From contig NZ_CP083582.1 of NCBI RefSeq assembly GCF_020091585.1, forward strand, positions 3,720,001-3,784,000: a stretch of 64,000 nucleotides of DNA. Reading direction: 5' to 3'. The first letter of the stretch is position 1; the number at the start of each line of letters is the position of its first letter. Source of the DNA: Kovacikia minuta CCNUW1 (lineage in GTDB: Bacteria; Cyanobacteriota; Cyanobacteriia; Leptolyngbyales; Leptolyngbyaceae). This document shows, piece by piece, positions 1 to 64,000 of this stretch. The notes beneath the pieces are model-generated. The model saw only the letters and a list, made by a program, of their open reading frames with translations. It had not been told where the DNA came from and did no database searches. The translations under genes and the position numbers were made by a program.

Positions 1-31
1 ATGCTGACACCTGACACCTGGCACCTGACAC

Positions 32-1447
32 CTACCTAAACAAATCATCTCCACAGTGAGAGTCAACCAGCCACAGTCCAGCGGAGATTTTTGGGGTGTT
101 GACGGAGAGGTTAAGCCCCTGTTGCAATCCGTAAACGAGAAGCGCCAGAGTATCGACTAATTTAGGGTCCCAGCGATCGCCCTGTTCCTGCTGGCACACT
201 TCCAGTGCCTTTGTCATCCACGTTTCGGGTGGGGCGGAGGATTTACCCGTTTCTGTAGCAGCGCTGCGGAGGGTTGCAAGTTCCTGTTGAAAGTGCGCTG
301 CCAATCCCAAAATTCTGGACTCCAGAGGAATCTCGTCTCCAGCAAGTTTGGCGGGTTGCCCGGTGCCATTCCAATGCTCAGTCTGATGGGTAATGATGGT
401 AGCGATCGCCCGCATTTGGGGCATGGTTCGCAACACCTGTGCCCCTGGTACCAGTGGACAACTGGGGGCAACATCGGTGGCAGCGTCGCCGTAGCGAGAA
501 CTACCAGGGCTGAGATCCGTTTCTGTTTTTTGCAGCGGCGCAAGCCGATGGAGCAAACCTGCCAGCCGCAGTCGGTTCAGTTGCCAGGCGGGTAGGTCGA
601 GCAACTGCCCAATCGCCTCTACCAGGGCAGCAACCTCTGAAGCCGCGTTGGGATTCGTGCCATCTGCCTGATCCGTTAACTGCGCCATCCGCAGAAACGC
701 CTGCACCTCGTTCGATACCAGATTGCTATCCAAAATGTCCTGGTGCAGGGCAAAGCTATCGGTTTGTGCAACCAGATTCAAATTTGTCTGCCATGACTGG
801 AGATAATCCACAACACGAGACACGATCGGACCTGGATCTTCCCGTTCTCCGGTCTGGGCTGCTGCAATTTCCTGTACTTGAGCCGAGAGCCTGGTTGCCA
901 GTTCTGGGTTATAGCGTTGAATGTGGTCGATCGTCAACTCCACCGTTTCCTGGATCAGATTCGCTTCAAAGGTCCAGAATCCGTAGAACTTGCGTTCCAG
1001 ATCCTGTGTGGGTGGTCCCTGTTTGCCATAATCGTCAGATGAAAGTTCCTGGCACAGAACCATTGCCGTGTAGCTGGGAGCCAGAATCATCAAGTGCCAT
1101 TCTTGGGCAACCGGATCAGACGGGTCTAGATTGACCAGTTCCACATTTGCCCGTTGACTGGTGGGATGCTCGGCGAAGCCCGAATCGGGGGCTGCCATGA
1201 TCACAACCTGATGGGAACTATCCGCAATGTCAGCGTAGCGATCGGCTTCCTGAAGATACCATTTTCCCCGCTGAAATGCCGTAATCACCAGAGGCTTGGT
1301 GCGACTGGTGAGAATGCAATCTTCCAATGCATGGCAGAGAGCAACCAGAGTATTTTTGTAATAAACACCAAAGTTCAACGGGCGTTTGCCAGGTTGACCC
1401 GGTTGGTGTGCCTCCTTCAATTGATGCAGGATCGAGCCTTCTAGCAT
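32..1447 (-). CDS. DICT sensory domain protein with degenerate HD-GYP-like C-terminus
   Basis: The 471-residue product opens with a region (about residues 20-175) that matches the DICT domain, a sensory module common in cyanobacterial signalling proteins. Recognisable stretches are NFGVYYKNTLVALCHALED and FWTFEANLIQETVE. After a linker, the C-terminal 200 residues look like an HD/HD-GYP-type helical domain: LAGLLHRLAP, then HQTEHWNGTGQP and a PLESRILGLAAHF tail. The canonical GYP is GQP here and an upstream HD pair is not obvious, so phosphodiesterase activity is doubtful and a regulatory or binding role is more likely. It ends close to the window edge but is complete. A GACACCT tandem repeat lies directly downstream at positions 5-40. 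The family call is good; the signal sensed is unknown. Confidence 0.8.
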   Translation of the reverse strand: MLEGSILHQLKEAHQPGQPGKRPLNFGVYYKNTLVALCHALEDCILTSRTKPLVITAFQRGKWYLQEADRYADIADSSHQVVIMAAPDSGFAEHPTSQRANVELVNLDPSDPVAQEWHLMILAPSYTAMVLCQELSSDDYGKQGPPTQDLERKFYGFWTFEANLIQETVELTIDHIQRYNPELATRLSAQVQEIAAAQTGEREDPGPIVSRVVDYLQSWQTNLNLVAQTDSFALHQDILDSNLVSNEVQAFLRMAQLTDQADGTNPNAASEVAALVEAIGQLLDLPAWQLNRLRLAGLLHRLAPLQKTETDLSPGSSRYGDAATDVAPSCPLVPGAQVLRTMPQMRAIATIITHQTEHWNGTGQPAKLAGDEIPLESRILGLAAHFQQELATLRSAATETGKSSAPPETWMTKALEVCQQEQGDRWDPKLVDTLALLVYGLQQGLNLSVNTPKISAGLWLVDSHCGDDLFR

Positions 1448-1721
1448 GATAGAGAGTCAGTCAAACTGGACCACCACAGGCGGATTCTCAGTTTAGCGAA
1501 TCCATCCTCAGGTTCTTAACATAAGTTTACCATCTAATTGTGATCTAGGAAGCAGGAATTCGCTAAGTGTTGAAGATGAGGGAGTGGGGATGCACGGACG
1601 AGGCGTGAAAGGTGCTCTGAATCTGGATTTTGCCCCCTTCTGCCTTCTGTTTTTCTCCTGGTGTCTTCCTATCGTTCCCGTCATTCCAATCTCTCTTTCC
1701 TCCTGGCTCCTGACTCCTGGA

Positions 1722-2027
1722 TTAATCCCCAGGTCGAAAGGGTTTACGGATTTCAAAGGAAACTGAGTTTAGCGGCTTCTTTTTGAAATTAGCAGGTTGG
1801 GGGGTTTGGGCGGGTTGGATGGGAAAAACGTCTGACTCAGAAATTTCTGGTTCTTCGTAATTTGGAGGGGAGGGGAGACTGGTCAACTTGTCATAGTTGG
1901 AGACGATCGCCAAAAAGACCCCACCCAAAATAAAGATCGGTAATGGCAAGGAAAACTGTTTGAACCATTGCAACAATTCCGTTGCACCAAACAAAAAGAG
2001 AAAACAAGTGATCCAGACTCTCATCAT
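1722..2027 (-). CDS. small conserved cyanobacterial membrane protein
   Basis: This 101-residue protein has two closely spaced hydrophobic segments near its N-terminus (LFLFGATELLQWF and LPIFILGGVFLAIVSNY), followed by a hydrophilic, proline-rich tail. The pattern (charged start, ELLQW, LPLPIFILGG) resembles a small family I have seen widely in cyanobacteria without an assigned function. It probably sits in the thylakoid or plasma membrane with its tail in the cytoplasm. It lies upstream of the DICT gene on the same strand, separated by about 270 bp containing only simple-sequence DNA, so co-transcription is possible but unproven. Function unknown. Confidence 0.65.
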   Translation of the reverse strand: MMRVWITCFLFLFGATELLQWFKQFSLPLPIFILGGVFLAIVSNYDKLTSLPSPPNYEEPEISESDVFPIQPAQTPQPANFKKKPLNSVSFEIRKPFRPGD

Positions 2028-2220
2028 TGAACTTAGCCAGTCCAGAGGGAAGGTATTCTACATCGCAGGATAGCCGATCTTTATGGTTTTGATAGCCCAA
2101 ATTCAAGGGAGTTAGAGAGCGGTGACGGATCGAACAAAGTCTAAGAGGTCATTCCCCTTCTGCCTTTCGCTATATCCACCAGACCTTATATCCTGGGAAA
2201 AGGTAGCAAGAGGGTTGGCT

Positions 2221-3231
2221 ATGACGGATCACCAGCACAATGAGCAACTTCAAACCATGAATGATGTTGTGTCTACACCGTTTTCAAAGCAAGCCCCAGG
2301 GGTTAGTCATTCACGGGATTTGACGATCGCAGTGATTGGTGATGTCCATGACCAGTGGGAAGCAGATGACGAAACTGCCCTGCAATACCTGGGGGTTGAC
2401 CTGGTGTTATTGGTGGGAGATTTTGGTAATGAGTCGGTTGATGTTGTGCGGGCGATCGCTTCCCTGAAGTTGCCAAAAGCCGTTGTCTTTGGCAACCACG
2501 ATGCCTGGTATACAGCAACCCCCTGGGGCACCAAACACTGTCCCTACGATCGCCAGAAAGAAGATCGGGTTCAACAACAATTAGATCTGTTGGGGGTAAC
2601 CCATGTGGGTTATGGCAAACTAGACTTTCCCGATCTGGGGTTAACGGTTGTGGGAGGGCGTCCATTTAGTTGGGGCGGGTCCGATTGGAAAAATGCAGAC
2701 TTCTATCAATCGCGCTTTGGCGTCGGCAATTTTACAGAGTCGGCAGCCCGGATTAAGGCGGCAGTTCAGCAGGCTGCCAGTGAGACCGTCATTTTTCTGG
2801 GGCACTGTGGTCCAAAAGGGTTAGGCGATCGCCCGGAAGATCCCTGTGGTCGAGATTGGCAACCCCTGGGTGGGGATTTTGGTGACCCAGACTTGGCAGG
2901 GGCGATCTCAGAGGCTTACAAGCTTGGTAAAACCGTCCCCCTGGTGGCATTTGGTCACATGCATCATCGCCTGCGTCACACCCGGCAATATTTACGGACT
3001 CCTGTTGCTGTCAGTCCAGAGGGGACTGTCTTTCTGAATGCGGCTAGTGTCCCCCGAATTGTGCAGGAGGGCAGCGATCGGTTGCGCAACTTTTCGCTCG
3101 TCTCGCTCAAGGCGGGCAGAGTTTCTCAGGTTTCCCTGGTTTGGGTGAACCGAGATTTTGCCCCTGTTTCGGAGCAAGTTCTCTTTGGTCGTTCCAGCCA
3201 AAATCAAGTAACAGCAGGTAACCGATGTTAA
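2221..3231 (+). CDS. metallophosphoesterase, TIGR04168-like
   Basis: This is a calcineurin-like phosphoesterase. The metal-binding motifs are clear: IGDVHDQW (D-x-H), GDFGNE (G-D), FGNHDAWY (GNHD), GHCGPKG and FGHMHH (GH-x-H). The order and the loop sequences match the cyanobacterial and plastid TIGR04168 family, whose substrate I do not know. The open frame runs up to a GTG at 2122, but the extra 33 residues are not conserved-looking. The ATG at 2221 has an AGAGG seven bases upstream and is preferred, giving 336 residues; an ATG at 2257 is also possible. No signal peptide is seen, so the protein is probably cytoplasmic. It stands alone, with repeat-rich spacers on both sides. Confidence 0.8.
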   Translation: MTDHQHNEQLQTMNDVVSTPFSKQAPGVSHSRDLTIAVIGDVHDQWEADDETALQYLGVDLVLLVGDFGNESVDVVRAIASLKLPKAVVFGNHDAWYTATPWGTKHCPYDRQKEDRVQQQLDLLGVTHVGYGKLDFPDLGLTVVGGRPFSWGGSDWKNADFYQSRFGVGNFTESAARIKAAVQQAASETVIFLGHCGPKGLGDRPEDPCGRDWQPLGGDFGDPDLAGAISEAYKLGKTVPLVAFGHMHHRLRHTRQYLRTPVAVSPEGTVFLNAASVPRIVQEGSDRLRNFSLVSLKAGRVSQVSLVWVNRDFAPVSEQVLFGRSSQNQVTAGNRC

Positions 3232-3527
3232 GGAGTTATGAGTTTTGAATGATGAATTGAGGTACACCCCACACCCTACACCCCAAACCCCGTCTTAACG
3301 CGACATACCTTACTTGAACGAGAATTGCGATGTGTATTTTTGTGGATAAGGGTCTACATCAATTGGTAGAGGCTGAAGATTGGTTGAATAGGTATCCTTG
3401 AAGCATTGTAGAGGTTTGGAGAATTGGGCACGAGCCTTTTTGTTGGGTTGCATTAGGAACTGCTTAAACAACAGCCCTGTCCGTTGCCCATGGATGCAAA
3501 CCAGCAGAGAAGAGGAATATTTTAACG

Positions 3528-4298
3528 ATGGCTCTCTATAAAATTGCAGATTTTGACCCTTCCTATTCCAAAAACGATCATCAGGAAGACATTCGGGGAT
3601 TTGATCTCTATTCCAGGGATGAAAAGGCCGGTTCAGTCGAAGATCTTCTCGTCGATGATGCAGGTCGTTTTCGTTACTTTGTTATTAATACAGGTTTGTG
3701 GATTTTTGGGAAGAAAGTGCTACTGCCGATCGGGTGTGCCCAAATCGACTATAGCAATCATCGCATCTATGCCAATAGCTTGAATAAAGAGCAGGTAGAA
3801 GCTCTACCAGAATTTTCCAATGACATGACGGTTGATTTGGACTACGAAGAGCGGGTGGGAAGGATTTATCGCCCTTCTCCAGTCACTCCTCCCGCTGCCT
3901 ATGGCACAGGTTATGCTGGGTATGACAGTGCCCCACCTGTGGCCAGCGACGCTCCAGTAGCCCACGGAGAAGGCTATGCTGGGTATGATAGCGCTCCCCC
4001 TGCCCCCTCTGAGGTCACGGCTTCATCGGGTGTCGGGCGGGCTGGGTATGAATCCGCCCCAACCGTACCAGTCAATGCTCCCCCATCTCATGGGGTTGGG
4101 TACGAAGGCTACGAAAGTGCGCCTGCCGCACCCCCAGCTCAAATTGCCCTGGATAGGGATTCAGAGTTTGACTCCAACTCGGATTTTTATTCTAACCAGG
4201 AGAATATCTCCCTCTACGAAACGAACGAGCGCGATCATCAATATCTGAAGCGTTACGAAGAGCGTTTGATTGCAGCGAGAAGAGGGAGTAGGAAATAG
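3528..4298 (+). CDS. PRC-barrel domain protein with 21-residue tandem repeats
   Basis: The first 110 residues form a PRC-barrel domain (DIRGFDLYSRDEKAGSVEDL, VINTGLWIFGKKVLLPIG). PRC-barrels are small beta-barrels found in photosynthetic reaction-centre H subunits, RimM and many stress-linked cyanobacterial proteins. Residues 126-209 are four exact-length 21-residue repeats with the core G-x-G-x-x-G-Y-(D/E)-S-A-P, alternating tyrosine/glycine with alanine/proline stretches. The C-terminal 45 residues are charged (NERDHQYLKRYEERL). The gene is monocistronic, with 296 bp upstream and a MITE downstream. The domain call is firm, and a role in stress or membrane-surface binding is inference only. 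Confidence 0.8.
   Translation: MALYKIADFDPSYSKNDHQEDIRGFDLYSRDEKAGSVEDLLVDDAGRFRYFVINTGLWIFGKKVLLPIGCAQIDYSNHRIYANSLNKEQVEALPEFSNDMTVDLDYEERVGRIYRPSPVTPPAAYGTGYAGYDSAPPVASDAPVAHGEGYAGYDSAPPAPSEVTASSGVGRAGYESAPTVPVNAPPSHGVGYEGYESAPAAPPAQIALDRDSEFDSNSDFYSNQENISLYETNERDHQYLKRYEERLIAARRGSRK
3903..4154 (+). repeat. four 63-bp coding repeats (21 residues each)
   Basis: There are four consecutive 63-bp units inside the PRC-barrel gene, each encoding G-(T/E/V)-G-(Y/R)-(A/E)-G-Y-(D/E)-S-A-P followed by ten variable Pro/Ala/Val-rich residues. The units have the same length but differ at DNA level, which suggests an old duplication kept by selection on the protein rather than recent slippage. Confidence 0.85.
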
Positions 4299-4334
4299 AG
4301 AGTTTTGAGTTCTAAGTTTTGACTTGATGGGTTA

Positions 4335-4494
4335 GAGGATGTTTGAAAAGGTATGGACTGTAAGATGTAACACTCAGAGATCCCCCCTAACCCCCCTTAA
4401 AAAGGGGGGAAACTGGCTTAAAGTCCCCCTGATTAAGGGGGACTTAGGGGGATTGCATCTTTGCTACCGACAGTAGGACTTTTCAAACACCCTC
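4335..4494. repeat. MITE-like element, copy 1 (intact)
   Basis: This is a 160-bp non-coding element with imperfect terminal inverted repeats: GAGGATGTTTGAAAAG at the left, and the reverse complement of GAGGGTGTTTGAAAAG at the right (15 of 16 matching). TTA flanks it on both sides (4332-4334 and 4495-4497). The interior contains two C/G-rich hairpins (around TTAAAAAG and GATTAAGG). A second copy, interrupted by an insertion sequence, lies at 62358-64000. The short TNA target and small size suit a MITE mobilised by an IS5/IS1031-type transposase, which is inference. Confidence 0.8.
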
Positions 4495-4499
4495 TTAGG

Positions 4500-4640
4500 A
4501 AGGGAGGGTTGAGTTTTAAGTTTTGAGTTTTGGGTTGAAAGTGGAAAGCCAGAAAGATAGGGGAAAGAATCTGTTTTATCCTTTATCCTTTGCTTTTATC
4601 CTTTCCCTGACACCTGACCCCTGACACCTATTTTCTTCCG
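4500..4640. repeat. intergenic simple repeats before the ABC exporter gene
   Basis: Short runs of GTTTTGA, TTTATCC and GACACCT type heptamers fill the spacer between the MITE and the ABC transporter gene. With the MITE they explain the whole 400-bp gap; no gene or clear promoter was seen. Confidence 0.7.
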
Positions 4641-4697
4641 TAAAACTCTTCCTTCGGCTTGTCTGTTTAGATAAAGCCGTTGGGGGAGTTTACCAGT

Positions 4698-6611
4698 ATG
4701 CAACCAAGACCACTAAAGCCGATTGAAGCGCTGCGTCGGAGTGTCTGGATGGTTTTTCAGGCAGCACCGAGGGAATTACGCAATTTGTCTGGCTTAAATC
4801 TGATCACGGGGACTGGTCCGTCGATATCGCTGTTTCTTAGTAAGGTTGTGATTGATGAGGCTTCTCGCCTGTTGGGTCGGGGGGTGACTGAGAATGCGAT
4901 CGCCCTTATCCTTTCGGAGCCAAAGCTTTTGTGGAGCCTGGGGGCGTCGGTTTTACTAAACCTGTTTGTAGATTCAATTGATTCGATTGGGGCAACCCTG
5001 TTTGCATCTCTGCGCGATCGAGTGCGGGGGCATGTCCAGGGACAGGTCTTTCAGAAGGTTGCCAATTTTGATGATATTGCCCTGTTTGAAACGCCCGATC
5101 TACTGAACTTGCTGGAACTTACCGATAAAGGAATGCAGCGACTCCAACAGCTTTCCTTTATCGTGGCAGCAACCCTGATGGGCGTGTTTATGTTTATCCC
5201 CTCGGTTTTGTTGTCAGTCTCAATTAGCTGGTGGGTGCCCCCGGTTTTGCTCCTTTCTTCAATTCCGTCCATTTTCGTTGAAATTAAACACCACAAGAAA
5301 AGCTGGCGGGTCGAAGAAACCCAGGCAAGTGTGAACCGGGAAATGAATATCTATGGCAAGGTGCTGACAGGGGAAGCTTATGCTAAGGAATTGCGTCTGT
5401 TTTCCCTCCAATCCATTCTGTTGGAACGCTGGCAGGGATTATTTCACCGCATGTTCAACACAATGGAACAGGTGCGGCGGGAGGGGGCAGTTGCAGTCAT
5501 GCTCTGGTCCCTACTGGGTGGACTGGGTGCGACTTTGCCCTACGTCTATGTTGTGATTGGAGTGTTACAGGGCAACTATACCTTGGGCGACCTGGCGCTT
5601 TATACGGGCATTATTATGCAAATGCGCCGCAGCCTCTATATCCTGATTGGTCACACAGGCGATATTTATGATGTTGCACTAGCAACCAGCCCCATTTTTC
5701 AGTTGCTTGATCTGGAACCCCAATTACAAAGTGGCAGGGAAAGAAAGGATGAGGGCGGAGGGATGAGGGATGAAAGAAGGGATGAGGGCGGAGGGATGAG
5801 GGATGAAACATTTATTTCTCATCCCCCATCCTTCATCCCCCATCCCTTCTCCTTTCAAGGAATTCAATTTCAGGATGTCTCCTTCACCTACCCTGGTGGC
5901 GATAAGCCAATTCTGGAGCAGCTTAATTTGACGATTCAACCAGGAGAAATGGTAGCGCTGGTAGGAGAAAATGGGGCGGGTAAAACAACGCTGGCGAAAC
6001 TGCTCTGCCGCTTGTATGACCCAACTCAAGGATCAATTTATTGGGGGGAACAGGATCTACGATCGATGGACCTGGATGATTTGCGATCGCGGATTGCAGT
6101 AGTGATGCAGGACTATGCCCGCTTTCCGGCAACCCTGCGGGAAAATGTGGGATGGGGCTATCTCCCCAAGCTTCAGGAGGATGGTGCGATTCAGTCAGTG
6201 CTTCAAGATGCGGGCATTAGCCAGGTGGTTGCAGAACTGAGTCATGGACTGGAAACGCCCCTGGGGAAACAGCTTGAGAATGGCGTCGATTTGTCTGGAG
6301 GGCAGTGGCAGCGGGTTGCGATCGCCCGTGCCCTGATGCGCCTCTCCGAAACAGAACTGCTGGTGTTTGACGAACCCACCGCTGCCCTCGATCCCAAAAA
6401 TGAACACGAAATCTACCGCATTTTCAAAACGATCGCCCAGGGTCGGATGGCAGTCGTTGTTAGCCATCGTCTCGCCCTGGCAAAAATGGCAGACCGGATC
6501 ATCGTCCTGGAACACGGCAAAATTGTCGAAGCAGGCACCCACGAAGAACTGCTAGAGAAGGGCGGCGGCTACCACACGATGTTTACCCGTCAGGCAAGTA
6601 GTTATTTGTAG
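4698..6611 (+). CDS. ABC transporter, fused permease and ATPase (exporter type)
   Basis: This is a half-transporter of about 637 residues. The N-terminal half has the hydrophobic segments of an ABC exporter membrane domain. The C-terminal half is a complete nucleotide-binding domain with Walker A GENGAGKTT (about residue 423), signature LSGGQWQR (about 532), Walker B LLVFDEPTAALD (about 555) and the switch histidine in VVVSHRLALA. Between the two halves (about residues 348-383) the linker is built from a repeat-derived peptide rich in DEGGGMRDE and HPPSF units, so the linker is longer than normal. TTG at 4680 is possible, but ATG at 4698 fits family length better. The substrate cannot be read from sequence; lipids or peptides are usual for this class. 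Half-transporters act as dimers. Confidence 0.88.
   Translation: MQPRPLKPIEALRRSVWMVFQAAPRELRNLSGLNLITGTGPSISLFLSKVVIDEASRLLGRGVTENAIALILSEPKLLWSLGASVLLNLFVDSIDSIGATLFASLRDRVRGHVQGQVFQKVANFDDIALFETPDLLNLLELTDKGMQRLQQLSFIVAATLMGVFMFIPSVLLSVSISWWVPPVLLLSSIPSIFVEIKHHKKSWRVEETQASVNREMNIYGKVLTGEAYAKELRLFSLQSILLERWQGLFHRMFNTMEQVRREGAVAVMLWSLLGGLGATLPYVYVVIGVLQGNYTLGDLALYTGIIMQMRRSLYILIGHTGDIYDVALATSPIFQLLDLEPQLQSGRERKDEGGGMRDERRDEGGGMRDETFISHPPSFIPHPFSFQGIQFQDVSFTYPGGDKPILEQLNLTIQPGEMVALVGENGAGKTTLAKLLCRLYDPTQGSIYWGEQDLRSMDLDDLRSRIAVVMQDYARFPATLRENVGWGYLPKLQEDGAIQSVLQDAGISQVVAELSHGLETPLGKQLENGVDLSGGQWQRVAIARALMRLSETELLVFDEPTAALDPKNEHEIYRIFKTIAQGRMAVVVSHRLALAKMADRIIVLEHGKIVEAGTHEELLEKGGGYHTMFTRQASSYL
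5729..5853. repeat. STRR array inside the ABC transporter linker
   Basis: GGATGAGG/GCGGAGG-type direct repeats are followed by CATCCCC/TTCATCC-type repeats that are nearly the complement of the first block, so the RNA could fold back on itself. The frame is preserved, giving repeated DEGGGMRDE and then SHPPSFIPHP. Confidence 0.8.
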
Positions 6612-6735
6612 CAAACGGGGGATGGGGAGGTGGGGGGATGAGGAGATGGAGGGTGGGGGAGATGAAACGTTTGAATCCTTGCTTCCGAAATTTGGCTGAC
6701 TGTCCTGTTTCTTACATTGAGAGGCAGGAGGATTT

Positions 6736-7506
6736 ATGGGTTTTTACCGCTTTACTATTCCCACGATCGTTCTCACCGTCCTGATGAGAACAGCCCCAGC
6801 CCTGGCAATTCCAATCGACCAGATTCCTAATCCCCGCCATCAAAATGCCTGGGTTAGCGATGTTTCAAATGTCATCAGCTCGGATAGGGAAAGACAGCTT
6901 AACCAGATGCTGGATGACCTGGAAAAGAAAACCACTATCGAGATGGCGATCGTCACCATCCCTGATGCAATGCCCTATGCTAACTGCAAAGAGTTGACCA
7001 CTGACCTATTTAACCGATGGCGCATTGGTAAAAAGACCAATAATGGTTTCCTCACCGTCCTTTGCATGAAAGAGCGACGGGTAGAGCAAGAAATAGGCTA
7101 CGGGCTACAAGCCAAACTGCCCGATACTCTGTTACATCAAATTCAACAGGACAAAATGGTTCCTGCCTTCAAGCAAGGAGACTATGCAGGAGGCTTGGCA
7201 GCCGACACATTTGCCCTAATCAAAGTCATTGAGGGAACTCCCCACCCTCAGAGGAGTTCAAACAGCTTCATGCTTTGGATCGTTGTAACCTTTATGATCG
7301 TTATCATTTTGGTTATCCTTTTTAGTGGTTCCAGGAGTTCCAACAGATCTAGGAGTTCCAACCGTTCCAGAGATTGTGAAAGTGATGATCTCTTCATTAG
7401 AGACGATAGTTTTAGCAGGGACAACAGCAATGGCAGCAGTTTCAGCGGGGACAGCAGCTTCGGTGGAGGAAGTTCTGGCGGGGGCGGTTCTGGTTCTGAT
7501 TGGTAA
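6736..7506 (+). CDS. TPM-domain protein (TPM_phosphatase family), secreted/membrane-anchored
   Basis: The protein has 256 residues. It starts with a signal peptide (VLTVLMRTAPALA) and carries a TPM domain at about residues 35-165 (VSDVSNVISSDRERQLNQML, EMAIVTIPDA, GIGYGL-like EIGYGLQAKLPD). A single membrane helix (LWIVVTFMIVIILVILF) follows, then a Ser/Arg then Gly/Ser-rich tail ending GGGGSGSDW, typical of the family. The plant homologue TLP18.3/Psb32 takes part in photosystem II repair, but many bacterial TPM proteins have unknown roles, so I do not assign one. An AGGAGG-like site precedes the ATG. It stands between the ABC exporter and convergent recG. Confidence 0.8.
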   Translation: MGFYRFTIPTIVLTVLMRTAPALAIPIDQIPNPRHQNAWVSDVSNVISSDRERQLNQMLDDLEKKTTIEMAIVTIPDAMPYANCKELTTDLFNRWRIGKKTNNGFLTVLCMKERRVEQEIGYGLQAKLPDTLLHQIQQDKMVPAFKQGDYAGGLAADTFALIKVIEGTPHPQRSSNSFMLWIVVTFMIVIILVILFSGSRSSNRSRSSNRSRDCESDDLFIRDDSFSRDNSNGSSFSGDSSFGGGSSGGGGSGSDW

Positions 7507-7607
7507 ATTAGTTCATGAAAATAAAGATTCAACGATGGACGGGAAGCGGCGAGGGAGTGTGATCTCTGACCTTATCGCGAAAATCTTTGTGCGAATGCTA
7601 GAACGCC

Positions 7608-7693
7608 GGTACAGAAACCGGGTTTCTGCTGTGAGATGCTCAATTTTCGCTGAATATCCTCACCAGAAACCCGGTTTCTCGAAATACTGTACC
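7608..7693. repeat. paired-palindrome repeat (AGAAACC family), copy 1
   Basis: This 86-bp unit begins GGTACAGAAACCGGGTTTCT and ends AGAAACCCGGTTTCTCG plus AAATACTGTACC, so each arm is itself a palindrome and the two ends are inverted repeats. Related copies are at 49954-50035 (intergenic) and 40042-40110 (inside the alpha-mannosidase gene). Confidence 0.8.
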
Positions 7694-7734
7694 GATGCTC
7701 TAGGCCCCCTATGATTTGCGGGTATTATCCTTTC

Positions 7735-7795
7735 TGGAAACGACCCTATCCTTCATCCTTCATCCTTCATCCTTCATCCTTCCCCTGACACCTTA
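7735..7795. repeat. TTCATCC tandem repeat at the recG 3' end
   Basis: Four to five CTTCATCC/TTCATCC units are followed by CCCTGACACC directly at the recG stop codon. This is one of the short tandem repeat families scattered through the window. Confidence 0.75.
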
Positions 7796-10408
7796 GGTTA
7801 AAATCGCCCCTCCCATGAGTCGCTGATAGCGATACTCCAGTTCTTTTTTCAGAAGCGTCCAGTGGCTCAGGGTTTCGTCTTTCGCAATCACCTTTTCTGC
7901 GGCTTCCCGTGCCAGTTCTAATACCTGCTGGTCGTTTACGAGGCTTGCCAAAGCAAAGTCGGGCAAGCCCGATTGGCGCGTGCCCAACACTTCGCCCGGT
8001 CCGCGAAAGCGCATATCCATTTCTGAGATAAAGAACCCATCCTGAGACTGCTCCAATACCTTGAGTCGTTGACGGGCAGTTTCTGTTTTGGAACTGCTCA
8101 TCAACAAGCAGAAGGATTGGGAACCACCCCGACCGACCCGACCCCGTAGCTGGTGCAGTTGGGAAAGTCCAAACCGTTCGGCATGCTCGATCAGCATCAC
8201 AGTGGCGTTAGGAATATCGACGCCAACTTCCACCACTGTTGTAGAGACGAGAATCTGGGTTTCGTTGGCACGGAAGCGGTTGATGGCATCGTCTTTTTCG
8301 GCTGAGGTCATGCGTCCATGCAGCAAGCCGATCTGAAATTCGGGAAAGACTCGTTCCTGGAGTTCCTGATATTCGTCGATCGCCGACTTTAGATCCAGCT
8401 TTTCCGACTCTTCCACCAGGGGCAACACCACATAGACTTGCCGCCCCTGGGCAATTTCCCGCCGTATCAGGTCATAGGCTTGCATACGTTCCCGTCCTGC
8501 CAATACGGTTGTTTGGATCGGTTTGCGACCCGGAGGCAACTCATCAATTTGACTCACGTCCAGATCGCCATGCAGGGTCAACGCCAGTGTGCGGGGAATG
8601 GGAGTGGCAGTCATGGTCAGAACGTGGGGATTTTGTCCTTTCTGCTGAAGTCGTGCCCGTTGCTGCACACCAAAGCGATGTTGTTCGTCGATCACAACCA
8701 AACCCAATTTTTGGAAGTTTACAGTGTCCTGAATGAGCGCATGGGTACCCACCAGTAGGGGAAGTTCACCAGTTTCTAGTTGGGCATGAATCTCCCGGCG
8801 TTTTGCCGCTCTGGTGGAGCCGGTCAGAAGTTCCACCGGCAGATGCAATAGGTTGAACCAGCCCACTAATTTGCGGTAATGCTGTTCCGCCAACACTTCC
8901 GTTGGAGCCATCATTGCCGTCTGGTAGCCGGACTGAATTGCCGCCAGTAAAGCAATAACAGCAACGACGGTCTTTCCAGACCCCACATCACCCTGAACCA
9001 GGCGATTCATGGGAGTGGGTTGTTGCAAATCGGTCAGGATGTCATTCAGTACCCGTTGTTGGGCATCGGTGAGTTGAAAGGGCAAAAGTTGGTAGAACTG
9101 ATCAATCAGTTGACCTGTGGGAGCCAGCACCGCACTTAACTGTGCCTGTTTCTGAGCTTTGCGGCGTTTGAGCAAGCCAAGCTGGAGGTAGAAAAATTCG
9201 TCAAAGACAAGGCGACGACGAGCCGTTTCCAGGGAAGTTGCATCGGGGGGAAAGTGGATGTGGGCGATCGCTGCCTGTATCCCCACCAGCCCATACCGTT
9301 CTCTCAAAGCCTCAGGCAAGGCTTCCTGGATTTGTGTGGCAGCAGGCAAAGCAGCAACAACCGCCCGTCGCACCAGATCGGCGGGTACTCCTTCGGTGAG
9401 GGGATAAATGGGCACAACCCGTCCCACCTTGAGCGAGTCTATCGAGTCTTCCTCGTGCTGCAATACTTCAATTTCTGGGTTGTCTATGGTTGCCCCATTT
9501 TTGCCGAACTTAACCAAACCGGAGGCGGCGATCGTCGCTCCTGGTAGGTAAAGTCGTTTCTGCTGCTCCTGCCAACCCCGACTGCTGTAGCGGCTACCTG
9601 CATAAAACCGACTTAACTTGATTTGTCCACTGTAATCCCTCACCGTGAGTTCCAGAATGGTCAATTTGGAATTGCGGGGACTGGTAAAGCAATTGCAGCG
9701 CTTTACCTTCGCCACCAGTGTCACTGTTTCCCCTTCCTCCAAATCCCGAATCCCAACCTGACGGGCATAGTCAATGTGGTCACGGGGATAGTAGAACAGC
9801 AAATCCCGCACAGTAGACAACCCCAGTTTTGCCAGTTTTTCGGAATTTTTAGGACCGATTCCCGGTAAGTAGGTGAGGGGTTGGTCGAGGGAGAGGGGTG
9901 TGGGGTGTGGGGTGTGGGGTGTGGCGGTGAGCGGGGCAGTTTTGAGTTTTGAGTTTTGAGTTTTGAGTTTTGAGTTTTGAGTAGAAGAATTTTGAGTTTT
10001 GAATTTTGAGTTTTGAATTGAAGGATTCTCTGCGTTTCCGCCTCTCTGCATTCCCGTGTCCCCTTCTGCCTTCTGCCCCCTGCCCTCTGCCTTTTCCGTC
10101 CCTTGCTCTTCACACACTTTCCGCATCTGATACAGAAATCGGCGGGTATCTGCAACTAAATGCTGTCGTTGGGCAAAGGTGAGTCCAGAGTAGGTGGTGA
10201 ACCGCGTACCCAGTTCCTGCCAGCGGTGCTGATCCTCTAGGGCAAGTATGGTGGGAGGTTCGCTGAGGGCAAGGCTCAGGAATTCGCTGAAACGGTGTTG
10301 TTTTCCTTCCAGGTCGTTGAATCCCCGATCGGCTTCCACGGAAAGGGCTTTTTGCAAGCGAACCCAGTCCGGAGGTGAAGGGTAGGGGTGGGGGTGGGTA
10401 GAATCCAA
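7793..10408 (-). CDS. recG: ATP-dependent DNA helicase RecG
   Basis: RecG remodels stalled replication forks and branch-migrates Holliday junctions. The 871-residue product shows the wedge/OB region after YLPGIGPKNSEKLAKLGL, then superfamily 2 helicase motifs: Walker A GDVGSGKT, DEQH box IDEQHRFG, TATPIPRTLA, and GRVGRGG near the end. It has the N-terminal extension (about 100 residues) typical of cyanobacterial and plant RecG. Between that extension and the wedge domain lies a roughly 70-residue insert encoded by tandem repeats ([11 protein letters not shown], then NSKLKTQ units, then TPHTPHPTP). The insert keeps the frame and misses the conserved domains. The start is uncertain: the frame begins at a TTG 20 bases downstream of the DUF1361 gene, suggesting co-transcription. 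Confidence 0.93.
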   Translation of the reverse strand: MDSTHPHPYPSPPDWVRLQKALSVEADRGFNDLEGKQHRFSEFLSLALSEPPTILALEDQHRWQELGTRFTTYSGLTFAQRQHLVADTRRFLYQMRKVCEEQGTEKAEGRGQKAEGDTGMQRGGNAENPSIQNSKFKTQNSSTQNSKLKTQNSKLKTAPLTATPHTPHPTPLSLDQPLTYLPGIGPKNSEKLAKLGLSTVRDLLFYYPRDHIDYARQVGIRDLEEGETVTLVAKVKRCNCFTSPRNSKLTILELTVRDYSGQIKLSRFYAGSRYSSRGWQEQQKRLYLPGATIAASGLVKFGKNGATIDNPEIEVLQHEEDSIDSLKVGRVVPIYPLTEGVPADLVRRAVVAALPAATQIQEALPEALRERYGLVGIQAAIAHIHFPPDATSLETARRRLVFDEFFYLQLGLLKRRKAQKQAQLSAVLAPTGQLIDQFYQLLPFQLTDAQQRVLNDILTDLQQPTPMNRLVQGDVGSGKTVVAVIALLAAIQSGYQTAMMAPTEVLAEQHYRKLVGWFNLLHLPVELLTGSTRAAKRREIHAQLETGELPLLVGTHALIQDTVNFQKLGLVVIDEQHRFGVQQRARLQQKGQNPHVLTMTATPIPRTLALTLHGDLDVSQIDELPPGRKPIQTTVLAGRERMQAYDLIRREIAQGRQVYVVLPLVEESEKLDLKSAIDEYQELQERVFPEFQIGLLHGRMTSAEKDDAINRFRANETQILVSTTVVEVGVDIPNATVMLIEHAERFGLSQLHQLRGRVGRGGSQSFCLLMSSSKTETARQRLKVLEQSQDGFFISEMDMRFRGPGEVLGTRQSGLPDFALASLVNDQQVLELAREAAEKVIAKDETLSHWTLLKKELEYRYQRLMGGAILT
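9885..10110. repeat. composite STRR array inside recG
   Basis: On the plus strand the order is GGGTGTG-type repeats, GAGTTTT/GAATTTT repeats, short CGTGTCCCC-like units, then TTCTGCC repeats. Read in the gene's sense this is AEG-coding, then NSK-coding, then PHTP-coding, the same order seen in thiL and larB. Confidence 0.85.
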
Positions 10409-10428
10409 AACTGAGCAGTGGAACTCCT

Positions 10429-11073
10429 TCAGTCAAGCTCAATTTCCTTGTTCATACGAGCGTACCGAACTCGCAGAACTAATCCTAGAGTAATTTGCTT
10501 AAACAGCCAATACAACACGGTAAGAATGACGAAAGTGACTGCAATCACCAACAGCGGAAGTTTAGACGTTAAATCATTCAGGGTATTGAACAACACATTT
10601 TCGGGATCTGAGACTAAATCCCAACTATTGAGTCGCCGGAACCGACCTAAATAAATCCCAACAGCGCAAAGGGCGTGGGTGATTAGTTCAATCCAGACGA
10701 TCAAGTGTTTCCAACCCTGACGCTTCAGGTAATGTCCCTGATTCATGACGGAGACAACGTAGGCTTCGAACCCACTCAAAATTGCCAGCACATGCAAAGG
10801 AACAAAGATTAAAGCAATGATCCAGGCGGAGTTTCCGACACGAATTCCTTTGATCAAATGAATAATATCGGTTAACAGGTAGGGAGCATTGGGCAGAAAG
10901 GCAATATAAACCGCTAAACCAAGCCACCAGGGAATCGATCGCTCATGGGTTTTACGCCGAAACAACCAGAAACTCAGAACCAACGGAATAAACGCCAGAA
11001 ACAAGTTCCAGAGAATCCAGCCACTATAGATATTAGAGAACGCGATCGAAATCTCGGCAAACCTTTCTTGCAT
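10429..11073 (-). CDS. DUF1361 integral membrane protein
   Basis: This 214-residue, very hydrophobic protein has about six membrane segments and the DUF1361 hallmark WWLGLAVYIAFLPNAPYLLTD followed by IIHLI. The family is widespread in cyanobacteria and Firmicutes, is plasma-membrane located, and has no established activity. It lies directly upstream of recG on the same strand with a 20-bp gap, so the two are probably co-transcribed, although no functional link is known. Confidence 0.85.
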   Translation of the reverse strand: MQERFAEISIAFSNIYSGWILWNLFLAFIPLVLSFWLFRRKTHERSIPWWLGLAVYIAFLPNAPYLLTDIIHLIKGIRVGNSAWIIALIFVPLHVLAILSGFEAYVVSVMNQGHYLKRQGWKHLIVWIELITHALCAVGIYLGRFRRLNSWDLVSDPENVLFNTLNDLTSKLPLLVIAVTFVILTVLYWLFKQITLGLVLRVRYARMNKEIELD

Positions 11074-11129
11074 AGGTATCTCGGCTTCAACAACCTGGTC
11101 TTTCCCAGATTAACTCACGAAACTCAGGA

Positions 11130-11220
11130 GTGGAGAGGGTAAGGAGTGGAGAGTGGGGAGAAGAGTTAAAAGTTTTGAGTTTTGAGTTTTGGGTTTTGGG
11201 TTTTGAGTTAATTCTGACTC
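11130..11220. repeat. GAGTTTT tandem repeat
   Basis: Seven-base GTTTTGA units (with GGTTTTG variants) lie upstream of the DUF1361 gene. This is the same family as the NSK-coding module inside recG. Confidence 0.8.
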
Positions 11221-11382
11221 TTGACTCCCTCACAGACTTGACAGAAACATTGACAAGCTTAATCTAAGTGGGAGGGTGCCATTAAATATAAGACCCGTGT
11301 CGGTTGGGTTGAGGCACGAAACCCAACGCCTGCATGGGTTACACTATCGCTAACCCATCCTACTTTTATTGCAACTACCTAC

Positions 11383-11994
11383 TTACTTACATTTTAAAGA
11401 GCTGAAAACCTGCTCGATTCTGGTGGCGGCATTTTTGCCGTTGGCTGTAACAACCACAACCTGTTCAACCTCATCCTGAACAGTGCTTGCAATATAGCGA
11501 ATCGCTGGTACAGGGTCAGGTGAGTCGGCAAAAGATTGCTGTCCTTCCTCAACGATCGTCGAAACCTTTTTGCCACAAAATACTTTGTTGTCTGTTCGAG
11601 AAGCCGTAGCCACAAAATCTTGACTGGCATCTTCCGAAGGAGGGTTAACGCTCAGGTCAAATAGATCGGTTTTGCTCGTTTCCTCATTGATTGGTGTTTT
11701 GCCGACAAACAGGACAACATCCGGCGGATTGGTTGTACTTCGAACCCAGGCAAGTTTAGCAACCCCAATATTGATCCCAAAGACACCCTGCGAACCACCA
11801 GGAATTTTGTAATCAATCAGGCTGCGGGCGACCGCTTCTGCCCTGATTGGGTCAAAGGCGTTATTCAATACCTTAATTCCCAAACCTACCAGCCCCACCC
11901 CAATGAGGGTAAGCGCTGCAATCACAATCAGAATGATCTCCCACACACTGACGGAGTATTGGGGGATTTCGCTGGTTGTTAGCTGGTCGTCCAT
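11383..11994 (-). CDS. hypothetical single-pass membrane protein
   Basis: I do not recognise this family. The 203-residue protein has a short cytoplasmic start, one strong membrane helix (IILIVIAALTLIGVGLVGLGI) and an extracytoplasmic domain of about 150 residues. That domain contains a few cysteines (VFCGKKV and the C-terminal LKCK) that could pair. The soluble part alternates strands and helices and ends in a helix with VVVVTANGKNAATRIEQVF. Neighbours are DUF1361/recG on one side and a P-type ATPase on the other; none gives a functional clue. Confidence 0.7.
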   Translation of the reverse strand: MDDQLTTSEIPQYSVSVWEIILIVIAALTLIGVGLVGLGIKVLNNAFDPIRAEAVARSLIDYKIPGGSQGVFGINIGVAKLAWVRSTTNPPDVVLFVGKTPINEETSKTDLFDLSVNPPSEDASQDFVATASRTDNKVFCGKKVSTIVEEGQQSFADSPDPVPAIRYIASTVQDEVEQVVVVTANGKNAATRIEQVFSSLKCK

Positions 11995-12046
11995 GAGTTA
12001 AGAAGTTTTGAGTTTTAAGTTTTAAGTTTTGAGTGTATTAAGCGTA

Positions 12047-12146
12047 ATACCAATCTGAATTGAAAACGCGACAGGTCTGGTAGGGGCGTTTGGCCAAACG
12101 CCCTTACCAGATGTTGATGTGCCACGAAGACTATTTAATTTGGTAT
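12047..12146. repeat. ATACCAAT-ended dispersed repeat, copy 1
   Basis: A ~100-bp non-coding unit starts ATACCAAT and ends TTGGTAT, with a central palindrome around GGCGTTTGGCCAAACGCC. Copies with high identity lie at 23634-23728 (inverted) and 47737-47836. The complementary ends and compensated centre suggest a MITE or a mobile hairpin. Confidence 0.85.
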
Positions 12147-12275
12147 AAGAAGAATTTTGCATTGAGGTGTTGGGCGGTGGAAAGCAGGGTTAGAAGATAC
12201 GGAGAACTTAAAACTGAGAACTCAAAACTCCTGCTTCCCCAATTTCTAATTCTTAATTTTTAATGCTCAATTTCC

Positions 12276-14739
12276 TCAGCCTAAGTCTACGCCCAGGAAG
12301 CGATCGAGGAAGCGCGATCGCCAGACTGCCCGTAAAATCAAGCACCATTCTAGCGCTACAAGACTCAGGAAGAGAAAATCCCAACTACTCAGGGGTGCCA
12401 GTTCGAAAAATCGTCGAAAGACGGGAACTGACAGAATGATCCCATACCCCACCAGCAGGCTCAGTGCCATTAGGGTATAGCGCCAGTCGTGGGTTAGCGG
12501 CTCCGCAGCAACCCAAACCCGCGTTGGTGGTTTGAGAAAGGGAATCAGAAGTAACTGACATAAAATCAGAATCGTGACCAGGGCAGTGCGTGGTTCGCGA
12601 TAATCTACCTGGCTGAATTCCGAACCTGGCGCTAAATCCAGGATTGCCCCAACCACATAGAGCAAATAGACGAGCAACGCAACCAGCGTTAACGTCAGGG
12701 CGGCTGGAATTGTAAAGCGCAACAAGGACTGCACCATTCCCTGTTGTCTGGGATTCCTCCCTGGTTTTGCCCAAATTGGTAGAAAAATAACTGGAAATCC
12801 GACGCCAAATAGGGAAACGAGCGCGCTGTGTTTATTGACCAGGGGAAAACTGTCGGTTACCATTGCGCTGGAGAAAATAAGTAGCGTAATGCAAATAATC
12901 CGCACAATAAATAGTGCCAGCGCATCGCGAATCCCGTTGCGGATTCGTTGCCCTTCTAAGAAGGTATGGGGTAAGGAACCAAAGGAATCTTGTAACAACA
13001 CAATATCTGCCACACTCCTGGTTGCCCGACTGCCACTTTCCATGGCGATCGCCAGATTTGCCTGCTTCAGCGAAAGGACATCGTTAACCCCATCCCCAAT
13101 CATGGCGACATAGTGCCCCTGCCGCCGCAGCGTTTTCACTAATCTGGCTTTTTGTTCCGGGGTAATGCGTCCAAAGACCGTACAAGAAATCGCCGCCTGG
13201 ATGAACTGAGCCTCATCCATGACGGCCAATTCAGCCCCAGAAACCAGGGCAATATCCGCTCCCAATCCTGCCTGCTGTGCCAGGGCTGCAACCGTTTGGG
13301 GATTATCCCCAGAAATAATTTTGATGCTAATTCCCGCTTCGGCAAATCCATGTAATGTTTCGCGTGCCTGGGGGCGGAGTTGGTCACTGAATTGGAGGAT
13401 GCCTAAGGGAGTGAGGCTAAGGGGTAGGATTGGGTGGTCGGTTGCATCCAGGCTATTCAGGACACTGCTATGGGCAAGTAAAAGCACCCGCAATCCTTGC
13501 TCCACCCCTGCCTGAATTTCAGTTGCCATCTCCTGGGATAGGGTCAGGGCTTTGGTCAGTTTTTCGGGCGCACCCAAAACGTACACCCCCGGATGGTTCC
13601 CATCCGCAAGGGTAACGGCACTCCACTGGCGGGCGGAGGAAAAGGGAACTTCTGCTATGACCGATCGCGTCTCCCCTGTAAAAGCAGCCAGAATGGCATC
13701 CACTCGTCCGGTTATGGGCAGTGGTATTCACCGCAAAGTCCCCCAGGATTTGTCCTAAGGTTTCTTCCGAAATTCCCACGGGATAAATCGTTTGCAGGTT
13801 GAGTTGATTGGTGGTCAGGGTTCCCGTTTTGTCGAGACAGAGAGTATCCACATTACTGAGCGATTCCACTGCATTTGCCTGCTGAATCAGCACATTTTCG
13901 CCCAGCATGCGTACCGCACCCATCCCATAGGCAAGGGTAATCGCGACCAGCAACCCGGCGGGAACCAGTCCTGCAATTACGGCTGCCCGCTGCACAATAT
14001 CGGCAAGGGGCAGCGATCGACTCAAAAAGCTAATCGCCACCAGAATCCAGAGAAAGCAGGCAAGCAGCAGAATAATCCGAATCACCAGATTGATTTCCTG
14101 CTGGAGTGGGGTATAGACCTGACGGAAAGCGCGGGCACCCGTTACGAGCTTGTAGGCAACGGTTTCCATTCCCACCTTGGTGGCTTCAAAGTAACCTCCA
14201 CCACTGACACAGAACGTTCCAGAATAGACCGAATCGCCTGCCAGTTTGGGGATCATATCCGACTCCCCTGTTAACAGGGATTCGTCCACATCAATCCGTC
14301 CTTCGCCCACAACTGTGCCATCGACCAGAATCTGATCCCCCGATCGCACTGCCAGAATGTCACCCAACACAATTTCTCCGGGTGAGGTCTGGACTTCCCG
14401 TCCATCCCGCACGATCGTGGCGATCGGGCGATTCAACAGGGCAATTTCATCCAGTTTACGTTTTGCCCAAATCTCCTGGGCAATATTCATCAGAATGCCG
14501 CTCACAATCACCACAACCACCAGCACCGCGTCGCTGTAGCGGTGAAGCACCAGCATTACCGCACTGATGGCAAAGAAAACGGCATTAATAAAGGTGAACA
14601 GATTCTCTTGCAGAATCCGACGGTAGGAACGACTCGACTGAAGTTTGACGTTATTACCCTGACCTGCCGCCCGACGCTGGCTGGCTTCCTGTTCGGTCAG
14701 TCCCTTGGAGAAGTCAGTTGGATAAACGTCCTGAGTCAT
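12276..14739 (-). pseudogene. cation P-type ATPase (CtpE-like), one frameshift
   Basis: After correcting one frame break the product is about 820 residues, a normal length for an E1-E2 pump. The first part (13519-14739) carries the actuator motif LLTGESDM and the phosphorylation motif CLDKTGTLT. The second part (12276-13703) carries the hinge MIGDGVNDVLSLKQANLA and the C-terminal membrane helices. The N-terminal signature GLTEQEASQRRAAGQGN resembles the CtpE group, for which Ca2+ transport has been reported in mycobacteria; specificity here is inference. The frame break lies at about 13703-13716 (after NTTAHNR), where removing one base joins the two parts. It may be an assembly error rather than true decay, since both halves look fully conserved. 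Confidence 0.85.
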
Positions 14740-14802
14740 AATTTCGAGACTGCGCCAGCAAATTTCTCTATACCTAGTAGTCTGTCAACTTAGGAATGGG
14801 AA

Positions 14803-14910
14803 TTAAATCAGTTCGATGTTTGGTAGGGGCGGGTTTTGCCGTTAAATCCATTGCAGGGTGCAGATAGGTTTGCTAAACCCGCCCGTACAGTTTGCGGATT
14901 GATTCAATTC
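14803..14910 (+). repeat. GGCGGGTTTTGCCG dispersed repeat, copy 1
   Basis: A ~108-bp non-coding unit runs from a GTTCGATGTTTGGTAGGGGC start to a CCCGCCCGTACAGTTTGCGG end. An inverted, highly similar copy is at 22098-22210 and a weaker relative at 55898-55972. It contains complementary halves (GGGCGGGTTT and AAACCCGCCC) and can fold as a long hairpin. Confidence 0.8.
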
Positions 14911-14950
14911 GCGATCCTTACAGTTGGGATGGGGGAGAGGGTTATCGTTA

Positions 14951-14979
14951 TTTTTTGAGGTTTTTAACCCCTCAAAAAA
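14951..14979. terminator. perfect 10-bp T/A-flanked hairpin
   Basis: TTTTTTGAGG and CCTCAAAAAA are separated by nine bases, forming a symmetric hairpin with T-rich 3' sides in both directions. It lies about 150 bp after the stop of the minus-strand 74-residue gene and upstream of the ATPase gene, so it may terminate minus-strand transcription. No other gene was seen in this 390-bp spacer apart from the dispersed repeat at 14803. Confidence 0.45.
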
Positions 14980-15132
14980 TTCTTGACAGAACACTAGTGG
15001 AATGAGCATTTAATTTTGCAACATCACAACCCTACCGCTGTTGGGTTTCGCTGACACTCTACCCAACTTGCGTTGCAGAACTTGTAGATTGCTCTACTAG
15101 GTTGTCAACCTTCAAACCATAGGCTAACGCAG

Positions 15133-15357
15133 TCAAAATTGCGATGAGAATTCGGGCATCAGAAAAATTACCGCCAAAACACAAACAACGATCACAACTG
15201 GGGCAACGGCTAAAACCAGTAGAATAGCTGGCGTCACCTTCGGGTTTCTCATGATAAAGGACATGGGTTCAGAATCGTATTTTTCCCAAATCCTTTGTCG
15301 CTTTTCTGTGGGGGCTGATTGTTCGACTTTTGAAGCGTTAATATTGTTTTGATTCAT
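15133..15357 (-). CDS. small single-pass membrane protein, unknown
   Basis: This 74-residue product has a hydrophilic N-terminal 35 residues and one long membrane segment (AILLVLAVAPVVIVVCVLAV) near the C-terminus. It is preceded by a GAGGTCGC-like ribosome site. I do not recognise the family. The clean codon use and the clear topology support a real gene. Downstream is a hairpin at 14951 that may act as its terminator. Confidence 0.55.
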   Translation of the reverse strand: MNQNNINASKVEQSAPTEKRQRIWEKYDSEPMSFIMRNPKVTPAILLVLAVAPVVIVVCVLAVIFLMPEFSSQF

Positions 15358-15550
15358 AGCGACCTCTATAAGAAATCAAGCATTCAAGATTAAGAATTAA
15401 AAACCAAGAATTAAAAATTATTCCTTTGCGAGGGTTTCCATTTTTAATTTTAAATTCTCCATTTTTAATTCCCCATTCTTAATTCTCCTTAATTGTCTCA
15501 CCTCAATTGTCTTAAAGCGTGTCCTAGAGCTATTGTGAGGTCATCCTATT

Positions 15551-16027
15551 TTACAAGCCAAGGGTCGTCTTAAGTACATTCAAAGTTGCGGCTTCTTTCT
15601 TGCTCACCTTGTCGCCAATCCCAAATAAACCTTCCCCGGCGGCGTGGGCAACGCTATTGGCGCAACCATAGGTAAACTCTTTGTATTCCTGAATTTCGGC
15701 AGGAGTGGCTTTCTTTTCCAAAATTGCCAATGCTTTACGAATCAAGCTCACTGCTGATTCCAAAATTGCATCGGGAGAAACCTCTGTCTGAGGCTCTTCT
15801 TTTTCCTGGGGTTCTTTTCCGTTCGCATATTTGGCAAACAATGTCTGGATTAATTGGCTATCGGGGTGTTTTTCAACAGCTCCCGTAATTTCTTTGCCCA
15901 GAGTGGCAATTTCGATGCCCATTGAGACGATCGCGAACTCACAAAAAACGACCGCATGCCCGCTCATGATGACGGCTTGTCTCAAAGTCTCTAGCTCTGT
16001 TTCCGTGTATTCTGGCTGGGTAGTCAT
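15551..16027 (-). CDS. conserved hypothetical protein, helical
   Basis: This 158-residue soluble protein appears mostly alpha-helical, with an acidic Lys/Glu/Gln-rich middle (KEPQEKEEPQTEVS) separating two helical blocks. It has no signal peptide or membrane helix, and I do not recognise the family. The C-terminal block has SVAHAAGEGLFGIGDKVSKKEAAT, and two cysteines are present (FCEF, GCAN). It stands alone between two repeat-rich spacers, divergent from the histidine kinase. Confidence 0.65.
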   Translation of the reverse strand: MTTQPEYTETELETLRQAVIMSGHAVVFCEFAIVSMGIEIATLGKEITGAVEKHPDSQLIQTLFAKYANGKEPQEKEEPQTEVSPDAILESAVSLIRKALAILEKKATPAEIQEYKEFTYGCANSVAHAAGEGLFGIGDKVSKKEAATLNVLKTTLGL

Positions 16028-16370
16028 TTAGGATTACTTCAAAAAAAACTACACGGGAATCATATCACCCTATTCAACAATCAGGCAGAAGGTAGGGGTG
16101 GTAGGTGGTAGGTGGTAGGTGGTAGGTGGTAGGTATCAGCTATTAGTGGTTCACTGCCGACTGCTCACTGTTCACTGATCAACCCAATCACCAAAACTCA
16201 AACCTCCCCCACCTCGCCGATCCCCCCTACCTCCCACCCTTCAGCGTTTGTCGTCAATTTCGCTGATGCGGAAGCTCTTGAACTCCATTAATTCTTATGT
16301 TCAAATCAGGATTTCTATCAATAAAAGGGAAGTTTTATACTTAAACCCCATAAAAACCCGATAGAAAGCG
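16028..16370. other. intergenic region with GGTAGGT repeats
   Basis: This is the spacer between a divergent hypothetical gene and the histidine kinase gene. Positions 16094-16135 are a run of GGTAGGT heptamers, and 16150-16240 hold CACTGTT/CTCCCCC-like simple sequence. The last 100 bp, AT-rich and free of repeats, probably carry the kinase promoter; I could not identify a clear -35/-10 pair. Confidence 0.6.
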
Positions 16371-19214
16371 ATGAACTTTAATCAGCCGAGAGGCTGCCCT
16401 CATTTTGATCACTTGAGGCATCAGATCGAGTCACTTGATGCAACTGAAAAGTTACATCAACAGATCCGACAGCTCAATGGCGAGTTAGGGGATGCGAAGG
16501 AAAAATTGAGCCGAAAAGAACGGGATGTGGCTTATTATCAGAGCGTGTTGAATCATTTGCCCGAATTAGTGTGTCGATTTTTGGCAGATGGAACGCTAAC
16601 ATTTGTAAATCAGGCTTATTGCACCTATTTTGGCAGACTGCCAGAGGAATTAATTGGCAGGAGCTTTCTGGAACTGATTCCAGAAGCCGATCGCTCGGTG
16701 CCGCTCCAGCAGATTGCGACTTTGCTGCAAACAAAGGGCAGCAGCAGCAGTGAGCATCAGGTCATCACTGCGGATGGTTCTCTCTGTTGGCAAGAGTGGA
16801 CGGATTATGCCCTCTGTGATGCGAACGGGAACGTAGTTGAATTTCAGGCGATCGGGCGGGAAATTAGCGATCGTAAACAGGCGGAAGCGCAATTATGCCA
16901 AAGTGAAGCCAAATTGCAAGAAGCTCAGCGAGTTGCCCATGTGGGAAGTTGGGAACTGGATCTTAAGACTCAGGAAATTACCCTCTCAGAAGAGGCGTTT
17001 CATATTTTTGGTTTTGCTCCCCGCCAGCCAGAACCCTCCTGCCAGGAACATTTGCAAAGAATCCATCCCGACGATCGGGAACTGATTCAAACCCTGGTTA
17101 AACAGATAGCGGAGACGGGTCAACCCTACAAAGTCGATTTTCGCATCTTGAACCCAGATGGGTCGGTTCGGCATATCGAAGGTAGGGGCGAAGCCAGCCT
17201 GAATCCCCAGGGACAAATTACACAGCTGTTTGGCACTCTATTAGACATTACAGACCGCAAACTCCTGGAAGAACAGTTGCGCTGGCAGGCAGAACGGGAG
17301 CGCATTCTGCGTCAAATTACAACCCACATCCGCCAGTCTCTAAACATCGACACCATCTTAAAAACCACGGTTTCGGAGGTGCAGCGATCGCTTCAAGCTG
17401 ACCGGGTGCTGATTTATCGGTTTCAACCTGACTGGAGTGGTGTTGTCCTGGTGGAGTCGGTTGCAGAACCCTGGATAGCCGTTCAGGGAACCAAATTAAG
17501 AGATCCCTGCTTTGCCGAAAGGTACATTGAGCCTTATCGCCAGGGACGCCTTCATGTGGTTGCAGATGTGCATCATGCCAATCTGAATCCCTGTTATGTT
17601 GAACTTCTCACGACCTTTGGAGTCAAAGCGAATCTGGTTGTTCCTATCCTGCAAGAAAATCGGAACTCCCAGCGAACTGAAAGTACCCACTCTACACCTA
17701 TCCTATGGGGGCTGCTGATTGTCCATCAGTGTAGTGGACGCCGACAGTGGCAGGATGCGGAAGTTGATTTATTAAGGCAACTGGCGGTTCAGGTGGGTAT
17801 TGCGGTCGAACAGGCAGAGTTTCACCGTCAAGTCCAACGATTCAACGCTGAGTTAGAACGGCAAGTCCAGGCTCGCACGATCGAACTGCAACTGGCTTAT
17901 GAGTTTGAGTCCACTTTGAAGCGCATCACCGATAAAGTGCGGGATTCCTTGGATGAGAGCCAGATTTTGCAAAGTGCAGTAGAGGAACTGGCAAAGGGAT
18001 TAGGGATCAGTTGTTGCAATGCCGCATTATTCGATTTAGAACAGGGCACCTCCACCATCTGCTACGAATACACCACCTTCATTTCCCCGTTTCAAAGGCG
18101 GGTATCCCGCATGGCAGATTTTCCAGAAATCTATCAGCAACTGTTGCAGGGCGAGTATTTTCAGTTTTGTTCCCTGATCCCCAATCCGGTGCGGGGAGAA
18201 GCTGCCATGTTTTGCTGTCCCATTCTCGACAACCAAGGTGTGTTAGGCGACCTGTGGCTGATTAACCATTCCTACTCTGTCTTTAGTGAGCAGGACATTC
18301 GCCTGGTGCAACAGGTGGCAAATCAATGTGCGATCGCCCTGCGCCAATCTCGCCTTTACCAAACAGCCCAGGCACAGGTGCAAGAACTGGAACGGTTGAA
18401 TCAACTCAAAGATGATTTTTTGAGTACCGTTTCCCATGAACTGCGCACTCCCATGACCAACATCAAAATGGCAACCCAAATGTTGGAAATTGGGCTAAAA
18501 CAGTCAGGCGAATTAGGGGCAAAGCCTAACTCGATCAATCGTTATTTCCAAATTCTGAAAGATGAATGTCAGCGAGAAATAAGTTTGATCAGTGATTTGC
18601 TCAATTTAACCCGTTTAGAAACTGGAGGCGAACCTCTGTCACCAATCGCGGTTGATTTTCCCCGTTGGCTCACAGAACTGATTAAACCCTTCGCTGAAAG
18701 GGCACACAGCCAGCAACAGCAATTAGAGATAGATATTCCCAGAGGATTCCCGACCTTAACCACCGATGTTTCCTATTTGGAACGAATCCTATTGGAGTTG
18801 CTTAACAATGCCTGTAAATATACCCCTGCGGGTGGAGTAATTACCGTGGCAGCAAGGTCTGTGGGAAAAAAGGATGAAGGATTAAGGATAAAGGATAAAA
18901 CGGGGGCTAACTCATCCTTTATCCTTGATTATTTATCCTTTCAAATTTCTGTCACCAACACAGGCATAGAGATTCCAGCCCAGGAGCGAGATCGCATTTT
19001 TGACAAGTTCTACCGCATTCCTAACAACGACCCCTGGAAACACGGTGGCACAGGTCTGGGATTAGCCCTGGTGAAGCGATTGATAGAACAACTTGGTGGC
19101 AAGATTCAGGTGGTAGGCGCTCAAGGGCAGACAACATTTATCGTGGAACTACCACCAGGAGTTGAACAGCCATCAGTTTTACAGAATCGTTCAGATAGGG
19201 ATTTGACGGACTGA
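16371..19214 (+). CDS. PAS-PAS-GAF-GAF sensor histidine kinase with DXCF-type cyanobacteriochrome GAF
   Basis: The 947-residue kinase carries, in order: a helical start; PAS (about 50-165, VLNHLPELVCRFLADGTLTF); a second PAS (about 190-300, VAHVGSWELD); GAF1 (about 310-480); GAF2 (about 515-665); HisKA with H-box STVSHELRTP (His689); and HATPase ending DRIFDKFYRI and GTGLGLAL. GAF1 is the notable part. It has DPCF (Cys380) and NPCYVELL (Cys408), 28 residues apart, followed by VKANLVVPIL and LWGLLIVHQC. That is the two-cysteine layout of DXCF cyanobacteriochromes, which bind a bilin; the usual Cys-His is Cys-Tyr here. It has no membrane segment and no receiver, so its response regulator is elsewhere. 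A ~20-residue repeat-derived insert (KKDEGLRIKDK...) interrupts the ATPase domain between conserved boxes. Confidence 0.9.
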   Translation: MNFNQPRGCPHFDHLRHQIESLDATEKLHQQIRQLNGELGDAKEKLSRKERDVAYYQSVLNHLPELVCRFLADGTLTFVNQAYCTYFGRLPEELIGRSFLELIPEADRSVPLQQIATLLQTKGSSSSEHQVITADGSLCWQEWTDYALCDANGNVVEFQAIGREISDRKQAEAQLCQSEAKLQEAQRVAHVGSWELDLKTQEITLSEEAFHIFGFAPRQPEPSCQEHLQRIHPDDRELIQTLVKQIAETGQPYKVDFRILNPDGSVRHIEGRGEASLNPQGQITQLFGTLLDITDRKLLEEQLRWQAERERILRQITTHIRQSLNIDTILKTTVSEVQRSLQADRVLIYRFQPDWSGVVLVESVAEPWIAVQGTKLRDPCFAERYIEPYRQGRLHVVADVHHANLNPCYVELLTTFGVKANLVVPILQENRNSQRTESTHSTPILWGLLIVHQCSGRRQWQDAEVDLLRQLAVQVGIAVEQAEFHRQVQRFNAELERQVQARTIELQLAYEFESTLKRITDKVRDSLDESQILQSAVEELAKGLGISCCNAALFDLEQGTSTICYEYTTFISPFQRRVSRMADFPEIYQQLLQGEYFQFCSLIPNPVRGEAAMFCCPILDNQGVLGDLWLINHSYSVFSEQDIRLVQQVANQCAIALRQSRLYQTAQAQVQELERLNQLKDDFLSTVSHELRTPMTNIKMATQMLEIGLKQSGELGAKPNSINRYFQILKDECQREISLISDLLNLTRLETGGEPLSPIAVDFPRWLTELIKPFAERAHSQQQQLEIDIPRGFPTLTTDVSYLERILLELLNNACKYTPAGGVITVAARSVGKKDEGLRIKDKTGANSSFILDYLSFQISVTNTGIEIPAQERDRIFDKFYRIPNNDPWKHGGTGLGLALVKRLIEQLGGKIQVVGAQGQTTFIVELPPGVEQPSVLQNRSDRDLTD
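18865..18945. repeat. fold-back simple repeat inside the kinase ATPase domain
   Basis: AAGGATAAA/GGATTAA units are followed 20 bases later by their complement TTTATCCTTGATTATTTATC. The frame is kept and the peptide falls in a loop of the HATPase domain. Confidence 0.7.
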
Positions 19215-19218
19215 TATT

Positions 19219-21496
19219 CTAACGAACCACCTTACTCATATAACTGCCCCAAACCTGGGCAGCCTGGGCACTACTTCCAGAGGTGGGAGCGTTATCGTCA
19301 TTGCCGAGCCAGATGCCTGTCACCAAACCATCGGGAATAAAGCCAATAAACCATAAATCCCGGTTGTCATTGGTAGTGCCCGTTTTGCCTACCGCTCCGG
19401 GGACGATCGCCGCTGCCGACCCCGTGCCACCACTCACCACACCCCGCAGCAATTCGGTCATGACGTTTGCCACATCGGATTCCAGAACGGTCTGATTCAA
19501 CTCGCGATCGGGGGTTGCCGGGTAAATAATGCGACAGGTCTTAAAGTTATTGCGGTCTTTGCATTCTCCGCCGTCCAGAATGCGCCGAATGGCGTGCGGG
19601 CGGTTTCGCACCCCCCGATTTGCCAGCACACTGAAAGCGCCCGTCATTTCCAGCGGGGTTGCCTCACTTTGCCCCAGAACCAGACCGGGGACCAGGTTCA
19701 ATTTCGACTGAATCCCCATCCGACGAGCCATACTCGCGACCCTCTCCAGTCCAATTTCCTGGGCAACTCGCAGCGCAATCACGTTTTCTGACAGGGCAAT
19801 GCCGTTGTACATATCCATTGCACCACCCCCAGAGCGGCACCCCTCAAAAAACTGTCCATCCCAGGTCAGGGGGGCGCAGGAGTAGGTGTTGCCAGGGGAA
19901 ATCCCCTGTTCGATCGCTGCCGTATAGGCAAACACCTTAAAGGTAGAACCGGGTTGGCGGTAGGCTTGGTTGGCACGATTAAACTGGCTTTTTTTGTAAT
20001 CTGTTCCACCTACCAGCGCGACAATTTCCCCAGTTTTAGAGTCAACTGTTACCAGTGCCCCTTGAGAAAAACCAGCACTTGCACCTGTGGTATTGACGGC
20101 ATCCCGGAGAGAAGTTTCTGCGGCAGATTGGGCGGCAAGGTCAACCCCTGTTTCAACAATAAAATTGCCCTCCTCCGCCAGTTGCTCCCCCAGGAGTTGC
20201 CGCAGCTCGTCTAGCACGTAGCTGTAATAGTAGGGGGCACGCATACTTTCCAGCTCTTCGCGTGCCTTCGGATTCACCTCAATCCGCGATCGTCGCGCTT
20301 TCTGAGCTTCATCCTGGCTCACCATGCCCATTTCGACCATGCGGTTGAGAACCCGATCACGCAGTTCGATCGCTTTCTGATAATCCCGCACGGGATTAAA
20401 ACTGTTGGGACCGGGAAGAATCCCTGCCAGGGTCGCCGCTTCCGAAAGTGTCAGATCCTTAGCAGACTTACCCAGATAAAACTGCGCCGCATCCTCAAAG
20501 CCGTAGGTACCACTGCCCATATAGACCCGGTTCAGGTAGGTCAGCAGCAGAAAATCTTTGCTATAGACTGTTTCCAGTTTGAGGGCAACTGCTGCCTCCC
20601 GCAATTTTCGTCCTGCTGAGTCTGCTGTTCCGACATAATCCCGAAACAGGCTACGAGCAAAGCTGTTGGGTCAGGGTGCTGCCCCCCTCCTGAATTTTGC
20701 CCCCCCGAACATTGGTGACCAGTGCCCGCAGGGTGCCGATCGGGTCAACCCCTAAATGCCAGTAATAACGGCTATCTTCAGACGCGATCACCGCTTTAGG
20801 CAAGTAGGGAGAATATTCCCGCAAGCTCTTAAATTCGGTATGGGTACGGTTGGTTACAGGATTCAAAGGGGTTTGTTCATCCCCGGCATAGACGACGATC
20901 GGCCCCTGAACGGAAACAGGCAAAGGACGTACCGAGAATTTTTGCCATTCAATTAGGACGCCTAAAACCGCCAGTGCAGTCACCCCACCAACCCCGTACA
21001 TACTGTAGCGAAATGCCTGCACGTACCACGGCGGCGGATCGACAAACTTGATCCGCACAGAAGCCGCCAGTTCAGACGGACCCAGGGTATAGGTAGCACC
21101 GTGGCGCAATAACTCCTTGCGAACCCGCCGTTTTCCTCGATAGACGCCATTCGTAGAATTTTCATCTTTAAGGGTAAATGGCGCACGGAAGAGATAGCTC
21201 AGCTTCCCCTGGGGGCGATTATCCCGATTCAGCGATAGATGCACCTGGCTCACTACTGGATTACGCACCACAATGTCACAGGACTGGGAACTACGCCCAA
21301 TCAGATAGCGATCGCCCAATAGCGGGTAGACATCAGCCTTCTCCTTATCGGCATCCTGTACCCACAGCTCTGGCACTCTGGCATCTGGTTTGAGCTTCAG
21401 CTTAGAAAAATTAATCTTTGCCTGAACAGTCTGAACTGCTTGGGTAATAGCACCCATGAAAGTTTGAGACTTACGGGGAGGCTGGGGCGAACTCAT
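19219..21496 (-). pseudogene. FHA domain-class A penicillin-binding protein (PBP1A), one frameshift
   Basis: Frame-corrected, this encodes about 758 residues. It starts with an FHA domain (about 55-140; LLGDRYLIGRSSQSCDI, ENSTNGVYR), a phosphothreonine-binding module. A membrane helix follows (VGGVTALAVLGVLIEW), then a glycosyltransferase-51 domain (ASEDSRYYWHLGVDP, GGSTLTQQL), and a transpeptidase with SxxK (GSTFKVFAY), SxN (LSENVIAL) and KTG (GKTGTTND). It polymerises and crosslinks peptidoglycan outside the plasma membrane, with the FHA domain inside the cell. The break is at 20659-20661, where three A (T in sense) replace the two needed to continue QQL into ARSLFRDYVG. All catalytic motifs are intact, so an assembly error is plausible. 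Confidence 0.88.
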
Positions 21497-21823
21497 AGCG
21501 GTGCTTAGGGGTCAGGGATTCAAAAGAGCAAGGAGACAGGAAGACAACAAGATTAAAGGGGGGGCAGAAGATCAAAGCTATTCTAACCTTTGACTCCCAT
21601 AACGCTCTAATTCTCTAGCGCCTGGCTTCTGACTTCTGCCTCCTGGCTCCTGACTTTTAGTGATCTTCATCACAACTTAACAGGATATCCCTCACTCCCC
21701 CAGGCACCCTCCAATCACGGGAACAATCCCCCATAATCACAGGTTGCGGACGGATTCAATCACCTGCTGGCATGGGAAAAAACCGGATACTAAAACCATC
21801 GAGTTCCTGAGTCGTCACTACCA
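21497..21823. other. intergenic spacer, simple repeats only
   Basis: Between the divergent PBP gene and the 81-residue gene. Positions 21600-21660 contain CTGGCTT/CTGACTT and TCCTGGC units. Nothing else recognisable was seen; the two promoters should lie at the ends of this spacer. Confidence 0.5.
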
Positions 21824-22069
21824 ATGTCAGCCCCCCTCCACCTTTTGCCCGGTGCCATTTCAGAAATGTTTGCCCAAGTTAGCCATTCGGGTATCATCAC
21901 CCTCTCCGACCGCTACGGATTAATGGCAGCCGTGTATGATGAGTCCCTTACTGAAGATGAACGGCAGGCGATCGATCGAATATTGAGAAAAGTTTGCCGT
22001 AGACAGGTCACAGTTCTCAACGAAATAACGATCGACAAGGCATTGGAAGCGGATAAACCTTGCAGATAG
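21824..22069 (+). CDS. small conserved cyanobacterial protein
   Basis: This 81-residue soluble protein has the pattern LHLLPGAISEMFAQVSHSG, then LSDRYGLMAAVYDESLTEDE. I recall it as a recurrent cyanobacterial family with no assigned function. The DESLTEDERQAIDRILR stretch predicts a helix and the rest is mixed. The ATG is the only sensible start. It faces the SUI1-like gene convergently, with a dispersed repeat between them. Confidence 0.7.
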   Translation: MSAPLHLLPGAISEMFAQVSHSGIITLSDRYGLMAAVYDESLTEDERQAIDRILRKVCRRQVTVLNEITIDKALEADKPCR

Positions 22070-22097
22070 CTTCCCAAACCACTTGCACCTTAAGACT

Positions 22098-22210
22098 ATG
22101 GATTTAATCAATCCGTAAACTGTACGGGCGGGTTTAGCAGAGCAATCTCCATTTAGTAATAGATTTGACGGCAAAACCCGCCCCCTACCGAATATCGAAC
22201 TTATTTAACT
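22098..22210 (-). repeat. GGCGGGTTTTGCCG dispersed repeat, copy 2 (inverted)
   Basis: The reverse complement matches the unit at 14803-14910 over nearly its full length, including the GTTCGAT start, the GGCGGGTTTTGCCGT core and the CCCGCCCGTACAGTTT end. The middle 20 bases differ. It fills the space between convergent genes. Confidence 0.8.
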
Positions 22211-22218
22211 TTCATTAC

Positions 22219-22590
22219 TTAGCCGCCACTCGCTTTTGCCTTATAGCCCAACTGCAACAAGATCTGGACAATTTTTTGCTTGTGATCGCCCTGAATCTCA
22301 ATTTCGTTTTCCTTAACAGTGCCCCCCGCGCCACACTGGGTTTTCAGCGTTTTGAGTAATTCCGTCAATGTTTCTGGCTTTGCTTGAAACCCACTGATAA
22401 TCGTCACTGTTTTACCCTTACGTCCTTTACGTGAGGCTTCAACCCTCAGATTTTGTTGATTGGGCGGCAAATCTGGAACTGCCCGTTTAAACGCATCAGC
22501 ATTATCGGGGGAGGTGCCAAACTCCGAGTAGGCGATCCGATCTTGCCCAGGTTTGTTGGAGCCAGTCGGTTTTTGTTTGGAAGCTGACAT
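22219..22590 (-). CDS. SUI1/YciH-like translation initiation factor
   Basis: The 123-residue product has the SUI1/eIF1 fold in its C-terminal 80 residues (LRVEASRKGRKGKTVTIISG, LKTQCGAGGTVKENEIEIQG, QKIVQILLQLGYKAK). Bacterial YciH discriminates against poor initiation complexes in vitro. The N-terminal 40 residues, with RIAYSEFGT, are typical of cyanobacterial members. It is cytoplasmic and ribosome associated by family. It lies on the same strand as the TPR lipoprotein upstream, about 80 bp away. Confidence 0.88.
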   Translation of the reverse strand: MSASKQKPTGSNKPGQDRIAYSEFGTSPDNADAFKRAVPDLPPNQQNLRVEASRKGRKGKTVTIISGFQAKPETLTELLKTLKTQCGAGGTVKENEIEIQGDHKQKIVQILLQLGYKAKASGG

Positions 22591-22671
22591 AGGAATCTGA
22601 AGAATGATGAACTATAAATGATGGGTTTTGAACTCTGACCCCTGCCTCCTAAAACCTAACACTCCATCCCC

Positions 22672-23493
22672 CTACTGGATCTTCTTCGCTTCATTCAAGG
22701 CGGTCTTTTGGTTGGCTGTATCGCCTTTTTTCTGATACAGATTGGCAGCCGTTTTTAAGTCTGCGATCGCCTTCTTTTTGTTCTTCAAGCGGGCATAGGC
22801 AAGTCCCCGATTGTTAAACGCATTGGCAGAGTTGGGATCAAGTTTAATCGCCTGGTCGTAGTCTGCAACTGCCTTTTTATCGTTCCCTGCCAGCGCATAA
22901 AGCAATCCCCGATTGCTGTAATTTTTGGCATCATCCGGCTTCAGACGAATCGCCTGATCGTGGTCAGCGATCGCTGCTTTATAGTCTCTCAAAGTTGCCC
23001 GCAAAATTCCTCGTCCGGCATAGGCATCCGCAGATTTCGGATCAATTTTAAGTGCCTGGTTATAGTCTTCCATTGCACCTTGTAAGTCGCCCTGCTCCGC
23101 CCGAATTGCGCCCCGGTTGGTATAAGCATCTGCCAGTTTCGGATCAAGCTTAATCGCCTGATCAAAATCCTGGGTTGCTTGTTTGGGATTTTTCAACCGG
23201 AAGTAGGCAAGCCCTCGACCGTTATAAGCCTGAGCCAGTTTTGGGTCGAGTTTAATCGCCTGGTTAAAATCTTCCAGTGCCCCCTGGTATTGCCCCAGAG
23301 TTGCGCGGGTGGTTCCCCGTTGCACAAACGTAGCCGCATCAGTGGGTTCCTTACTGGCAGCCTCGCTGACACCCCCATTACTCTTTTGCTGGGATGAAGC
23401 TGATTGCTGGGGTGAGGGCGAACAGGCTCCAATTAAACTGCCTAGCGCTATGGTCAGACTCAGGATTGCGATCGCTCTGGACACACGACTCAT
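22672..23493 (-). CDS. TPR-repeat lipoprotein
   Basis: This is a probable lipoprotein. Starting at the internal Met, the signal is MSRVSRAIAILSLTIALGSL with lipobox LIGAC (Cys at about residue 24). A short Ser/Gln-rich linker leads to six tandem 34-residue tetratricopeptide repeats, each with the A-x-x-(Y/F)-x-N-R-G-L-x-x pattern and DFDQAIKLDP-like second helices. It ends with a shorter helix. TPR proteins mediate protein-protein contacts, and the partner here is unknown. The open frame extends 17 codons upstream, but the later Met gives a proper lipoprotein signal, so I chose it. Confidence 0.85.
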   Translation of the reverse strand: MSRVSRAIAILSLTIALGSLIGACSPSPQQSASSQQKSNGGVSEAASKEPTDAATFVQRGTTRATLGQYQGALEDFNQAIKLDPKLAQAYNGRGLAYFRLKNPKQATQDFDQAIKLDPKLADAYTNRGAIRAEQGDLQGAMEDYNQALKIDPKSADAYAGRGILRATLRDYKAAIADHDQAIRLKPDDAKNYSNRGLLYALAGNDKKAVADYDQAIKLDPNSANAFNNRGLAYARLKNKKKAIADLKTAANLYQKKGDTANQKTALNEAKKIQ

Positions 23494-23633
23494 CACGTTC
23501 AAAACTCTCCACCAAATTTTGTTCCCGACTTTCTTATACGCCAAAACAGGGAAATTGAATCCTTAAATCGGTAAAGAAGGCAGAAGGCCGTGAACCGTAA
23601 GTAGTGAGTAGCCAACAACTGATAACTGATAGC

Positions 23634-23728
23634 AAATTAAATCGTTTTCGTGGCCCAGCAACATCCTGTAAGGGCGTTTGGCCAAACGCCCCTACCCGAT
23701 CTGTCGCCTTTTCAAGTCAAATTGGTAT
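23634..23728 (-). repeat. ATACCAAT-ended dispersed repeat, copy 2 (inverted)
   Basis: The reverse complement of this unit matches 12047-12146 and 47737-47836, including ATACCAAT, the ACGCGACAG-like left part, the GGCGTTTGGCCAAACGCC core and TTTAATTT near the end. It occupies the ~430-bp gap between the TPR and L,D-transpeptidase genes, which otherwise shows no gene. Confidence 0.82.
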
Positions 23729-23925
23729 GACAACTGGTTCCCTATTTACGAAATCCACCCAAATACTGCTGTAGATTCTCTTACAGGCATCAGACCAACA
23801 AGCGAGAAGGGTTCCTACCTGGTTTCCGCGAATCGCCCCCCGCCAGTCAAGCCATCTGCTTGAGTAGGTTCTGGCAGCGGATAACCATAGCTGGATGATT
23901 CACCGCGATTCACCTGAGAGCAATA

Positions 23926-24471
23926 ATGAAGAATACTGACTTTACCTGGCTACAACGGACTGGGGTGGTTTTGACTGGTATTGCCCTGACCTGCGCAGGC
24001 TTGGGAATGGGCGTGTCTCCCGCGTTGACACAGCCTGAACCAGCGGAAGTTGCGGTCAAAACGGCACCCAAGGGGGGAGATGTGATGGCGGAAGCGATCG
24101 CCAAGCTTCAGCAATCCCAAAAGCGCTGGATTGAGGTTAATCTGGCAACGCAACGATTAATTGCCTGGGAAGGGAAGAAACCCGTTCGTGCGGTCATTGT
24201 CTCTACCGGAAAAGCCTCTACTCCGACCCGCACAGGAATCTTTGCCATTAATACTAAAATCCGCTCTGCCCGCATGCAGGGAGACGATTACGATGTGCCC
24301 GATGTACCCTTCACCATGTTTTACTCTGGCGGCTATGCAATTCATGGGGCTTACTGGCACAACCGCTTTGGCACACCCGTCAGCCACGGTTGCGTTAATG
24401 TTGCTGTCGATCATGCCGGATGGTTGTTTAAATGGGCATCCGTGGGTACACCTGTCGTTGTGCATCGGTAA
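23926..24471 (+). CDS. L,D-transpeptidase (YkuD domain), exported
   Basis: The 181-residue protein has an N-terminal signal/anchor ([22 protein letters not shown]) and a YkuD catalytic domain at about residues 70-180. The active-site motif is [19 protein letters not shown], with the nucleophilic cysteine in SHGCVNV. The enzymes form 3-3 crosslinks in peptidoglycan or attach proteins to it, in the periplasm. The compact length, without LysM or PG-binding domains, is usual for cyanobacterial members. A second gene follows after 20 bp with its own ribosome site, suggesting an operon. Confidence 0.88.
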
Positions 24472-24491
24472 TACATAAGGAGGAATGTTTC

Positions 24492-24974
24492 TTGCAAGAT
24501 CAGGAAGGACAAGATCAAGCGGAAAAAGAAGCGGAAAAGCTGAATTCTAGTAGTGAAATAATTTCAGAGCGGGAATTTGCTGCCAGCGCTCTACTTTTCT
24601 TCGTTCCTTTGGGAATATTCATTCTGTGTATCGCCTCTTATCTGTATCCTGGTGCTTCAACATCAAACCTTGCAAAACGGTATTTGAATGCGGTTATTGC
24701 CAATGATGCGGAGCAGGCGGCGAGTTTAGCAAGCTCTTACTGTAAACCGCTAATACGCGATAAGGCTCGTGAAGACATCCCTAAATTCGGTGGGGCTACG
24801 GTCAGGGATATTTCAATCAAGATTAAAAGCGGGAATGGTAGCGATGAGGAAGTTGAATTTGCCTATATCTCCTTCCAGTACCGCAAAGGAAACCAAACTT
24901 CATGGCAGCTTGGGAAAATATCCATTTTGACGAACTTTCGTCCGGGTCTTCGACATCTCGAATGCGGAGGCTAA
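24492..24974 (+). CDS. hypothetical membrane-anchored protein
   Basis: I do not recognise this 160-residue protein. It starts with a very acidic/Gln-rich cytoplasmic stretch, has one membrane helix (AASALLFFVPLGIFILCIASY), and ends in a ~100-residue domain with LAKRYLNAVIANDAEQAASL. That segment is reminiscent of the DUF4878/NTF2-like helix that begins many lipoprotein domains. I placed the start at the TTG at 24492 because AAGGAGGA ends seven bases upstream; the open frame runs further back into the L,D-transpeptidase gene. The close spacing suggests co-transcription with the upstream gene. Confidence 0.6.
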   Translation: MQDQEGQDQAEKEAEKLNSSSEIISEREFAASALLFFVPLGIFILCIASYLYPGASTSNLAKRYLNAVIANDAEQAASLASSYCKPLIRDKAREDIPKFGGATVRDISIKIKSGNGSDEEVEFAYISFQYRKGNQTSWQLGKISILTNFRPGLRHLECGG

Positions 24975-25011
24975 TCGCTCGACGAAATCCTCCTCCTGAA
25001 TCCCATCGCTT

Positions 25012-25033
25012 TATAATGAAGGCTGTCCTTCAT
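25012..25033 (+). promoter_or_regulatory. TATAAT box overlapping a 7-bp hairpin before trpB
   Basis: TATAAT at 25012-25017 overlaps ATGAAGG-CTGT-CCTTCAT, a perfect 7-bp stem ending 13 bases before the trpB GTG. No good -35 was seen. This could be the trpB promoter or a translational hairpin; low certainty. Confidence 0.3.
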
Positions 25034-25046
25034 CCCCGTCAGGCTC

Positions 25047-26291
25047 GTGACTACGACTCCCCTTCGTCCCGGTTCCCAATCAGTACCCGCCCAGCGTCCC
25101 GACTCCCTTGGTCGATTCGGTCAATTTGGTGGCAAATATGTGCCCGAAACGCTGATGCCTGCCCTGGCAGAGTTAGAAGCTGCGTTTTACCAGTACAAAG
25201 GTGATCCGGCTTTTCAGCAGGAGTTTCAAGGGCTTTTGAAAGATTATGTCGGGCGTCCCAGTCCACTTTATTTTGCTGAACGGCTGACCGCTCATCATGC
25301 CAGATCAGACGGTACGGGGCCGCAGATTTATCTGAAGCGCGAAGACCTGAACCATACGGGGGCACACAAGATCAACAATGCCCTGGCACAGGTATTGCTG
25401 GCAAAGCGGATGGGCAAACAACGGATTATTGCTGAAACGGGGGCGGGGCAGCATGGGGTGGCAACGGCGACCGTGTGTGCCCGGTTTGGGCTGAAGTGCG
25501 TCATTTACATGGGCGTTCACGACATGGAACGGCAGGCACTCAATGTCTTTCGGATGCGATTGATGGGTGCGGAGGTGCATCCTGTAGAAGCAGGCACAGG
25601 CACCCTCAAGGATGCCACATCCGAGGCAATTCGGGATTGGGTGACGAATGTGGAAACCACCCACTACATCCTGGGGTCTGTTGCTGGACCGCACCCCTAT
25701 CCCATGCTGGTCAGAGATTTTCAGGCAGTGATTGGGCAGGAAACGCGGGTGCAGTGTCAGGAGAAGTGGGGCGGGTTGCCCGATATTTTGCTGGCGTGTG
25801 TGGGCGGCGGGTCAAACGCGATCGGTTTGTTCCATGAGTTTGTCAATGAACCCACTGTACGGTTAATTGGGGTAGAAGCTGCGGGCGAAGGAGCCGACAC
25901 GGAAAAACATGCTGCCACCCTGACCCAGGGACGCGTCGGTGTGCTACACGGAGCCATGAGCTATCTGCTGCAAGATGAAGATGGGCAGGTGATCGAAGCC
26001 CATTCCATCAGTGCCGGGTTGGACTACCCCGGTGTTGGTCCAGAACACAGTTACCTGAAAGATTTGGGACGGGCAGAATATTACAGCATTACAGACAAAG
26101 ATGCCTTAGCCGCTTTTCAACGCCTCTCCCAGTTAGAGGGAATTATTCCCGCCCTGGAAACAGCCCATGCGATCGCCTATTTAGCAACCCTCTGTCCCCA
26201 ACTGGAAGGTAGCCCCCGGATCGTGATTAATTGTTCTGGACGGGGAGATAAGGACGTGCAAACAGTAGCGAAAGTGATTGATCTAAAGTAA
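25047..26291 (+). CDS. trpB: tryptophan synthase beta subunit
   Basis: TrpB condenses indole with serine to make tryptophan, using pyridoxal phosphate. The 414-residue length and motifs fit TrpB1: [14 protein letters not shown] at the start, the PLP lysine in [25 protein letters not shown], and the phosphate-binding loop [10 protein letters not shown]. It ends [12 protein letters not shown]. The start is GTG at 25047. trpA is not adjacent, which is common in cyanobacteria where trp genes are scattered. Two hairpin terminators follow the stop codon. Confidence 0.96.
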
Positions 26292-26339
26292 TTAATTTAA
26301 GGGGGTTTCTAGAAAAGGTTATCCCAGGGAACATGGAGC

Positions 26340-26380
26340 AAGGCGAGTGCTAAACGCTAAGGACTGAGTATTCGCCTTTT
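26340..26380 (+). terminator. trpB terminator hairpin
   Basis: AAGGCGAGTG and TATTCGCCTT pair over ten positions (with G-U pairs) around a 19-base loop and are followed by TT and a short T run. It lies 50 bp after trpB. Confidence 0.55.
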
Positions 26381-26406
26381 CATCGCGTCACTGTTTTCTG
26401 TTAGAC

Positions 26407-26427
26407 ATGCCCTTAGGGGCATTTTTG
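26407..26427 (+). terminator. second terminator hairpin after trpB
   Basis: A perfect ATGCCC-TTAG-GGGCAT stem is followed by TTTTT. It is a compact Rho-independent terminator 27 bases after the first hairpin, probably a back-up for trpB or the end of a short transcript. Confidence 0.65.
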
Positions 26428-26943
26428 ATCTCCTAGAAAGTGAAGTACAGGGAGTAGAGCGCTCTATTGGATTTCTGCACTAACAAATAGAAATACGAGT
26501 ATTTGCTGCTCAGTCAAACTTAAACCGGACCCTATTCCCTTGGACCCAAATTTGTAATTTAGGGTACAGCAACTATTAAATTTTGCCGATACCTTGTAAG
26601 CCGTGACGATTTGTATACAGTATTCCACGTTCTTCAAGATGGCTAACGATTTTCATGCTTAGCGTCATCGGTAGAATCTATTGTTTCCATTAAATAAAAA
26701 GATTTTTAGAAGCTTTCTGAATGGCTGAAGTGCAACCACCTCGGTCGATTTCGGTTGGTCAACAGGGGCATTTTTCGTAATTTTTAAGAACTTCCCTAAA
26801 CTTTTGGCTTTTCGGTTTCTACTTTCAGGTAGCTGCTAACCCAAACGCCACCTTAAACAAATCCATAGTTTTTAGGCCCGCTCAAAGGCTTGTTAGTGGG
26901 GATTGTTTAGAAGAGTTGTAACAACATGAATCGAGGAGAACCG
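26428..26943. other. 516-bp AT-rich leader before the NCS2 permease gene
   Basis: No ORF, dispersed repeat or tandem repeat is visible, which is unusual in this repeat-rich window. The region is AT-rich and has several short complementary segments, such as GCCGAT near 26585 with ATCGGT near 26670. It could hold a promoter with a long untranslated leader. I could not match it to a known riboswitch class by eye. Confidence 0.4.
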
Positions 26944-28407
26944 ATGACCCAATCCAGTGAAGAGTTAACGCTAGAGCAACCACCAGAGACAGTTGAATCC
27001 CAAATTCAGGCAGGAGAGCTGATCTATGGACTGGAAGATAAACCACCCGTTGTAGAATCTATTTTTGTGGCAATGCAGCATGTTCTAGCTGCTTTTGTGG
27101 GCATTATCACTCCGCCCTTAATTATTTGCGCCAGTCTCGGTTTGGACCCGTCAGATACCAGTTACATCATCAGCATGTCGCTGTTTGCGTCGGGCGTTTG
27201 CACGTTTATTCAGTGCAGAAAAATAGGTCCGATCGGGTCTGGATTATTGAGCTTACAGGGAACAAGTTTTGCCTTCCTCAGTCCAATTGTTGGCGTGGGG
27301 GCGGTTGCTCTGCAAAATGGGCAGACAGCCCAGCAGGCATTGGCTCTGATTTTTGGGGTTTGTTTTTTTGGTTCATTTATCGAAATAATTCTGAGCCGTT
27401 TTCTTCACTTGATGAGTAAGGTGATTACTCCTGTTGTGTCGGGAACAGTGGTCATGATCATTGGTCTGGGGCTAATTAAGACCGGCATCATTAGCATGGC
27501 AGGTGGAACTGCTGCCCTGGCAAAGAAGGATGGTAGCTTTGCAAGTGTTCAGAATCTTGCTTTGGGAGGAGCCGTTCTACTCATCGTGGTTGTGCTGACC
27601 TTATCACGCAATCGGTTCCTGAGGATGGGGGCGATCGCGATCGGGTTGTTTGTTGGTTACCTGGTTTCTATGTTCCTTGGCATCGTAGACTTCAGCGCAT
27701 TAACCAAGCTACCTATTATCCGATTGCCAATTCCTTTTCGCTATGGGATGAGTTTTGACTTTGGTGCCTTTCTCCCATTTATTCTGCTCTATGTTCTGAC
27801 TGCAATTGAAACAGTCGGTGATTTAACCGCAACTTCCGCAGTCTCAAAACAGCCCGTCAAAGGTGCTCTTTACATGCGTCGAATTAAAGGTGGGGTTTTG
27901 GGAGACGGTGTTAATTCGCTGATTGCTGCGGTCTTAAACACCTTTCCTAACACAACCTTTAGCCAAAACAATGGTGTAATCCAAATGACTGGGGTGGGTA
28001 GCCGCTATGTTGGTTACTACGTTGCAGGTATTTTTGCCCTCTTGGGATTGTTACCGATCGTGGGTGGCGTGTTTCAAGCCCTTCCCCAACCTGTCTTGGG
28101 CGGTGCAACTACTGTTATGTTTGGCTCCATTGCGGTTGCAGGGATGAATATTGTGTCATCAGTTAACCTCGATCGCCGCAGCATGATTATCGTAGCGGTT
28201 TCCCTTGCACTGGGCTTGGGGGTGGTCTACGTTCCTGAACTTTTTGCAGATAAGCCCGCCATGATCAAGAACCTCTTTTCTTCTGGAATCTCAACGGGCG
28301 GTTTGACTGCACTCTTACTAAGCTGGTTGTTACCCCAAAATTTTGGTTCTCCAGGCGCTTCAACAACCAAAGCTCCGGAGAGTTCAGAATTAGAGGCAGA
28401 AGTTTAA
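26944..28407 (+). CDS. NCS2-family nucleobase (xanthine/uracil-type) permease
   Basis: This integral membrane symporter of about 487 residues has a dozen or more hydrophobic segments. NCS2 hallmarks are present: the QH pair in MQHVLAAFVGIITPP, TAIETVGDLTATS, and the signature NNGVIQMTGVGSRYVG. Members import xanthine, urate or uracil with protons or sodium. The acidic motifs fit the xanthine/urate branch better than UraA, but I would not fix the substrate. The ATG at 26944 follows GAGGAG by five bases and is preferred over the ATG at 26926. The antiporter gene begins 39 bp later, so they are probably co-transcribed; the antiporter might supply the ion gradient. Confidence 0.88.
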   Translation: MTQSSEELTLEQPPETVESQIQAGELIYGLEDKPPVVESIFVAMQHVLAAFVGIITPPLIICASLGLDPSDTSYIISMSLFASGVCTFIQCRKIGPIGSGLLSLQGTSFAFLSPIVGVGAVALQNGQTAQQALALIFGVCFFGSFIEIILSRFLHLMSKVITPVVSGTVVMIIGLGLIKTGIISMAGGTAALAKKDGSFASVQNLALGGAVLLIVVVLTLSRNRFLRMGAIAIGLFVGYLVSMFLGIVDFSALTKLPIIRLPIPFRYGMSFDFGAFLPFILLYVLTAIETVGDLTATSAVSKQPVKGALYMRRIKGGVLGDGVNSLIAAVLNTFPNTTFSQNNGVIQMTGVGSRYVGYYVAGIFALLGLLPIVGGVFQALPQPVLGGATTVMFGSIAVAGMNIVSSVNLDRRSMIIVAVSLALGLGVVYVPELFADKPAMIKNLFSSGISTGGLTALLLSWLLPQNFGSPGASTTKAPESSELEAEV

Positions 28408-28446
28408 TTATTGGTTGTCAGCTTTAAAACTATTGGATTGAAGTTC

Positions 28447-29901
28447 ATGAACCTGGAAACATTTACTCTCTTCAATTTTTGGTCATCTCCCTTGCTGGCA
28501 ACCACAGCCGAAGCAGAAAGTAGCTCCCTGATTTTGGCTGGAGTTTTACTCAGTTTGGCGGTAATTTATCTTGCCAGTAAAGCAGGGGGAGAACTCTGTG
28601 CCCGCATTAATCTACCGCCAGTATTGGGAGAATTAGTGTTTGGGGTAATGGTAGGCGTCTCTGTGTTGCACCTGTTAATGTTTGCAGAAGCAGGGGAAGA
28701 TGGCAGCCATTCCCTGATTATGAACCTGTTGCAAGCTACATCACCCATGGGTTCGACAACCTTCTCTCATGTCTTTGAGGCTCAGAGTGAAGTCCTATCC
28801 GTCCTGGCGGAAATCGGCGTGGTTGTGCTGCTGTTTGAGATTGGCTTAGAGTCAGATTTGAAGGAATTGCTGAAGGTTGGTATCCAGTCTACGGTGGTTG
28901 CAGTTATTGGCGTCATCACTCCCTTTGTGTTGGGTACTACCGGGCTAATGCTATTGTTTGGAACTCCAGCAATCCCTGCGATTTTTGCGGGAGCGGCCCT
29001 CACTGCAACAAGCATTGGCATTACTGCTAAGGTATTGGCGGAAATGCAACGGCTAAATACACGAGAAGGGCAGATTATCGTTGGTGCTGCCGTCATTGAT
29101 GATGTTTTAGGCATTATCGTTCTCGCAGTTGTGGCAGGGCTGGCACGGGATGGACAGGTCGTAGTCAGCGATGTTGTCTACTTAGTGATTAGTGCAGCGG
29201 CGTTTTTCATTGGGGCTATTTGGATTGGTCGGTTACTGAATCCCCTTTTCGTGCAGTTGGTCAATCACATGCGAACGAGGGGTCAGGTATTGCTATCAGC
29301 ATTGTTTTTCGCGCTTATTCTTTCCTACATTTCAGCAACGATTCATTTAGAGGCAATCTTGGGGGCTTTTGCAGCAGGGTTGGTTCTAGCGGAAACAGAA
29401 AAACGGGAAGAATTGCAGCGGCAGGTGGCACCTGTTGCCGATGTACTGATGCCTGTCTTTTTCGTGATTGTGGGTGCACGGACAGATATTAGTGTATTAA
29501 ATCCGTTTGTGCCAGAGAATCGGGAAGGACTGATTATGGCTTCTTTCCTAATTGTGGTTGCGATCGTTGGTAAAGTCCTCACCGGGCTTGGTGTATTTGG
29601 TCAACCAGGGATTAATCGGTTGGCGATCGGGGTAGGGATGGTTCCAAGAGGGGAGGTAGGTCTGGTGTTTGCGGCGATCGGAGCTGCAACTGGGGCTCTG
29701 AGTGATGCCTTGAATGCGGCTATTATTGTCATGGTCATTTTGACTACCTTTCTGGCTCCACCTCTGCTCCGTTGGGCGTTTTCACTTTCAGAAGAGTCTG
29801 CCACAACCGATCCTGCCAGCTTAAGCGGCAATATTTCTGAACCCGTTTTGGTCGAATCAGAGCGACTACAGTCGGAGTTAGTCAAGCCAGAAATTCAATA
29901 G
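28447..29901 (+). CDS. Na+(K+)/H+ antiporter, CPA2 family, NhaS3-like
   Basis: This 484-residue membrane protein has about 12 helices. It carries the CPA2 ion-binding pair in AAVIDDVLGIIVLAVV and the conserved RINLPPVLGELVFGVMVG and MVPRGEVGLVFAAIG motifs. It closely resembles cyanobacterial NhaS3 (Synechocystis sll0689), a thylakoid Na+/H+ antiporter described as essential there; orthology is inference. ATG at 28447 gives a normal N-terminus, while a TTG at 28411 would add 12 residues. It has no C-terminal RCK/TrkA domain. It is followed by a strong terminator at 30036. Confidence 0.88.
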   Translation: MNLETFTLFNFWSSPLLATTAEAESSSLILAGVLLSLAVIYLASKAGGELCARINLPPVLGELVFGVMVGVSVLHLLMFAEAGEDGSHSLIMNLLQATSPMGSTTFSHVFEAQSEVLSVLAEIGVVVLLFEIGLESDLKELLKVGIQSTVVAVIGVITPFVLGTTGLMLLFGTPAIPAIFAGAALTATSIGITAKVLAEMQRLNTREGQIIVGAAVIDDVLGIIVLAVVAGLARDGQVVVSDVVYLVISAAAFFIGAIWIGRLLNPLFVQLVNHMRTRGQVLLSALFFALILSYISATIHLEAILGAFAAGLVLAETEKREELQRQVAPVADVLMPVFFVIVGARTDISVLNPFVPENREGLIMASFLIVVAIVGKVLTGLGVFGQPGINRLAIGVGMVPRGEVGLVFAAIGAATGALSDALNAAIIVMVILTTFLAPPLLRWAFSLSEESATTDPASLSGNISEPVLVESERLQSELVKPEIQ

Positions 29902-30035
29902 CTCAGGAACTACGCATCTTGACCAGAACCTTGGAAGTTTCAGCCACTCCAGTGGTGATAGCGCTTCATTCTTAGTGAAAAACTCCAGGGTTTGCGTAAG
30001 TCCTGCAATAAAATCGATTTCTTTAAGGGATTTAG

Positions 30036-30064
30036 AAAGCTGAGGAAATTTCTCAGCTTTTTTT
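30036..30064 (+). terminator. Rho-independent terminator after the antiporter gene
   Basis: AAGCTGAG and CTCAGCTT form a perfect 8-bp stem with a seven-base loop, followed by a run of seven T. It lies about 135 bp past the antiporter stop codon and closes the NCS2-antiporter unit. Confidence 0.85.
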
Positions 30065-30448
30065 GATTCAAACTGGAACTCTTCGAGTAACGTATTTAGG
30101 TGCTTAATTCAGAAATTATGTAGCCTCTCTATTTCGTATTCAGAAATAAACCCTTCCTTAATTAGAAATACGCAGCCTCCACACGTAGCGTCTTTCTGAA
30201 GAATAAAAAATTTTCACCTCTACATGTAGCGCATTCTTTAAATTTAGTCTAAACTCCAAGCTTGGGAAAGATCCATCGTGAAATTTTCCACTCCATTGTT
30301 GTTGATTGATGGCGTATGCGTTGTTTTGTAAAAAAAACTGCGCTTATCGCTCAAGTGTGCAGAATGAATGAGCATCGTCTGGCAACCCTGATTTTGCCGG
30401 GATAATCACACAAATACAAACCTCCAAAAACTTCGCCCCTGAGTTGTT
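30065..30448. other. 384-bp intergenic region with TAGC/CAGAAA direct repeats
   Basis: There is no ORF here. Imperfect direct repeats of the form (T/C)GTAGC(C/G)T...TTCAGAAATAA occur about every 60 bases between 30105 and 30240. The rest is AT-rich and should contain the promoter of the Omp85 gene. Confidence 0.4.
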
Positions 30449-32634
30449 TTGAACGCTTCCTCACCCATCGACAAACCTGTAACGTTATTACGTCTACCTG
30501 AGTTGACCCTTTTCACTCTGGCTCTTGTCATGGTGTGGGAAGTTAGCGCTTTTGCCCAATCTCCGCCCCCTGACCCAGCCCAGTTTTATCAAGACTATCA
30601 ACCCATTGCTGCCCCTGCTTCAACCCCCACTCCCCACCCTCCACCCTCCACCCCCGACCCCGACCCCCAATCTCCAACCCCTAATCTTCAACCCCAACCC
30701 TGACCCCCAACCCCCAACCCCAACCCTCAGCCCCCAACCCAGGCCTCCACTCCCTCTTCCTTTACTGACCCTATTTGGGTTGTTCCAGAGAAGCCTGTCA
30801 CCTCTGACAAAGTGACGGTTCCTGATGCTTCTACAATTCCCGCCCCACCCCCCCAAAAACCTGCAACGCCTGATAAGCCAGTTGGTTCGGGTCTAGTGGT
30901 GACTGCAACAGATGTTCAAATTGTGGGAGCTGATCCGGAGTTGCAGCAGGTCATCCGGAACACGATTAAAACGCAACCCGGTGGGCAAACCAGCAAAAGC
31001 CAACTGGATCAGGACGTGGCAGAAATTCTGGATACCGGGTTGTTTGCCAATGCCAGTGTCAGCAGTCGCCCAGATGCAAATGGGTTGAATGTGGTATTCA
31101 CAGTTGAACCGATCGTCGTCCGAGAAGTGCGGCTTTCTGGTGCCCAGGCTTTGACTCAACCCGTTGCGGAGGATTTATTTAAGCCCCAATTGGGGGCGAC
31201 GGTTAGCCCCAGCGAACTCACGCAGGCAGTCCAGCGGATTAACCAATGGTATGCCCAAAGCGGCTATACATTGGCGCGAGTAATTACCCTGGAACCGACC
31301 CGCGAAGGAGTGGTGATCATTACGGTGGCAGAGGGATTGGTCGGCGATGTGCAGATTCGCTTTGTCAACAAGCAGGGCAAGCCTGTGGATGAGAAAGGGC
31401 AACCAGTGACCCATCGGACTCAGGAGGGCTTTGTTCGCGACAATATCAAGCTTCAGCCGGGGCAGATCTTTCGGGAAGACGTTGTGCGGCAAGACTTGCG
31501 GCGGGTTAAGTAGCCTGGGGATCTTTCAAAGCGTGAATGTTAGCTTTGAGGGGGATGCTCGCCGCACCACTGTAATTTATAACGTAGCGGAGGGTAAATC
31601 ACGAGGCTTTAATTTCGGTGCGGGATATAACGATGATGTTGGCATTTTTGGCACCATTAGCTATCAGGACAGTAACTTTGCAGGACTGGCACAAAAGCTC
31701 AATGCCAGTGTGATTGTGGGAACCCGTGATGTCCAGTTCGACGGACGTTTTGTCAGCCCCTACCGAGATATTTATCCAAATACACCAGGATACAGTTTTA
31801 ATTTCTTCCGCCGTCAGGGATTTTCTCGTGTTTTTGATGTTGGAGATTAAATTGCCCAATGGTAGCCGAGTGCGGGAACGGCGGGTTGGGGGTGGAGCGG
31901 ACTTGAGTTATCCTCTCAATCCAGAGTGGATGGGCACTTTGGGGGTGAACTATACCAACATCAGCATGCGCGATCGCAAGGGCAATGTGTTTGCGGTCGA
32001 TCGGGAGGGCAACCCGTTGACCCTCAGTGGCACCGGAATTGATGACCTGACAACCGTTTCCTTTGCGGCAACCCGTGACCAGCGAGACAATCCGGTTAAT
32101 CCCGGCAATGGTTCTTTCATCACGCTTAAAACCGAGCAATCTATTCCCATTGGGCGGGGAGAAATTTTGGGGAATCGCCTGGAGGCGAACTATGCCCAGT
32201 ACATTCCTACGGATTTAATTAAAGGCTTGAAGGGGGATCAGCCCCAGGTGTTTGCGTTCAATGTCCAGGCTGGAACAGTGCTGGGGGATTTACCGCCCTA
32301 CAATGCATTTGTGTTGGGTGGAACCGACTCTGTGCGGGGGTATGACTTCGGTGAAGTGGGTCTAAGCCGTAGCTATGTGCTGGCATCAGCGGAATACCGC
32401 TTTCCGATTTACCGCTTTATTGGTGGGGTCGTGTTTGTTGATGCGGCAACTGACCTGGGTAGCCAGGATGGGGTGCCCGGAGAACCAGGAATTAAACGCG
32501 ATCGTCCCGGTAGTGGGTTTGGGACTGGCTTGGGCTTGCGCATCACTTCGCCGATCGGCATTATTCGTGCCGACTTTGGCATCAACAATGGCGGCGATAC
32601 CCAGTTTCACTTTGGGTTTGGGCAGAAGTTCTAA
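30449..32634 (+). pseudogene. Omp85-family outer membrane protein (Toc75/BamA-like), stop and two frameshifts
   Basis: Read with three corrections, the product is about 727 residues. It has a signal peptide (TLALVMVWEVSAFA), a 75-residue Pro-rich linker made of CAACCCC-type repeats, POTRA domains (DVQIVGADPELQQVI, VVREVRLSGAQALTQ, GDVQIRFVNKQGKPV), and a D15 barrel ending HFGFGQKF with terminal Phe. Such proteins insert beta-barrels into, or transport proteins across, the outer membrane. Lesions are an in-frame TGA in the linker (30701-30703), one extra A at 31508-31509 (RRV then SSLGIF) and one extra G at 31842-31843. All segments are otherwise well conserved, so error or very recent decay is likely. 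The start is a TTG. Confidence 0.82.
30620..30760 (+). repeat. CAACCCC/CCACCCT array in the Omp85 linker
   Basis: About 18 heptamer-like units encode alternating Pro-x-Pro-Asn/Thr/Asp residues. One CAACCCTGACC variant creates the in-frame TGA at 30701. Confidence 0.8.
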
Positions 32635-32639
32635 AGAAA

Positions 32640-32750
32640 TAGCAGGCGTTATGAATTATGAGTTATGAATTATGGGTTGGAAATTATGAGTTATGAGTTA
32701 AACAAGGAGTTTACTCAAAATTCAAAATTCAAAATTCAAAACTTAGAACT
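32640..32750. repeat. ATGAATT/AATTCAAA arrays directly before the kinase gene
   Basis: ATGAGTT/ATGAATT units are followed by TTCAAAA units ending only nine bases before the Ser/Thr kinase start codon. A ribosome-binding site is therefore absent or replaced by repeat sequence. Confidence 0.8.
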
Positions 32751-32753
32751 GGT

Positions 32754-34439
32754 ATGGATACGCTGATTGGAACAAGCCTCCAGGGAGGAAAATACACCCT
32801 GGATGAGGAGCTGGGTCGGGGGGGATTTGGGATTACCTTCAAGGCAACCCATCATTTTCTGGGACATGTTGTTGTCATCAAAACCTTGAATGAGGGATTG
32901 CGAAAAGACCCGAACTATTACGACTTTCAGCGGAAGTTTCAGGATGAAGCTCGTCGGCTAGCGTTATGCAACCACCCCAATATTGTTCGGATTAGTGATT
33001 ATTTTGTGGAAGCAGACCGGGCATACATGGTCATGGACTACATTCCCGGTCCAACGCTGGAAGAGGTGGTTTTTCCCAATCATCCTTTGCCAGAGGCGAT
33101 CGCTGTTCTCTACATGCGGCAAATTGCCAGTGCCCTCAAGGTTGTGCATCAAAACGGCTTACTGCACCGGGATATCAAACCACAGAACATTATCCTGCGG
33201 CACGGAACCGATCAGGTGGTACTGATCGACTTTGGCATTGCCAGGGAATTTAAGCCCGGTTCCATGCAGACGCATACCAATCTCATTTCCACAGGCTATG
33301 CACCGATCGAGCAATACATGGCAAGGGAAAAACGCACCCCAGCAACGGATGTTTACGGACTTGCGGCGACCCTCTACAGCTTGCTGACCGCCCAGGTACC
33401 CGTCGCGTCGATTCTGCGCGATCGCCAACCCATGCCTGCGCCACGGGATCTGGTGCCCAGTTTAAGTGCGGCTGTCAATCAGGCAGTTCTGCGGGGAATG
33501 GCAATCGAAGTCCGTCACCGTCCTGCCAGTATTGATGAATGGCTGTCCCTTTTGCCAGGGAATTCTGCCCCGGTATCCGTCACCCGTCCCCCCGATTCTG
33601 CCCCAGCATCCCTCCCCAACCGAACTGGGGCAACGGTTCCCCTGATTCCCCGGCATCCAACCCCCCAGCAAACTGAACCAATCATTCAGCCCGGTTCTGG
33701 GGCAATTCAGGGGCGATCGCCCGTCATCCCTGCTCCCCGTTCCAGCCGATTCGGTCCGCTCTCAATTCTAGTGGGACTATCCGCATTAACCCTGGTGGGT
33801 GTAACTGCCACCGCTTTATTCTTCAAGGGGGGGCAGGAACAGCAACCCATCGTTGAGCAGACCAACCCTGCGCCTTCTCCATCCAGCATTACCGAATCGC
33901 CAAAACCTGCTCCCATCAAACCTTCGCCCTCCCCCAGCCCCTCCCCGCAAGCCAGCCAGCCGACCGAAGAACCCACCCCACCGCCTGACGAAAAACCCGC
34001 GCAACCGAAACCCGAAGACGGTTCCCAGAGTACCCAACCCATTCGGGGATTTCCCACAGGTTCCTCTGAAGGTGAAATTAAAGCGACTTTAGGAGAACCC
34101 ACCAGCACCAACAATGGCGTTTGGGATAATACGCGCACAGCTCTCTATGAGCAGAGTCCCAACGTGACCTTAGGTTATATCTACGATCGTGCCACTAGCA
34201 AAGTCCGACAAACCGAAGCCTCCTTTGCTCCATCCGTAGATTCTCTCCAAATGCAAGTTGCCCTCAATGGCATGATGGGAAGCCAGGCTCCTGCAAACGT
34301 CTTAGATGGATTAAAGAAAGTCGCCCGCCGTCAGCAAAACGAATACACGTTTTCCACCGGCAACCTCAAGGGAATCATTCAACGAAATGCTCAAGACCGC
34401 ATCTATGTCGCAGTTTGGGATGCGGATTTGCACGATTGA
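32754..34439 (+). CDS. membrane-anchored Ser/Thr protein kinase
   Basis: This is a Hanks-type kinase of 561 residues. The kinase domain spans about 13-265, with the glycine loop LGRGGFGITF, the catalytic loop LHRDIKPQN (about residue 138), the DFG motif LIDFGIA (about 159) and GYAPIEQY in the activation segment. A Pro-rich juxtamembrane region, one membrane helix (LSILVGLSALTLVGVTATAL) and a Pro/Ser-rich linker lead to a C-terminal extracytoplasmic domain of about 125 residues (IRGFPTGSSEGEIKATLGEP, which also recurs in other cyanobacterial kinases). That domain probably senses the envelope, which is inference. The gene follows the Omp85 gene with only repeats between them. Confidence 0.9.
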   Translation: MDTLIGTSLQGGKYTLDEELGRGGFGITFKATHHFLGHVVVIKTLNEGLRKDPNYYDFQRKFQDEARRLALCNHPNIVRISDYFVEADRAYMVMDYIPGPTLEEVVFPNHPLPEAIAVLYMRQIASALKVVHQNGLLHRDIKPQNIILRHGTDQVVLIDFGIAREFKPGSMQTHTNLISTGYAPIEQYMAREKRTPATDVYGLAATLYSLLTAQVPVASILRDRQPMPAPRDLVPSLSAAVNQAVLRGMAIEVRHRPASIDEWLSLLPGNSAPVSVTRPPDSAPASLPNRTGATVPLIPRHPTPQQTEPIIQPGSGAIQGRSPVIPAPRSSRFGPLSILVGLSALTLVGVTATALFFKGGQEQQPIVEQTNPAPSPSSITESPKPAPIKPSPSPSPSPQASQPTEEPTPPPDEKPAQPKPEDGSQSTQPIRGFPTGSSEGEIKATLGEPTSTNNGVWDNTRTALYEQSPNVTLGYIYDRATSKVRQTEASFAPSVDSLQMQVALNGMMGSQAPANVLDGLKKVARRQQNEYTFSTGNLKGIIQRNAQDRIYVAVWDADLHD

Positions 34440-34545
34440 AGCGAACAGTGAAAAGTAAAGAGTGAAGAGTGAAGAGTGAGGAGTGGTCAAATTGATAACT
34501 GGCGACTGATATCTGCCACCTGCCACCTACCACCTATTTGGTTGT
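34440..34545. repeat. AGAGTGA and CACCTGC/CCACCTA simple repeats
   Basis: AAGAGTG heptamers come right after the kinase stop, then TGCCACC/TACCACC units. No gene. Confidence 0.7.
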
Positions 34546-34594
34546 CGAAACCTCAATGGTTGAAGCGGTGCTGCTGTGGAAATTGCTTTTGGGT

Positions 34595-34690
34595 TCAAAC
34601 GCCCAGGAAATTAAGTGCTGCGACCATCAGGAATCCAACCAGTGCGATCGCGGATTGGAAGAAGAGGGGGAATTCAGTATGCCGTTCCAT
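34595..34690 (-). CDS. 31-residue putative membrane peptide
   Basis: A short ORF in the minus strand begins with ATG at 34690, preceded by GGAGG with a five-base gap, the strongest ribosome-binding site in the area. The peptide is MERHTEFPLFFQSAIALVGF followed by LMVAALNFLGV: a charged N-terminus and one membrane helix, the typical layout of photosystem or cytochrome small subunits. It does not match PsbM, PsbT, PsbX, PsbY, PetG, PetL, PetN, PsaI or PsaM as I remember them. It sits in an otherwise empty 600-bp spacer. Function unknown; existence is inferred from the start site, composition and isolation. Confidence 0.55.
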   Translation of the reverse strand: MERHTEFPLFFQSAIALVGFLMVAALNFLGV

Positions 34691-35036
34691 AAAAGCCTCC
34701 GGTTTTAGTTGGCAACTCATGAATGGAGACGTTGAACGTGATCCTTTGGGTTCCTATATCTTTAATCATCTAGGACTTACCCTGTTCCGGAAGTGATTGA
34801 CACCTGAGAAAACGGTGAGTCTCATCGCTTTTCCGTGTGACGCTCGTTCTAGATAGGAGTGACTTGTCCCAGGAAGAGAGATGATCAACATCACTCTCTT
34901 CTGATCCTCAGTTTGCCTAATTAACTATATTGATGAACCGGGAAGATCTCGGGAAAAAATTTCTGCTTCAATATTGATTTCCGCAAGAATGCGGAGGTTT
35001 GAATCAGAATAAAGGCAAGAAATAGGAGAAGATTTT
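34691..35036. other. intergenic region between the small peptide gene and thiL
   Basis: No repeat or long ORF is seen here. It should hold the promoters of the divergent small-peptide gene and thiL. Short inverted segments (CACCTGAGAAAACGGTG near 34802) may be structural. Confidence 0.35.
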
Positions 35037-36195
<1,159 letters not shown>

Positions 36196-36454
36196 AAACC
36201 CGTGTTTGTTAATTCGTTTCGGTTAGCATGCGGTCATGGGAAAACGAACACAAAAGCTGATTTTGCTCGTTGGCGGGCTGTTGCTGGGGATCTGGCTAAT
36301 TTGCCGGATTGGCGCAGAAGCGTTTTGGTTTAGGGAAGTTGGCTATACCCAGGTATTTTGGCTAAGACTGGGGACAAAAGCACTGATTTGGACGATCGTC
36401 ACCCTACTGAGTGCATTTTTTCTTCTCAGCAACCTGGCTTTGGCGGAACGGCTC

Positions 36455-36605
36455 AAGCATGAAAAGCAAGAGGCAGAAGGCAGCAGACAGTGGGCAGAAG
36501 GCAGAAGGGGACGCGGAGACGCGGAGACGCGGAGACGCGACAGTATTCTTCAATTCAAAATTCAAAATTCAAAATTCAAAACTCTCGCCCCTCGCCCCTC
36601 GCCCC
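36455..36605 (+). repeat. composite STRR array at the UPF0182 frame switch
   Basis: The order is GGCAGAA units, GACGCGGA octamers (four), TTCAAAA heptamers (four), then CTCGCCC heptamers (three). A change of one heptamer changes the reading frame by one base, the same offset that separates the two halves of the gene. Confidence 0.85.
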
Positions 36606-37784
36606 TCACTGACTTTTCGCTGGCTGCTGCCTCTGACTTTGGGATTTAGTTTGCTCCTGTGCCTGCTGTTGTTGCATGTTGGGCAGGCAATCTGGAGCCT
36701 CTGGCAGGCTCATTTTAATCAACCAGGAACTCTCCTTCCCTTACCGGGTCAGTTTAGACCGAGCGCCGTCTGGCAAATTGTAAAAGGCTTGTTGCTGCCG
36801 CAAACCCAACTGCCCGTTCCATTTTTGGGAGCAGCACTAGTGTTAGTGGGTGTAATTGCCTTTCTGGTGTATCCCAGACGCCTGCTAAATGCGATCGCTG
36901 CCATCCTGAGTGTTGGATTTGGGTTTATACTGGCTGCCCACTGGGACAAGCTGTTACTGTCCATCCATCCGACTGCATTTCAAGCAACCGATCCCCTATT
37001 CGATAAAGATATTGGCTTTTACCTCTTCTCCTTGCCCCTGTGGGAACTGGCGGAATTTTGGTTGACTGGAATCCTACTCTACAGTCTGATGGCTGTAGCG
37101 CTGATTTACTTACTGGCGGGAGAAAGTTTGGGTTCGGCGTGGTTTCCAGGCTTTTCGCTGCCACAAAGACGCCATTTGAGCGGTTTGGGGGGAGGCTTGG
37201 TACTGGTGATTGGGCTAAGTTACTGGCTCAGTCGTTATGAACTGCTTTACTCGCCTCGTGGCGTAACTTTTGGCGCAAGCTACACCGATGTCAGTGTTCA
37301 GCTACCCGCTAACACAGGACTGAGTCTTTTAGCAGTGGCGATCGCAAGTTTCTTACTTTGGAGAGCGTTTCTATGGAAGCCCCAACGGCAACGGCGCTTC
37401 TTTCAACCGTCAAAACGGGCAAAGCAGCCAAGTTCCTACACGCTGATTGTATTTTTGGGTTATCTCGCGATCGCCGTCACCCTTGGTTCCATCGTCCCGA
37501 TCGTGGTGCAACGTCTCGTGGTGCAGCCGAACGAACTGGCACGGGAACAGCCGTTTATTCAGCACACGATCGCGCTCACTAGAAAAGCATTCGATCTGGA
37601 AGATATTGATGTCGAAACCTTTGATCCGCAGAATGCGCTGACCTATGCAGACCTTCAGAAAAACGAGTTGACCGTCCGCAATATTCGTTTGTGGGATACC
37701 CGTCCCCTATTGGAAACGAACCGTCAACTCCAGCAAATTCGCCTCTACTATCGGTTTTTTGATGCCGATATCGATCGCTACACA

Positions 37785-37845
37785 ATTAAGGCAGAAGGCA
37801 GAGGGCAGAAGGCAGAGGGCAGAAGGCAGGAGGCAGAAGTTTTGC
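37785..37845 (+). repeat. GGCAGAG/GGCAGAA array in UPF0182 gene
   Basis: Seven units encode [18 protein letters not shown] in frame, between the periplasmic segments RYTI and LPLGRQQVL. Confidence 0.8.
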
Positions 37846-38417
37846 CTTTGGGGAGGCAGCAAGTGTTGATTGCGGCTCGCGAGTTAGACTATGGCGCTGT
37901 GCCGGATGTGGCAAAAACCTGGGTAAATGAACATCTGGTTTATACCCACGGTTATGGGTTCACACTTACTCCGGTAAATAAAGTTGCCCCAGGGGGACTC
38001 CCCGATTACTTTGTCAGAGATATTGGCACAGAAGCAGGCACCCCTGGAGCGGGAAGGCTAATTACTTCCAGTGAACAAATTCGTGCCAGCATCCCCATTG
38101 GTTATCCCCGGATTTACTTCGGTGAGATTACTGATACCTACATCATGACGAACACCAAAGTTCAAGAGTTGGACTATCCCAGTGGCAATGACAATATTTA
38201 TAACATCTATGACGGGTTGGGAGGGGTAGATATTGGCTCCCTGTGGCAGCGATGGCTGTTTGCCATTTATTTGAGAGATTGGCAGATGGTGTTCACCGAT
38301 AATTTCAATGCTCAAACGAAGCTGCTGTTTCGGCGCAACATTAACCAACGGATTCGGGCGATCGCTCCATTCCTGACCTACGACCAAGATCCCTATCTGG
38401 TGGTGGCAGATGCGGGC

Positions 38418-38506
38418 GCAGAGGCAGGCAGGCAGAAGGCAGAAGGCAGAAGGCAGGAGGCAGAAGGGAAAAATTCGAAACTCAAAACTCAAAATTCAAA
38501 ACTGAC
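38418..38506 (+). repeat. GGCAGAA plus AACTCAAAA array in UPF0182 gene
   Basis: GGCAGAA/GGCAGGA units are followed by ACTCAAA/TTCAAAA units, in frame, encoding [15 protein letters not shown] then [11 protein letters not shown]. Same module order as elsewhere. Confidence 0.8.
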
Positions 38507-39404
38507 TCAAAACTATCTCTACTGGATCGTGGATGCGTACACAACCAGCGATCGCTATCCCTACTCAGCCCCTGCCCAACATCTATCCCCTGGGCAATCT
38601 GGCTCGTTTAACTACATCCGCAATTCAGTCAAGGTTGTGATTGATGCTTACAACGGTTCAGTCAACTTCTACGTCGCCGATGCGGATGATCCAATTATTC
38701 AAAGCTGGTCGGCAATCTTTCCAGGTCTATTCAAGCCTCTGAGCGCGATGCCAGCGGCATTGCAGGAACATATTCGTTATCCCCAGGATTTGTTTAGAGT
38801 TCAATCTGAACAACTCATGGTCTATCACATGACTGATCCACAAGTATTCTACAACCGGGAAGATCAGTGGCAGGTGCCAACCGAAATTTACGACAACAAA
38901 CCGCAGTTGGTAGAACCCTACTACCTGATCATGAATTTGCCGACGACAACCAAAGCAGAAGAATTCATTCTGCTGCTGCCCTACACCCCCAAGCAACGAA
39001 CCAACCTGACTGCATGGCTGGCATCCCGTTCAGATGGCAAGGACTATGGTACATCGTTGCTCTATCGCTTCCCCAAACAACAGCTTGTCTTTGGTACCCA
39101 GCAAATTGAAGCCCGGATTAATCAAGATCCAGTCATTTCCCAGCAGATTTCCCTCTGGAACCGTCAGGGATCGCGGGCAGTCCAGGGCAATCTACTGGTG
39201 ATTCCGATTGATCAGTCTTTGCTTTATGTGGAACCGCTTTATCTGGAGGCAGCCCAAAACAGCCTCCCCACGCTGGTACGCGTCATTGTTGCTTACGAAA
39301 ACCGGATCGTTATGGCAGAAACGCTAGAACAGGCACTAAGAGCTGTTTTCCAACCTCAGAAACCAACGACTCCAGCGATCGTGCGTCCAGTAGTGGAGTG
39401 ATAA

Positions 39405-39540
39405 CCAGGTGTCAGGTGGTAGGTGTCAGGTGTCAGGGAATCATCAACTTGCCCTCTGCCCTCGTTCTGAGCGCTCACGCCGAAGTCTGCCTCCTGCCCT
39501 CTGCTCAGTACCTTCTGCCTTCTGCCTTTCGCCATCCTAT
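39405..39540. repeat. GGTGTCA and CTTCTGC arrays before the mannosidase gene
   Basis: AGGTGTC/GGTGGTA units are followed by CCCTCTG/CTTCTGC units. They lie between the UPF0182 stop and the ATG at 39554, leaving about 14 bases of ordinary sequence for a ribosome site. Confidence 0.75.
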
Positions 39541-39553
39541 AACCGTTGAACCG

Positions 39554-42500
39554 ATGGATTTAACTTCTTCCAGTCCTATTTCTGAAGCAATTACCCGTCT
39601 GCGCGCCCTGACCCAGGTCAGTATTCAGGCCGGGTGGCGGTTTTGGGATGGGGATCTTGCGATCGACGAAATATCTCAACCAGAAACCTGGCAAACCGGA
39701 GCGATCGCAGCGCTCAACGCCAAAGGGCATCTTGCCTGGGCAAAAGGTCACAAGGTGCGCTGGTTTTATCAAACCATTACCGTTCCCGCTGACCTCCAGG
39801 GTTATCCATTGCAAGGATTAAGCCTGCGAATTGGGCTGACCTGGTGGGCGGAAGTGGCACAAATATTTGTCAATGGGCAGGAGGTACAGGAAGGCGACCT
39901 GTTTGACTGCTCTACCCGATTGTTGCTGAGTCAAGCAGTCAAACCCGGAGAGGAATTTGCGATCGCCCTCCGTCTGATCAGTCCCGGTCACGATGATGGT
40001 GCCCTCGTCCGCTCCCTCTGCCTCTACGAAGCCCCCGATCCCAGAAATCGGGTTTCTTTCAGCTTGGACAACGAGATCCCAGCACCTTTGGAGCAGAAAC
40101 CCGATTTCTTAGCCCCCGAACCCGGCTTCATCGCCGACGAACTCGCCGTCCTGCAACTTTATCTAGAAACCTTCGCCCCCGAAAAACTAGAATTCCTCGC
40201 CGAAACCATCTCCCAAATCGACTGGTCACTCCTCCCCACACCCCACACCCCACACCCCACACCCCAATCTCCACACCCCACACCCCACACCCCACACCCC
40301 ACACCCCCTTCCCGCCTTACCTTTGACCAAAGTTTGGCCGCCCTCCGCGATCGCCTCCTCCCCCTCTCCGATTTCATCAAGCAACGAACGATCAAACTGC
40401 TCGGTCATGCCCACCTGGATATGGCGTGGCTCTGGCCAATCAGCGAAACCTGGACAGCCGCAGAGCGCACCTTTGAATCAGTTCTGAAGCTCCAGCAGGA
40501 TTTTCCCGAATTGATCTTTTGCCATTCCACCCCGGCCCTCTATGAGTGGATCGAGCAGAATCGCCCGGAACTCTTCCAGCGCATTCAGCAACAGGTCAAA
40601 GCGGGGGTGTGGGAACCCATCGGCGGCATCTGGGTGGAACCGGAGCTAAATCTCATTAGCGGTGAGTCGATCGCCCGTCACATCCTCTACGGTCAGCGCT
40701 ACTTTCAGGAGAAGTTTGGCAGCATCAGCCCGATCGCCTGGTTGCCCGATAGTTTTGGCTTCACCTGGCAACTGCCCCAACTTTTGAAGCAGGGAGGGAT
40801 CGATTACTTCGTCACCCAAAAACTGCGCTGGAACGATACGACGAAGTTTCCCTACGAAGTCTTCAAGTGGCAATCCCCTGATGGAACAGAGATTTTCAGT
40901 CTGATGTCGGGTCCCATTGGAGAAGGCATTGACCCCGTTAAAATGGCGACCTACGCCTGTGAATGGGAATCAAAGACGGGCATTCCCACATCCCTCTGGC
41001 TTCCCGGTGTGGGCGATCATGGTGGTGGTCCTACCCGCGACATGCTAGAAGTGGCAAGACGCTGGCAACAATCACCCTTCTTTCCCCAGTTGGAATTTAC
41101 GAGCGCGTTGGAGTATTTGCGGGAGATTGAGAAGGCAGGAGGAAAGGGTGTGGAGAGTGGGGTGTGGGGTTTGGGGGTGGAAGATGGAGATTTAGGGTTG
41201 AATGGAGCGATCGAGCCTTTGAGCATCAACGCTGAATCTCAAAGTATCAACCACGAATCTCAAAGTATCAGCGATGAATCTCAAATCATCAACGCTGAAC
41301 CTCAGAACATCAACGCTGAACCTCAGAACATCAACGACGAATCTCAAACATTAGCGCTTGAATCCCAAAGTATTAGCGCTGAACCTCAAGCATTAAAGCG
41401 TGAACCTCTAAGTATCAGCGATGAAGCTCAAACATTAAAGCGTGAACCTCTAAGTATTAACGATGAACCTCAGACTATCTTGAATGATGCTCAGAACAAC
41501 AGTCTTCTCACACCCCACACCCCACACCCCACACCCCACTACAACACCCCTCCTACCTGGAACTCCGACCTCTACCTGGAATTCCATCGCGGCTGCTATA
41601 CCACCCACGCCGATCAGAAATGGTGGAACCGACGATGTGAACAATGGCTCTATGTGGCTGAGGTGTATGCTTCCTGCGCTACGATTGCTGCTGATACTCC
41701 CTACCCCAAAGCCAAGCTCGAAATGGCATGGAAGCAGGTGCTATTTAATCAATTTCACGATATTCTTCCCGGTTCTGCCATTCAAGAAGTGTTTGAAGAT
41801 GCAGACCAAGCCTGGAGGAGCGCTGGTGCTGAAGCTGTGAATATTATGCATGAAGCACTGAAAGCGATCGCCGCTCAAATTTCTCTCCCTCCTCCCCCCC
41901 ATCCCAACGCCAGAGCGGTTGTTGTTTTCAATCCCTCTAGTTGGGAGCGAACGGCGATCGTTGATACTTCGCTTTCAGAACGCTTCACAACAGATGCGGA
42001 AATGCTGGCAGCCTACGAAAAATATGGGCAGGATGGTTGGTATCCCTGGCAGATTTGCGCTTTCGACGGTCAGGAAGTCGAAGCTCCCTACTGCTCTTTT
42101 CGCAAGGCTCCTGATTCTTACGGTTGGGGCTTAACCTTTCTCGCTGAAAACATCCCTGCACTCGGCTACCGCTGTTTCTGGATGTATCCTCGTTTAAATC
42201 GACGTGCTGGGAAGATCCCTGACGATCGACGAACTCTAGAGAATAAATTCCTGCGCGTCACGATCAATCCAACCACAGGTGATCTGGCAAGCATTTACGA
42301 CAAAGTTAATCAACGCGAAGTCCTCAATGGTGCGGGCAATCAACTCCAAGCCTTTCGTGATGAGGGGCAATACTGGGATGCCTGGAATATTGACCCAAGT
42401 TATGAAAGCCATCCTTTACCACCCACTGAACTCATCAGCATTAGTCCTTCTGATCAACTGTGTGTTGGTGGAACACGACTTCACAACTCATTAGTAGCAA

Positions 42501-43300
42501 GCATTTCAGTTGAGCGCAAAATTGGTCAATCCGTTTTTATGCAGACTTATATGCTTGAACGGGAATCTCCAGTTCTAAAAATTCAAACTAGCGTGGATTG
42601 GAAGGAACCCCATATTTTAGTCAAAGCAGCGTTTCCATTGAATTTAGAGGCAGATTATACAACCTATGAGATTCCCTGTGGAGTGATTCAACGGACAACG
42701 AAACCGGAGAGCGCAGCTGAAAAAGCCCAGTGGGAGGTTCCGGCGATGCATTGGGCAGATCTTAGCGACGGCAAGTATGGGGTTAGTTTGTTGAATGACT
42801 GTAAATACGGCTACGATGCAAAACCGAATCAGCTTCGATTAGCGCTACTGCGAGGTTCTGAGTTTCCCGACCCAGAAGCCGACAAAGGGCACCACTCGTT
42901 CACCTATGCAATTTATCCCCATGCAGGCGACTGGAAAGCCGCCCAAACGGTGCAGAAGGGGTATGAGTTAAACCTGCCCCTTCAGGCGATCGTCATTCCT
43001 GCCAATGATACTTCCCAACCCAAAACCTTACCTCCAAAAGGTTCCCTGCTCAATTTAGGAGCCAATAACCTTGTATTAACCGCGTTCAAGCAATCCGAAG
43101 ATTCACCGAACGAATGGATTTTGCGCTGCTACGAATGTCACGGAGAGTCAGCCCAATTGAATTTTCAAAGTGACCTGAACTTGAAGCTAGAGGGTCAAGT
43201 TGACTTGCTGGAGCGGGCGATCGGCCCAGATCCATCACAAACACTAAACTTTAGAATGCAACCGTGGGCGATCTCCAGCTTCAAAGTCATGACTCATTGA
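39554..43300 (+). CDS. GH38 alpha-mannosidase with repeat-derived inserts
   Basis: This is a glycoside hydrolase family 38 enzyme of about 1,248 residues. The N-terminal domain is followed by the catalytic core with the zinc-binding HAHLDMAWLW (about 285), SGESIARHILYGQRYF, and WLPDSFGF, where Asp (about residue 399) is the expected nucleophile. The later domains (WGLTFLAENIPALGYRCFW, FDEGQYWDAWNID-like) are typical. Family members release alpha-linked mannose from oligosaccharides; no signal peptide is seen, so it may act in the cytoplasm. Inserts interrupt it: a palindromic repeat (40042-40110), a PHTP array (40215-40312), a 13-copy heptapeptide repeat (41222-41494) and a second PHTP array. 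Despite these, no frame break occurs. The open frame runs upstream to 39398, but ATG 39554 fits. Confidence 0.88.
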   Translation: MDLTSSSPISEAITRLRALTQVSIQAGWRFWDGDLAIDEISQPETWQTGAIAALNAKGHLAWAKGHKVRWFYQTITVPADLQGYPLQGLSLRIGLTWWAEVAQIFVNGQEVQEGDLFDCSTRLLLSQAVKPGEEFAIALRLISPGHDDGALVRSLCLYEAPDPRNRVSFSLDNEIPAPLEQKPDFLAPEPGFIADELAVLQLYLETFAPEKLEFLAETISQIDWSLLPTPHTPHPTPQSPHPTPHTPHPTPPSRLTFDQSLAALRDRLLPLSDFIKQRTIKLLGHAHLDMAWLWPISETWTAAERTFESVLKLQQDFPELIFCHSTPALYEWIEQNRPELFQRIQQQVKAGVWEPIGGIWVEPELNLISGESIARHILYGQRYFQEKFGSISPIAWLPDSFGFTWQLPQLLKQGGIDYFVTQKLRWNDTTKFPYEVFKWQSPDGTEIFSLMSGPIGEGIDPVKMATYACEWESKTGIPTSLWLPGVGDHGGGPTRDMLEVARRWQQSPFFPQLEFTSALEYLREIEKAGGKGVESGVWGLGVEDGDLGLNGAIEPLSINAESQSINHESQSISDESQIINAEPQNINAEPQNINDESQTLALESQSISAEPQALKREPLSISDEAQTLKREPLSINDEPQTILNDAQNNSLLTPHTPHPTPHYNTPPTWNSDLYLEFHRGCYTTHADQKWWNRRCEQWLYVAEVYASCATIAADTPYPKAKLEMAWKQVLFNQFHDILPGSAIQEVFEDADQAWRSAGAEAVNIMHEALKAIAAQISLPPPPHPNARAVVVFNPSSWERTAIVDTSLSERFTTDAEMLAAYEKYGQDGWYPWQICAFDGQEVEAPYCSFRKAPDSYGWGLTFLAENIPALGYRCFWMYPRLNRRAGKIPDDRRTLENKFLRVTINPTTGDLASIYDKVNQREVLNGAGNQLQAFRDEGQYWDAWNIDPSYESHPLPPTELISISPSDQLCVGGTRLHNSLVASISVERKIGQSVFMQTYMLERESPVLKIQTSVDWKEPHILVKAAFPLNLEADYTTYEIPCGVIQRTTKPESAAEKAQWEVPAMHWADLSDGKYGVSLLNDCKYGYDAKPNQLRLALLRGSEFPDPEADKGHHSFTYAIYPHAGDWKAAQTVQKGYELNLPLQAIVIPANDTSQPKTLPPKGSLLNLGANNLVLTAFKQSEDSPNEWILRCYECHGESAQLNFQSDLNLKLEGQVDLLERAIGPDPSQTLNFRMQPWAISSFKVMTH
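40042..40110 (+). repeat. AGAAACC-family palindromic repeat inside the mannosidase gene
   Basis: CCAGAAATCGGGTTTCTTTC and GCAGAAACCCGATTTCTTAG flank about 30 bases, the same paired-palindrome plan as 7608-7693. Here it is translated (RNRVSFSL ... EQKPDFLAPEPG). Confidence 0.7.
40215..40312 (+). repeat. CACCCCACACC array inside the mannosidase gene
   Basis: About 12 CCCCACA heptamers encode PTPHTPHPTPQSPHPTP, in frame, immediately before the catalytic domain. Confidence 0.85.
41222..41494 (+). repeat. 13 tandem 21-bp units encoding a heptapeptide
   Basis: There are thirteen units of seven residues with the pattern x-(I/L)-(N/S/K)-x-E-(S/P)-(Q/L), such as SINAESQ, NINAEPQ and TLKREPL. The region is flanked by GTGTGGGGTTTGGGGG before and CACCCCACACC after, so it replaces part of a larger composite array. 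Confidence 0.9.
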
Positions 43301-43322
43301 GTAGATGTCTGCTGCTAGTTTA

Positions 43323-43562
43323 CTAAGTTGAAACTGCTCCAGGAGTGGCTAAGTTCAACAACTTTCCTTGAGTGGATTCTAAGATTACGTCGCGGATAAA
43401 GGCGCTTGCATGAAGAATTTCGATACCAATGAGTTCTCCTGCATCATTAAGTTCAGCCGTAATATTTGGGCTAATCTCAACGCTGTTTGCTTCCGATTCA
43501 TCCGAAAGCGTGACGTGCAGTACGTCTTCTGCCTCAAAGTAATTCATCCTGGTATTACTCAT
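43323..43562 (-). CDS. DUF2283 protein, probable antitoxin-like partner
   Basis: This 79-residue protein has the DUF2283 pattern: NYFEAEDVLHVTLSDE, SVEISPNITAELNDAGELIGIEIL. DUF2283 genes commonly follow a small partner gene in pairs resembling toxin-antitoxin modules. The ATG at 43562 overlaps the upstream gene's stop by eight bases (ATGAGTAA), implying translational coupling. The partner is interrupted by a stop codon. The role as an antitoxin is inference from the arrangement. Confidence 0.8.
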   Translation of the reverse strand: MSNTRMNYFEAEDVLHVTLSDESEANSVEISPNITAELNDAGELIGIEILHASAFIRDVILESTQGKLLNLATPGAVST

Positions 43563-43830
43563 TGAGTGTATATCTCCCACTTTTCAGGCGAAAGCGAATT
43601 TGCTGACGAGTTGTAGCATGAACTGTGACAGGCGTGATGCTGTCTCCAGATTCTTCGTAAGGAATGAGAACTAAACTGTCATTGTGTTTGCCAACAGCGA
43701 TGAGACGACCTGTTTCAACATCATATTATCGCTCTCTGCTATACCGCAAAATTGCCTCCATCTGCTCCAGGTCAAAGCCCCGGAGAGTTGCCCGGTATCG
43801 TAGATAGTCTGACCAAATGATGGCAGTCAT
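43555..43830 (-). pseudogene. small cyanobacterial protein paired with DUF2283, in-frame TAA
   Basis: Reading from ATG at 43830 gives MTAIIWSDYLRYRATLRGFD, then LEQMEAILRYSRER, a TAA stop (43726-43728), and YDVETGRLIAVGKHNDSLVL continuing to GRYTLNE and the natural stop. The two parts are in the same frame and total 91 codons. I recall this family as regularly preceding DUF2283 in cyanobacteria. The TAA replaces what is normally an aromatic residue. It may be an inactivated toxin-like partner, or a single substitution error. Confidence 0.7.
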
Positions 43831-43904
43831 CCGTCGCTCATCGTTGCGTCCCTGAAACCAGGTTTCTTCCTACAGGGAAAAGCTAACCTCTGACTCCTGA
43901 CCTT

Positions 43905-44036
43905 TTAATCTTCATGATCCTCAAACGGATCGTCTAAATTCTTCGCTGGCGGGCCAAAAGCGGTGTAAATCGCATATCCAGTCAGCGCAACTAGAATAAC
44001 ACCAATAGAAATATTAAGAGCTATTGCAGGTTCCAT
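43905..44036 (-). CDS. psbN: photosystem II protein PsbN
   Basis: The 43-residue product [20 protein letters not shown] plus [20 protein letters not shown] and HED is a clear PsbN. It is a single-helix thylakoid protein needed for photosystem II assembly and repair rather than a core subunit. It is divergent from psbH, the classical cyanobacterial arrangement. The gene is too short for usual ORF cut-offs. AGGAGTCA-like simple sequence lies just downstream. Confidence 0.97.
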
Positions 44037-44065
44037 ATCTGAGATAAATTATGAGTGCATTACCG

Positions 44066-44091
44066 TATAATGTTACAAATTGTTCGTAACA
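44066..44091 (+). promoter_or_regulatory. putative psbH promoter with inverted repeat
   Basis: TATAAT at 44066-44071 is followed at once by TGTTAC-N9-GTAACA (44071-44091), an inverted repeat at the likely transcription start, 36 bases before psbH. This could be an operator or 5' hairpin for psbH. No convincing -35 was seen. Confidence 0.4.
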
Positions 44092-44126
44092 ATAACAAGT
44101 TCTGTCGAGATAAACATAGGTGACTC

Positions 44127-44315
44127 ATGGCACAGCGGACTCGCTTGGGAGAAGCTCTAAGACCCCTGAACTCTGAATACGGTAAGGTTGTTCCCGGTTG
44201 GGGCACCACCCCAGTTATGGCAGTTTTCATGGGGCTATTTTTCGTTTTCCTGCTCATTATTCTGCAAATCTATAATTCCTCCATTGTGCTGAGCGATTTT
44301 AATGTCGGTTGGTAA
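44127..44315 (+). CDS. psbH: photosystem II protein PsbH
   Basis: The 62-residue protein is Psb[21 protein letters not shown] then [20 protein letters not shown] and [15 protein letters not shown]. It is a single-span subunit near CP47 that stabilises the QA/QB side of photosystem II. The cyanobacterial form lacks the phosphorylated N-terminal extension of plants, as here. psbN lies divergently upstream, and a terminator follows. Confidence 0.97.
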
Positions 44316-44379
44316 AGTTCCAGCAGGTTAGCTGTTCTGCTCTAACTGTTCTGCTCTATTTGATTGACTCATCAGTGTG

Positions 44380-44403
44380 CCCCCGGCTTGTCCGGGGCTT
44401 TTT
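44380..44403 (+). terminator. psbH terminator
   Basis: CCCCGG-CTTGT-CCGGGG is followed by CTTTTTA. It is a strong GC-rich hairpin 65 bp after psbH. Confidence 0.9.
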
Positions 44404-44404
44404 A

Positions 44405-44580
44405 TGTTGGTAGGTGGTAGGAAATAGGTGGTAGGTGGTAGGGGACAGGTGTCAGGTAAGGATTAAGATAAATGTATCTCCTTCACCTCCTCACCTCCTC
44501 GCCCCATCTCCCTTCCCCACCCCCCTCCATCTCCCTTACCTCCTCCCTACCACCTACCACCTACCACCTTCCCCTCACCC
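44405..44580. repeat. GGTAGGTG and CCTCACCT/CTACCAC arrays before tatA
   Basis: GGTGGTA heptamers lie at the start, then CACCTCC and ACCACCT units at the end, so the array could fold on itself. It ends about 12 bases before the tatA start. Confidence 0.8.
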
Positions 44581-44592
44581 CGGAGCCACATC

Positions 44593-44938
44593 GTGAACAT
44601 CTTTGGAATTGGTCTGCCAGAAATGGCGGTGATTATGATCCTCGCTCTGTTAATCTTTGGACCGAAAAAACTGCCGGAAATTGGGCGCAGTTTGGGAAAG
44701 GCGATTCGTGGATTTCAGGAAGCGTCTAAGGAATTTGAGACAGAATTCAAACGAGAAGCTGAACAGCTTGAGCAACATTGTGAAGCAACCGATGGAAGCC
44801 ACCCTGGAAGAGCCTGAGCAACCAGCCCTATCCCCCGCTTCTACCGAAGTGGCTTCGGAAAATGGCGTCAACGCCACTGAACCCGTTGCAGATACTTCGT
44901 TGGAAACGGAGAAAACTACGACCGAAGTTAGTGGGTAG
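44593..44938 (+). pseudogene. tatA: TatA/E protein translocase subunit, tail frameshift
   Basis: TatA forms the twin-arginine translocation channel in plasma and thylakoid membranes. The start is the GTG at 44593, with GGAG eight bases upstream. The protein begins with a membrane helix and has the hinge and amphipathic helix FGPKKLPEIGRSLGKAIRGF, all intact. One extra A at about 44774-44775 truncates the acidic tail; the corrected tail reads VKQPMEATLEEPEQPALSP and the product is 114 residues. The truncated 74-residue form would still keep the functional core, so the gene may work either way. Confidence 0.88.
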
Positions 44939-45012
44939 CCATTTCCAGAACCCAATTTTGCTGAATAGACACGAACCTGGAAACTGAAGACTGGAAACTG
45001 GAAACTCAGCGT

Positions 45013-45502
45013 CTATCGTCGATCGCGATCCCAGCGGTAGATCGCATTCTGTAAAAGCTGAAGTCGATTTGAACCAGGATTCCGTTGCCGCTCCAGTTCT
45101 ACCAGCCGATCTGCCAAATTGTTATCCCCTCCAGCGCGATTGAGAAGTTGGCGATAGAGTTGCTTTTCCATCCCCCGATCGCTACTGGAAGAACGACGAT
45201 TCAAAAAGTAGGCAATGCCGCCAATTAAAGCAATCACGGGCACAACGTAAAGACTCCAGATAAATCCCTGAGTCACCAGAAAGGCAATGATGACCACAAT
45301 TGCAGTCGCTGCGATCGCATATCTTTTCCAGGTTTTAGACTGGGAACCCTCCATATCCGAATCACCCCGATCGGGAAGCAGGTGAGTGTATTGGGCAGCC
45401 TCAGACCACCCTGTCTCCCGATCAGAACCGCATTCAGGACAGGCACGCGCCTTGCAGGGGCACATCGGCTCCACAATTGGGACAGGTGAAGTAGTTTGAC
45501 AT
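45013..45502 (-). pseudogene. zinc-ribbon membrane protein, one frameshift
   Basis: From ATG at 45502 the frame gives MSNYFTCPNCGADVP. Removing one G from the run at 45457-45460 continues it as CKARACPECGSDRETGWSEA, a four-cysteine zinc ribbon. Two membrane helices follow (IAATAIVVIIAFLVTQGF, VVPVIALIGGIAYFL), then a C-terminal helical tail (ELERQRNPGSNRLQLLQNAI). Corrected length is about 162. Cyanobacterial proteins of this layout are of unknown function. Without the correction the ORF starts at 45474 and lacks half the ribbon. Confidence 0.75.
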
Positions 45503-45529
45503 GGTTCGCGGGGGGCAGGGGTGAGGAAT

Positions 45530-45600
45530 AGCAGGTGGTAGGTGTCAGGTGTCAGGTGGTAAGTAGGTGGTAGGTATCAGAGATAGCAGGTGTCAGGGGA
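45530..45600. repeat. GGTGGTA/GGTGTCA array
   Basis: AGGTGTC and GGTGGTA heptamers lie in the divergent spacer between the zinc-ribbon gene and pth. Confidence 0.75.
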
Positions 45601-45695
45601 GAGGGAATGAATCTCTTCTTGAGAGAACACTAGCATAATGGCTTTGGGCAGACCGATAGGGTTGCCCTTCCCTTATTGATGGGTTGAAAAGGTTC

Positions 45696-46337
45696 ATGCC
45701 AATGACGAATGATGAAACAAAACCCGTTCTGGTAATTCCCCAATTGATCGTGGGTTTGGGAAATCCGGGGACCAAGTACGATCGCACCCGCCACAATATT
45801 GGATTTGAAGCGGTCGATGCCCTGGCGCGCTCCTGGCAAATTTCGCTGTCAGAAAACCGCAAGTTTCAGGGAATATTTGGGGAGGGAATGGGGCCGGGTG
45901 CAACTAAAATTCGGTTGCTCAAACCGCAAACCTACATGAATAATTCGGGGCAGGCAATCCGGGCTGTAACAGATTGGTATAAGCTTCCCCCTGAATCTGT
46001 GCTGGTGATTTACGATGAAATGGACTTACCGATCGGCAGACTGCGGTTGCGGTTATCCGGTTCGGCAGGGGGGCACAATGGCATGAAGTCCGCGATCGCC
46101 CATCTTGGCACCCAGGCATTTCCCCGTTTACGGATTGGGATTGGCAGTGCCAAAAGCATCAATCCCGATCGGAATGCGGTTTCTCACGTTTTGGGGCACT
46201 TTTCGGCAACCGAAGCAGAAATTATCACCGAAGTTCTTCAGTTAGTCGTTAGTGCAGTGGAATACAGTATCAAACAGGGGGTTGAAAAAGCCATGAGTCT
46301 CTACAACAGCCGCACCATTGCGGAGATCAAGGAGTAA
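45696..46337 (+). CDS. pth: peptidyl-tRNA hydrolase
   Basis: Pth releases tRNA from prematurely dropped peptidyl-tRNAs. The protein shows all family motifs: IVGLGNPGTKYDRTRHNIGF (catalytic His in RHN), LLKPQTYMNNSGQA, VIYDEMDLPIGRLRLR and GSAGGHNGMKSAI. The ATG at 45696 (or 45702) is preferred over the TTG at 45684, giving about 213 residues, a normal length with a short N-terminal extension. It is cytoplasmic and essential in most bacteria. Confidence 0.95.
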   Translation: MPMTNDETKPVLVIPQLIVGLGNPGTKYDRTRHNIGFEAVDALARSWQISLSENRKFQGIFGEGMGPGATKIRLLKPQTYMNNSGQAIRAVTDWYKLPPESVLVIYDEMDLPIGRLRLRLSGSAGGHNGMKSAIAHLGTQAFPRLRIGIGSAKSINPDRNAVSHVLGHFSATEAEIITEVLQLVVSAVEYSIKQGVEKAMSLYNSRTIAEIKE

Positions 46338-46451
46338 TCGGACTTTTGCCAGCTTTAAATTCTGTAATTTATCGGTTGGTTAACCTCCGCCAAATTGCTT
46401 AGATTAAAGACAACATCTACCCGCATCCCAAGCTTCCCCTCGATAAACCTT

Positions 46452-46748
46452 ATGGTGAGCAATCTAGATATTTCTCTACAACAAAATAGATCGGTTTTTT
46501 CTGACCTGCTGTTAGAACATACCGCCGTCAAAACCTGCCACATCTCCCTGCCCGATATGCCCAAGCCTGTAGGTGCGATCGCCTACGACAATCGGTTCTA
46601 CAGCTACGTCAAGTTCTACCCCACGCTTGAAGCTGCCCAAAGAGCATCCGATCGAATGAAAAAACTTGGCAACCTGTTCATCTTGACGCGAGTACCTAAA
46701 GGTTTGGTATTGTGGGTGTTTGAGCCAGATGCCCAATTAGCAAAGTGA
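46452..46748 (+). CDS. conserved hypothetical protein
   Basis: This 98-residue soluble protein (MVSNLDISLQQNRSVFSDLL...) has a central MPKPVGAIAYDNRFYSYVKF and KLGNLFILTRVPKGLVLWVF. I recall a similar short protein in several cyanobacteria without a function. The upstream open frame (from 46395) adds residues of low quality, so the ATG at 46452 is chosen. A long CACCTAC repeat follows. Confidence 0.65.
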   Translation: MVSNLDISLQQNRSVFSDLLLEHTAVKTCHISLPDMPKPVGAIAYDNRFYSYVKFYPTLEAAQRASDRMKKLGNLFILTRVPKGLVLWVFEPDAQLAK

Positions 46749-46890
46749 ACAGTGAACAGTGAACAGTGAACAGTGAACAGTGAACACTCCATAACTGATA
46801 GTTGATAACTGACACCTACCACCTACCACCTACCACCTACCACCTACCACCTACCACCTACCACCTACCACCTACCACCTGACACCTAGA
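46744..46890. repeat. AACAGTG then CACCTAC tandem arrays
   Basis: Six AGTGAAC heptamers are followed by about ten CACCTAC heptamers, among the longest uninterrupted simple tracts in the window. It ends about 15 bases before the DUF3146 gene. Confidence 0.9.
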
Positions 46891-46894
46891 AATT

Positions 46895-47158
46895 GTGGGT
46901 TCTCGCCGTTTACCTCAAACCACTGCCTATGTCCGCATCACCCGTCAGTCCTGGCAACAGGGAAAACTGGAAGGGGAGGTTCGGGCAAATCAGTTTGAGT
47001 GGCAATTTGAATGGTGCTTTCAGCGCGGAGAGTTGTCCGTCGAGCCATCCCTGGGGCGCGCGTTGATTAAGGAACCTTTAGGGCGTTTTCTGGAACAAAA
47101 GGATTATCAACTAGAACCCGGTGGGGATTACTCGTTTACCATTCGCGGCGAAGTTTAA
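46895..47158 (+). CDS. DUF3146 protein
   Basis: This 87-residue protein matches the cyanobacterial DUF3146 family: RLPQTTAYVRITRQSWQQGK, ANQFEWQFEWCFQRGELSVE, and GRALIKEPLGRFLEQKDYQL. It is small, soluble and of unknown function. The start is a GTG at 46895 immediately after the repeat array; no ATG is available nearby. Confidence 0.82.
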   Translation: MGSRRLPQTTAYVRITRQSWQQGKLEGEVRANQFEWQFEWCFQRGELSVEPSLGRALIKEPLGRFLEQKDYQLEPGGDYSFTIRGEV

Positions 47159-47237
47159 CGAAAGCCTCCCCCAGAAGGATTCACCCCACCCTGTTGCCAC
47201 AGTAGGATGAGGTTAGATACGTCTAATTGAAGGTGGG

Positions 47238-47720
47238 ATGATGAAACGGATGATTTTGGGTAGTTTAGCGACAGTGTTGCTAGGAATCCTCAGCGCTCCG
47301 GTTGCTGATGCCCAAATTCCCAATACACCTGGAACTCCTCAACCTCCCAGAGGAACGGGCAATTACCTTAGGTACCCCCCCGGCACACAGATCTACCAGA
47401 ACGGGGCGATCGTGACTCCTGATGGATTAGTCACCTATCCCAATGGGGCGATGCCTGGCAGAGAGGGTTCTACCACCTATTACTACCCCAATGGCACCCG
47501 GATTACGATCAAAAAAAGAATTTTCAATCATACCAGTGGGCTTTATCTCACCCCAGGAACGGTGAATGGGGGGGTGAGAAGTAACGCCAATTCCAACTCG
47601 ACGGGGAGTTTCTTCGTTCCCGGAGGGCTGGGTCGGCTACCAAGGAATCGGGTAGACAGGGCGGTAGGTAGGTGTCAGTTGCCTGGGGTCAATTGTCAGG
47701 TGCCCAGTTTCCGGTATTAG
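47238..47720 (+). CDS. secreted hypothetical protein, Tyr/Pro/Gly-rich
   Basis: This 160-residue product has a clear signal peptide (MILGSLATVLLGILSAPVADA). The mature part is rich in Pro, Gly, Tyr and Asn, with short repeated phrases such as YPPGTQIYQNGAIVTPDG, YPNGAMPG and YYPNGTRITI. These (Y-P-N-G / x-N-G) repeats resemble beta-hairpin MORN-like strands. It is likely periplasmic or outer-membrane associated, function unknown. The last 20 residues come from GGTAGGT/GGTGTCA repeat DNA, so the true C-terminus may once have been earlier. Confidence 0.65.
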   Translation: MMKRMILGSLATVLLGILSAPVADAQIPNTPGTPQPPRGTGNYLRYPPGTQIYQNGAIVTPDGLVTYPNGAMPGREGSTTYYYPNGTRITIKKRIFNHTSGLYLTPGTVNGGVRSNANSNSTGSFFVPGGLGRLPRNRVDRAVGRCQLPGVNCQVPSFRY

Positions 47721-47736
47721 TACCGTCAGGTTTCTA

Positions 47737-47836
47737 ATACCAATTAGACTTGAAAACGCGACAGATCGGGTAAGGGCGTTTGGACAAACGCCCTTACAGG
47801 ATGTTAATGTGCCACGAGGACTATTTAATTTGGTAC
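47737..47836. repeat. ATACCAAT-ended dispersed repeat, copy 3
   Basis: Same family as 12047-12146. It keeps AGACTTGAAAACGCGACAG, a variant core GGCGTTTGGACAAACGCC, and the ACTATTTAATTTGGTAC end. Confidence 0.85.
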
Positions 47837-47939
47837 AAGAATAAGCACAAATCAACAACCATAACGTCCAGGTTGAGCGGTCGCTGACCAACTTTGCCAC
47901 AACACTGATCACCTTTGGCAGTCCGCTCCAAACGGGTTG

Positions 47940-48236
47940 TTAGGTTCGTGCCTGCCACACTTTTGAATTTCTACGCCCATGAAACACTGCGGTTACTATT
48001 ACTCGACTAGATACGATACGGTAATAAATGATATAGGGAAAGCGTCGTATCACGGCTCGCCGAACATCACGATAAACAGCGGGGGAAGACTCTGGAATCT
48101 GACAGATTCGATCTAAAGCCTCGTCAATCTGCTCTAAAAAATCGTCGCCTAGCCCTAATTCCTGACTTTCATACCAGCTATATATTTCATCAAGTTCTTT
48201 TCGAAGTTCTGGGCGGAATACCAGTACATAATTCAT
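47940..48236 (-). CDS. RelE/ParE-family toxin
   Basis: The 98-residue protein has the ParE fold signature: FRPELRKELDEIYSWYESQE, DRICQIPESSPAVYRDVRRA and VIRRFPYIIYYRIVSSRVIV, ending VFHGRRNSKVW. ParE toxins poison DNA gyrase while RelE toxins cleave mRNA; this sequence fits ParE better. It overlaps the antitoxin gene upstream by four bases (ATGA), the usual coupled toxin-antitoxin order with the antitoxin first. Confidence 0.9.
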   Translation of the reverse strand: MNYVLVFRPELRKELDEIYSWYESQELGLGDDFLEQIDEALDRICQIPESSPAVYRDVRRAVIRRFPYIIYYRIVSSRVIVTAVFHGRRNSKVWQART

Positions 48237-48457
48237 CTTCGTGCTTTAACTGAGGCTTTAACTTCTTCCCAAGTCAGCACGTCGTCTGGATTAGCTTCAT
48301 AATCATCAATTCGACGATCTAGTTCCTGCTTCTGAGAGTCTGTAAGGTCAAGATAGTCTTGTTCCGCTGCAATACTATCTAAGATAGCTTGTACGAGGCG
48401 AATGCGATCTTGAATACTTAATGCAATGATCTGATTTAAGGTGGTTGTGATGTCCAT
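48233..48457 (-). CDS. addiction-module antitoxin
   Basis: The 74-residue protein (MDITTTLNQIIALSIQDRIR, LVQAILDSIAAEQ, LTDSQKQELDRRIDDYEANP) is a member of the addiction-module component family that accompanies ParE-like toxins. The C-terminal TWEEVKASVKARR is the toxin-wrapping tail. The ATG at 48457 is preferred to an upstream start four codons earlier. It probably autoregulates the pair. Confidence 0.88.
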   Translation of the reverse strand: MDITTTLNQIIALSIQDRIRLVQAILDSIAAEQDYLDLTDSQKQELDRRIDDYEANPDDVLTWEEVKASVKARR

Positions 48458-48496
48458 GCAGCAGCCCAAAGCGCCCGAAGCGTGAGTTGGTACATC

Positions 48497-48775
48497 TTAA
48501 ATATAGCGGACAGGGTTCTGTCCCACAAACTGAACAGCGCAATTAACGATGTGCCCGTCTAAAAATTTTATGACGAGCCTGCCATCCTCTGTTCTATAAC
48601 TAGTACTTTGGTCAAATGCACCTTCGATCATTTGTGTGCCAGTAAAGTTCACAACTTGAATATGAGTAATCTTTTGAACCTTGTCTTCTGCTACGACCCA
48701 AGCCGCAGACTCAGACTTGGCAAGTAGATCCAGGAGATTATCGTTTGTTCGGATTTGAAGTGTTAGCTTTTCCAT
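48497..48775 (-). CDS. hypothetical protein
   Basis: I do not recognise this 92-residue protein (MEKLTLQIRTNDNLLDLLAK...). It appears soluble, with mixed alpha/beta content and one cysteine near the C-terminus (IVNCAVQFVGQ). The open frame continues upstream over the exchanger gene's 3' end, but the internal ATG at 48775 gives a better N-terminus. It lies between the exchanger gene and the toxin-antitoxin pair on the same strand. Confidence 0.55.
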   Translation of the reverse strand: MEKLTLQIRTNDNLLDLLAKSESAAWVVAEDKVQKITHIQVVNFTGTQMIEGAFDQSTSYRTEDGRLVIKFLDGHIVNCAVQFVGQNPVRYI

Positions 48776-48815
48776 GATGATTTGTAGAGTGAACCCAACA
48801 ATCTTATTCAGCCGA

Positions 48816-49910
48816 TCAAACAGGATGAAAGTAGAAAGCTGCACCCAGAACCGTGTAGGTTGCCAGCAATAAGACACCCTCTAGCCAATTGGAGCGACCA
48901 TCCAAACTGATCAGGTTGGCGATCGCCACGGCAACGGCAACGGCAATTACTTCAAACAGATTGAAATTCAAATCCATCGGCTGTCCAATCACCTGCCCAA
49001 TTAAAACCAGAATGGGTGCAACCAGCAGAGCAACCAGCAGACTGGAACCCATTGCCACAGAAACGGACAAATCCATATTGTTTTTAATTGCCACCCGCAC
49101 CGCGGTCACATATTCTGCGGCTCCACCCACCAGAGGAAGTAAGATAACCCCGGTAAACAGGGGCGTTAACCCTAATCCTTTGGTTGCTTCTTCGACTGCC
49201 CCAACAAAAATCTCCGACTCGAAGGCAACGGCGATCGTTGCCATCAGCAAAACACCGATCCAGAGTGGCAAATTAGGCTTGTGTTCAGTTAGCTGATGAT
49301 CCGTTGTGGGAGCTTCTTCTTCCAAATCTGCTAACCCAACTTCATAGAGGTAACTGTGGGTTTTCAGGGAAAAGAAAACGGTCAGCGCATAGACTACTAT
49401 CAACACCGCGGCGACGGTGATCGACAACCGGGTAATCGCAACCGGGTCAATCACATTGGAAGTCGCAATGACTGTTGTTGGCAGGAGGATCGCAACCACC
49501 GCCAGGGTCATGGTGGAACCATTCACCCGCGCCACGACAGGTTGAAATTCTTGCTCTTTGTAGCGCAACCCTCCCAAAAACATCGATAAGCCCATCACCA
49601 GCAACAGATTACTGATGATGGTGCCGGTAATGCTGGCTTTAACGATATCAATCAGTCCTTCCTTGAGGGCAACCAGGGCAATAATCAACTCGGTGGCATT
49701 CCCAAAGACCGCATTTAGCAAGCCGCCGATCGAGGGTCCAGCAACAATCGCAACTTCTTCGGTGGCCGTGCTAAGCCAGATTGCCAGTGGGACGATCGCG
49801 ATCGCTGAGGTCACAAACACAACCAACGATCCCCACTCCAAATACTCAGCCGCTACAGAAATGGGGATAAAAACCAGCAAGCCGAGAGAGATGATGTTTT
49901 TAATTGACAT
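48816..49910 (-). CDS. calcium/proton exchanger
   Basis: This CaCA-family CAX antiporter of about 364 residues has two inverted halves. Each half carries its ion-binding motif: GNATELIIALVALKEG and GGAAEYVTAVRVAIKNN. There are about eleven hydrophobic segments and an acidic loop (LADLEEEAPTTDHQ) between halves. It exports Ca2+ in exchange for H+. The ORF extends about 60 residues upstream into a palindromic repeat, but ATG at 49910 begins the family N-terminus (MSIKNIISLGLLVFIPIS). Confidence 0.92.
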   Translation of the reverse strand: MSIKNIISLGLLVFIPISVAAEYLEWGSLVVFVTSAIAIVPLAIWLSTATEEVAIVAGPSIGGLLNAVFGNATELIIALVALKEGLIDIVKASITGTIISNLLLVMGLSMFLGGLRYKEQEFQPVVARVNGSTMTLAVVAILLPTTVIATSNVIDPVAITRLSITVAAVLIVVYALTVFFSLKTHSYLYEVGLADLEEEAPTTDHQLTEHKPNLPLWIGVLLMATIAVAFESEIFVGAVEEATKGLGLTPLFTGVILLPLVGGAAEYVTAVRVAIKNNMDLSVSVAMGSSLLVALLVAPILVLIGQVIGQPMDLNFNLFEVIAVAVAVAIANLISLDGRSNWLEGVLLLATYTVLGAAFYFHPV

Positions 49911-49953
49911 AAGTTCAGATGAATGGAATGCCCTATTTTGAGTCCTAGAACCT

Positions 49954-50035
49954 GGTACAGAAACCGGGTTTCTTCTATGAGATGCCCAGTTTCGTGATAT
50001 ATCCTCAACAGAAACCCGGTTTCTCGGAATACTGA
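49954..50035. repeat. paired-palindrome repeat (AGAAACC family), copy 2
   Basis: GGTACAGAAACCGGGTTTCT and AGAAACCCGGTTTCTCGG with AATACTG frame a ~40-base centre, closely matching 7608-7693. It sits in the spacer upstream of the exchanger gene. Confidence 0.8.
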
Positions 50036-50043
50036 CTGACACG

Positions 50044-50430
50044 CTAGCCGTTGCGTCGTCCCAATTCGTAAATGCCACAGCTGACACAAATCAGTATTCC
50101 CAGACTGATTGCCCAACTTCGTCCCAGGGTGAGTTCAATCAAATAGTTGCACAAGCCACCCAGAAAAAGAAAGGGCACGATACTAAAGATAGACGCATAT
50201 AGCCCATTCAATGACTCTCTGGCATGGCGGGTTCGTTCAAACTCTTCGGCAGAGGTATACAGCGATCGCTCTGCAAAATTCAACCAGCGGCTGAGTTGTT
50301 CCGTCACCCATTCACTTGCTGGAGAAAAGCCCAAATATAAAGCCAAAGACCACAACCCCACGCCAGCAATGATGAGCGGATTTACCTCAAGTCTGAAGGG
50401 CAAAAATTCATTCAACATGGAACTCACCAT
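50044..50430 (-). CDS. hypothetical integral membrane protein
   Basis: I do not recognise this 128-residue protein. It has three or four hydrophobic segments (PLIIAGVGLWSLALYLGF, IFSIVPFLFLGGLCNYLI, WAISLGILICVSCGIYEL) separated by a charged amphipathic region (SRWLNFAERSLYTSAEEFER). It lies just upstream of the CAX gene on the same strand, separated by a dispersed palindromic repeat. Confidence 0.6.
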   Translation of the reverse strand: MVSSMLNEFLPFRLEVNPLIIAGVGLWSLALYLGFSPASEWVTEQLSRWLNFAERSLYTSAEEFERTRHARESLNGLYASIFSIVPFLFLGGLCNYLIELTLGRSWAISLGILICVSCGIYELGRRNG

Positions 50431-50703
50431 GAGAGTGGCAATGGGCGAAGGAAAATACTTTTGGTCAAACGGAGTGAGGGCAAGTTAACCAGAATTTTAC
50501 CTGGTAAGCATCTTAACCAAAATTAGACACGACGCAAATACTTCACTGTTGTTTCGGGGGGAAGGAGGAGGGAAGGGGGAAGGGGGAAGGGATATTACTT
50601 CTTAACCAGTCCGTAATGGAAGGAGAAAGATTGCTGTGTGTTCTTAAAATGGGAAAGGATGTTAGAGATTTACGATTAATGGGTAGGTTTGCTAGTAGAA
50701 AGG

Positions 50704-52317
50704 ATGAAAGATAAAACAGTCCTTCATTCTTTACCCTTCATCCTCTCCCTCCCCGTGAACACTCCCCCCCTGACTCAATTCAATATTCCCGAAGCCCTGA
50801 CGATCGCGACTGCCCATCATCAAGCAGGACGATTGGCACAGGCAGAGCAAATTTATCGCCAGGTTTTGCAACACAATCCGCAACAGGTGGAAGCTCTCAA
50901 CCTACTAGGGGTGATTGCCTGTCAGCATGGGAAATTAGAGGAAGGTATTTCGCTCTATCGGCAAGCACTGGCACTTCAACCCGCTTATACCGGAGCACGG
51001 GAAAACCTCTGTCTGGCACTCTGGAAGCAAGGAAAAAGTTTGATTGAAGAGGCAACCAGTGCCTACAGCCAGATTGTTACGTTTGAACCCAACAACATTC
51101 AGGCTTTCAACAATTTGGGGTTGATTCTTCAGGATCAAAACAAACTGGACGAAGCCATTGCCTATTATCAGCAGGCTCTCGCCACTGCACCCAACCACCC
51201 CGATCTGCTCAATAGCATGGGGGTAATTCTGCAACGGCAGGGGAAACCGGGGATTGCTGCTGTCTACCACCGGCGGGCACTGGCAGCTAAGCCAGACTAT
51301 GTTGAAGCCCACATTAGCCTTGGAACAGCCCTCCAGGAATTGGGTAAGTTTGAGGAGGCAACGGCTTGTTACGATTGTGCCCTGACACTTGCCCCCCAAA
51401 ATCCCCAGGCAAATTACAACCGTGCCCTCATGTATCTGATTGCGGGAGATTACCGTCAAGGCTTTGCCGCCTATGAGTGGCGCTTCAAAACAGGAGATTT
51501 CGTTCCCTGCCCCTTCCAGCAGCCCGTTTGGGATGGTGCCGATTTACAGGGTCGGACCCTCCTGTTGCACGCAGAGCAGGGGATGGGCGATACGATTCAA
51601 TTTATTCGGTTTGCGGAGATCGCGGCTCAAAAAGGCGGGCGCATGGTTCTGACCTGCCACCAACCCTTACTAAAACTGTTGTCTACAGTTCCCGGTATTG
51701 ATCAACTGGTACCCCTGGGGCATCCGCTTCCCGAATTCCACACCTATGCTCCGCTGATGAGCCTGCCAAGAATTCTGGGCACGACGATGGAAACCCTTCC
51801 AGCTCAGGTTCCCTATCTCCAAACGCCTCCCTCTAACCTGCGGCTTGATGCTCCTGCGGGAACCCGCTTAAAGGTGGGAATTGTTTGGGCAGGGGGCAAC
51901 CTTTACAAGCGAAATCAAAGCCGTTCCTGTCAGTTAAAGCATTTTCAGCGACTTCTGGGCGTTCCCCAGGTGGCTTTTTACAGTCTTCAAAAAGGAATTC
52001 CTCAGTTGGATTTACTGGAGCTGGGCTGGGAATCGCAGGTGCAGGATTTGAGCAGCCAGCTTTCAGATATGGCAGAAACCGCAGCGGCGATCGCCCAACT
52101 GGATCTGGTCATTACCGTCGATACTGCGGTTGCCCATCTTGCCGGGGCACTGGGCAAGCCTGTTTGGATCTTGCTGTCAGCAGTGCCCGATTGGCGCTGG
52201 ATGATGGATCGGGAAGACACCCCCTGGTATCCCACCATGCGCCTGTTCCGCCAGAGTCAACCAGAAGATTGGGATGGCGTCATGGAGCGGGTAGAGCAGG
52301 CATTGGAAAGGTGGTAG
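50704..52317 (+). CDS. TPR protein with GT9-like glycosyltransferase domain
   Basis: The protein of about 537 residues has five to six tetratricopeptide repeats in its first 260 residues (GRLAQAEQIYRQVLQHNP, QAFNNLGLILQDQNKLDEAI and similar). A domain related to ADP-heptose:LPS glycosyltransferases follows: LLLHAEQGMGDTIQFIRFA, KVGIVWAGGNLYKRNQSR, and the sugar-nucleotide motif LDLVITVDTAVAHLAGALGK. This architecture is common in cyanobacteria and may act in protein or surface glycosylation; the substrate is not known. The N-terminus is uncertain because the first 20 codons look repeat-derived; a GTG at 50755 is another candidate. Confidence 0.85.
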   Translation: MKDKTVLHSLPFILSLPVNTPPLTQFNIPEALTIATAHHQAGRLAQAEQIYRQVLQHNPQQVEALNLLGVIACQHGKLEEGISLYRQALALQPAYTGARENLCLALWKQGKSLIEEATSAYSQIVTFEPNNIQAFNNLGLILQDQNKLDEAIAYYQQALATAPNHPDLLNSMGVILQRQGKPGIAAVYHRRALAAKPDYVEAHISLGTALQELGKFEEATACYDCALTLAPQNPQANYNRALMYLIAGDYRQGFAAYEWRFKTGDFVPCPFQQPVWDGADLQGRTLLLHAEQGMGDTIQFIRFAEIAAQKGGRMVLTCHQPLLKLLSTVPGIDQLVPLGHPLPEFHTYAPLMSLPRILGTTMETLPAQVPYLQTPPSNLRLDAPAGTRLKVGIVWAGGNLYKRNQSRSCQLKHFQRLLGVPQVAFYSLQKGIPQLDLLELGWESQVQDLSSQLSDMAETAAAIAQLDLVITVDTAVAHLAGALGKPVWILLSAVPDWRWMMDREDTPWYPTMRLFRQSQPEDWDGVMERVEQALERW

Positions 52318-52445
52318 GGAACGGATGAGGGATGAGGGATAAAGGATAAAAGTTTTGAGTTTTGAGTTCTAAATTTTGAATTTTGAATTAAATTCCCCGT
52401 GTCCCCGTGTCCTCTTCTGCCCTCTGCCCTCTGCCTTCTGCCTTC
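52318..52445. repeat. composite intergenic STRR array
   Basis: In order on the plus strand: GATGAGG, AAAGGAT, GTTTTGA, ATTTTGA, CCCGTGTC and CTCTGCC/TTCTGCC units. Reversed, this is the same module order as inside recG and thiL. Confidence 0.85.
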
Positions 52446-52538
52446 TTAAACAAAATTTGCAACAACTAAAAACGACTTGAACCCGTGGGCGTTAGAGTAA
52501 ATAAACATCCGTATTATTGAACTCTGGAGCAGTGCAGT

Positions 52539-53210
52539 ATGACTGACTCAAGCGCGAATCCGTTTGCTAATTTCTGGCAGACGGATTTGCTGGATATGTT
52601 CTTTTCGCCGACTCAGGCAGCCGATCCGTTACCCACTCAAGATGCCGACTTGCTGAGGCAATTTGGCTTCCTTCCGGGGCTGAAAGAGATCTTGATGGTG
52701 CGGCAGGTACATGCGCTGGAACATGCCACGGTTTGGGTGCTGAGTAGTCGGGCACGATCGGTAAAATCTGGTAATTCCAATTCTCGGCAAACCGATGATG
52801 ATTCCCTCAGCGGCATGTCTACGGATCAGGGATTTTACCTGTATGGGGAAGTGAATTCTGAGGAAATTAACCAGGCGGTACAAACAGCCCTGAGGCGCAT
52901 TACTTCAGGGGAATGGGATTTAGCAGTGCATCCCCGATGTGGCACTAATTTGTCGGTAGGGATGCTGGTAACCGCAGGGTTAGCGGTGGGCGCATCTGCG
53001 CTGTTACCGCGTGATCCGATCGGGCAAATTGTCGGTTTAGGGCTTGCCGCAGCAACCGCGACTCAAATTACCCCCGACCTGGGTAGCCTGGTTCAACGAT
53101 ATATCACAACCGCCATTCCATTTAATCTGGAAGTCGATCGGATTACTACCATGCGTGATTCTTTCGGCAATCCCGCCCACTTCGTTCGGGTGAAGTGGGC
53201 GGAGAGTTAG
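52539..53210 (+). CDS. DUF6391 protein
   Basis: The 223-residue protein matches a conserved cyanobacterial family (DUF6391 as I recall it): MVRQVHALEHATVWVLSSRA, GFYLYGEVNSEEINQAVQTA, AVHPRCGTNLSVGMLVTAG. The middle has a hydrophobic, glycine/alanine-rich stretch (GLAVGASALLPRD, VGLGLAAATATQI) that may be membrane-associated. The conserved HALEHAT and HPRCGTN look like metal-site candidates, but no function is known to me. Confidence 0.75.
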   Translation: MTDSSANPFANFWQTDLLDMFFSPTQAADPLPTQDADLLRQFGFLPGLKEILMVRQVHALEHATVWVLSSRARSVKSGNSNSRQTDDDSLSGMSTDQGFYLYGEVNSEEINQAVQTALRRITSGEWDLAVHPRCGTNLSVGMLVTAGLAVGASALLPRDPIGQIVGLGLAAATATQITPDLGSLVQRYITTAIPFNLEVDRITTMRDSFGNPAHFVRVKWAES

Positions 53211-53255
53211 AAGGATGAGGGCGGAGGGCGGAGAGTGGAAAGAAAGGTTTGATTC

Positions 53256-54159
53256 TCATCCCCCATCCCTCATCTTTTCTGCTACCCGGCTGGCGGTTCT
53301 GAGAATTTGTCCAGCTAAAATTGCTGCCCCAAAGCCGTTGTCGATATTGACGACGCCAATTCCAGCGGCGCAGGAGTTGAGCATCGTCAGCAGGGGTGCT
53401 AAACCGTTAAAGCTGGCTCCATAACCAATGCTAGTGGGAACGGCAATCACCGGGCAACCTGCCAGTCCAGCAACGACACTGGGGAGTGCGCCTTCCATCC
53501 CCGCAACAACGATCAGCACGTCGGCGTCAGCGATCGCCCGTCGTTCGCTCAACAATCGATGAATCCCCGATACTCCCACATCCCACAGGCGTTTGACGCT
53601 GAAGCCACACAGTTCAGCCGTCACAGCGGCTTCGCTCAGCAACAGGCAGATCAGCCGTTCCAGCGGAGAGAATGCTAATTAAACCGGGGATGGGGGAAGA
53701 ATTTTGAATTTTGAATTTTGAATTTTGAATTGAGGCAGTCTCCTCGTCCCGGCGTCCCCGCATCCCCGCGTCTTCTAAACTCTCTGCTCCTGGCTCCTGA
53801 TTCCTGACTCCTGACTCCTGCCCTCCCAAGGCACAAATCCGTGCGATCGCAAAATACTCCACATCGGGCACTTTCTGTTTCAGTTGGGCGTACACATCAG
53901 GTTCAATCCGGGTTGCCATGACGACGGAGGCGCGATCGCGCATGACTTCCATAATCTGGGCAATCTGGTCGGGGGTCTTTCCGGGTCCCCAAATCACTTC
54001 GGGGAAGCCTGTTCGCAATGCCCGATGATGGTCAATCCGGGCAAAATCATCCACAGGCTCAAATGCCAGGTGTTTCAGCTTGTCGAGGGCTACTTCTGGA
54101 CTAACTTCTCCTTGAGCAATGGCATTCAGGAGCGATCGCAAAACTTCAGGTTGGGTCAC
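53256..54159 (-). pseudogene. larB: nickel-pincer cofactor biosynthesis protein LarB, one frameshift
   Basis: LarB carboxylates and hydrolyses nicotinic acid adenine dinucleotide in making the nickel-pincer cofactor. The N-terminal half (54159 downward: LLNAIAQGEVSPEVALDKLK, GFPEVIWGPGKTPDQIA) and the PurE-like C-terminal half ([35 protein letters not shown]) are both well conserved. They join after GTADLPVAE at about 53631-53639 if one base is dropped, giving [12 protein letters not shown] ~45-residue repeat insert (53690-53825) sits between the halves. Corrected length is about 300 residues. larC and larE were not seen nearby. Confidence 0.85.
53690..53825. repeat. composite STRR array inside larB
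   Basis: The plus-strand order is GAATTTT units, CGTCCCCG units, then CTCCTGA units. In gene sense this encodes SQESG-like, DAGMRGRRDE and NSKFKIQ segments, the recurrent module order. Confidence 0.85.
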
Positions 54160-54308
54160 GGCAAAAAAGCAGATGCTAAAGGGTAAAGATCAGAAACGGA
54201 CACGTCTCTCTTTCTACTTTAGGGCGATCGCTCTTAACATGACTCGTTGTGCCACCTCATCTCGTAAAAATAAAGCAGCGATCAGTCGCAGATGTTTGGA
54301 AAAGGAGG

Positions 54309-54947
54309 TTAACTGCCTGGGCGGGAAAGGAGTTGGTCATCCATGAAGGAGCGATCGCCCAACCGTTGCAATAGCGGTCCGTGTTCATCAAATTTGACGA
54401 CATGAACGGAGGCAGCGGGGCAGTCGATGCGATCGCGGTACCGTCCCAGATCAATCCCCAATAGGGTGCAGAGGATGATGCGAATGGTTGCTTTGTGGGA
54501 AACGACCAGAACATTGCCACTGGTATGTTTATTTTGAATTTCTGTGACAACCAGGGAAGAACGGCTGGCAATCTCAACAGCGGTTTCGCCATCGGTGGGA
54601 GGGTTCCAGGCGGGTTCGGTCATCCAGCGAATATAGTCTTCCAGGTAATGTTCTTTGACGTACTCTCGTGTTTGCCCCTCCCATTTGCCATAGCGAATTT
54701 CTTTCAAGCCATCCCGCAGTTGCATTTCTATCCCAATTGCATCACAGAGGGGTTGGGCAGTGGCGATCGTGCGTTTCATGGGGCTAACATAAACTGCACT
54801 CCAGGGATGCGATCGATAGGCGGTTGCAAATGCCTCCGCCATCTGCACTCCTTCAGGCGTCAGATCAGGGTCTAAATCTCCACAATAGCCATCGGTACGG
54901 CTATAAATTGTTTCCCCATGCCGCATGAAAAACAAAGATAAGCTCAT
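54309..54947 (-). CDS. histidine phosphatase family protein
   Basis: This 212-residue enzyme belongs to the phosphoglycerate mutase-like superfamily. The phosphohistidine motif is FMRHGETIYS at residues 7-16. Supporting residues are YVSPMKRTIATA, LKEIRYGKWEG, and the second catalytic histidine in LVVSHKATIRI. Substrate is not evident; cyanobacterial members include phosphoserine phosphatases and broad-specificity enzymes. It is cytoplasmic. The larB gene lies 150 bp downstream on the same strand. Confidence 0.9.
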   Translation of the reverse strand: MSLSLFFMRHGETIYSRTDGYCGDLDPDLTPEGVQMAEAFATAYRSHPWSAVYVSPMKRTIATAQPLCDAIGIEMQLRDGLKEIRYGKWEGQTREYVKEHYLEDYIRWMTEPAWNPPTDGETAVEIASRSSLVVTEIQNKHTSGNVLVVSHKATIRIILCTLLGIDLGRYRDRIDCPAASVHVVKFDEHGPLLQRLGDRSFMDDQLLSRPGS

Positions 54948-55306
54948 GAATTTTGCTGGTAGGTCTACACCAGTAGTTCTATCCCAGAACGGAGGACGGA
55001 GGGAGAAAAGGATGCTACTAATCTACAATAAATGCCCCAACTGCTTCTAATGACCCAGTTCTACCAAAACCTGAAGTGCGATCGCGATAAGGCACCCCCC
55101 GGAGGTCATCCTTATAACCATGCCGCAGTACCCCACCCCAAGAGACTGGGCAGCCTTTACGTTAATTGGAGAAGCAGAATGGGGAATGAAAATTGAAACA
55201 GCTTTTTTATTCCAATTCCACAGCAAATTCACACCAATCAGGGAATCTAAGAAGTTGCAAGGGAATACTAATCCGAATCTCACTTATGTAAATCGGGAGA
55301 TCTGTA
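54948..55306. other. intergenic region, nothing firm
   Basis: This is the divergent spacer between the phosphatase and the LTxxQ protein genes. A weak 64-codon ORF (55120-55314) overlaps the downstream start and is not convincing. No repeat or hairpin stands out. Confidence 0.4.
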
Positions 55307-55780
55307 ATGACTAGGATGTTCCAATTTGTTAAATGTACGTCTATCGTTGTTAGCACAGTTGCCGTTACAACGCTAATTTCTGGGGTTTCGTTTGCTGGAA
55401 CTCAACCGATTAATGGTTCTTCTAAATCAACCCATACGGCTGCTATTCAGGCAACACCTGCAATTATTGAGCAACTCCAACTGACCAGCGACCAAAAAAC
55501 TAAAATTCGGGGCATCCGCACCTCCCGTTCCCGCCAGATTAATCAAGTTCTCTCTTCAACTCAACAAGCCCAACTCAAACAGGAATTGAAATCGGGCAAG
55601 AAACTGGGGCAGGTACTCAAAGACCTGAATTTAAGTGCAGATCAAAAGAAGAAAATTTTGGCGATCGTTCAGCAGTCCAATAAGGACATAATCGCGGTTC
55701 TAACCCCAGAACAGAAACAAAAGTTGAATACTTACCTGAAGCAACAGCGTCAGAGCAGAACTCAAAACCCGATCGAGTAA
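55307..55780 (+). CDS. Spy/CpxP-like periplasmic LTxxQ protein
   Basis: The 157-residue protein has a signal peptide (VVSTVAVTTLISGVSFAG) and a helical mature part. That part holds three LTxxQ-type motifs: LTSDQKTKI, LSADQKKKI and LTPEQKQKL. The motif defines Spy/CpxP periplasmic chaperones and metal-stress proteins. The mature protein is basic and Lys/Gln-rich. GGGAG sits eight bases before the ATG, and a strong terminator follows, so it is monocistronic. Chaperone activity is inference from motif. Confidence 0.8.
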   Translation: MTRMFQFVKCTSIVVSTVAVTTLISGVSFAGTQPINGSSKSTHTAAIQATPAIIEQLQLTSDQKTKIRGIRTSRSRQINQVLSSTQQAQLKQELKSGKKLGQVLKDLNLSADQKKKILAIVQQSNKDIIAVLTPEQKQKLNTYLKQQRQSRTQNPIE

Positions 55781-55815
55781 ATTGAACAGGAATTAGACGC
55801 CAGGTGATGCCCTCG

Positions 55816-55856
55816 AATGCTGAGTGAAGTAATGCTTCATTCAGCATTTTTATTTC
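55816..55856 (+). terminator. terminator after the LTxxQ gene
   Basis: AATGCTGAGTGAAG pairs with CTTCATTCAGCATT (13 of 14 plus one G-U) over a five-base loop and is followed by TTTTATTT. Confidence 0.92.
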
Positions 55857-55897
55857 GCAATTTTGATGGCGATCACCTGATTGACTGACAAATTTCT

Positions 55898-55972
55898 GTA
55901 AGGGTAGGTTTAGCCAGTTTGCGATCGCCTTACCGTCAGTATTTCGGCAAAACCTGCCCCTACAGTAGAATG
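55898..55972. repeat. GGTAGGTTTAGCC repeat, divergent relative
   Basis: GGGTAGGTTTAGCC at one end and GGCAAAACCTGCCCC at the other form an inverted pair like the 14803/22098 family, but with lower similarity. The rest of the 500-bp spacer to 56277 holds GGGAGGG-like simple sequence and GACACCTGAC just before the permease gene; no gene was seen. Confidence 0.6.
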
Positions 55973-56277
55973 CGCCTTCTAGCAATTTTGTCAGTCAATC
56001 AGGGCGATCGCTCCAATCCCGATCGCATTAGTACAGGATTGGGGCAGTCCGATTGAGGAAAGGATAGAAATTAAGAAAGCGACGGTGGGAGGGTGAGAGC
56101 GTGGGCATTTCGCACTCTCTCATCTCCTCACCCTCCTTGCCTTTAGGATACGACCCAGTATTTGTAGGGGCGGACCTAGCATTACGTCCCCAGGGAGATT
56201 GATTTCACCCTTTACCTTGGAATCGCTATAGTGAAACAACCTTACTACCTGACACCTGACTTCTGACACCGGGCGCT

Positions 56278-57186
56278 ATGCAAGCATTAATCAAAAAGAT
56301 CTGGAAACCTCGCCAGAGAAGGGAAGCCGTAACGGGTTATCTATTCATGGCTCCAACAATCATCATCGCTGGATTTTTTCTGGTGCTTCCAATTATCTTT
56401 GCGGTTATTTTTGCCTTTTACAAAATTCAACTTTTAGGAACAATTAGCTATCAGTTTACCGGACTAAAAAATTTTCTCCGCATGGTCAATGATGAGCGTG
56501 CCTGGACTGCCCTGAAGAATACAGCTCAATACGTCGCGATCGTCGTTCCAACCCAGACAGGGCTGGCGCTTACCTTAGCGCTAGTTCTAAATGCTCAAAT
56601 TAAGGGGCGCTCCTGGTTTCGAGTGGCTTTTTTTCTGCCAACCGTTACCTCATCGGCTGTTCTAACCTTGATCTTTATGTGGATTTATAACACCGATGGT
56701 TTACTCAATCAAATTCTTAGCCTTTTGCATTTACCAACGTACAACTGGTTAGGCGATCCAGCGGTGGCATTGAAAGGAATTATGATCATGAATATCTGGT
56801 CAACCGCCCCCCTATTTATGGTGATTTATCTGGCAGCTTTGCAGGATATTCCAGACACCTTATATGAAGCGGCAACATTGGATGGGGCCAGTCGTTGGGA
56901 AAAATTTTTCTACATTACATTGCCATTTTTGCAACCCATAACATTTTTTGTGGTTGTTATTGGAGTAATTGGTACATTTCAGTTATTTGATCAGTCTTAT
57001 ATTTTCTCAGCAGGTTCGGGCGGACCAAATGACTCCACCCTGACAATGGTGCTTTTAATTTATCAATATGCCTTCAAAAATCTGGATATGGGATATGCCC
57101 TGACCCTGACATTAATGCTGGCGATCGTGCTAATTGCAGCAACCTTCATGCAGCGCAAATTATTTAAGGAAGAGCGTTTAGATTAG
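56278..57186 (+). CDS. sugar ABC transporter permease (MalF-like)
   Basis: The 302-residue membrane protein has six hydrophobic segments and the permease EAA loop EAATLDGASRWEKFFYITLP, which contacts the ATPase. It resembles MalF/UgpA-type permeases for sugars or sugar phosphates. The second permease gene follows after eight bases. No substrate-binding protein or ATPase gene is adjacent, so these must be encoded elsewhere. The cargo cannot be told. Confidence 0.88.
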   Translation: MQALIKKIWKPRQRREAVTGYLFMAPTIIIAGFFLVLPIIFAVIFAFYKIQLLGTISYQFTGLKNFLRMVNDERAWTALKNTAQYVAIVVPTQTGLALTLALVLNAQIKGRSWFRVAFFLPTVTSSAVLTLIFMWIYNTDGLLNQILSLLHLPTYNWLGDPAVALKGIMIMNIWSTAPLFMVIYLAALQDIPDTLYEAATLDGASRWEKFFYITLPFLQPITFFVVVIGVIGTFQLFDQSYIFSAGSGGPNDSTLTMVLLIYQYAFKNLDMGYALTLTLMLAIVLIAATFMQRKLFKEERLD

Positions 57187-57194
57187 GGAGAGAC

Positions 57195-58023
57195 ATGATA
57201 CAAGAAAACCGCTGGTTCACGGGAATTCTATATGCTGTTTTGATCCTTTATGCATTGATTACCCTGATTACCATTTGCCTGGGCACTTTCTGCTTCCCTG
57301 AAGCCCCTATCTGAAATTGCTGAAGGGGGAATTAACTTTATTCCAAAAGCCTTCACACTGGCAAATTACCGTCAGCTTTTTACGCAGGAACCCCTATTTA
57401 GCCGCTGGTTATTCAACAGTGCGATCGCCGCCATTTTGACGACTTTCCTGAATCTACTATTTAACTCAATGGCGGGCTATGCTTTGGCAAGGATTCGCTT
57501 TCCTGGCAATCAATTCTGGTTCTTTATAATCCTGGCTGCCCTGATGGTTCCAGGACAAATTACCCTCCTGCCCAAATTCTTAATTTTAAAGTCCTTAGGC
57601 TGGCTAAATTCCTATCAGGGACTAATTATTCCTGGTGCCATAAATGCCACCTTTATTTTTATGATGCGGCAGTTTTTCATTAACTTTCCCAGGGAATTGG
57701 AGGAAGCTGCCGCTTTGGATGGATTGGGACGATTTGAAACCTTCTTCCAGATTGTTCTGCCCCTTGCAAAACCAGCATTGGCAGCTCAAACCATTTTTGT
57801 ATTTATGGGTTCCTGGAACGAATTTTTGATGCCCCTGGTTATCATGTCCGACCCGGAGATGTTTACCTTACCCCTAGGCTTAAACGCTTTCAAAGGAGAA
57901 TATGTTAGCTACTGGAATTACATCATGGCAGCATCCATGATTTTCACCCTACCTGCCCTGGCAATCTACGTTTTTTTCAACCGCTACTTTATTCAGGGAG
58001 TCACCTTTACAGGTGGGAAATAA
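57195..58023 (+). pseudogene. sugar ABC transporter permease (MalG-like), one frameshift
   Basis: The corrected product is about 275 residues. It begins MIQENRWFTGILYAVLILYA at 57195; one extra T near 57268-57269 shifts the frame, and correction gives LIPFAWALSASLKPLSEIAE as in the family. The EAA loop is EAAALDGLGRFETFFQIVLP, and the C-terminal FFNRYFIQGVTFTGGK is typical for MalG-type proteins. It partners the upstream MalF-like gene. Confidence 0.87.
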
Positions 58024-58169
58024 TTCGATTGAAGATTTTAGATTACGGTTTGTCTAAGCTTTTCAAAAATTTCTTTCCTGACACCTGGCACCTGACACCT
58101 GACACCTGCGATTCGCTACCATCAAGCTATTGCGATATTCCACTTCTACTAATACTTTAGGACTGCTGC

Positions 58170-59270
58170 ATGGCACCTGATGATCTTCAACGCTACCATC
58201 GACGCGACCTGCTGCGGTTAGCAGGGTTAGCAGCCGGAGCCGCTGCCCTTCCTGTTGCCTGCCGTACCACAACTTCAACGGCTGACGCGCCCCATTTGTC
58301 CGATCCTGCAACTGAAACGGTTGCTGCAACTACCGCAACGCAGCCGGAGGGCAGGGTTGCCCGTGCTGGTACCAGCCGTGTCGTTCTCGTCAAAACCGAC
58401 GATCGCGTTGCGGGCACCCGTAAGGCACTGGATCTACTCCAACCTGATGGCATTAGCGGGAAAACCGTCTTCCTCAAACCCAACTACAACACGGGCGACC
58501 CGGCACCCGCTGCCACCGATACCGCCTTGCTAGAAGCACTGATTCAGGAATTGCAGAACGCCAAAGCAGGGCAAATCAGCCTCGGCGATCGCAGTGGGAT
58601 GGCAGAAACCCGTCAGGCAATGCAAACCAAGGGCGTGTTCAAACTGGCGGAGCGCTACGGGGTGAACGCGATCGTGTTCGATGAACTGAAGGCAGAGGAT
58701 TGGCAGTATTTTCCCGCTGAAGGAACCCACTGGTCAAAGGGGTTTGCCTTTGCCCGTCCCGTATTAAATGCGGGAGCCGTCGTTAACACCTGCTGTCTGA
58801 AAACCCATCGTTTTGGGGGTCATTTCACCCTTTCATTAAAGAATTCTGTGGGTATGGCTGCCAAATACGTCCCAGGGGACTCCTACAATTACATGAACGA
58901 GCTGCACTCGTCTCCCCATCAACGATTGATGATTGCAGAATTGAACCAGGCCTATAAACCTGCGTTGGTATTGTTAGATGGAGTGGAAGCGCTGGTTAAC
59001 GGAGGTCCAGAAGCGGGCACAAAAGTTAAATCAGGTGTGATTCTGGCGGGAACGGATCGGGTTGCCGTGGATGTGGTCGCCATTGGAATTTTGCGATCGT
59101 TTGGCACAACGGAAGCGATATCACGAGGTTCAGTGTGGCAACTGGAACAAATCCGTCGCGCCGTTGAATTGGGCCTGGGTGCCAGTAATCAGGAGCAAAT
59201 TGAAATCGTTTCAGCCGACAGTGCCAGCCGCATCATGGCAGATCAGATTCGTAAGTACATTGTGGCGTAG
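58170..59270 (+). CDS. DUF362 protein with twin-arginine lipoprotein-like signal
   Basis: The 366-residue product has a DUF362 domain: VLVKTDDRVAGTRKALDLL, KTVFLKPNYNTGDPAPAATD, and NTCCLKTHRFGGHFTLSLKN. The N-terminus has RRDLLRLAGLAAGAAALPVAC, a twin-arginine stretch followed by a lipobox-like cysteine, suggesting Tat export. DUF362 is often fused to 4Fe-4S ferredoxin domains; none is present here. Function is unknown. It follows the sugar permease genes by 146 bp that include a short GACACCT array. Confidence 0.82.
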   Translation: MAPDDLQRYHRRDLLRLAGLAAGAAALPVACRTTTSTADAPHLSDPATETVAATTATQPEGRVARAGTSRVVLVKTDDRVAGTRKALDLLQPDGISGKTVFLKPNYNTGDPAPAATDTALLEALIQELQNAKAGQISLGDRSGMAETRQAMQTKGVFKLAERYGVNAIVFDELKAEDWQYFPAEGTHWSKGFAFARPVLNAGAVVNTCCLKTHRFGGHFTLSLKNSVGMAAKYVPGDSYNYMNELHSSPHQRLMIAELNQAYKPALVLLDGVEALVNGGPEAGTKVKSGVILAGTDRVAVDVVAIGILRSFGTTEAISRGSVWQLEQIRRAVELGLGASNQEQIEIVSADSASRIMADQIRKYIVA

Positions 59271-59432
59271 GAGTTAGGGGAAGACACGGATCGGTTGTAA
59301 GGTTTAGACTGTGTAATCAGATAGCCGATCATTTAATCCTCCAGGACTTACCCCTTAATGACTTAACCCTTAAGCTGAAGCAGGAACCCCCCCTTCCCAA
59401 TATTCTTAACTTGATCCCCTGTTTTCTACGCA

Positions 59433-60584
59433 ATGAAAAGAATTTTGATTTTGCATGCCTCTTTGGGAGCAGGGCATCTAAATGCGGCAAAAGCCCTGAG
59501 CGAAGCATTTAGCCATTTCCCTGATGTCTATGTTTGTAGCGAAGATGCGCTTGCCTACGCCAGCACCATCTATCGCAGTGCCGTGACCCAGGCTTACAAG
59601 CAACTGAGTGAGAAAGCCCCTCAACTCTATAAAGCGTTTTACGAAGGCAGCAACATTGACGATTTAGAAAAGTCGCTGGATAACAATCTCGCGTGGGCAA
59701 AGCTAGAACGCCCGTTCTTTCAAGGGTTGGGGCAATTTGTTAAAGAGTTTGACCCGGATGCGATCGTCTGTGTCCAGCAAATTCCCAGTCGTCTATTGAA
59801 TCTGCTAGAGGAAGAAGATCAGACCTCAAAACCGCAGTATGTGGTTGTTACCGATGTCATTGCCCATAGCACCTGGCTTAACTATGGGGTTGAACGATAC
59901 TTTCTCCCCAATAGCTTGAGCGCAAACCTGCTGATCCAGCGAGGAGTCAGTCCCTCCCTTTTGAGCGTTACAGGGATTCCGGTCAAGTTAGAAATTATGG
60001 AACCGAAGACAAAACCGGAGATGCGCCGCCGCCACCAAATTCCAATAGACACTCCTGTGGTAACGCTATTTGGCGGAGGACTGAATCCCAAACGGGTGCG
60101 ATCGATGGTGTCAGATTTGCTGGGAAGCCCAATGCCGTTAACCCTAATTGTTGCTGCGGGCAGAAACGAGAAACTGACTGAAGCCCTGGAAGACCTTACT
60201 GACAGTCCTTATGTGGGCTTGCGGAAGTTAGAACTGATCGATTACGTCGATGATTTGGTCGTTGCCAGCGATCTGGTGATTACAAAAGCTGGAGGACTCA
60301 TTACCAGCGAAATCCTGGCGCGGGGTACTCCCATGATCATTGTCGATCCGATCCCCGGACAGGAAGAACAAAATGCGGATGTCATTGCTGCTGCGGGTGC
60401 AGGCGTTCAACTGCGACTGTTGGAAATGGTGGCACCTGCCATCCAATATCTTCTGAGAAATCCAGCTCGCCTGGACGAGATGCGCGAATCCGCTTTAAAA
60501 CTCGGACAGCCCCGTGCCGCCCTCGACATTGCCGAGCACATTTTGAATCATTTGCAGGTGCCGCTAATGGCAATTTCCCATTAG
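59433..60584 (+). CDS. MGDG-synthase-like glycosyltransferase (GT28)
   Basis: The 383-residue protein resembles the monogalactosyldiacylglycerol synthase/processive diacylglycerol glycosyltransferase family. It has the N-terminal acceptor motif LILHASLGAGHLNAAKALSE, YVVVTDVIAHSTWLNYGV, the hinge VTGIPVKLEIMEPK, GGGLNPKRVRSMV, and the sugar-nucleotide site ITKAGGLITSEILARGTPMI. Cyanobacteria normally make MGDG by MgdA plus MgdE, so this enzyme may make another glycolipid or an intermediate. It is likely membrane-associated. The GH1 gene follows on the same strand after 190 bp of repeats. Confidence 0.85.
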   Translation: MKRILILHASLGAGHLNAAKALSEAFSHFPDVYVCSEDALAYASTIYRSAVTQAYKQLSEKAPQLYKAFYEGSNIDDLEKSLDNNLAWAKLERPFFQGLGQFVKEFDPDAIVCVQQIPSRLLNLLEEEDQTSKPQYVVVTDVIAHSTWLNYGVERYFLPNSLSANLLIQRGVSPSLLSVTGIPVKLEIMEPKTKPEMRRRHQIPIDTPVVTLFGGGLNPKRVRSMVSDLLGSPMPLTLIVAAGRNEKLTEALEDLTDSPYVGLRKLELIDYVDDLVVASDLVITKAGGLITSEILARGTPMIIVDPIPGQEEQNADVIAAAGAGVQLRLLEMVAPAIQYLLRNPARLDEMRESALKLGQPRAALDIAEHILNHLQVPLMAISH

Positions 60585-60765
60585 GTGGTAGGTGATAGGT
60601 GGTAGGGGAAGGATAAAGGTGTCAGGTATCAGTGACCAATTGTCAGTCATCAGTTATTGAGTGGTGACTGTTAACTGTCTCACGGTCTTACTATCTCAAC
60701 TCATCACTACTCACTACTCAACTCAAAACTTAAAACTCAAAACTTAGAACTCTATTCCCCCCACC
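60585..60765. repeat. composite intergenic STRR array
   Basis: In order: GGTGGTA, GGTGTCA, CACTACT/TCACTAC, AACTCAAAA and CCACCCT units between the glycosyltransferase and GH1 genes. Confidence 0.8.
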
Positions 60766-60771
60766 CTCCGC

Positions 60772-62357
60772 ATGCAGAGTCATTCAACTTACCCAACCAG
60801 AACCTGTTCCACCAGAAACCTTCCTCTGGGGCGTTTCAACCTCAGGTTACCAGAGCGAAGGGGGGTATAACGGACCCCATGATCCCAAGAACAACTGGTT
60901 TTTCGATGAACACCGAGGCAGTGTCATGCGAACGGGCACTGCTGCTGAATTTTGGACCCGTTACGAAGAAGATTTTCGAGCCTGTCAAACGATCGGGCTA
61001 AATGCCTTCCGGTTAGGGCTGGAGTGGGCAAGAATTCAACCTTCCGCGCACACCGGAGCTGCGTCTGCACCTGCGTTTGACCATGCTGCACTGGATGCCT
61101 ACGCCGATCGCATTGCTGCCTGCCGTCAGCATGGATTAGAACCGATTGTGACCCTGCACCATTTCACCCATCCAGCCTGGCTAGGGATGGATGCTTGGCT
61201 ATCAGAAGAGACGGTTGATTGTTTTGTCGAATATGTTCGGGTTGCCGTGACCCAAATTAACCGCCGATTGACGGATCACTACCAGCTTCCCCCGATCCAC
61301 TGGTATATCACGGTCAATGAACCCAACATGCTCGTGCTAAATACTTACCTCAGCCGCCAGTTTCCAGCGGGTTCCTCCTGGGGGGTGAGTGCGGTGTTAC
61401 ATGCCTACAGCTACATGCTTGCTGCCCACATCCGGGCTTACAACTGTATTCACGACATCTACGAAGCCGAAGGCTGGACGACGCCTCGTGTTTCGCTGAA
61501 TACCTACTGTAGCGACCACTATTGGTCCGAAAAAGTGATCTGGGATTTGCTCAGTCTGCGCCAGCGAGAAGTCAAGCCGACCCAGTTGGAAAGTTATACC
61601 GATGCGAATGCGCAGCAACTAAAACTCGCTCTGTGCGATGCCAATCTTCCCTTCAGTCGGGATTTGCCCTATCAAATTGGGCAACTCGTTTACCGATTCA
61701 GTAATTGGTTCTGCCCGTCGCAATTTCGATACTTGGCGGCTCAACTATTTTTTTCAAGAACTCGAAGCCTCTCCCCGCTCCCAGGTGTTTGATTTTGTTG
61801 CGATCGATTACTATGACCCTTTCACCGCGCATATTTTGCGAATTCCCTCATTCTCAGATTTTGAATTCAAAACAAAGGATTTCCGGGGTTGGCTAATGAG
61901 CGGGATTACCAGCAAATGGTGGGATTGGCGCTGCTTACCAGAAGGACTTCACTTCTTCTGCAAGTTCTACGCTGAAACTCTGTGCACTCGTTCCCAGGGA
62001 GAACCCTCCTGTCCTATTTTGATTGCAGAGAATGGGATGGCATTACGCCGCAAACCAGACAACAGCATCGCAACGTTTCGGGGCGACCAACTGCGTCGGA
62101 GTGAATTTCTAAAAGCACATATTCAGCAAGTCCAGCGGTTACTGAAAGAAGAAGTTCCACTGGTAGGTTATATGCACTGGTCTCTTACAGATAACTACGA
62201 GTGGGGATCTTATACTCCACGATTTGGCTTGTTTGCAATTGATTTTGCTCAAGGAACCGATCGCCTGATCGAAGACCATCTTGGCGATCGCCCCTCGGAA
62301 ACCTATGCCCAACTCATTCAGAAAGTACGTAACCTTCAACCTTCCAGCACGTTCTAA
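60772..62357 (+). pseudogene. GH1 family glycoside hydrolase, two frameshifts
   Basis: The corrected product is about 527 residues. It opens MQSHSTY at 60772; dropping one C at 60792-60794 leads to PETFLWGVSTSGYQSEGGYN. The acid/base glutamate is in TVNEPN (about 61315) and the nucleophile in LIAENGMA (about 62025), both present. A second extra base at 61709-61710 separates VYRFSNW from ARRNFDTWRLNYFF; the rest runs to HWSLTDNYEWGS and the stop at 62355. Family 1 enzymes cleave beta-glucosides or galactosides; plant SFR2 of this family remodels galactolipids. The adjacent MGDG-synthase-like gene makes a lipid substrate conceivable, which is inference. Confidence 0.82.
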
Positions 62358-62417
62358 GAGGATGTTTGAAAAGGTATGGACTGTAAGATGCAACACTCAG
62401 AGATCCCCCCTAACCCC

Positions 62418-62428
62418 CTTAAAAAGGG
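62418..62428. repeat. 11-bp target duplication, left
   Basis: CTTAAAAAGGG lies immediately left of the insertion sequence and is repeated exactly at 63913-63923. It was present once in the undisturbed MITE. Confidence 0.88.
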
Positions 62429-63912
62429 CTACCGTGTACACACAAATCGAGCCTAGACTAAGGTAGCTCCTCAAAACTCTCATTGATTATGGATAACCCC
62501 ATTCTCATTCATGCAGCACAAATCAAAGGAACTGCATTTGGTGACCCTCGTTTAGTCAAAAGGGGGCGGCACTGTATGAAGCAATGCTTCAGCACCAATC
62601 GGTAAACATTCGCCAAATCAGCCAAAATCGAGCTGAACAGATTGGCTACTATCGTTTCTTGGAGAATGAAAACGTGACGATATCCGAGTTAGTGCGGAGT
62701 GTTGCTGACCAGTGCCAGGCGCAGGTGGAAGGATTGCATGTGTTATCGATTAGTGATAGCAGTGAGGTTAACTTGCAGTCCCATGCAGGGCGGTTAAAGC
62801 CGCAAGGACTTGGGGTCGTTGGCAACGACCGAGATGTTGGGTTTTTCATTCATCCAACCCTGGTGCTGAATGCCGAGACTGGCTTTCCATTAGGGTTAAG
62901 TACCATTCATTTGTGGAGTCGTGACATCGACCATAGCGATAAACATCAACGCGACTATCAACACCTGCCGATTGAGGAAAAGGAATCCTACAAATGGCTG
63001 CGATCGGCTGAAGGCAGCAACCGATGTTTGAGGGCTGGAGGAGCGAGGTTAATCACTCATATCGGCGACCGTGAAAGCGACCTGTATGAAGAATGGGCGA
63101 CGGTTCCAGACGCTCAAACCCATTTATTAATCAGGGTGTGTCAAAATCGTCGTCTGTGGCATCAGTCGTTATCGCTCTATGACTACCTGACGATTCAACC
63201 CGTTCAGGGAAGTTACACCGTGCAAGTGGTAGAAGATCCCCGTCGAGGGCAAACTGCACGAGAGGCATTGCTAGTTGTGCGTGTGGCGAAGGTTGAGATC
63301 CGGCGACCCGACAACCTCAACGCTCACGACTATCCTCCCAGTGTGGGTCTCTACGCCGTAGAGGCACAGGAAGTCAACCCACCCCCTGGACAACAACCGA
63401 TTCATTGGCGACTGTTGACCACTCATGAAGTCGTTTGCTTAGAACAGGCACTCCAAGTCATTCAGTGGTACTGCTGGCGCTGGCGGATTGAACAACTGTT
63501 TGCCACCCTCAAACAGGCCGGACTCAATCTCGAAGCGACGCAACTGGAATCGGTAGATGCCATTCAACGCTTGACTGTGCTGGCGCTGTCGATTGCCGTG
63601 CGAGTCCTACAACTGGTGGAAGGGCGAGATAACCCTGAGTTATCTGCCTCTGTTGCCTTTAGCGATGAACAGCAGCAATGCCTCACTCAGCTAGAACCGA
63701 CGTTGCAAGGACACACTCAAAAACAGCAGAATCCTCATCCTCCCAGTTCTTTAGCTTGGGCAACCTGGTTAATTGCTCGCTTAGGAGGATGGTCGGGTTA
63801 TCGCTCCCAACGTCCCCCCGGAATGCCTACTCTAATTCATGGTTTGCGGCAGTTTGAGGCAATCTTCATCGGGTGGAAACTAGCTCAAGCCCCACTTGTG
63901 TGTACACGGTAG
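62429..63912 (+). mobile_element. IS4-family insertion sequence, 1,484 bp
   Basis: The ends are perfect 17-bp inverted repeats: CTACCGTGTACACACAA at 62429-62445, and its reverse complement at 63896-63912. An 11-bp direct duplication flanks it, within the 8-13 bp range of the IS4 family. It carries one transposase gene whose stop codon TAG is supplied by the last bases of the right inverted repeat. Complete ends, a perfect duplication and a host repeat that can be reassembled exactly all indicate a recent insertion. Confidence 0.93.
62489..63912 (+). pseudogene. IS4-family transposase, N-terminal frameshift
   Basis: The catalytic DDE residues are present: SISDSSEVNLQS (first Asp), THIGDRESDLYE (second Asp) and the IS4 signature Y-2-R-3-E-6-K in YCWRWRIEQLFATLK. 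The natural start is ATG at 62489 (MDNPILIHAAQIKGTAFGDP then RLVKRG). At the AAAAGGGGG run (62558-62566) one more G, or a -1 shift, is needed to continue as AALYEAMLQHQ, giving 474 residues. Without it only the part from ATG 62584 is translated, lacking the conserved N-terminus. It could be dead, a sequencing error, or frameshift-controlled. Confidence 0.87.
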
Positions 63913-63923
63913 CTTAAAAAGGG
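63913..63923. repeat. 11-bp target duplication, right
   Basis: CTTAAAAAGGG is the exact copy of 62418-62428, directly after the right inverted repeat. Confidence 0.88.
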
Positions 63924-64000
63924 GGGAAATAGGCTTAAAGTCCCCCTGATTAAGGGGGACTTAGGGGGATCGCATCTTTGCTACCGACAGTAGGACTTTT

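Follow-up and report, generated by a model that had tools for sequence, protein, structure and literature searches.

A GAF domain with two candidate bilin-binding cysteines, and with tyrosine instead of histidine directly after the anchoring one, raises the question of whether it can work as a photoswitch and whether the tyrosine is unusual. We analyzed such a domain (GAF1) in a sensor histidine kinase of Kovacikia minuta CCNUW1, encoded in a 64,000-nucleotide stretch of contig NZ_CP083582.1 (positions 3,720,001 to 3,784,000; referred to here as the window). The finding made in the initial annotation is real and was correctly read, and GAF1 is ordinary within the DXCF cyanobacteriochromes.

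Architecture and surroundings of the kinase gene

The kinase gene is complete. A single open reading frame (16371..19214, +) encodes 947 residues, and its translation and Pfam matches give the order PAS-PAS-GAF-GAF-HisKA-HATPase. Two PAS domains (residues 55 to 170 and 203 to 289; 16533..17237, +; Pfam PAS_4, PAS, and PAS_3) precede GAF1 (residues 326 to 479; 17346..17807, +; Pfam GAF, E = 4.7e-32). GAF2 (residues 527 to 657; 17949..18341, +; Pfam GAF_2) contains neither the DXCF motif nor the canonical cysteine motif and is, by motif, not of the bilin-binding type. HisKA and HATPase_c, the latter with its N-, F-, and G-boxes, occupy 18408..19157 (+), and His689 (codon 18435) is the predicted phospho-acceptor on the basis of motif positions. 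Given the H-box histidine and the ATP-binding motifs, the protein belongs to the histidine kinases and looks intact. The best match in related genera was 72% identical across query residues 171 to 694. The genome yielded 115 GAF matches, and the kinase is thus one of many such sensors. No response-regulator gene was recognized by eye among the larger open frames of the window.

Upstream of the kinase gene and divergent from it, 15551-16027 (-) encodes a 158-residue protein with no Pfam match. Downstream, a gene for an FHA-transglycosylase-transpeptidase (penicillin-binding protein) at 19219-21496 (-) lies in two frames with a break near 20604-20655, which divides its Transgly domain between the frames and looks like a frameshift or an assembly indel. 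A P-type ATPase gene (12276-14739, -) and a beta-glucosidase-like gene (60926-62357, +) each lie in two overlapping frames, around 13519-13703 and 61638-61792, respectively. That three housekeeping-type genes are interrupted within 64 kb points to assembly indel errors or to decay. The window ends with a transposase-like open frame (62584-63912, +).

Cysteines, pocket, and classification of GAF1

The DPCF motif (residues 378 to 381; 17502..17513, +) places Cys380 (codon 17508-17510) at the position of TePixJ Cys494. By homology with TePixJ and Tlr0924, this residue is predicted to be the second cysteine, which adds to C10 of the bilin (PMC6955287, PMC4223177). Cys408 (codon 17592-17594), the equivalent of TePixJ Cys522, is the predicted canonical bilin anchor and is followed by Tyr409 (codon 17595-17597) and not by histidine (Cys408-Tyr409, 17592..17597, +). 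The two cysteines are 28 residues apart, as they are in the TePixJ crystal chain (3vv4; DPCF...ECHLNQ) and in Tlr0924. The residues, coordinates, and TePixJ-like spacing initially proposed were all correct when checked against the reading frame and the 3vv4 chain. A degenerate 12-base DPCF pattern matched once versus 0.43 matches expected; a lone match of this kind would be unremarkable, and the evidence is the whole GAF domain.

Five TePixJ pocket residues (D492, F495, R507, L527, and N535) are all kept in GAF1, as Asp378, Phe381, Arg393, Leu413, and Asn421. The departures from TePixJ are H523 to Tyr, Q526 to Leu, W499 to Tyr, H498 to Arg, and Q509 to His; Leu at 526 (97/166) and Tyr at 499 (87/166) are the commonest residues in the DXCF-type GAFs of our panel. 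The TePixJ GAF (4glq and 3vv4) thus resembles GAF1 in motif, spacing, pocket (D492, R507, L527, and N535), and fold, whereas it differs in overall sequence (38% identity), in having Cys-His and Gln at both 526 and 509, and in its chemotaxis transducer output.

All of the best PDB sequence matches of GAF1 were bilin-binding GAF domains (E values down to 4e-50), headed by 6oap, RcaE, miRFP670nano, NpR6012g4, and TePixJ. An AlphaFold model built from 58 aligned GAFs (mean pLDDT, 86.4; pTM, 0.85) has the cyanobacteriochrome GAF fold, as judged by VIA structure alignment, with Z scores of 25.9 to 6ob8, 25.8 to AnPixJg2 (3w2z), and 22.8 to TePixJ (4glq; rmsd, 2.0 over 149 residues); the model was also compared by Foldseek. 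Pfam, PDB matches, model, and pocket residues agree with the earlier assignment of GAF1 as a probable bilin-binding GAF within a histidine kinase.

By overall identity, GAF1 is closer to the single-cysteine GAFs 6oap (53%) and miRFP670nano (51%) than to TePixJ (38%). The dual sensor histidine kinase 6oap/6ob8 is the best PDB match in both sequence and fold and, like the window protein, a histidine kinase; unlike GAF1, it has DQYF without a second cysteine, Cys-His, and a green-absorbing state according to the entry title. Membership of GAF1 in the red/green or green/red groups was considered and dropped on the basis of motifs. GAF1 has LRDPCF where extended red/green (XRG) cyanobacteriochromes have WXDXXL, and Cys-Tyr plus DPCF versus Cys-Leu and no second cysteine in the RcaE-type green/red members of the panel. 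GAF1 instead combines Asp-Xaa-Cys-Phe, which holds the second cysteine, with an anchor cysteine 28 residues downstream, i.e., the DXCF pattern.

Phylogenetic placement had been named as a check. A tree of 54 GAFs was computed after removal of the two cysteine columns and the column after the canonical cysteine; in it, GAF1 lay among DXCF-type GAFs and its nearest rows were all DXCF-type, although its own branch was not resolved. It did not fall into any of the supported clades of other types, namely red/green (support, 100/100), green/red (99/93), and cysteine-less (98/96); AU tests that forced it into these clades were borderline (p = 0.067, 0.080, and 0.050, respectively). The tree alone is no more than suggestive, and the DXCF assignment is carried by the motif and the pocket residues.

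The same data bear on the idea that GAF1 has lost bilin binding and is left with a purely structural or dimerization role. This genome, with its 115 GAF matches, holds several relatives that are devoid of the canonical cysteine, as this idea would allow, but in GAF1 both cysteines and the motif Asp are kept at pocket positions, and the cysteine-less GAFs form separate clades (AU p of 0.05). A loss of binding is therefore very improbable. A non-bilin GAF is likewise disfavored by the two cysteines and the tree, though with borderline AU p values.

Tyrosine after the anchor cysteine

The initial annotation presented the tyrosine as a replacement of the conserved histidine that could tune or block the photocycle. 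We sampled the class evenly, taking 116 cyanobacterial genomes, and searched them with DNA patterns for DxCF, 26 residues, CY (or CH), 10 residues, and AN. The Cys-Tyr pattern matched 99 times, in 59 genomes, and the Cys-His pattern 359 times, in 97 genomes; Cys-Tyr thus accounted for 99 of the 458 DXCF-type motifs (22%) and was present in 36/72 genera. A reversed control pattern produced one match in the first search and none listed in the second. Among the GAFs nearest GAF1, about half were Cys-Tyr (78 CY and 87 CH), in a panel that is biased to the query and to fetched CY loci. For 217 GAFs, the best tree requires no fewer than 42 changes of the CH/CY state, and ~8 to 10 changes in DXCF groups are forced by well-supported branches; with so many changes, the residue after the anchor cysteine has switched repeatedly.

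Cys-Tyr also occurs in characterized photoswitches. One of the surveyed genomes (G051) encodes a PixJ GAF that shares 100% identity with the TePixJ crystal chain, and on this basis we take the genome to be that of Thermosynechococcus elongatus. It holds two DXCF Cys-Tyr loci. The first has Cys499 and Cys527-Tyr528, numbered from a GTG start that lines up with the orthologues' MEQLS starts; the bilin-linked residues of Tlr0924 (SesA) are Cys-499 and Cys-527 (PMC4223177). The second has DSCF and Cys-Tyr, with cysteines at 246 and 274. Orthologues in two other genomes (G114 and G108) have the architectures CBS-PAS-GAF-GGDEF (SesA-like) and GAF-GGDEF-EAL (SesB-like). We identify the two loci as Tlr0924/SesA and Tlr1999/SesB, the latter on account of its domain makeup and because it is listed among GAF proteins as a phosphodiesterase (PMC8846402). 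Both proteins are reported to be switched by light, SesA by blue and green and SesB by blue and teal (PMC5871770, PMC8846402; for Tlr0924, see also PMC4223177). Since they photoswitch with Cys-Tyr, the tyrosine is compatible with a dual-cysteine photocycle and does not block it. The genome counts and the two T. elongatus proteins rule out the tyrosine as a rarity.

Tuning by the tyrosine fared better. Nearly all red/green cyanobacteriochromes have Cys-His, and NpF2164g5, with a natural Cys-Tyr, is highly fluorescent; a His-to-Tyr change also increased fluorescence in a biliverdin-binding SPI1085g3 variant (PMC9378818) and, as H87Y, in the NpR3784-derived miRFP670nano, by stacking on the bilin (PMC6336887). 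Such a rise in fluorescence in the red/green group makes it plausible that Tyr409 has a tuning role, an idea that the literature already contains. These examples could be extended to the proposal that GAF1 binds bilin but that Tyr409 traps the chromophore, which would make the domain fluorescent or a very poor switch. NpF2164g5 and miRFP670nano do share with GAF1 the tyrosine after the anchoring cysteine; however, they are red/green or engineered single-cysteine proteins without a DXCF cysteine that are noted for fluorescence (PMC9378818, PMC6336887), and miRFP670nano also has N117H, which holds ring D. Tlr0924 and Tlr1999, in contrast, combine DXCF with Cys-Tyr and, according to published reports, photoconvert (PMC4223177, PMC5871770). 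Together with the frequency of Cys-Tyr among DXCF-type motifs, this makes trapping quite unlikely. A tyrosine at this place is not to be taken as evidence of a defective photocycle; the variant, treated in work on the red/green group as a rare, fluorescence-favoring exception, is widespread in dual-cysteine DXCF domains.

We scanned all alignment columns for association with residue 523 and then picked column 509, which covaried most strongly with Tyr523, followed by column 493. GAF1 has His395 at this pocket position (17553..17555, +; TePixJ column 509). In the alignment, His509 occurred in 22 Cys-Tyr versus 1 Cys-His GAFs. In the 116-genome draw, its frequency was roughly tenfold higher in Cys-Tyr loci (21/99, including 6 from one Thermosynechococcus-like genus, g45) than in Cys-His loci (7/359; Fisher p = 5.5e-10); counted by genus, the figures were 12/36 and 5/60 (p = 0.004). 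Tree-corrected independent pairs of His509 and Tyr523 numbered ~1.6 in the same direction and almost none in the opposite one, which was not significant, with too few informative pairs; for Arg498 and Tyr523, independent pairs on the tree were too few. Gln509 and Cys-His are found in the two closest kinases, which belong to a related genus (G131 and G015) and share 72% and 63% identity, respectively, with the window protein across the matched parts. Read off the two chains, column 509 holds F in AnPixJg2 3w2z and T in 5zoh, a variant of it that binds biliverdin and for which four changes were named crucial for biliverdin incorporation (PMC7504144).

As a modest lead, the histidine may have moved from the residue after the anchor cysteine, on the helix, to the neighboring strand. 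It is conceivable, but rather doubtful, that Cys-Tyr plus His509 is a recurrent alternative DXCF pocket that affects the color or stability of the photoproduct, with SesB and the window kinase as examples. The pairing of His395 and Tyr409 suggests point mutants with which the role of the histidine could be probed.

Predicted photocycle and bilin supply

Among characterized DXCF proteins, SesB is the closest to GAF1 by identity (49% by BLAST; ~53% aligned to SesB orthologues). Its GAF shares the DXCF cysteine, Cys-Tyr, the 28-residue spacing, and a GR-x-His-Val-Val strand with the same histidine; it differs in having DSCF and not DPCF, a GGDEF-EAL output (seen in the orthologue), and no PAS domain found. 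SesA shares DPCF, Cys527-Tyr528, and the spacing, whereas it is 40% identical, has Leu at the His395 position, and has the CBS-PAS-GAF-GGDEF architecture (seen in the orthologue). From the relationship to SesB, phycoviolobilin and a blue/teal-to-green photoswitch are predicted for GAF1, and we consider it very probable, judging from motifs and model, that GAF1 is a DXCF-type cyanobacteriochrome of this kind acting on a histidine kinase. The dual-cysteine, blue-absorbing dark state initially suggested likewise stands as the best prediction for a DXCF-type GAF in an intact kinase.

In such a cycle, Cys408 would bind ring A of phycocyanobilin, which GAF1 would isomerize to phycoviolobilin. In the dark 15Z form, Cys380 would add to C10 and give a blue-absorbing state; blue light would convert the bilin to 15E and break the Cys380 bond, and the resulting teal- or green-absorbing state would switch the attached kinase. 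Tyr409 would pack on the bilin and, with His395, tune the pocket without stopping the photocycle. DpxA of Fremyella diplosiphon, compared by description, is a cyanobacteriochrome with measured kinase activity and teal sensing (PMC4937213), although its photocycle is teal/yellow, unlike that predicted for GAF1.

The color call is uncertain, as some DXCF proteins keep phycocyanobilin or have photoproducts of other colors. GAF1 might attach bilin and photoconvert but keep phycocyanobilin, with an orange or red photoproduct instead of a teal or green one. In Tlr0924, the chromophore is a mix of phycocyanobilin and phycoviolobilin (PMC4223177), and orange photoproducts occur in some members of the DXCF group (PMC5578081). 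We hold this outcome to be a minor chance, however: Tlr1999/SesB is listed with phycoviolobilin (PMC8846402), and Leu413 sits at the Tyr/Leu color position, at which Leu is the blue-shifting state (PMC7504144).

The K. minuta genome contains three ferredoxin-dependent bilin reductase genes, and phycocyanobilin is thus very likely available. Two of the genes are adjacent (C1 6704389-6705861) and the third lies elsewhere, an arrangement like that of pebA-pebB plus pcyA, which, if true, would mean phycoerythrobilin synthesis.
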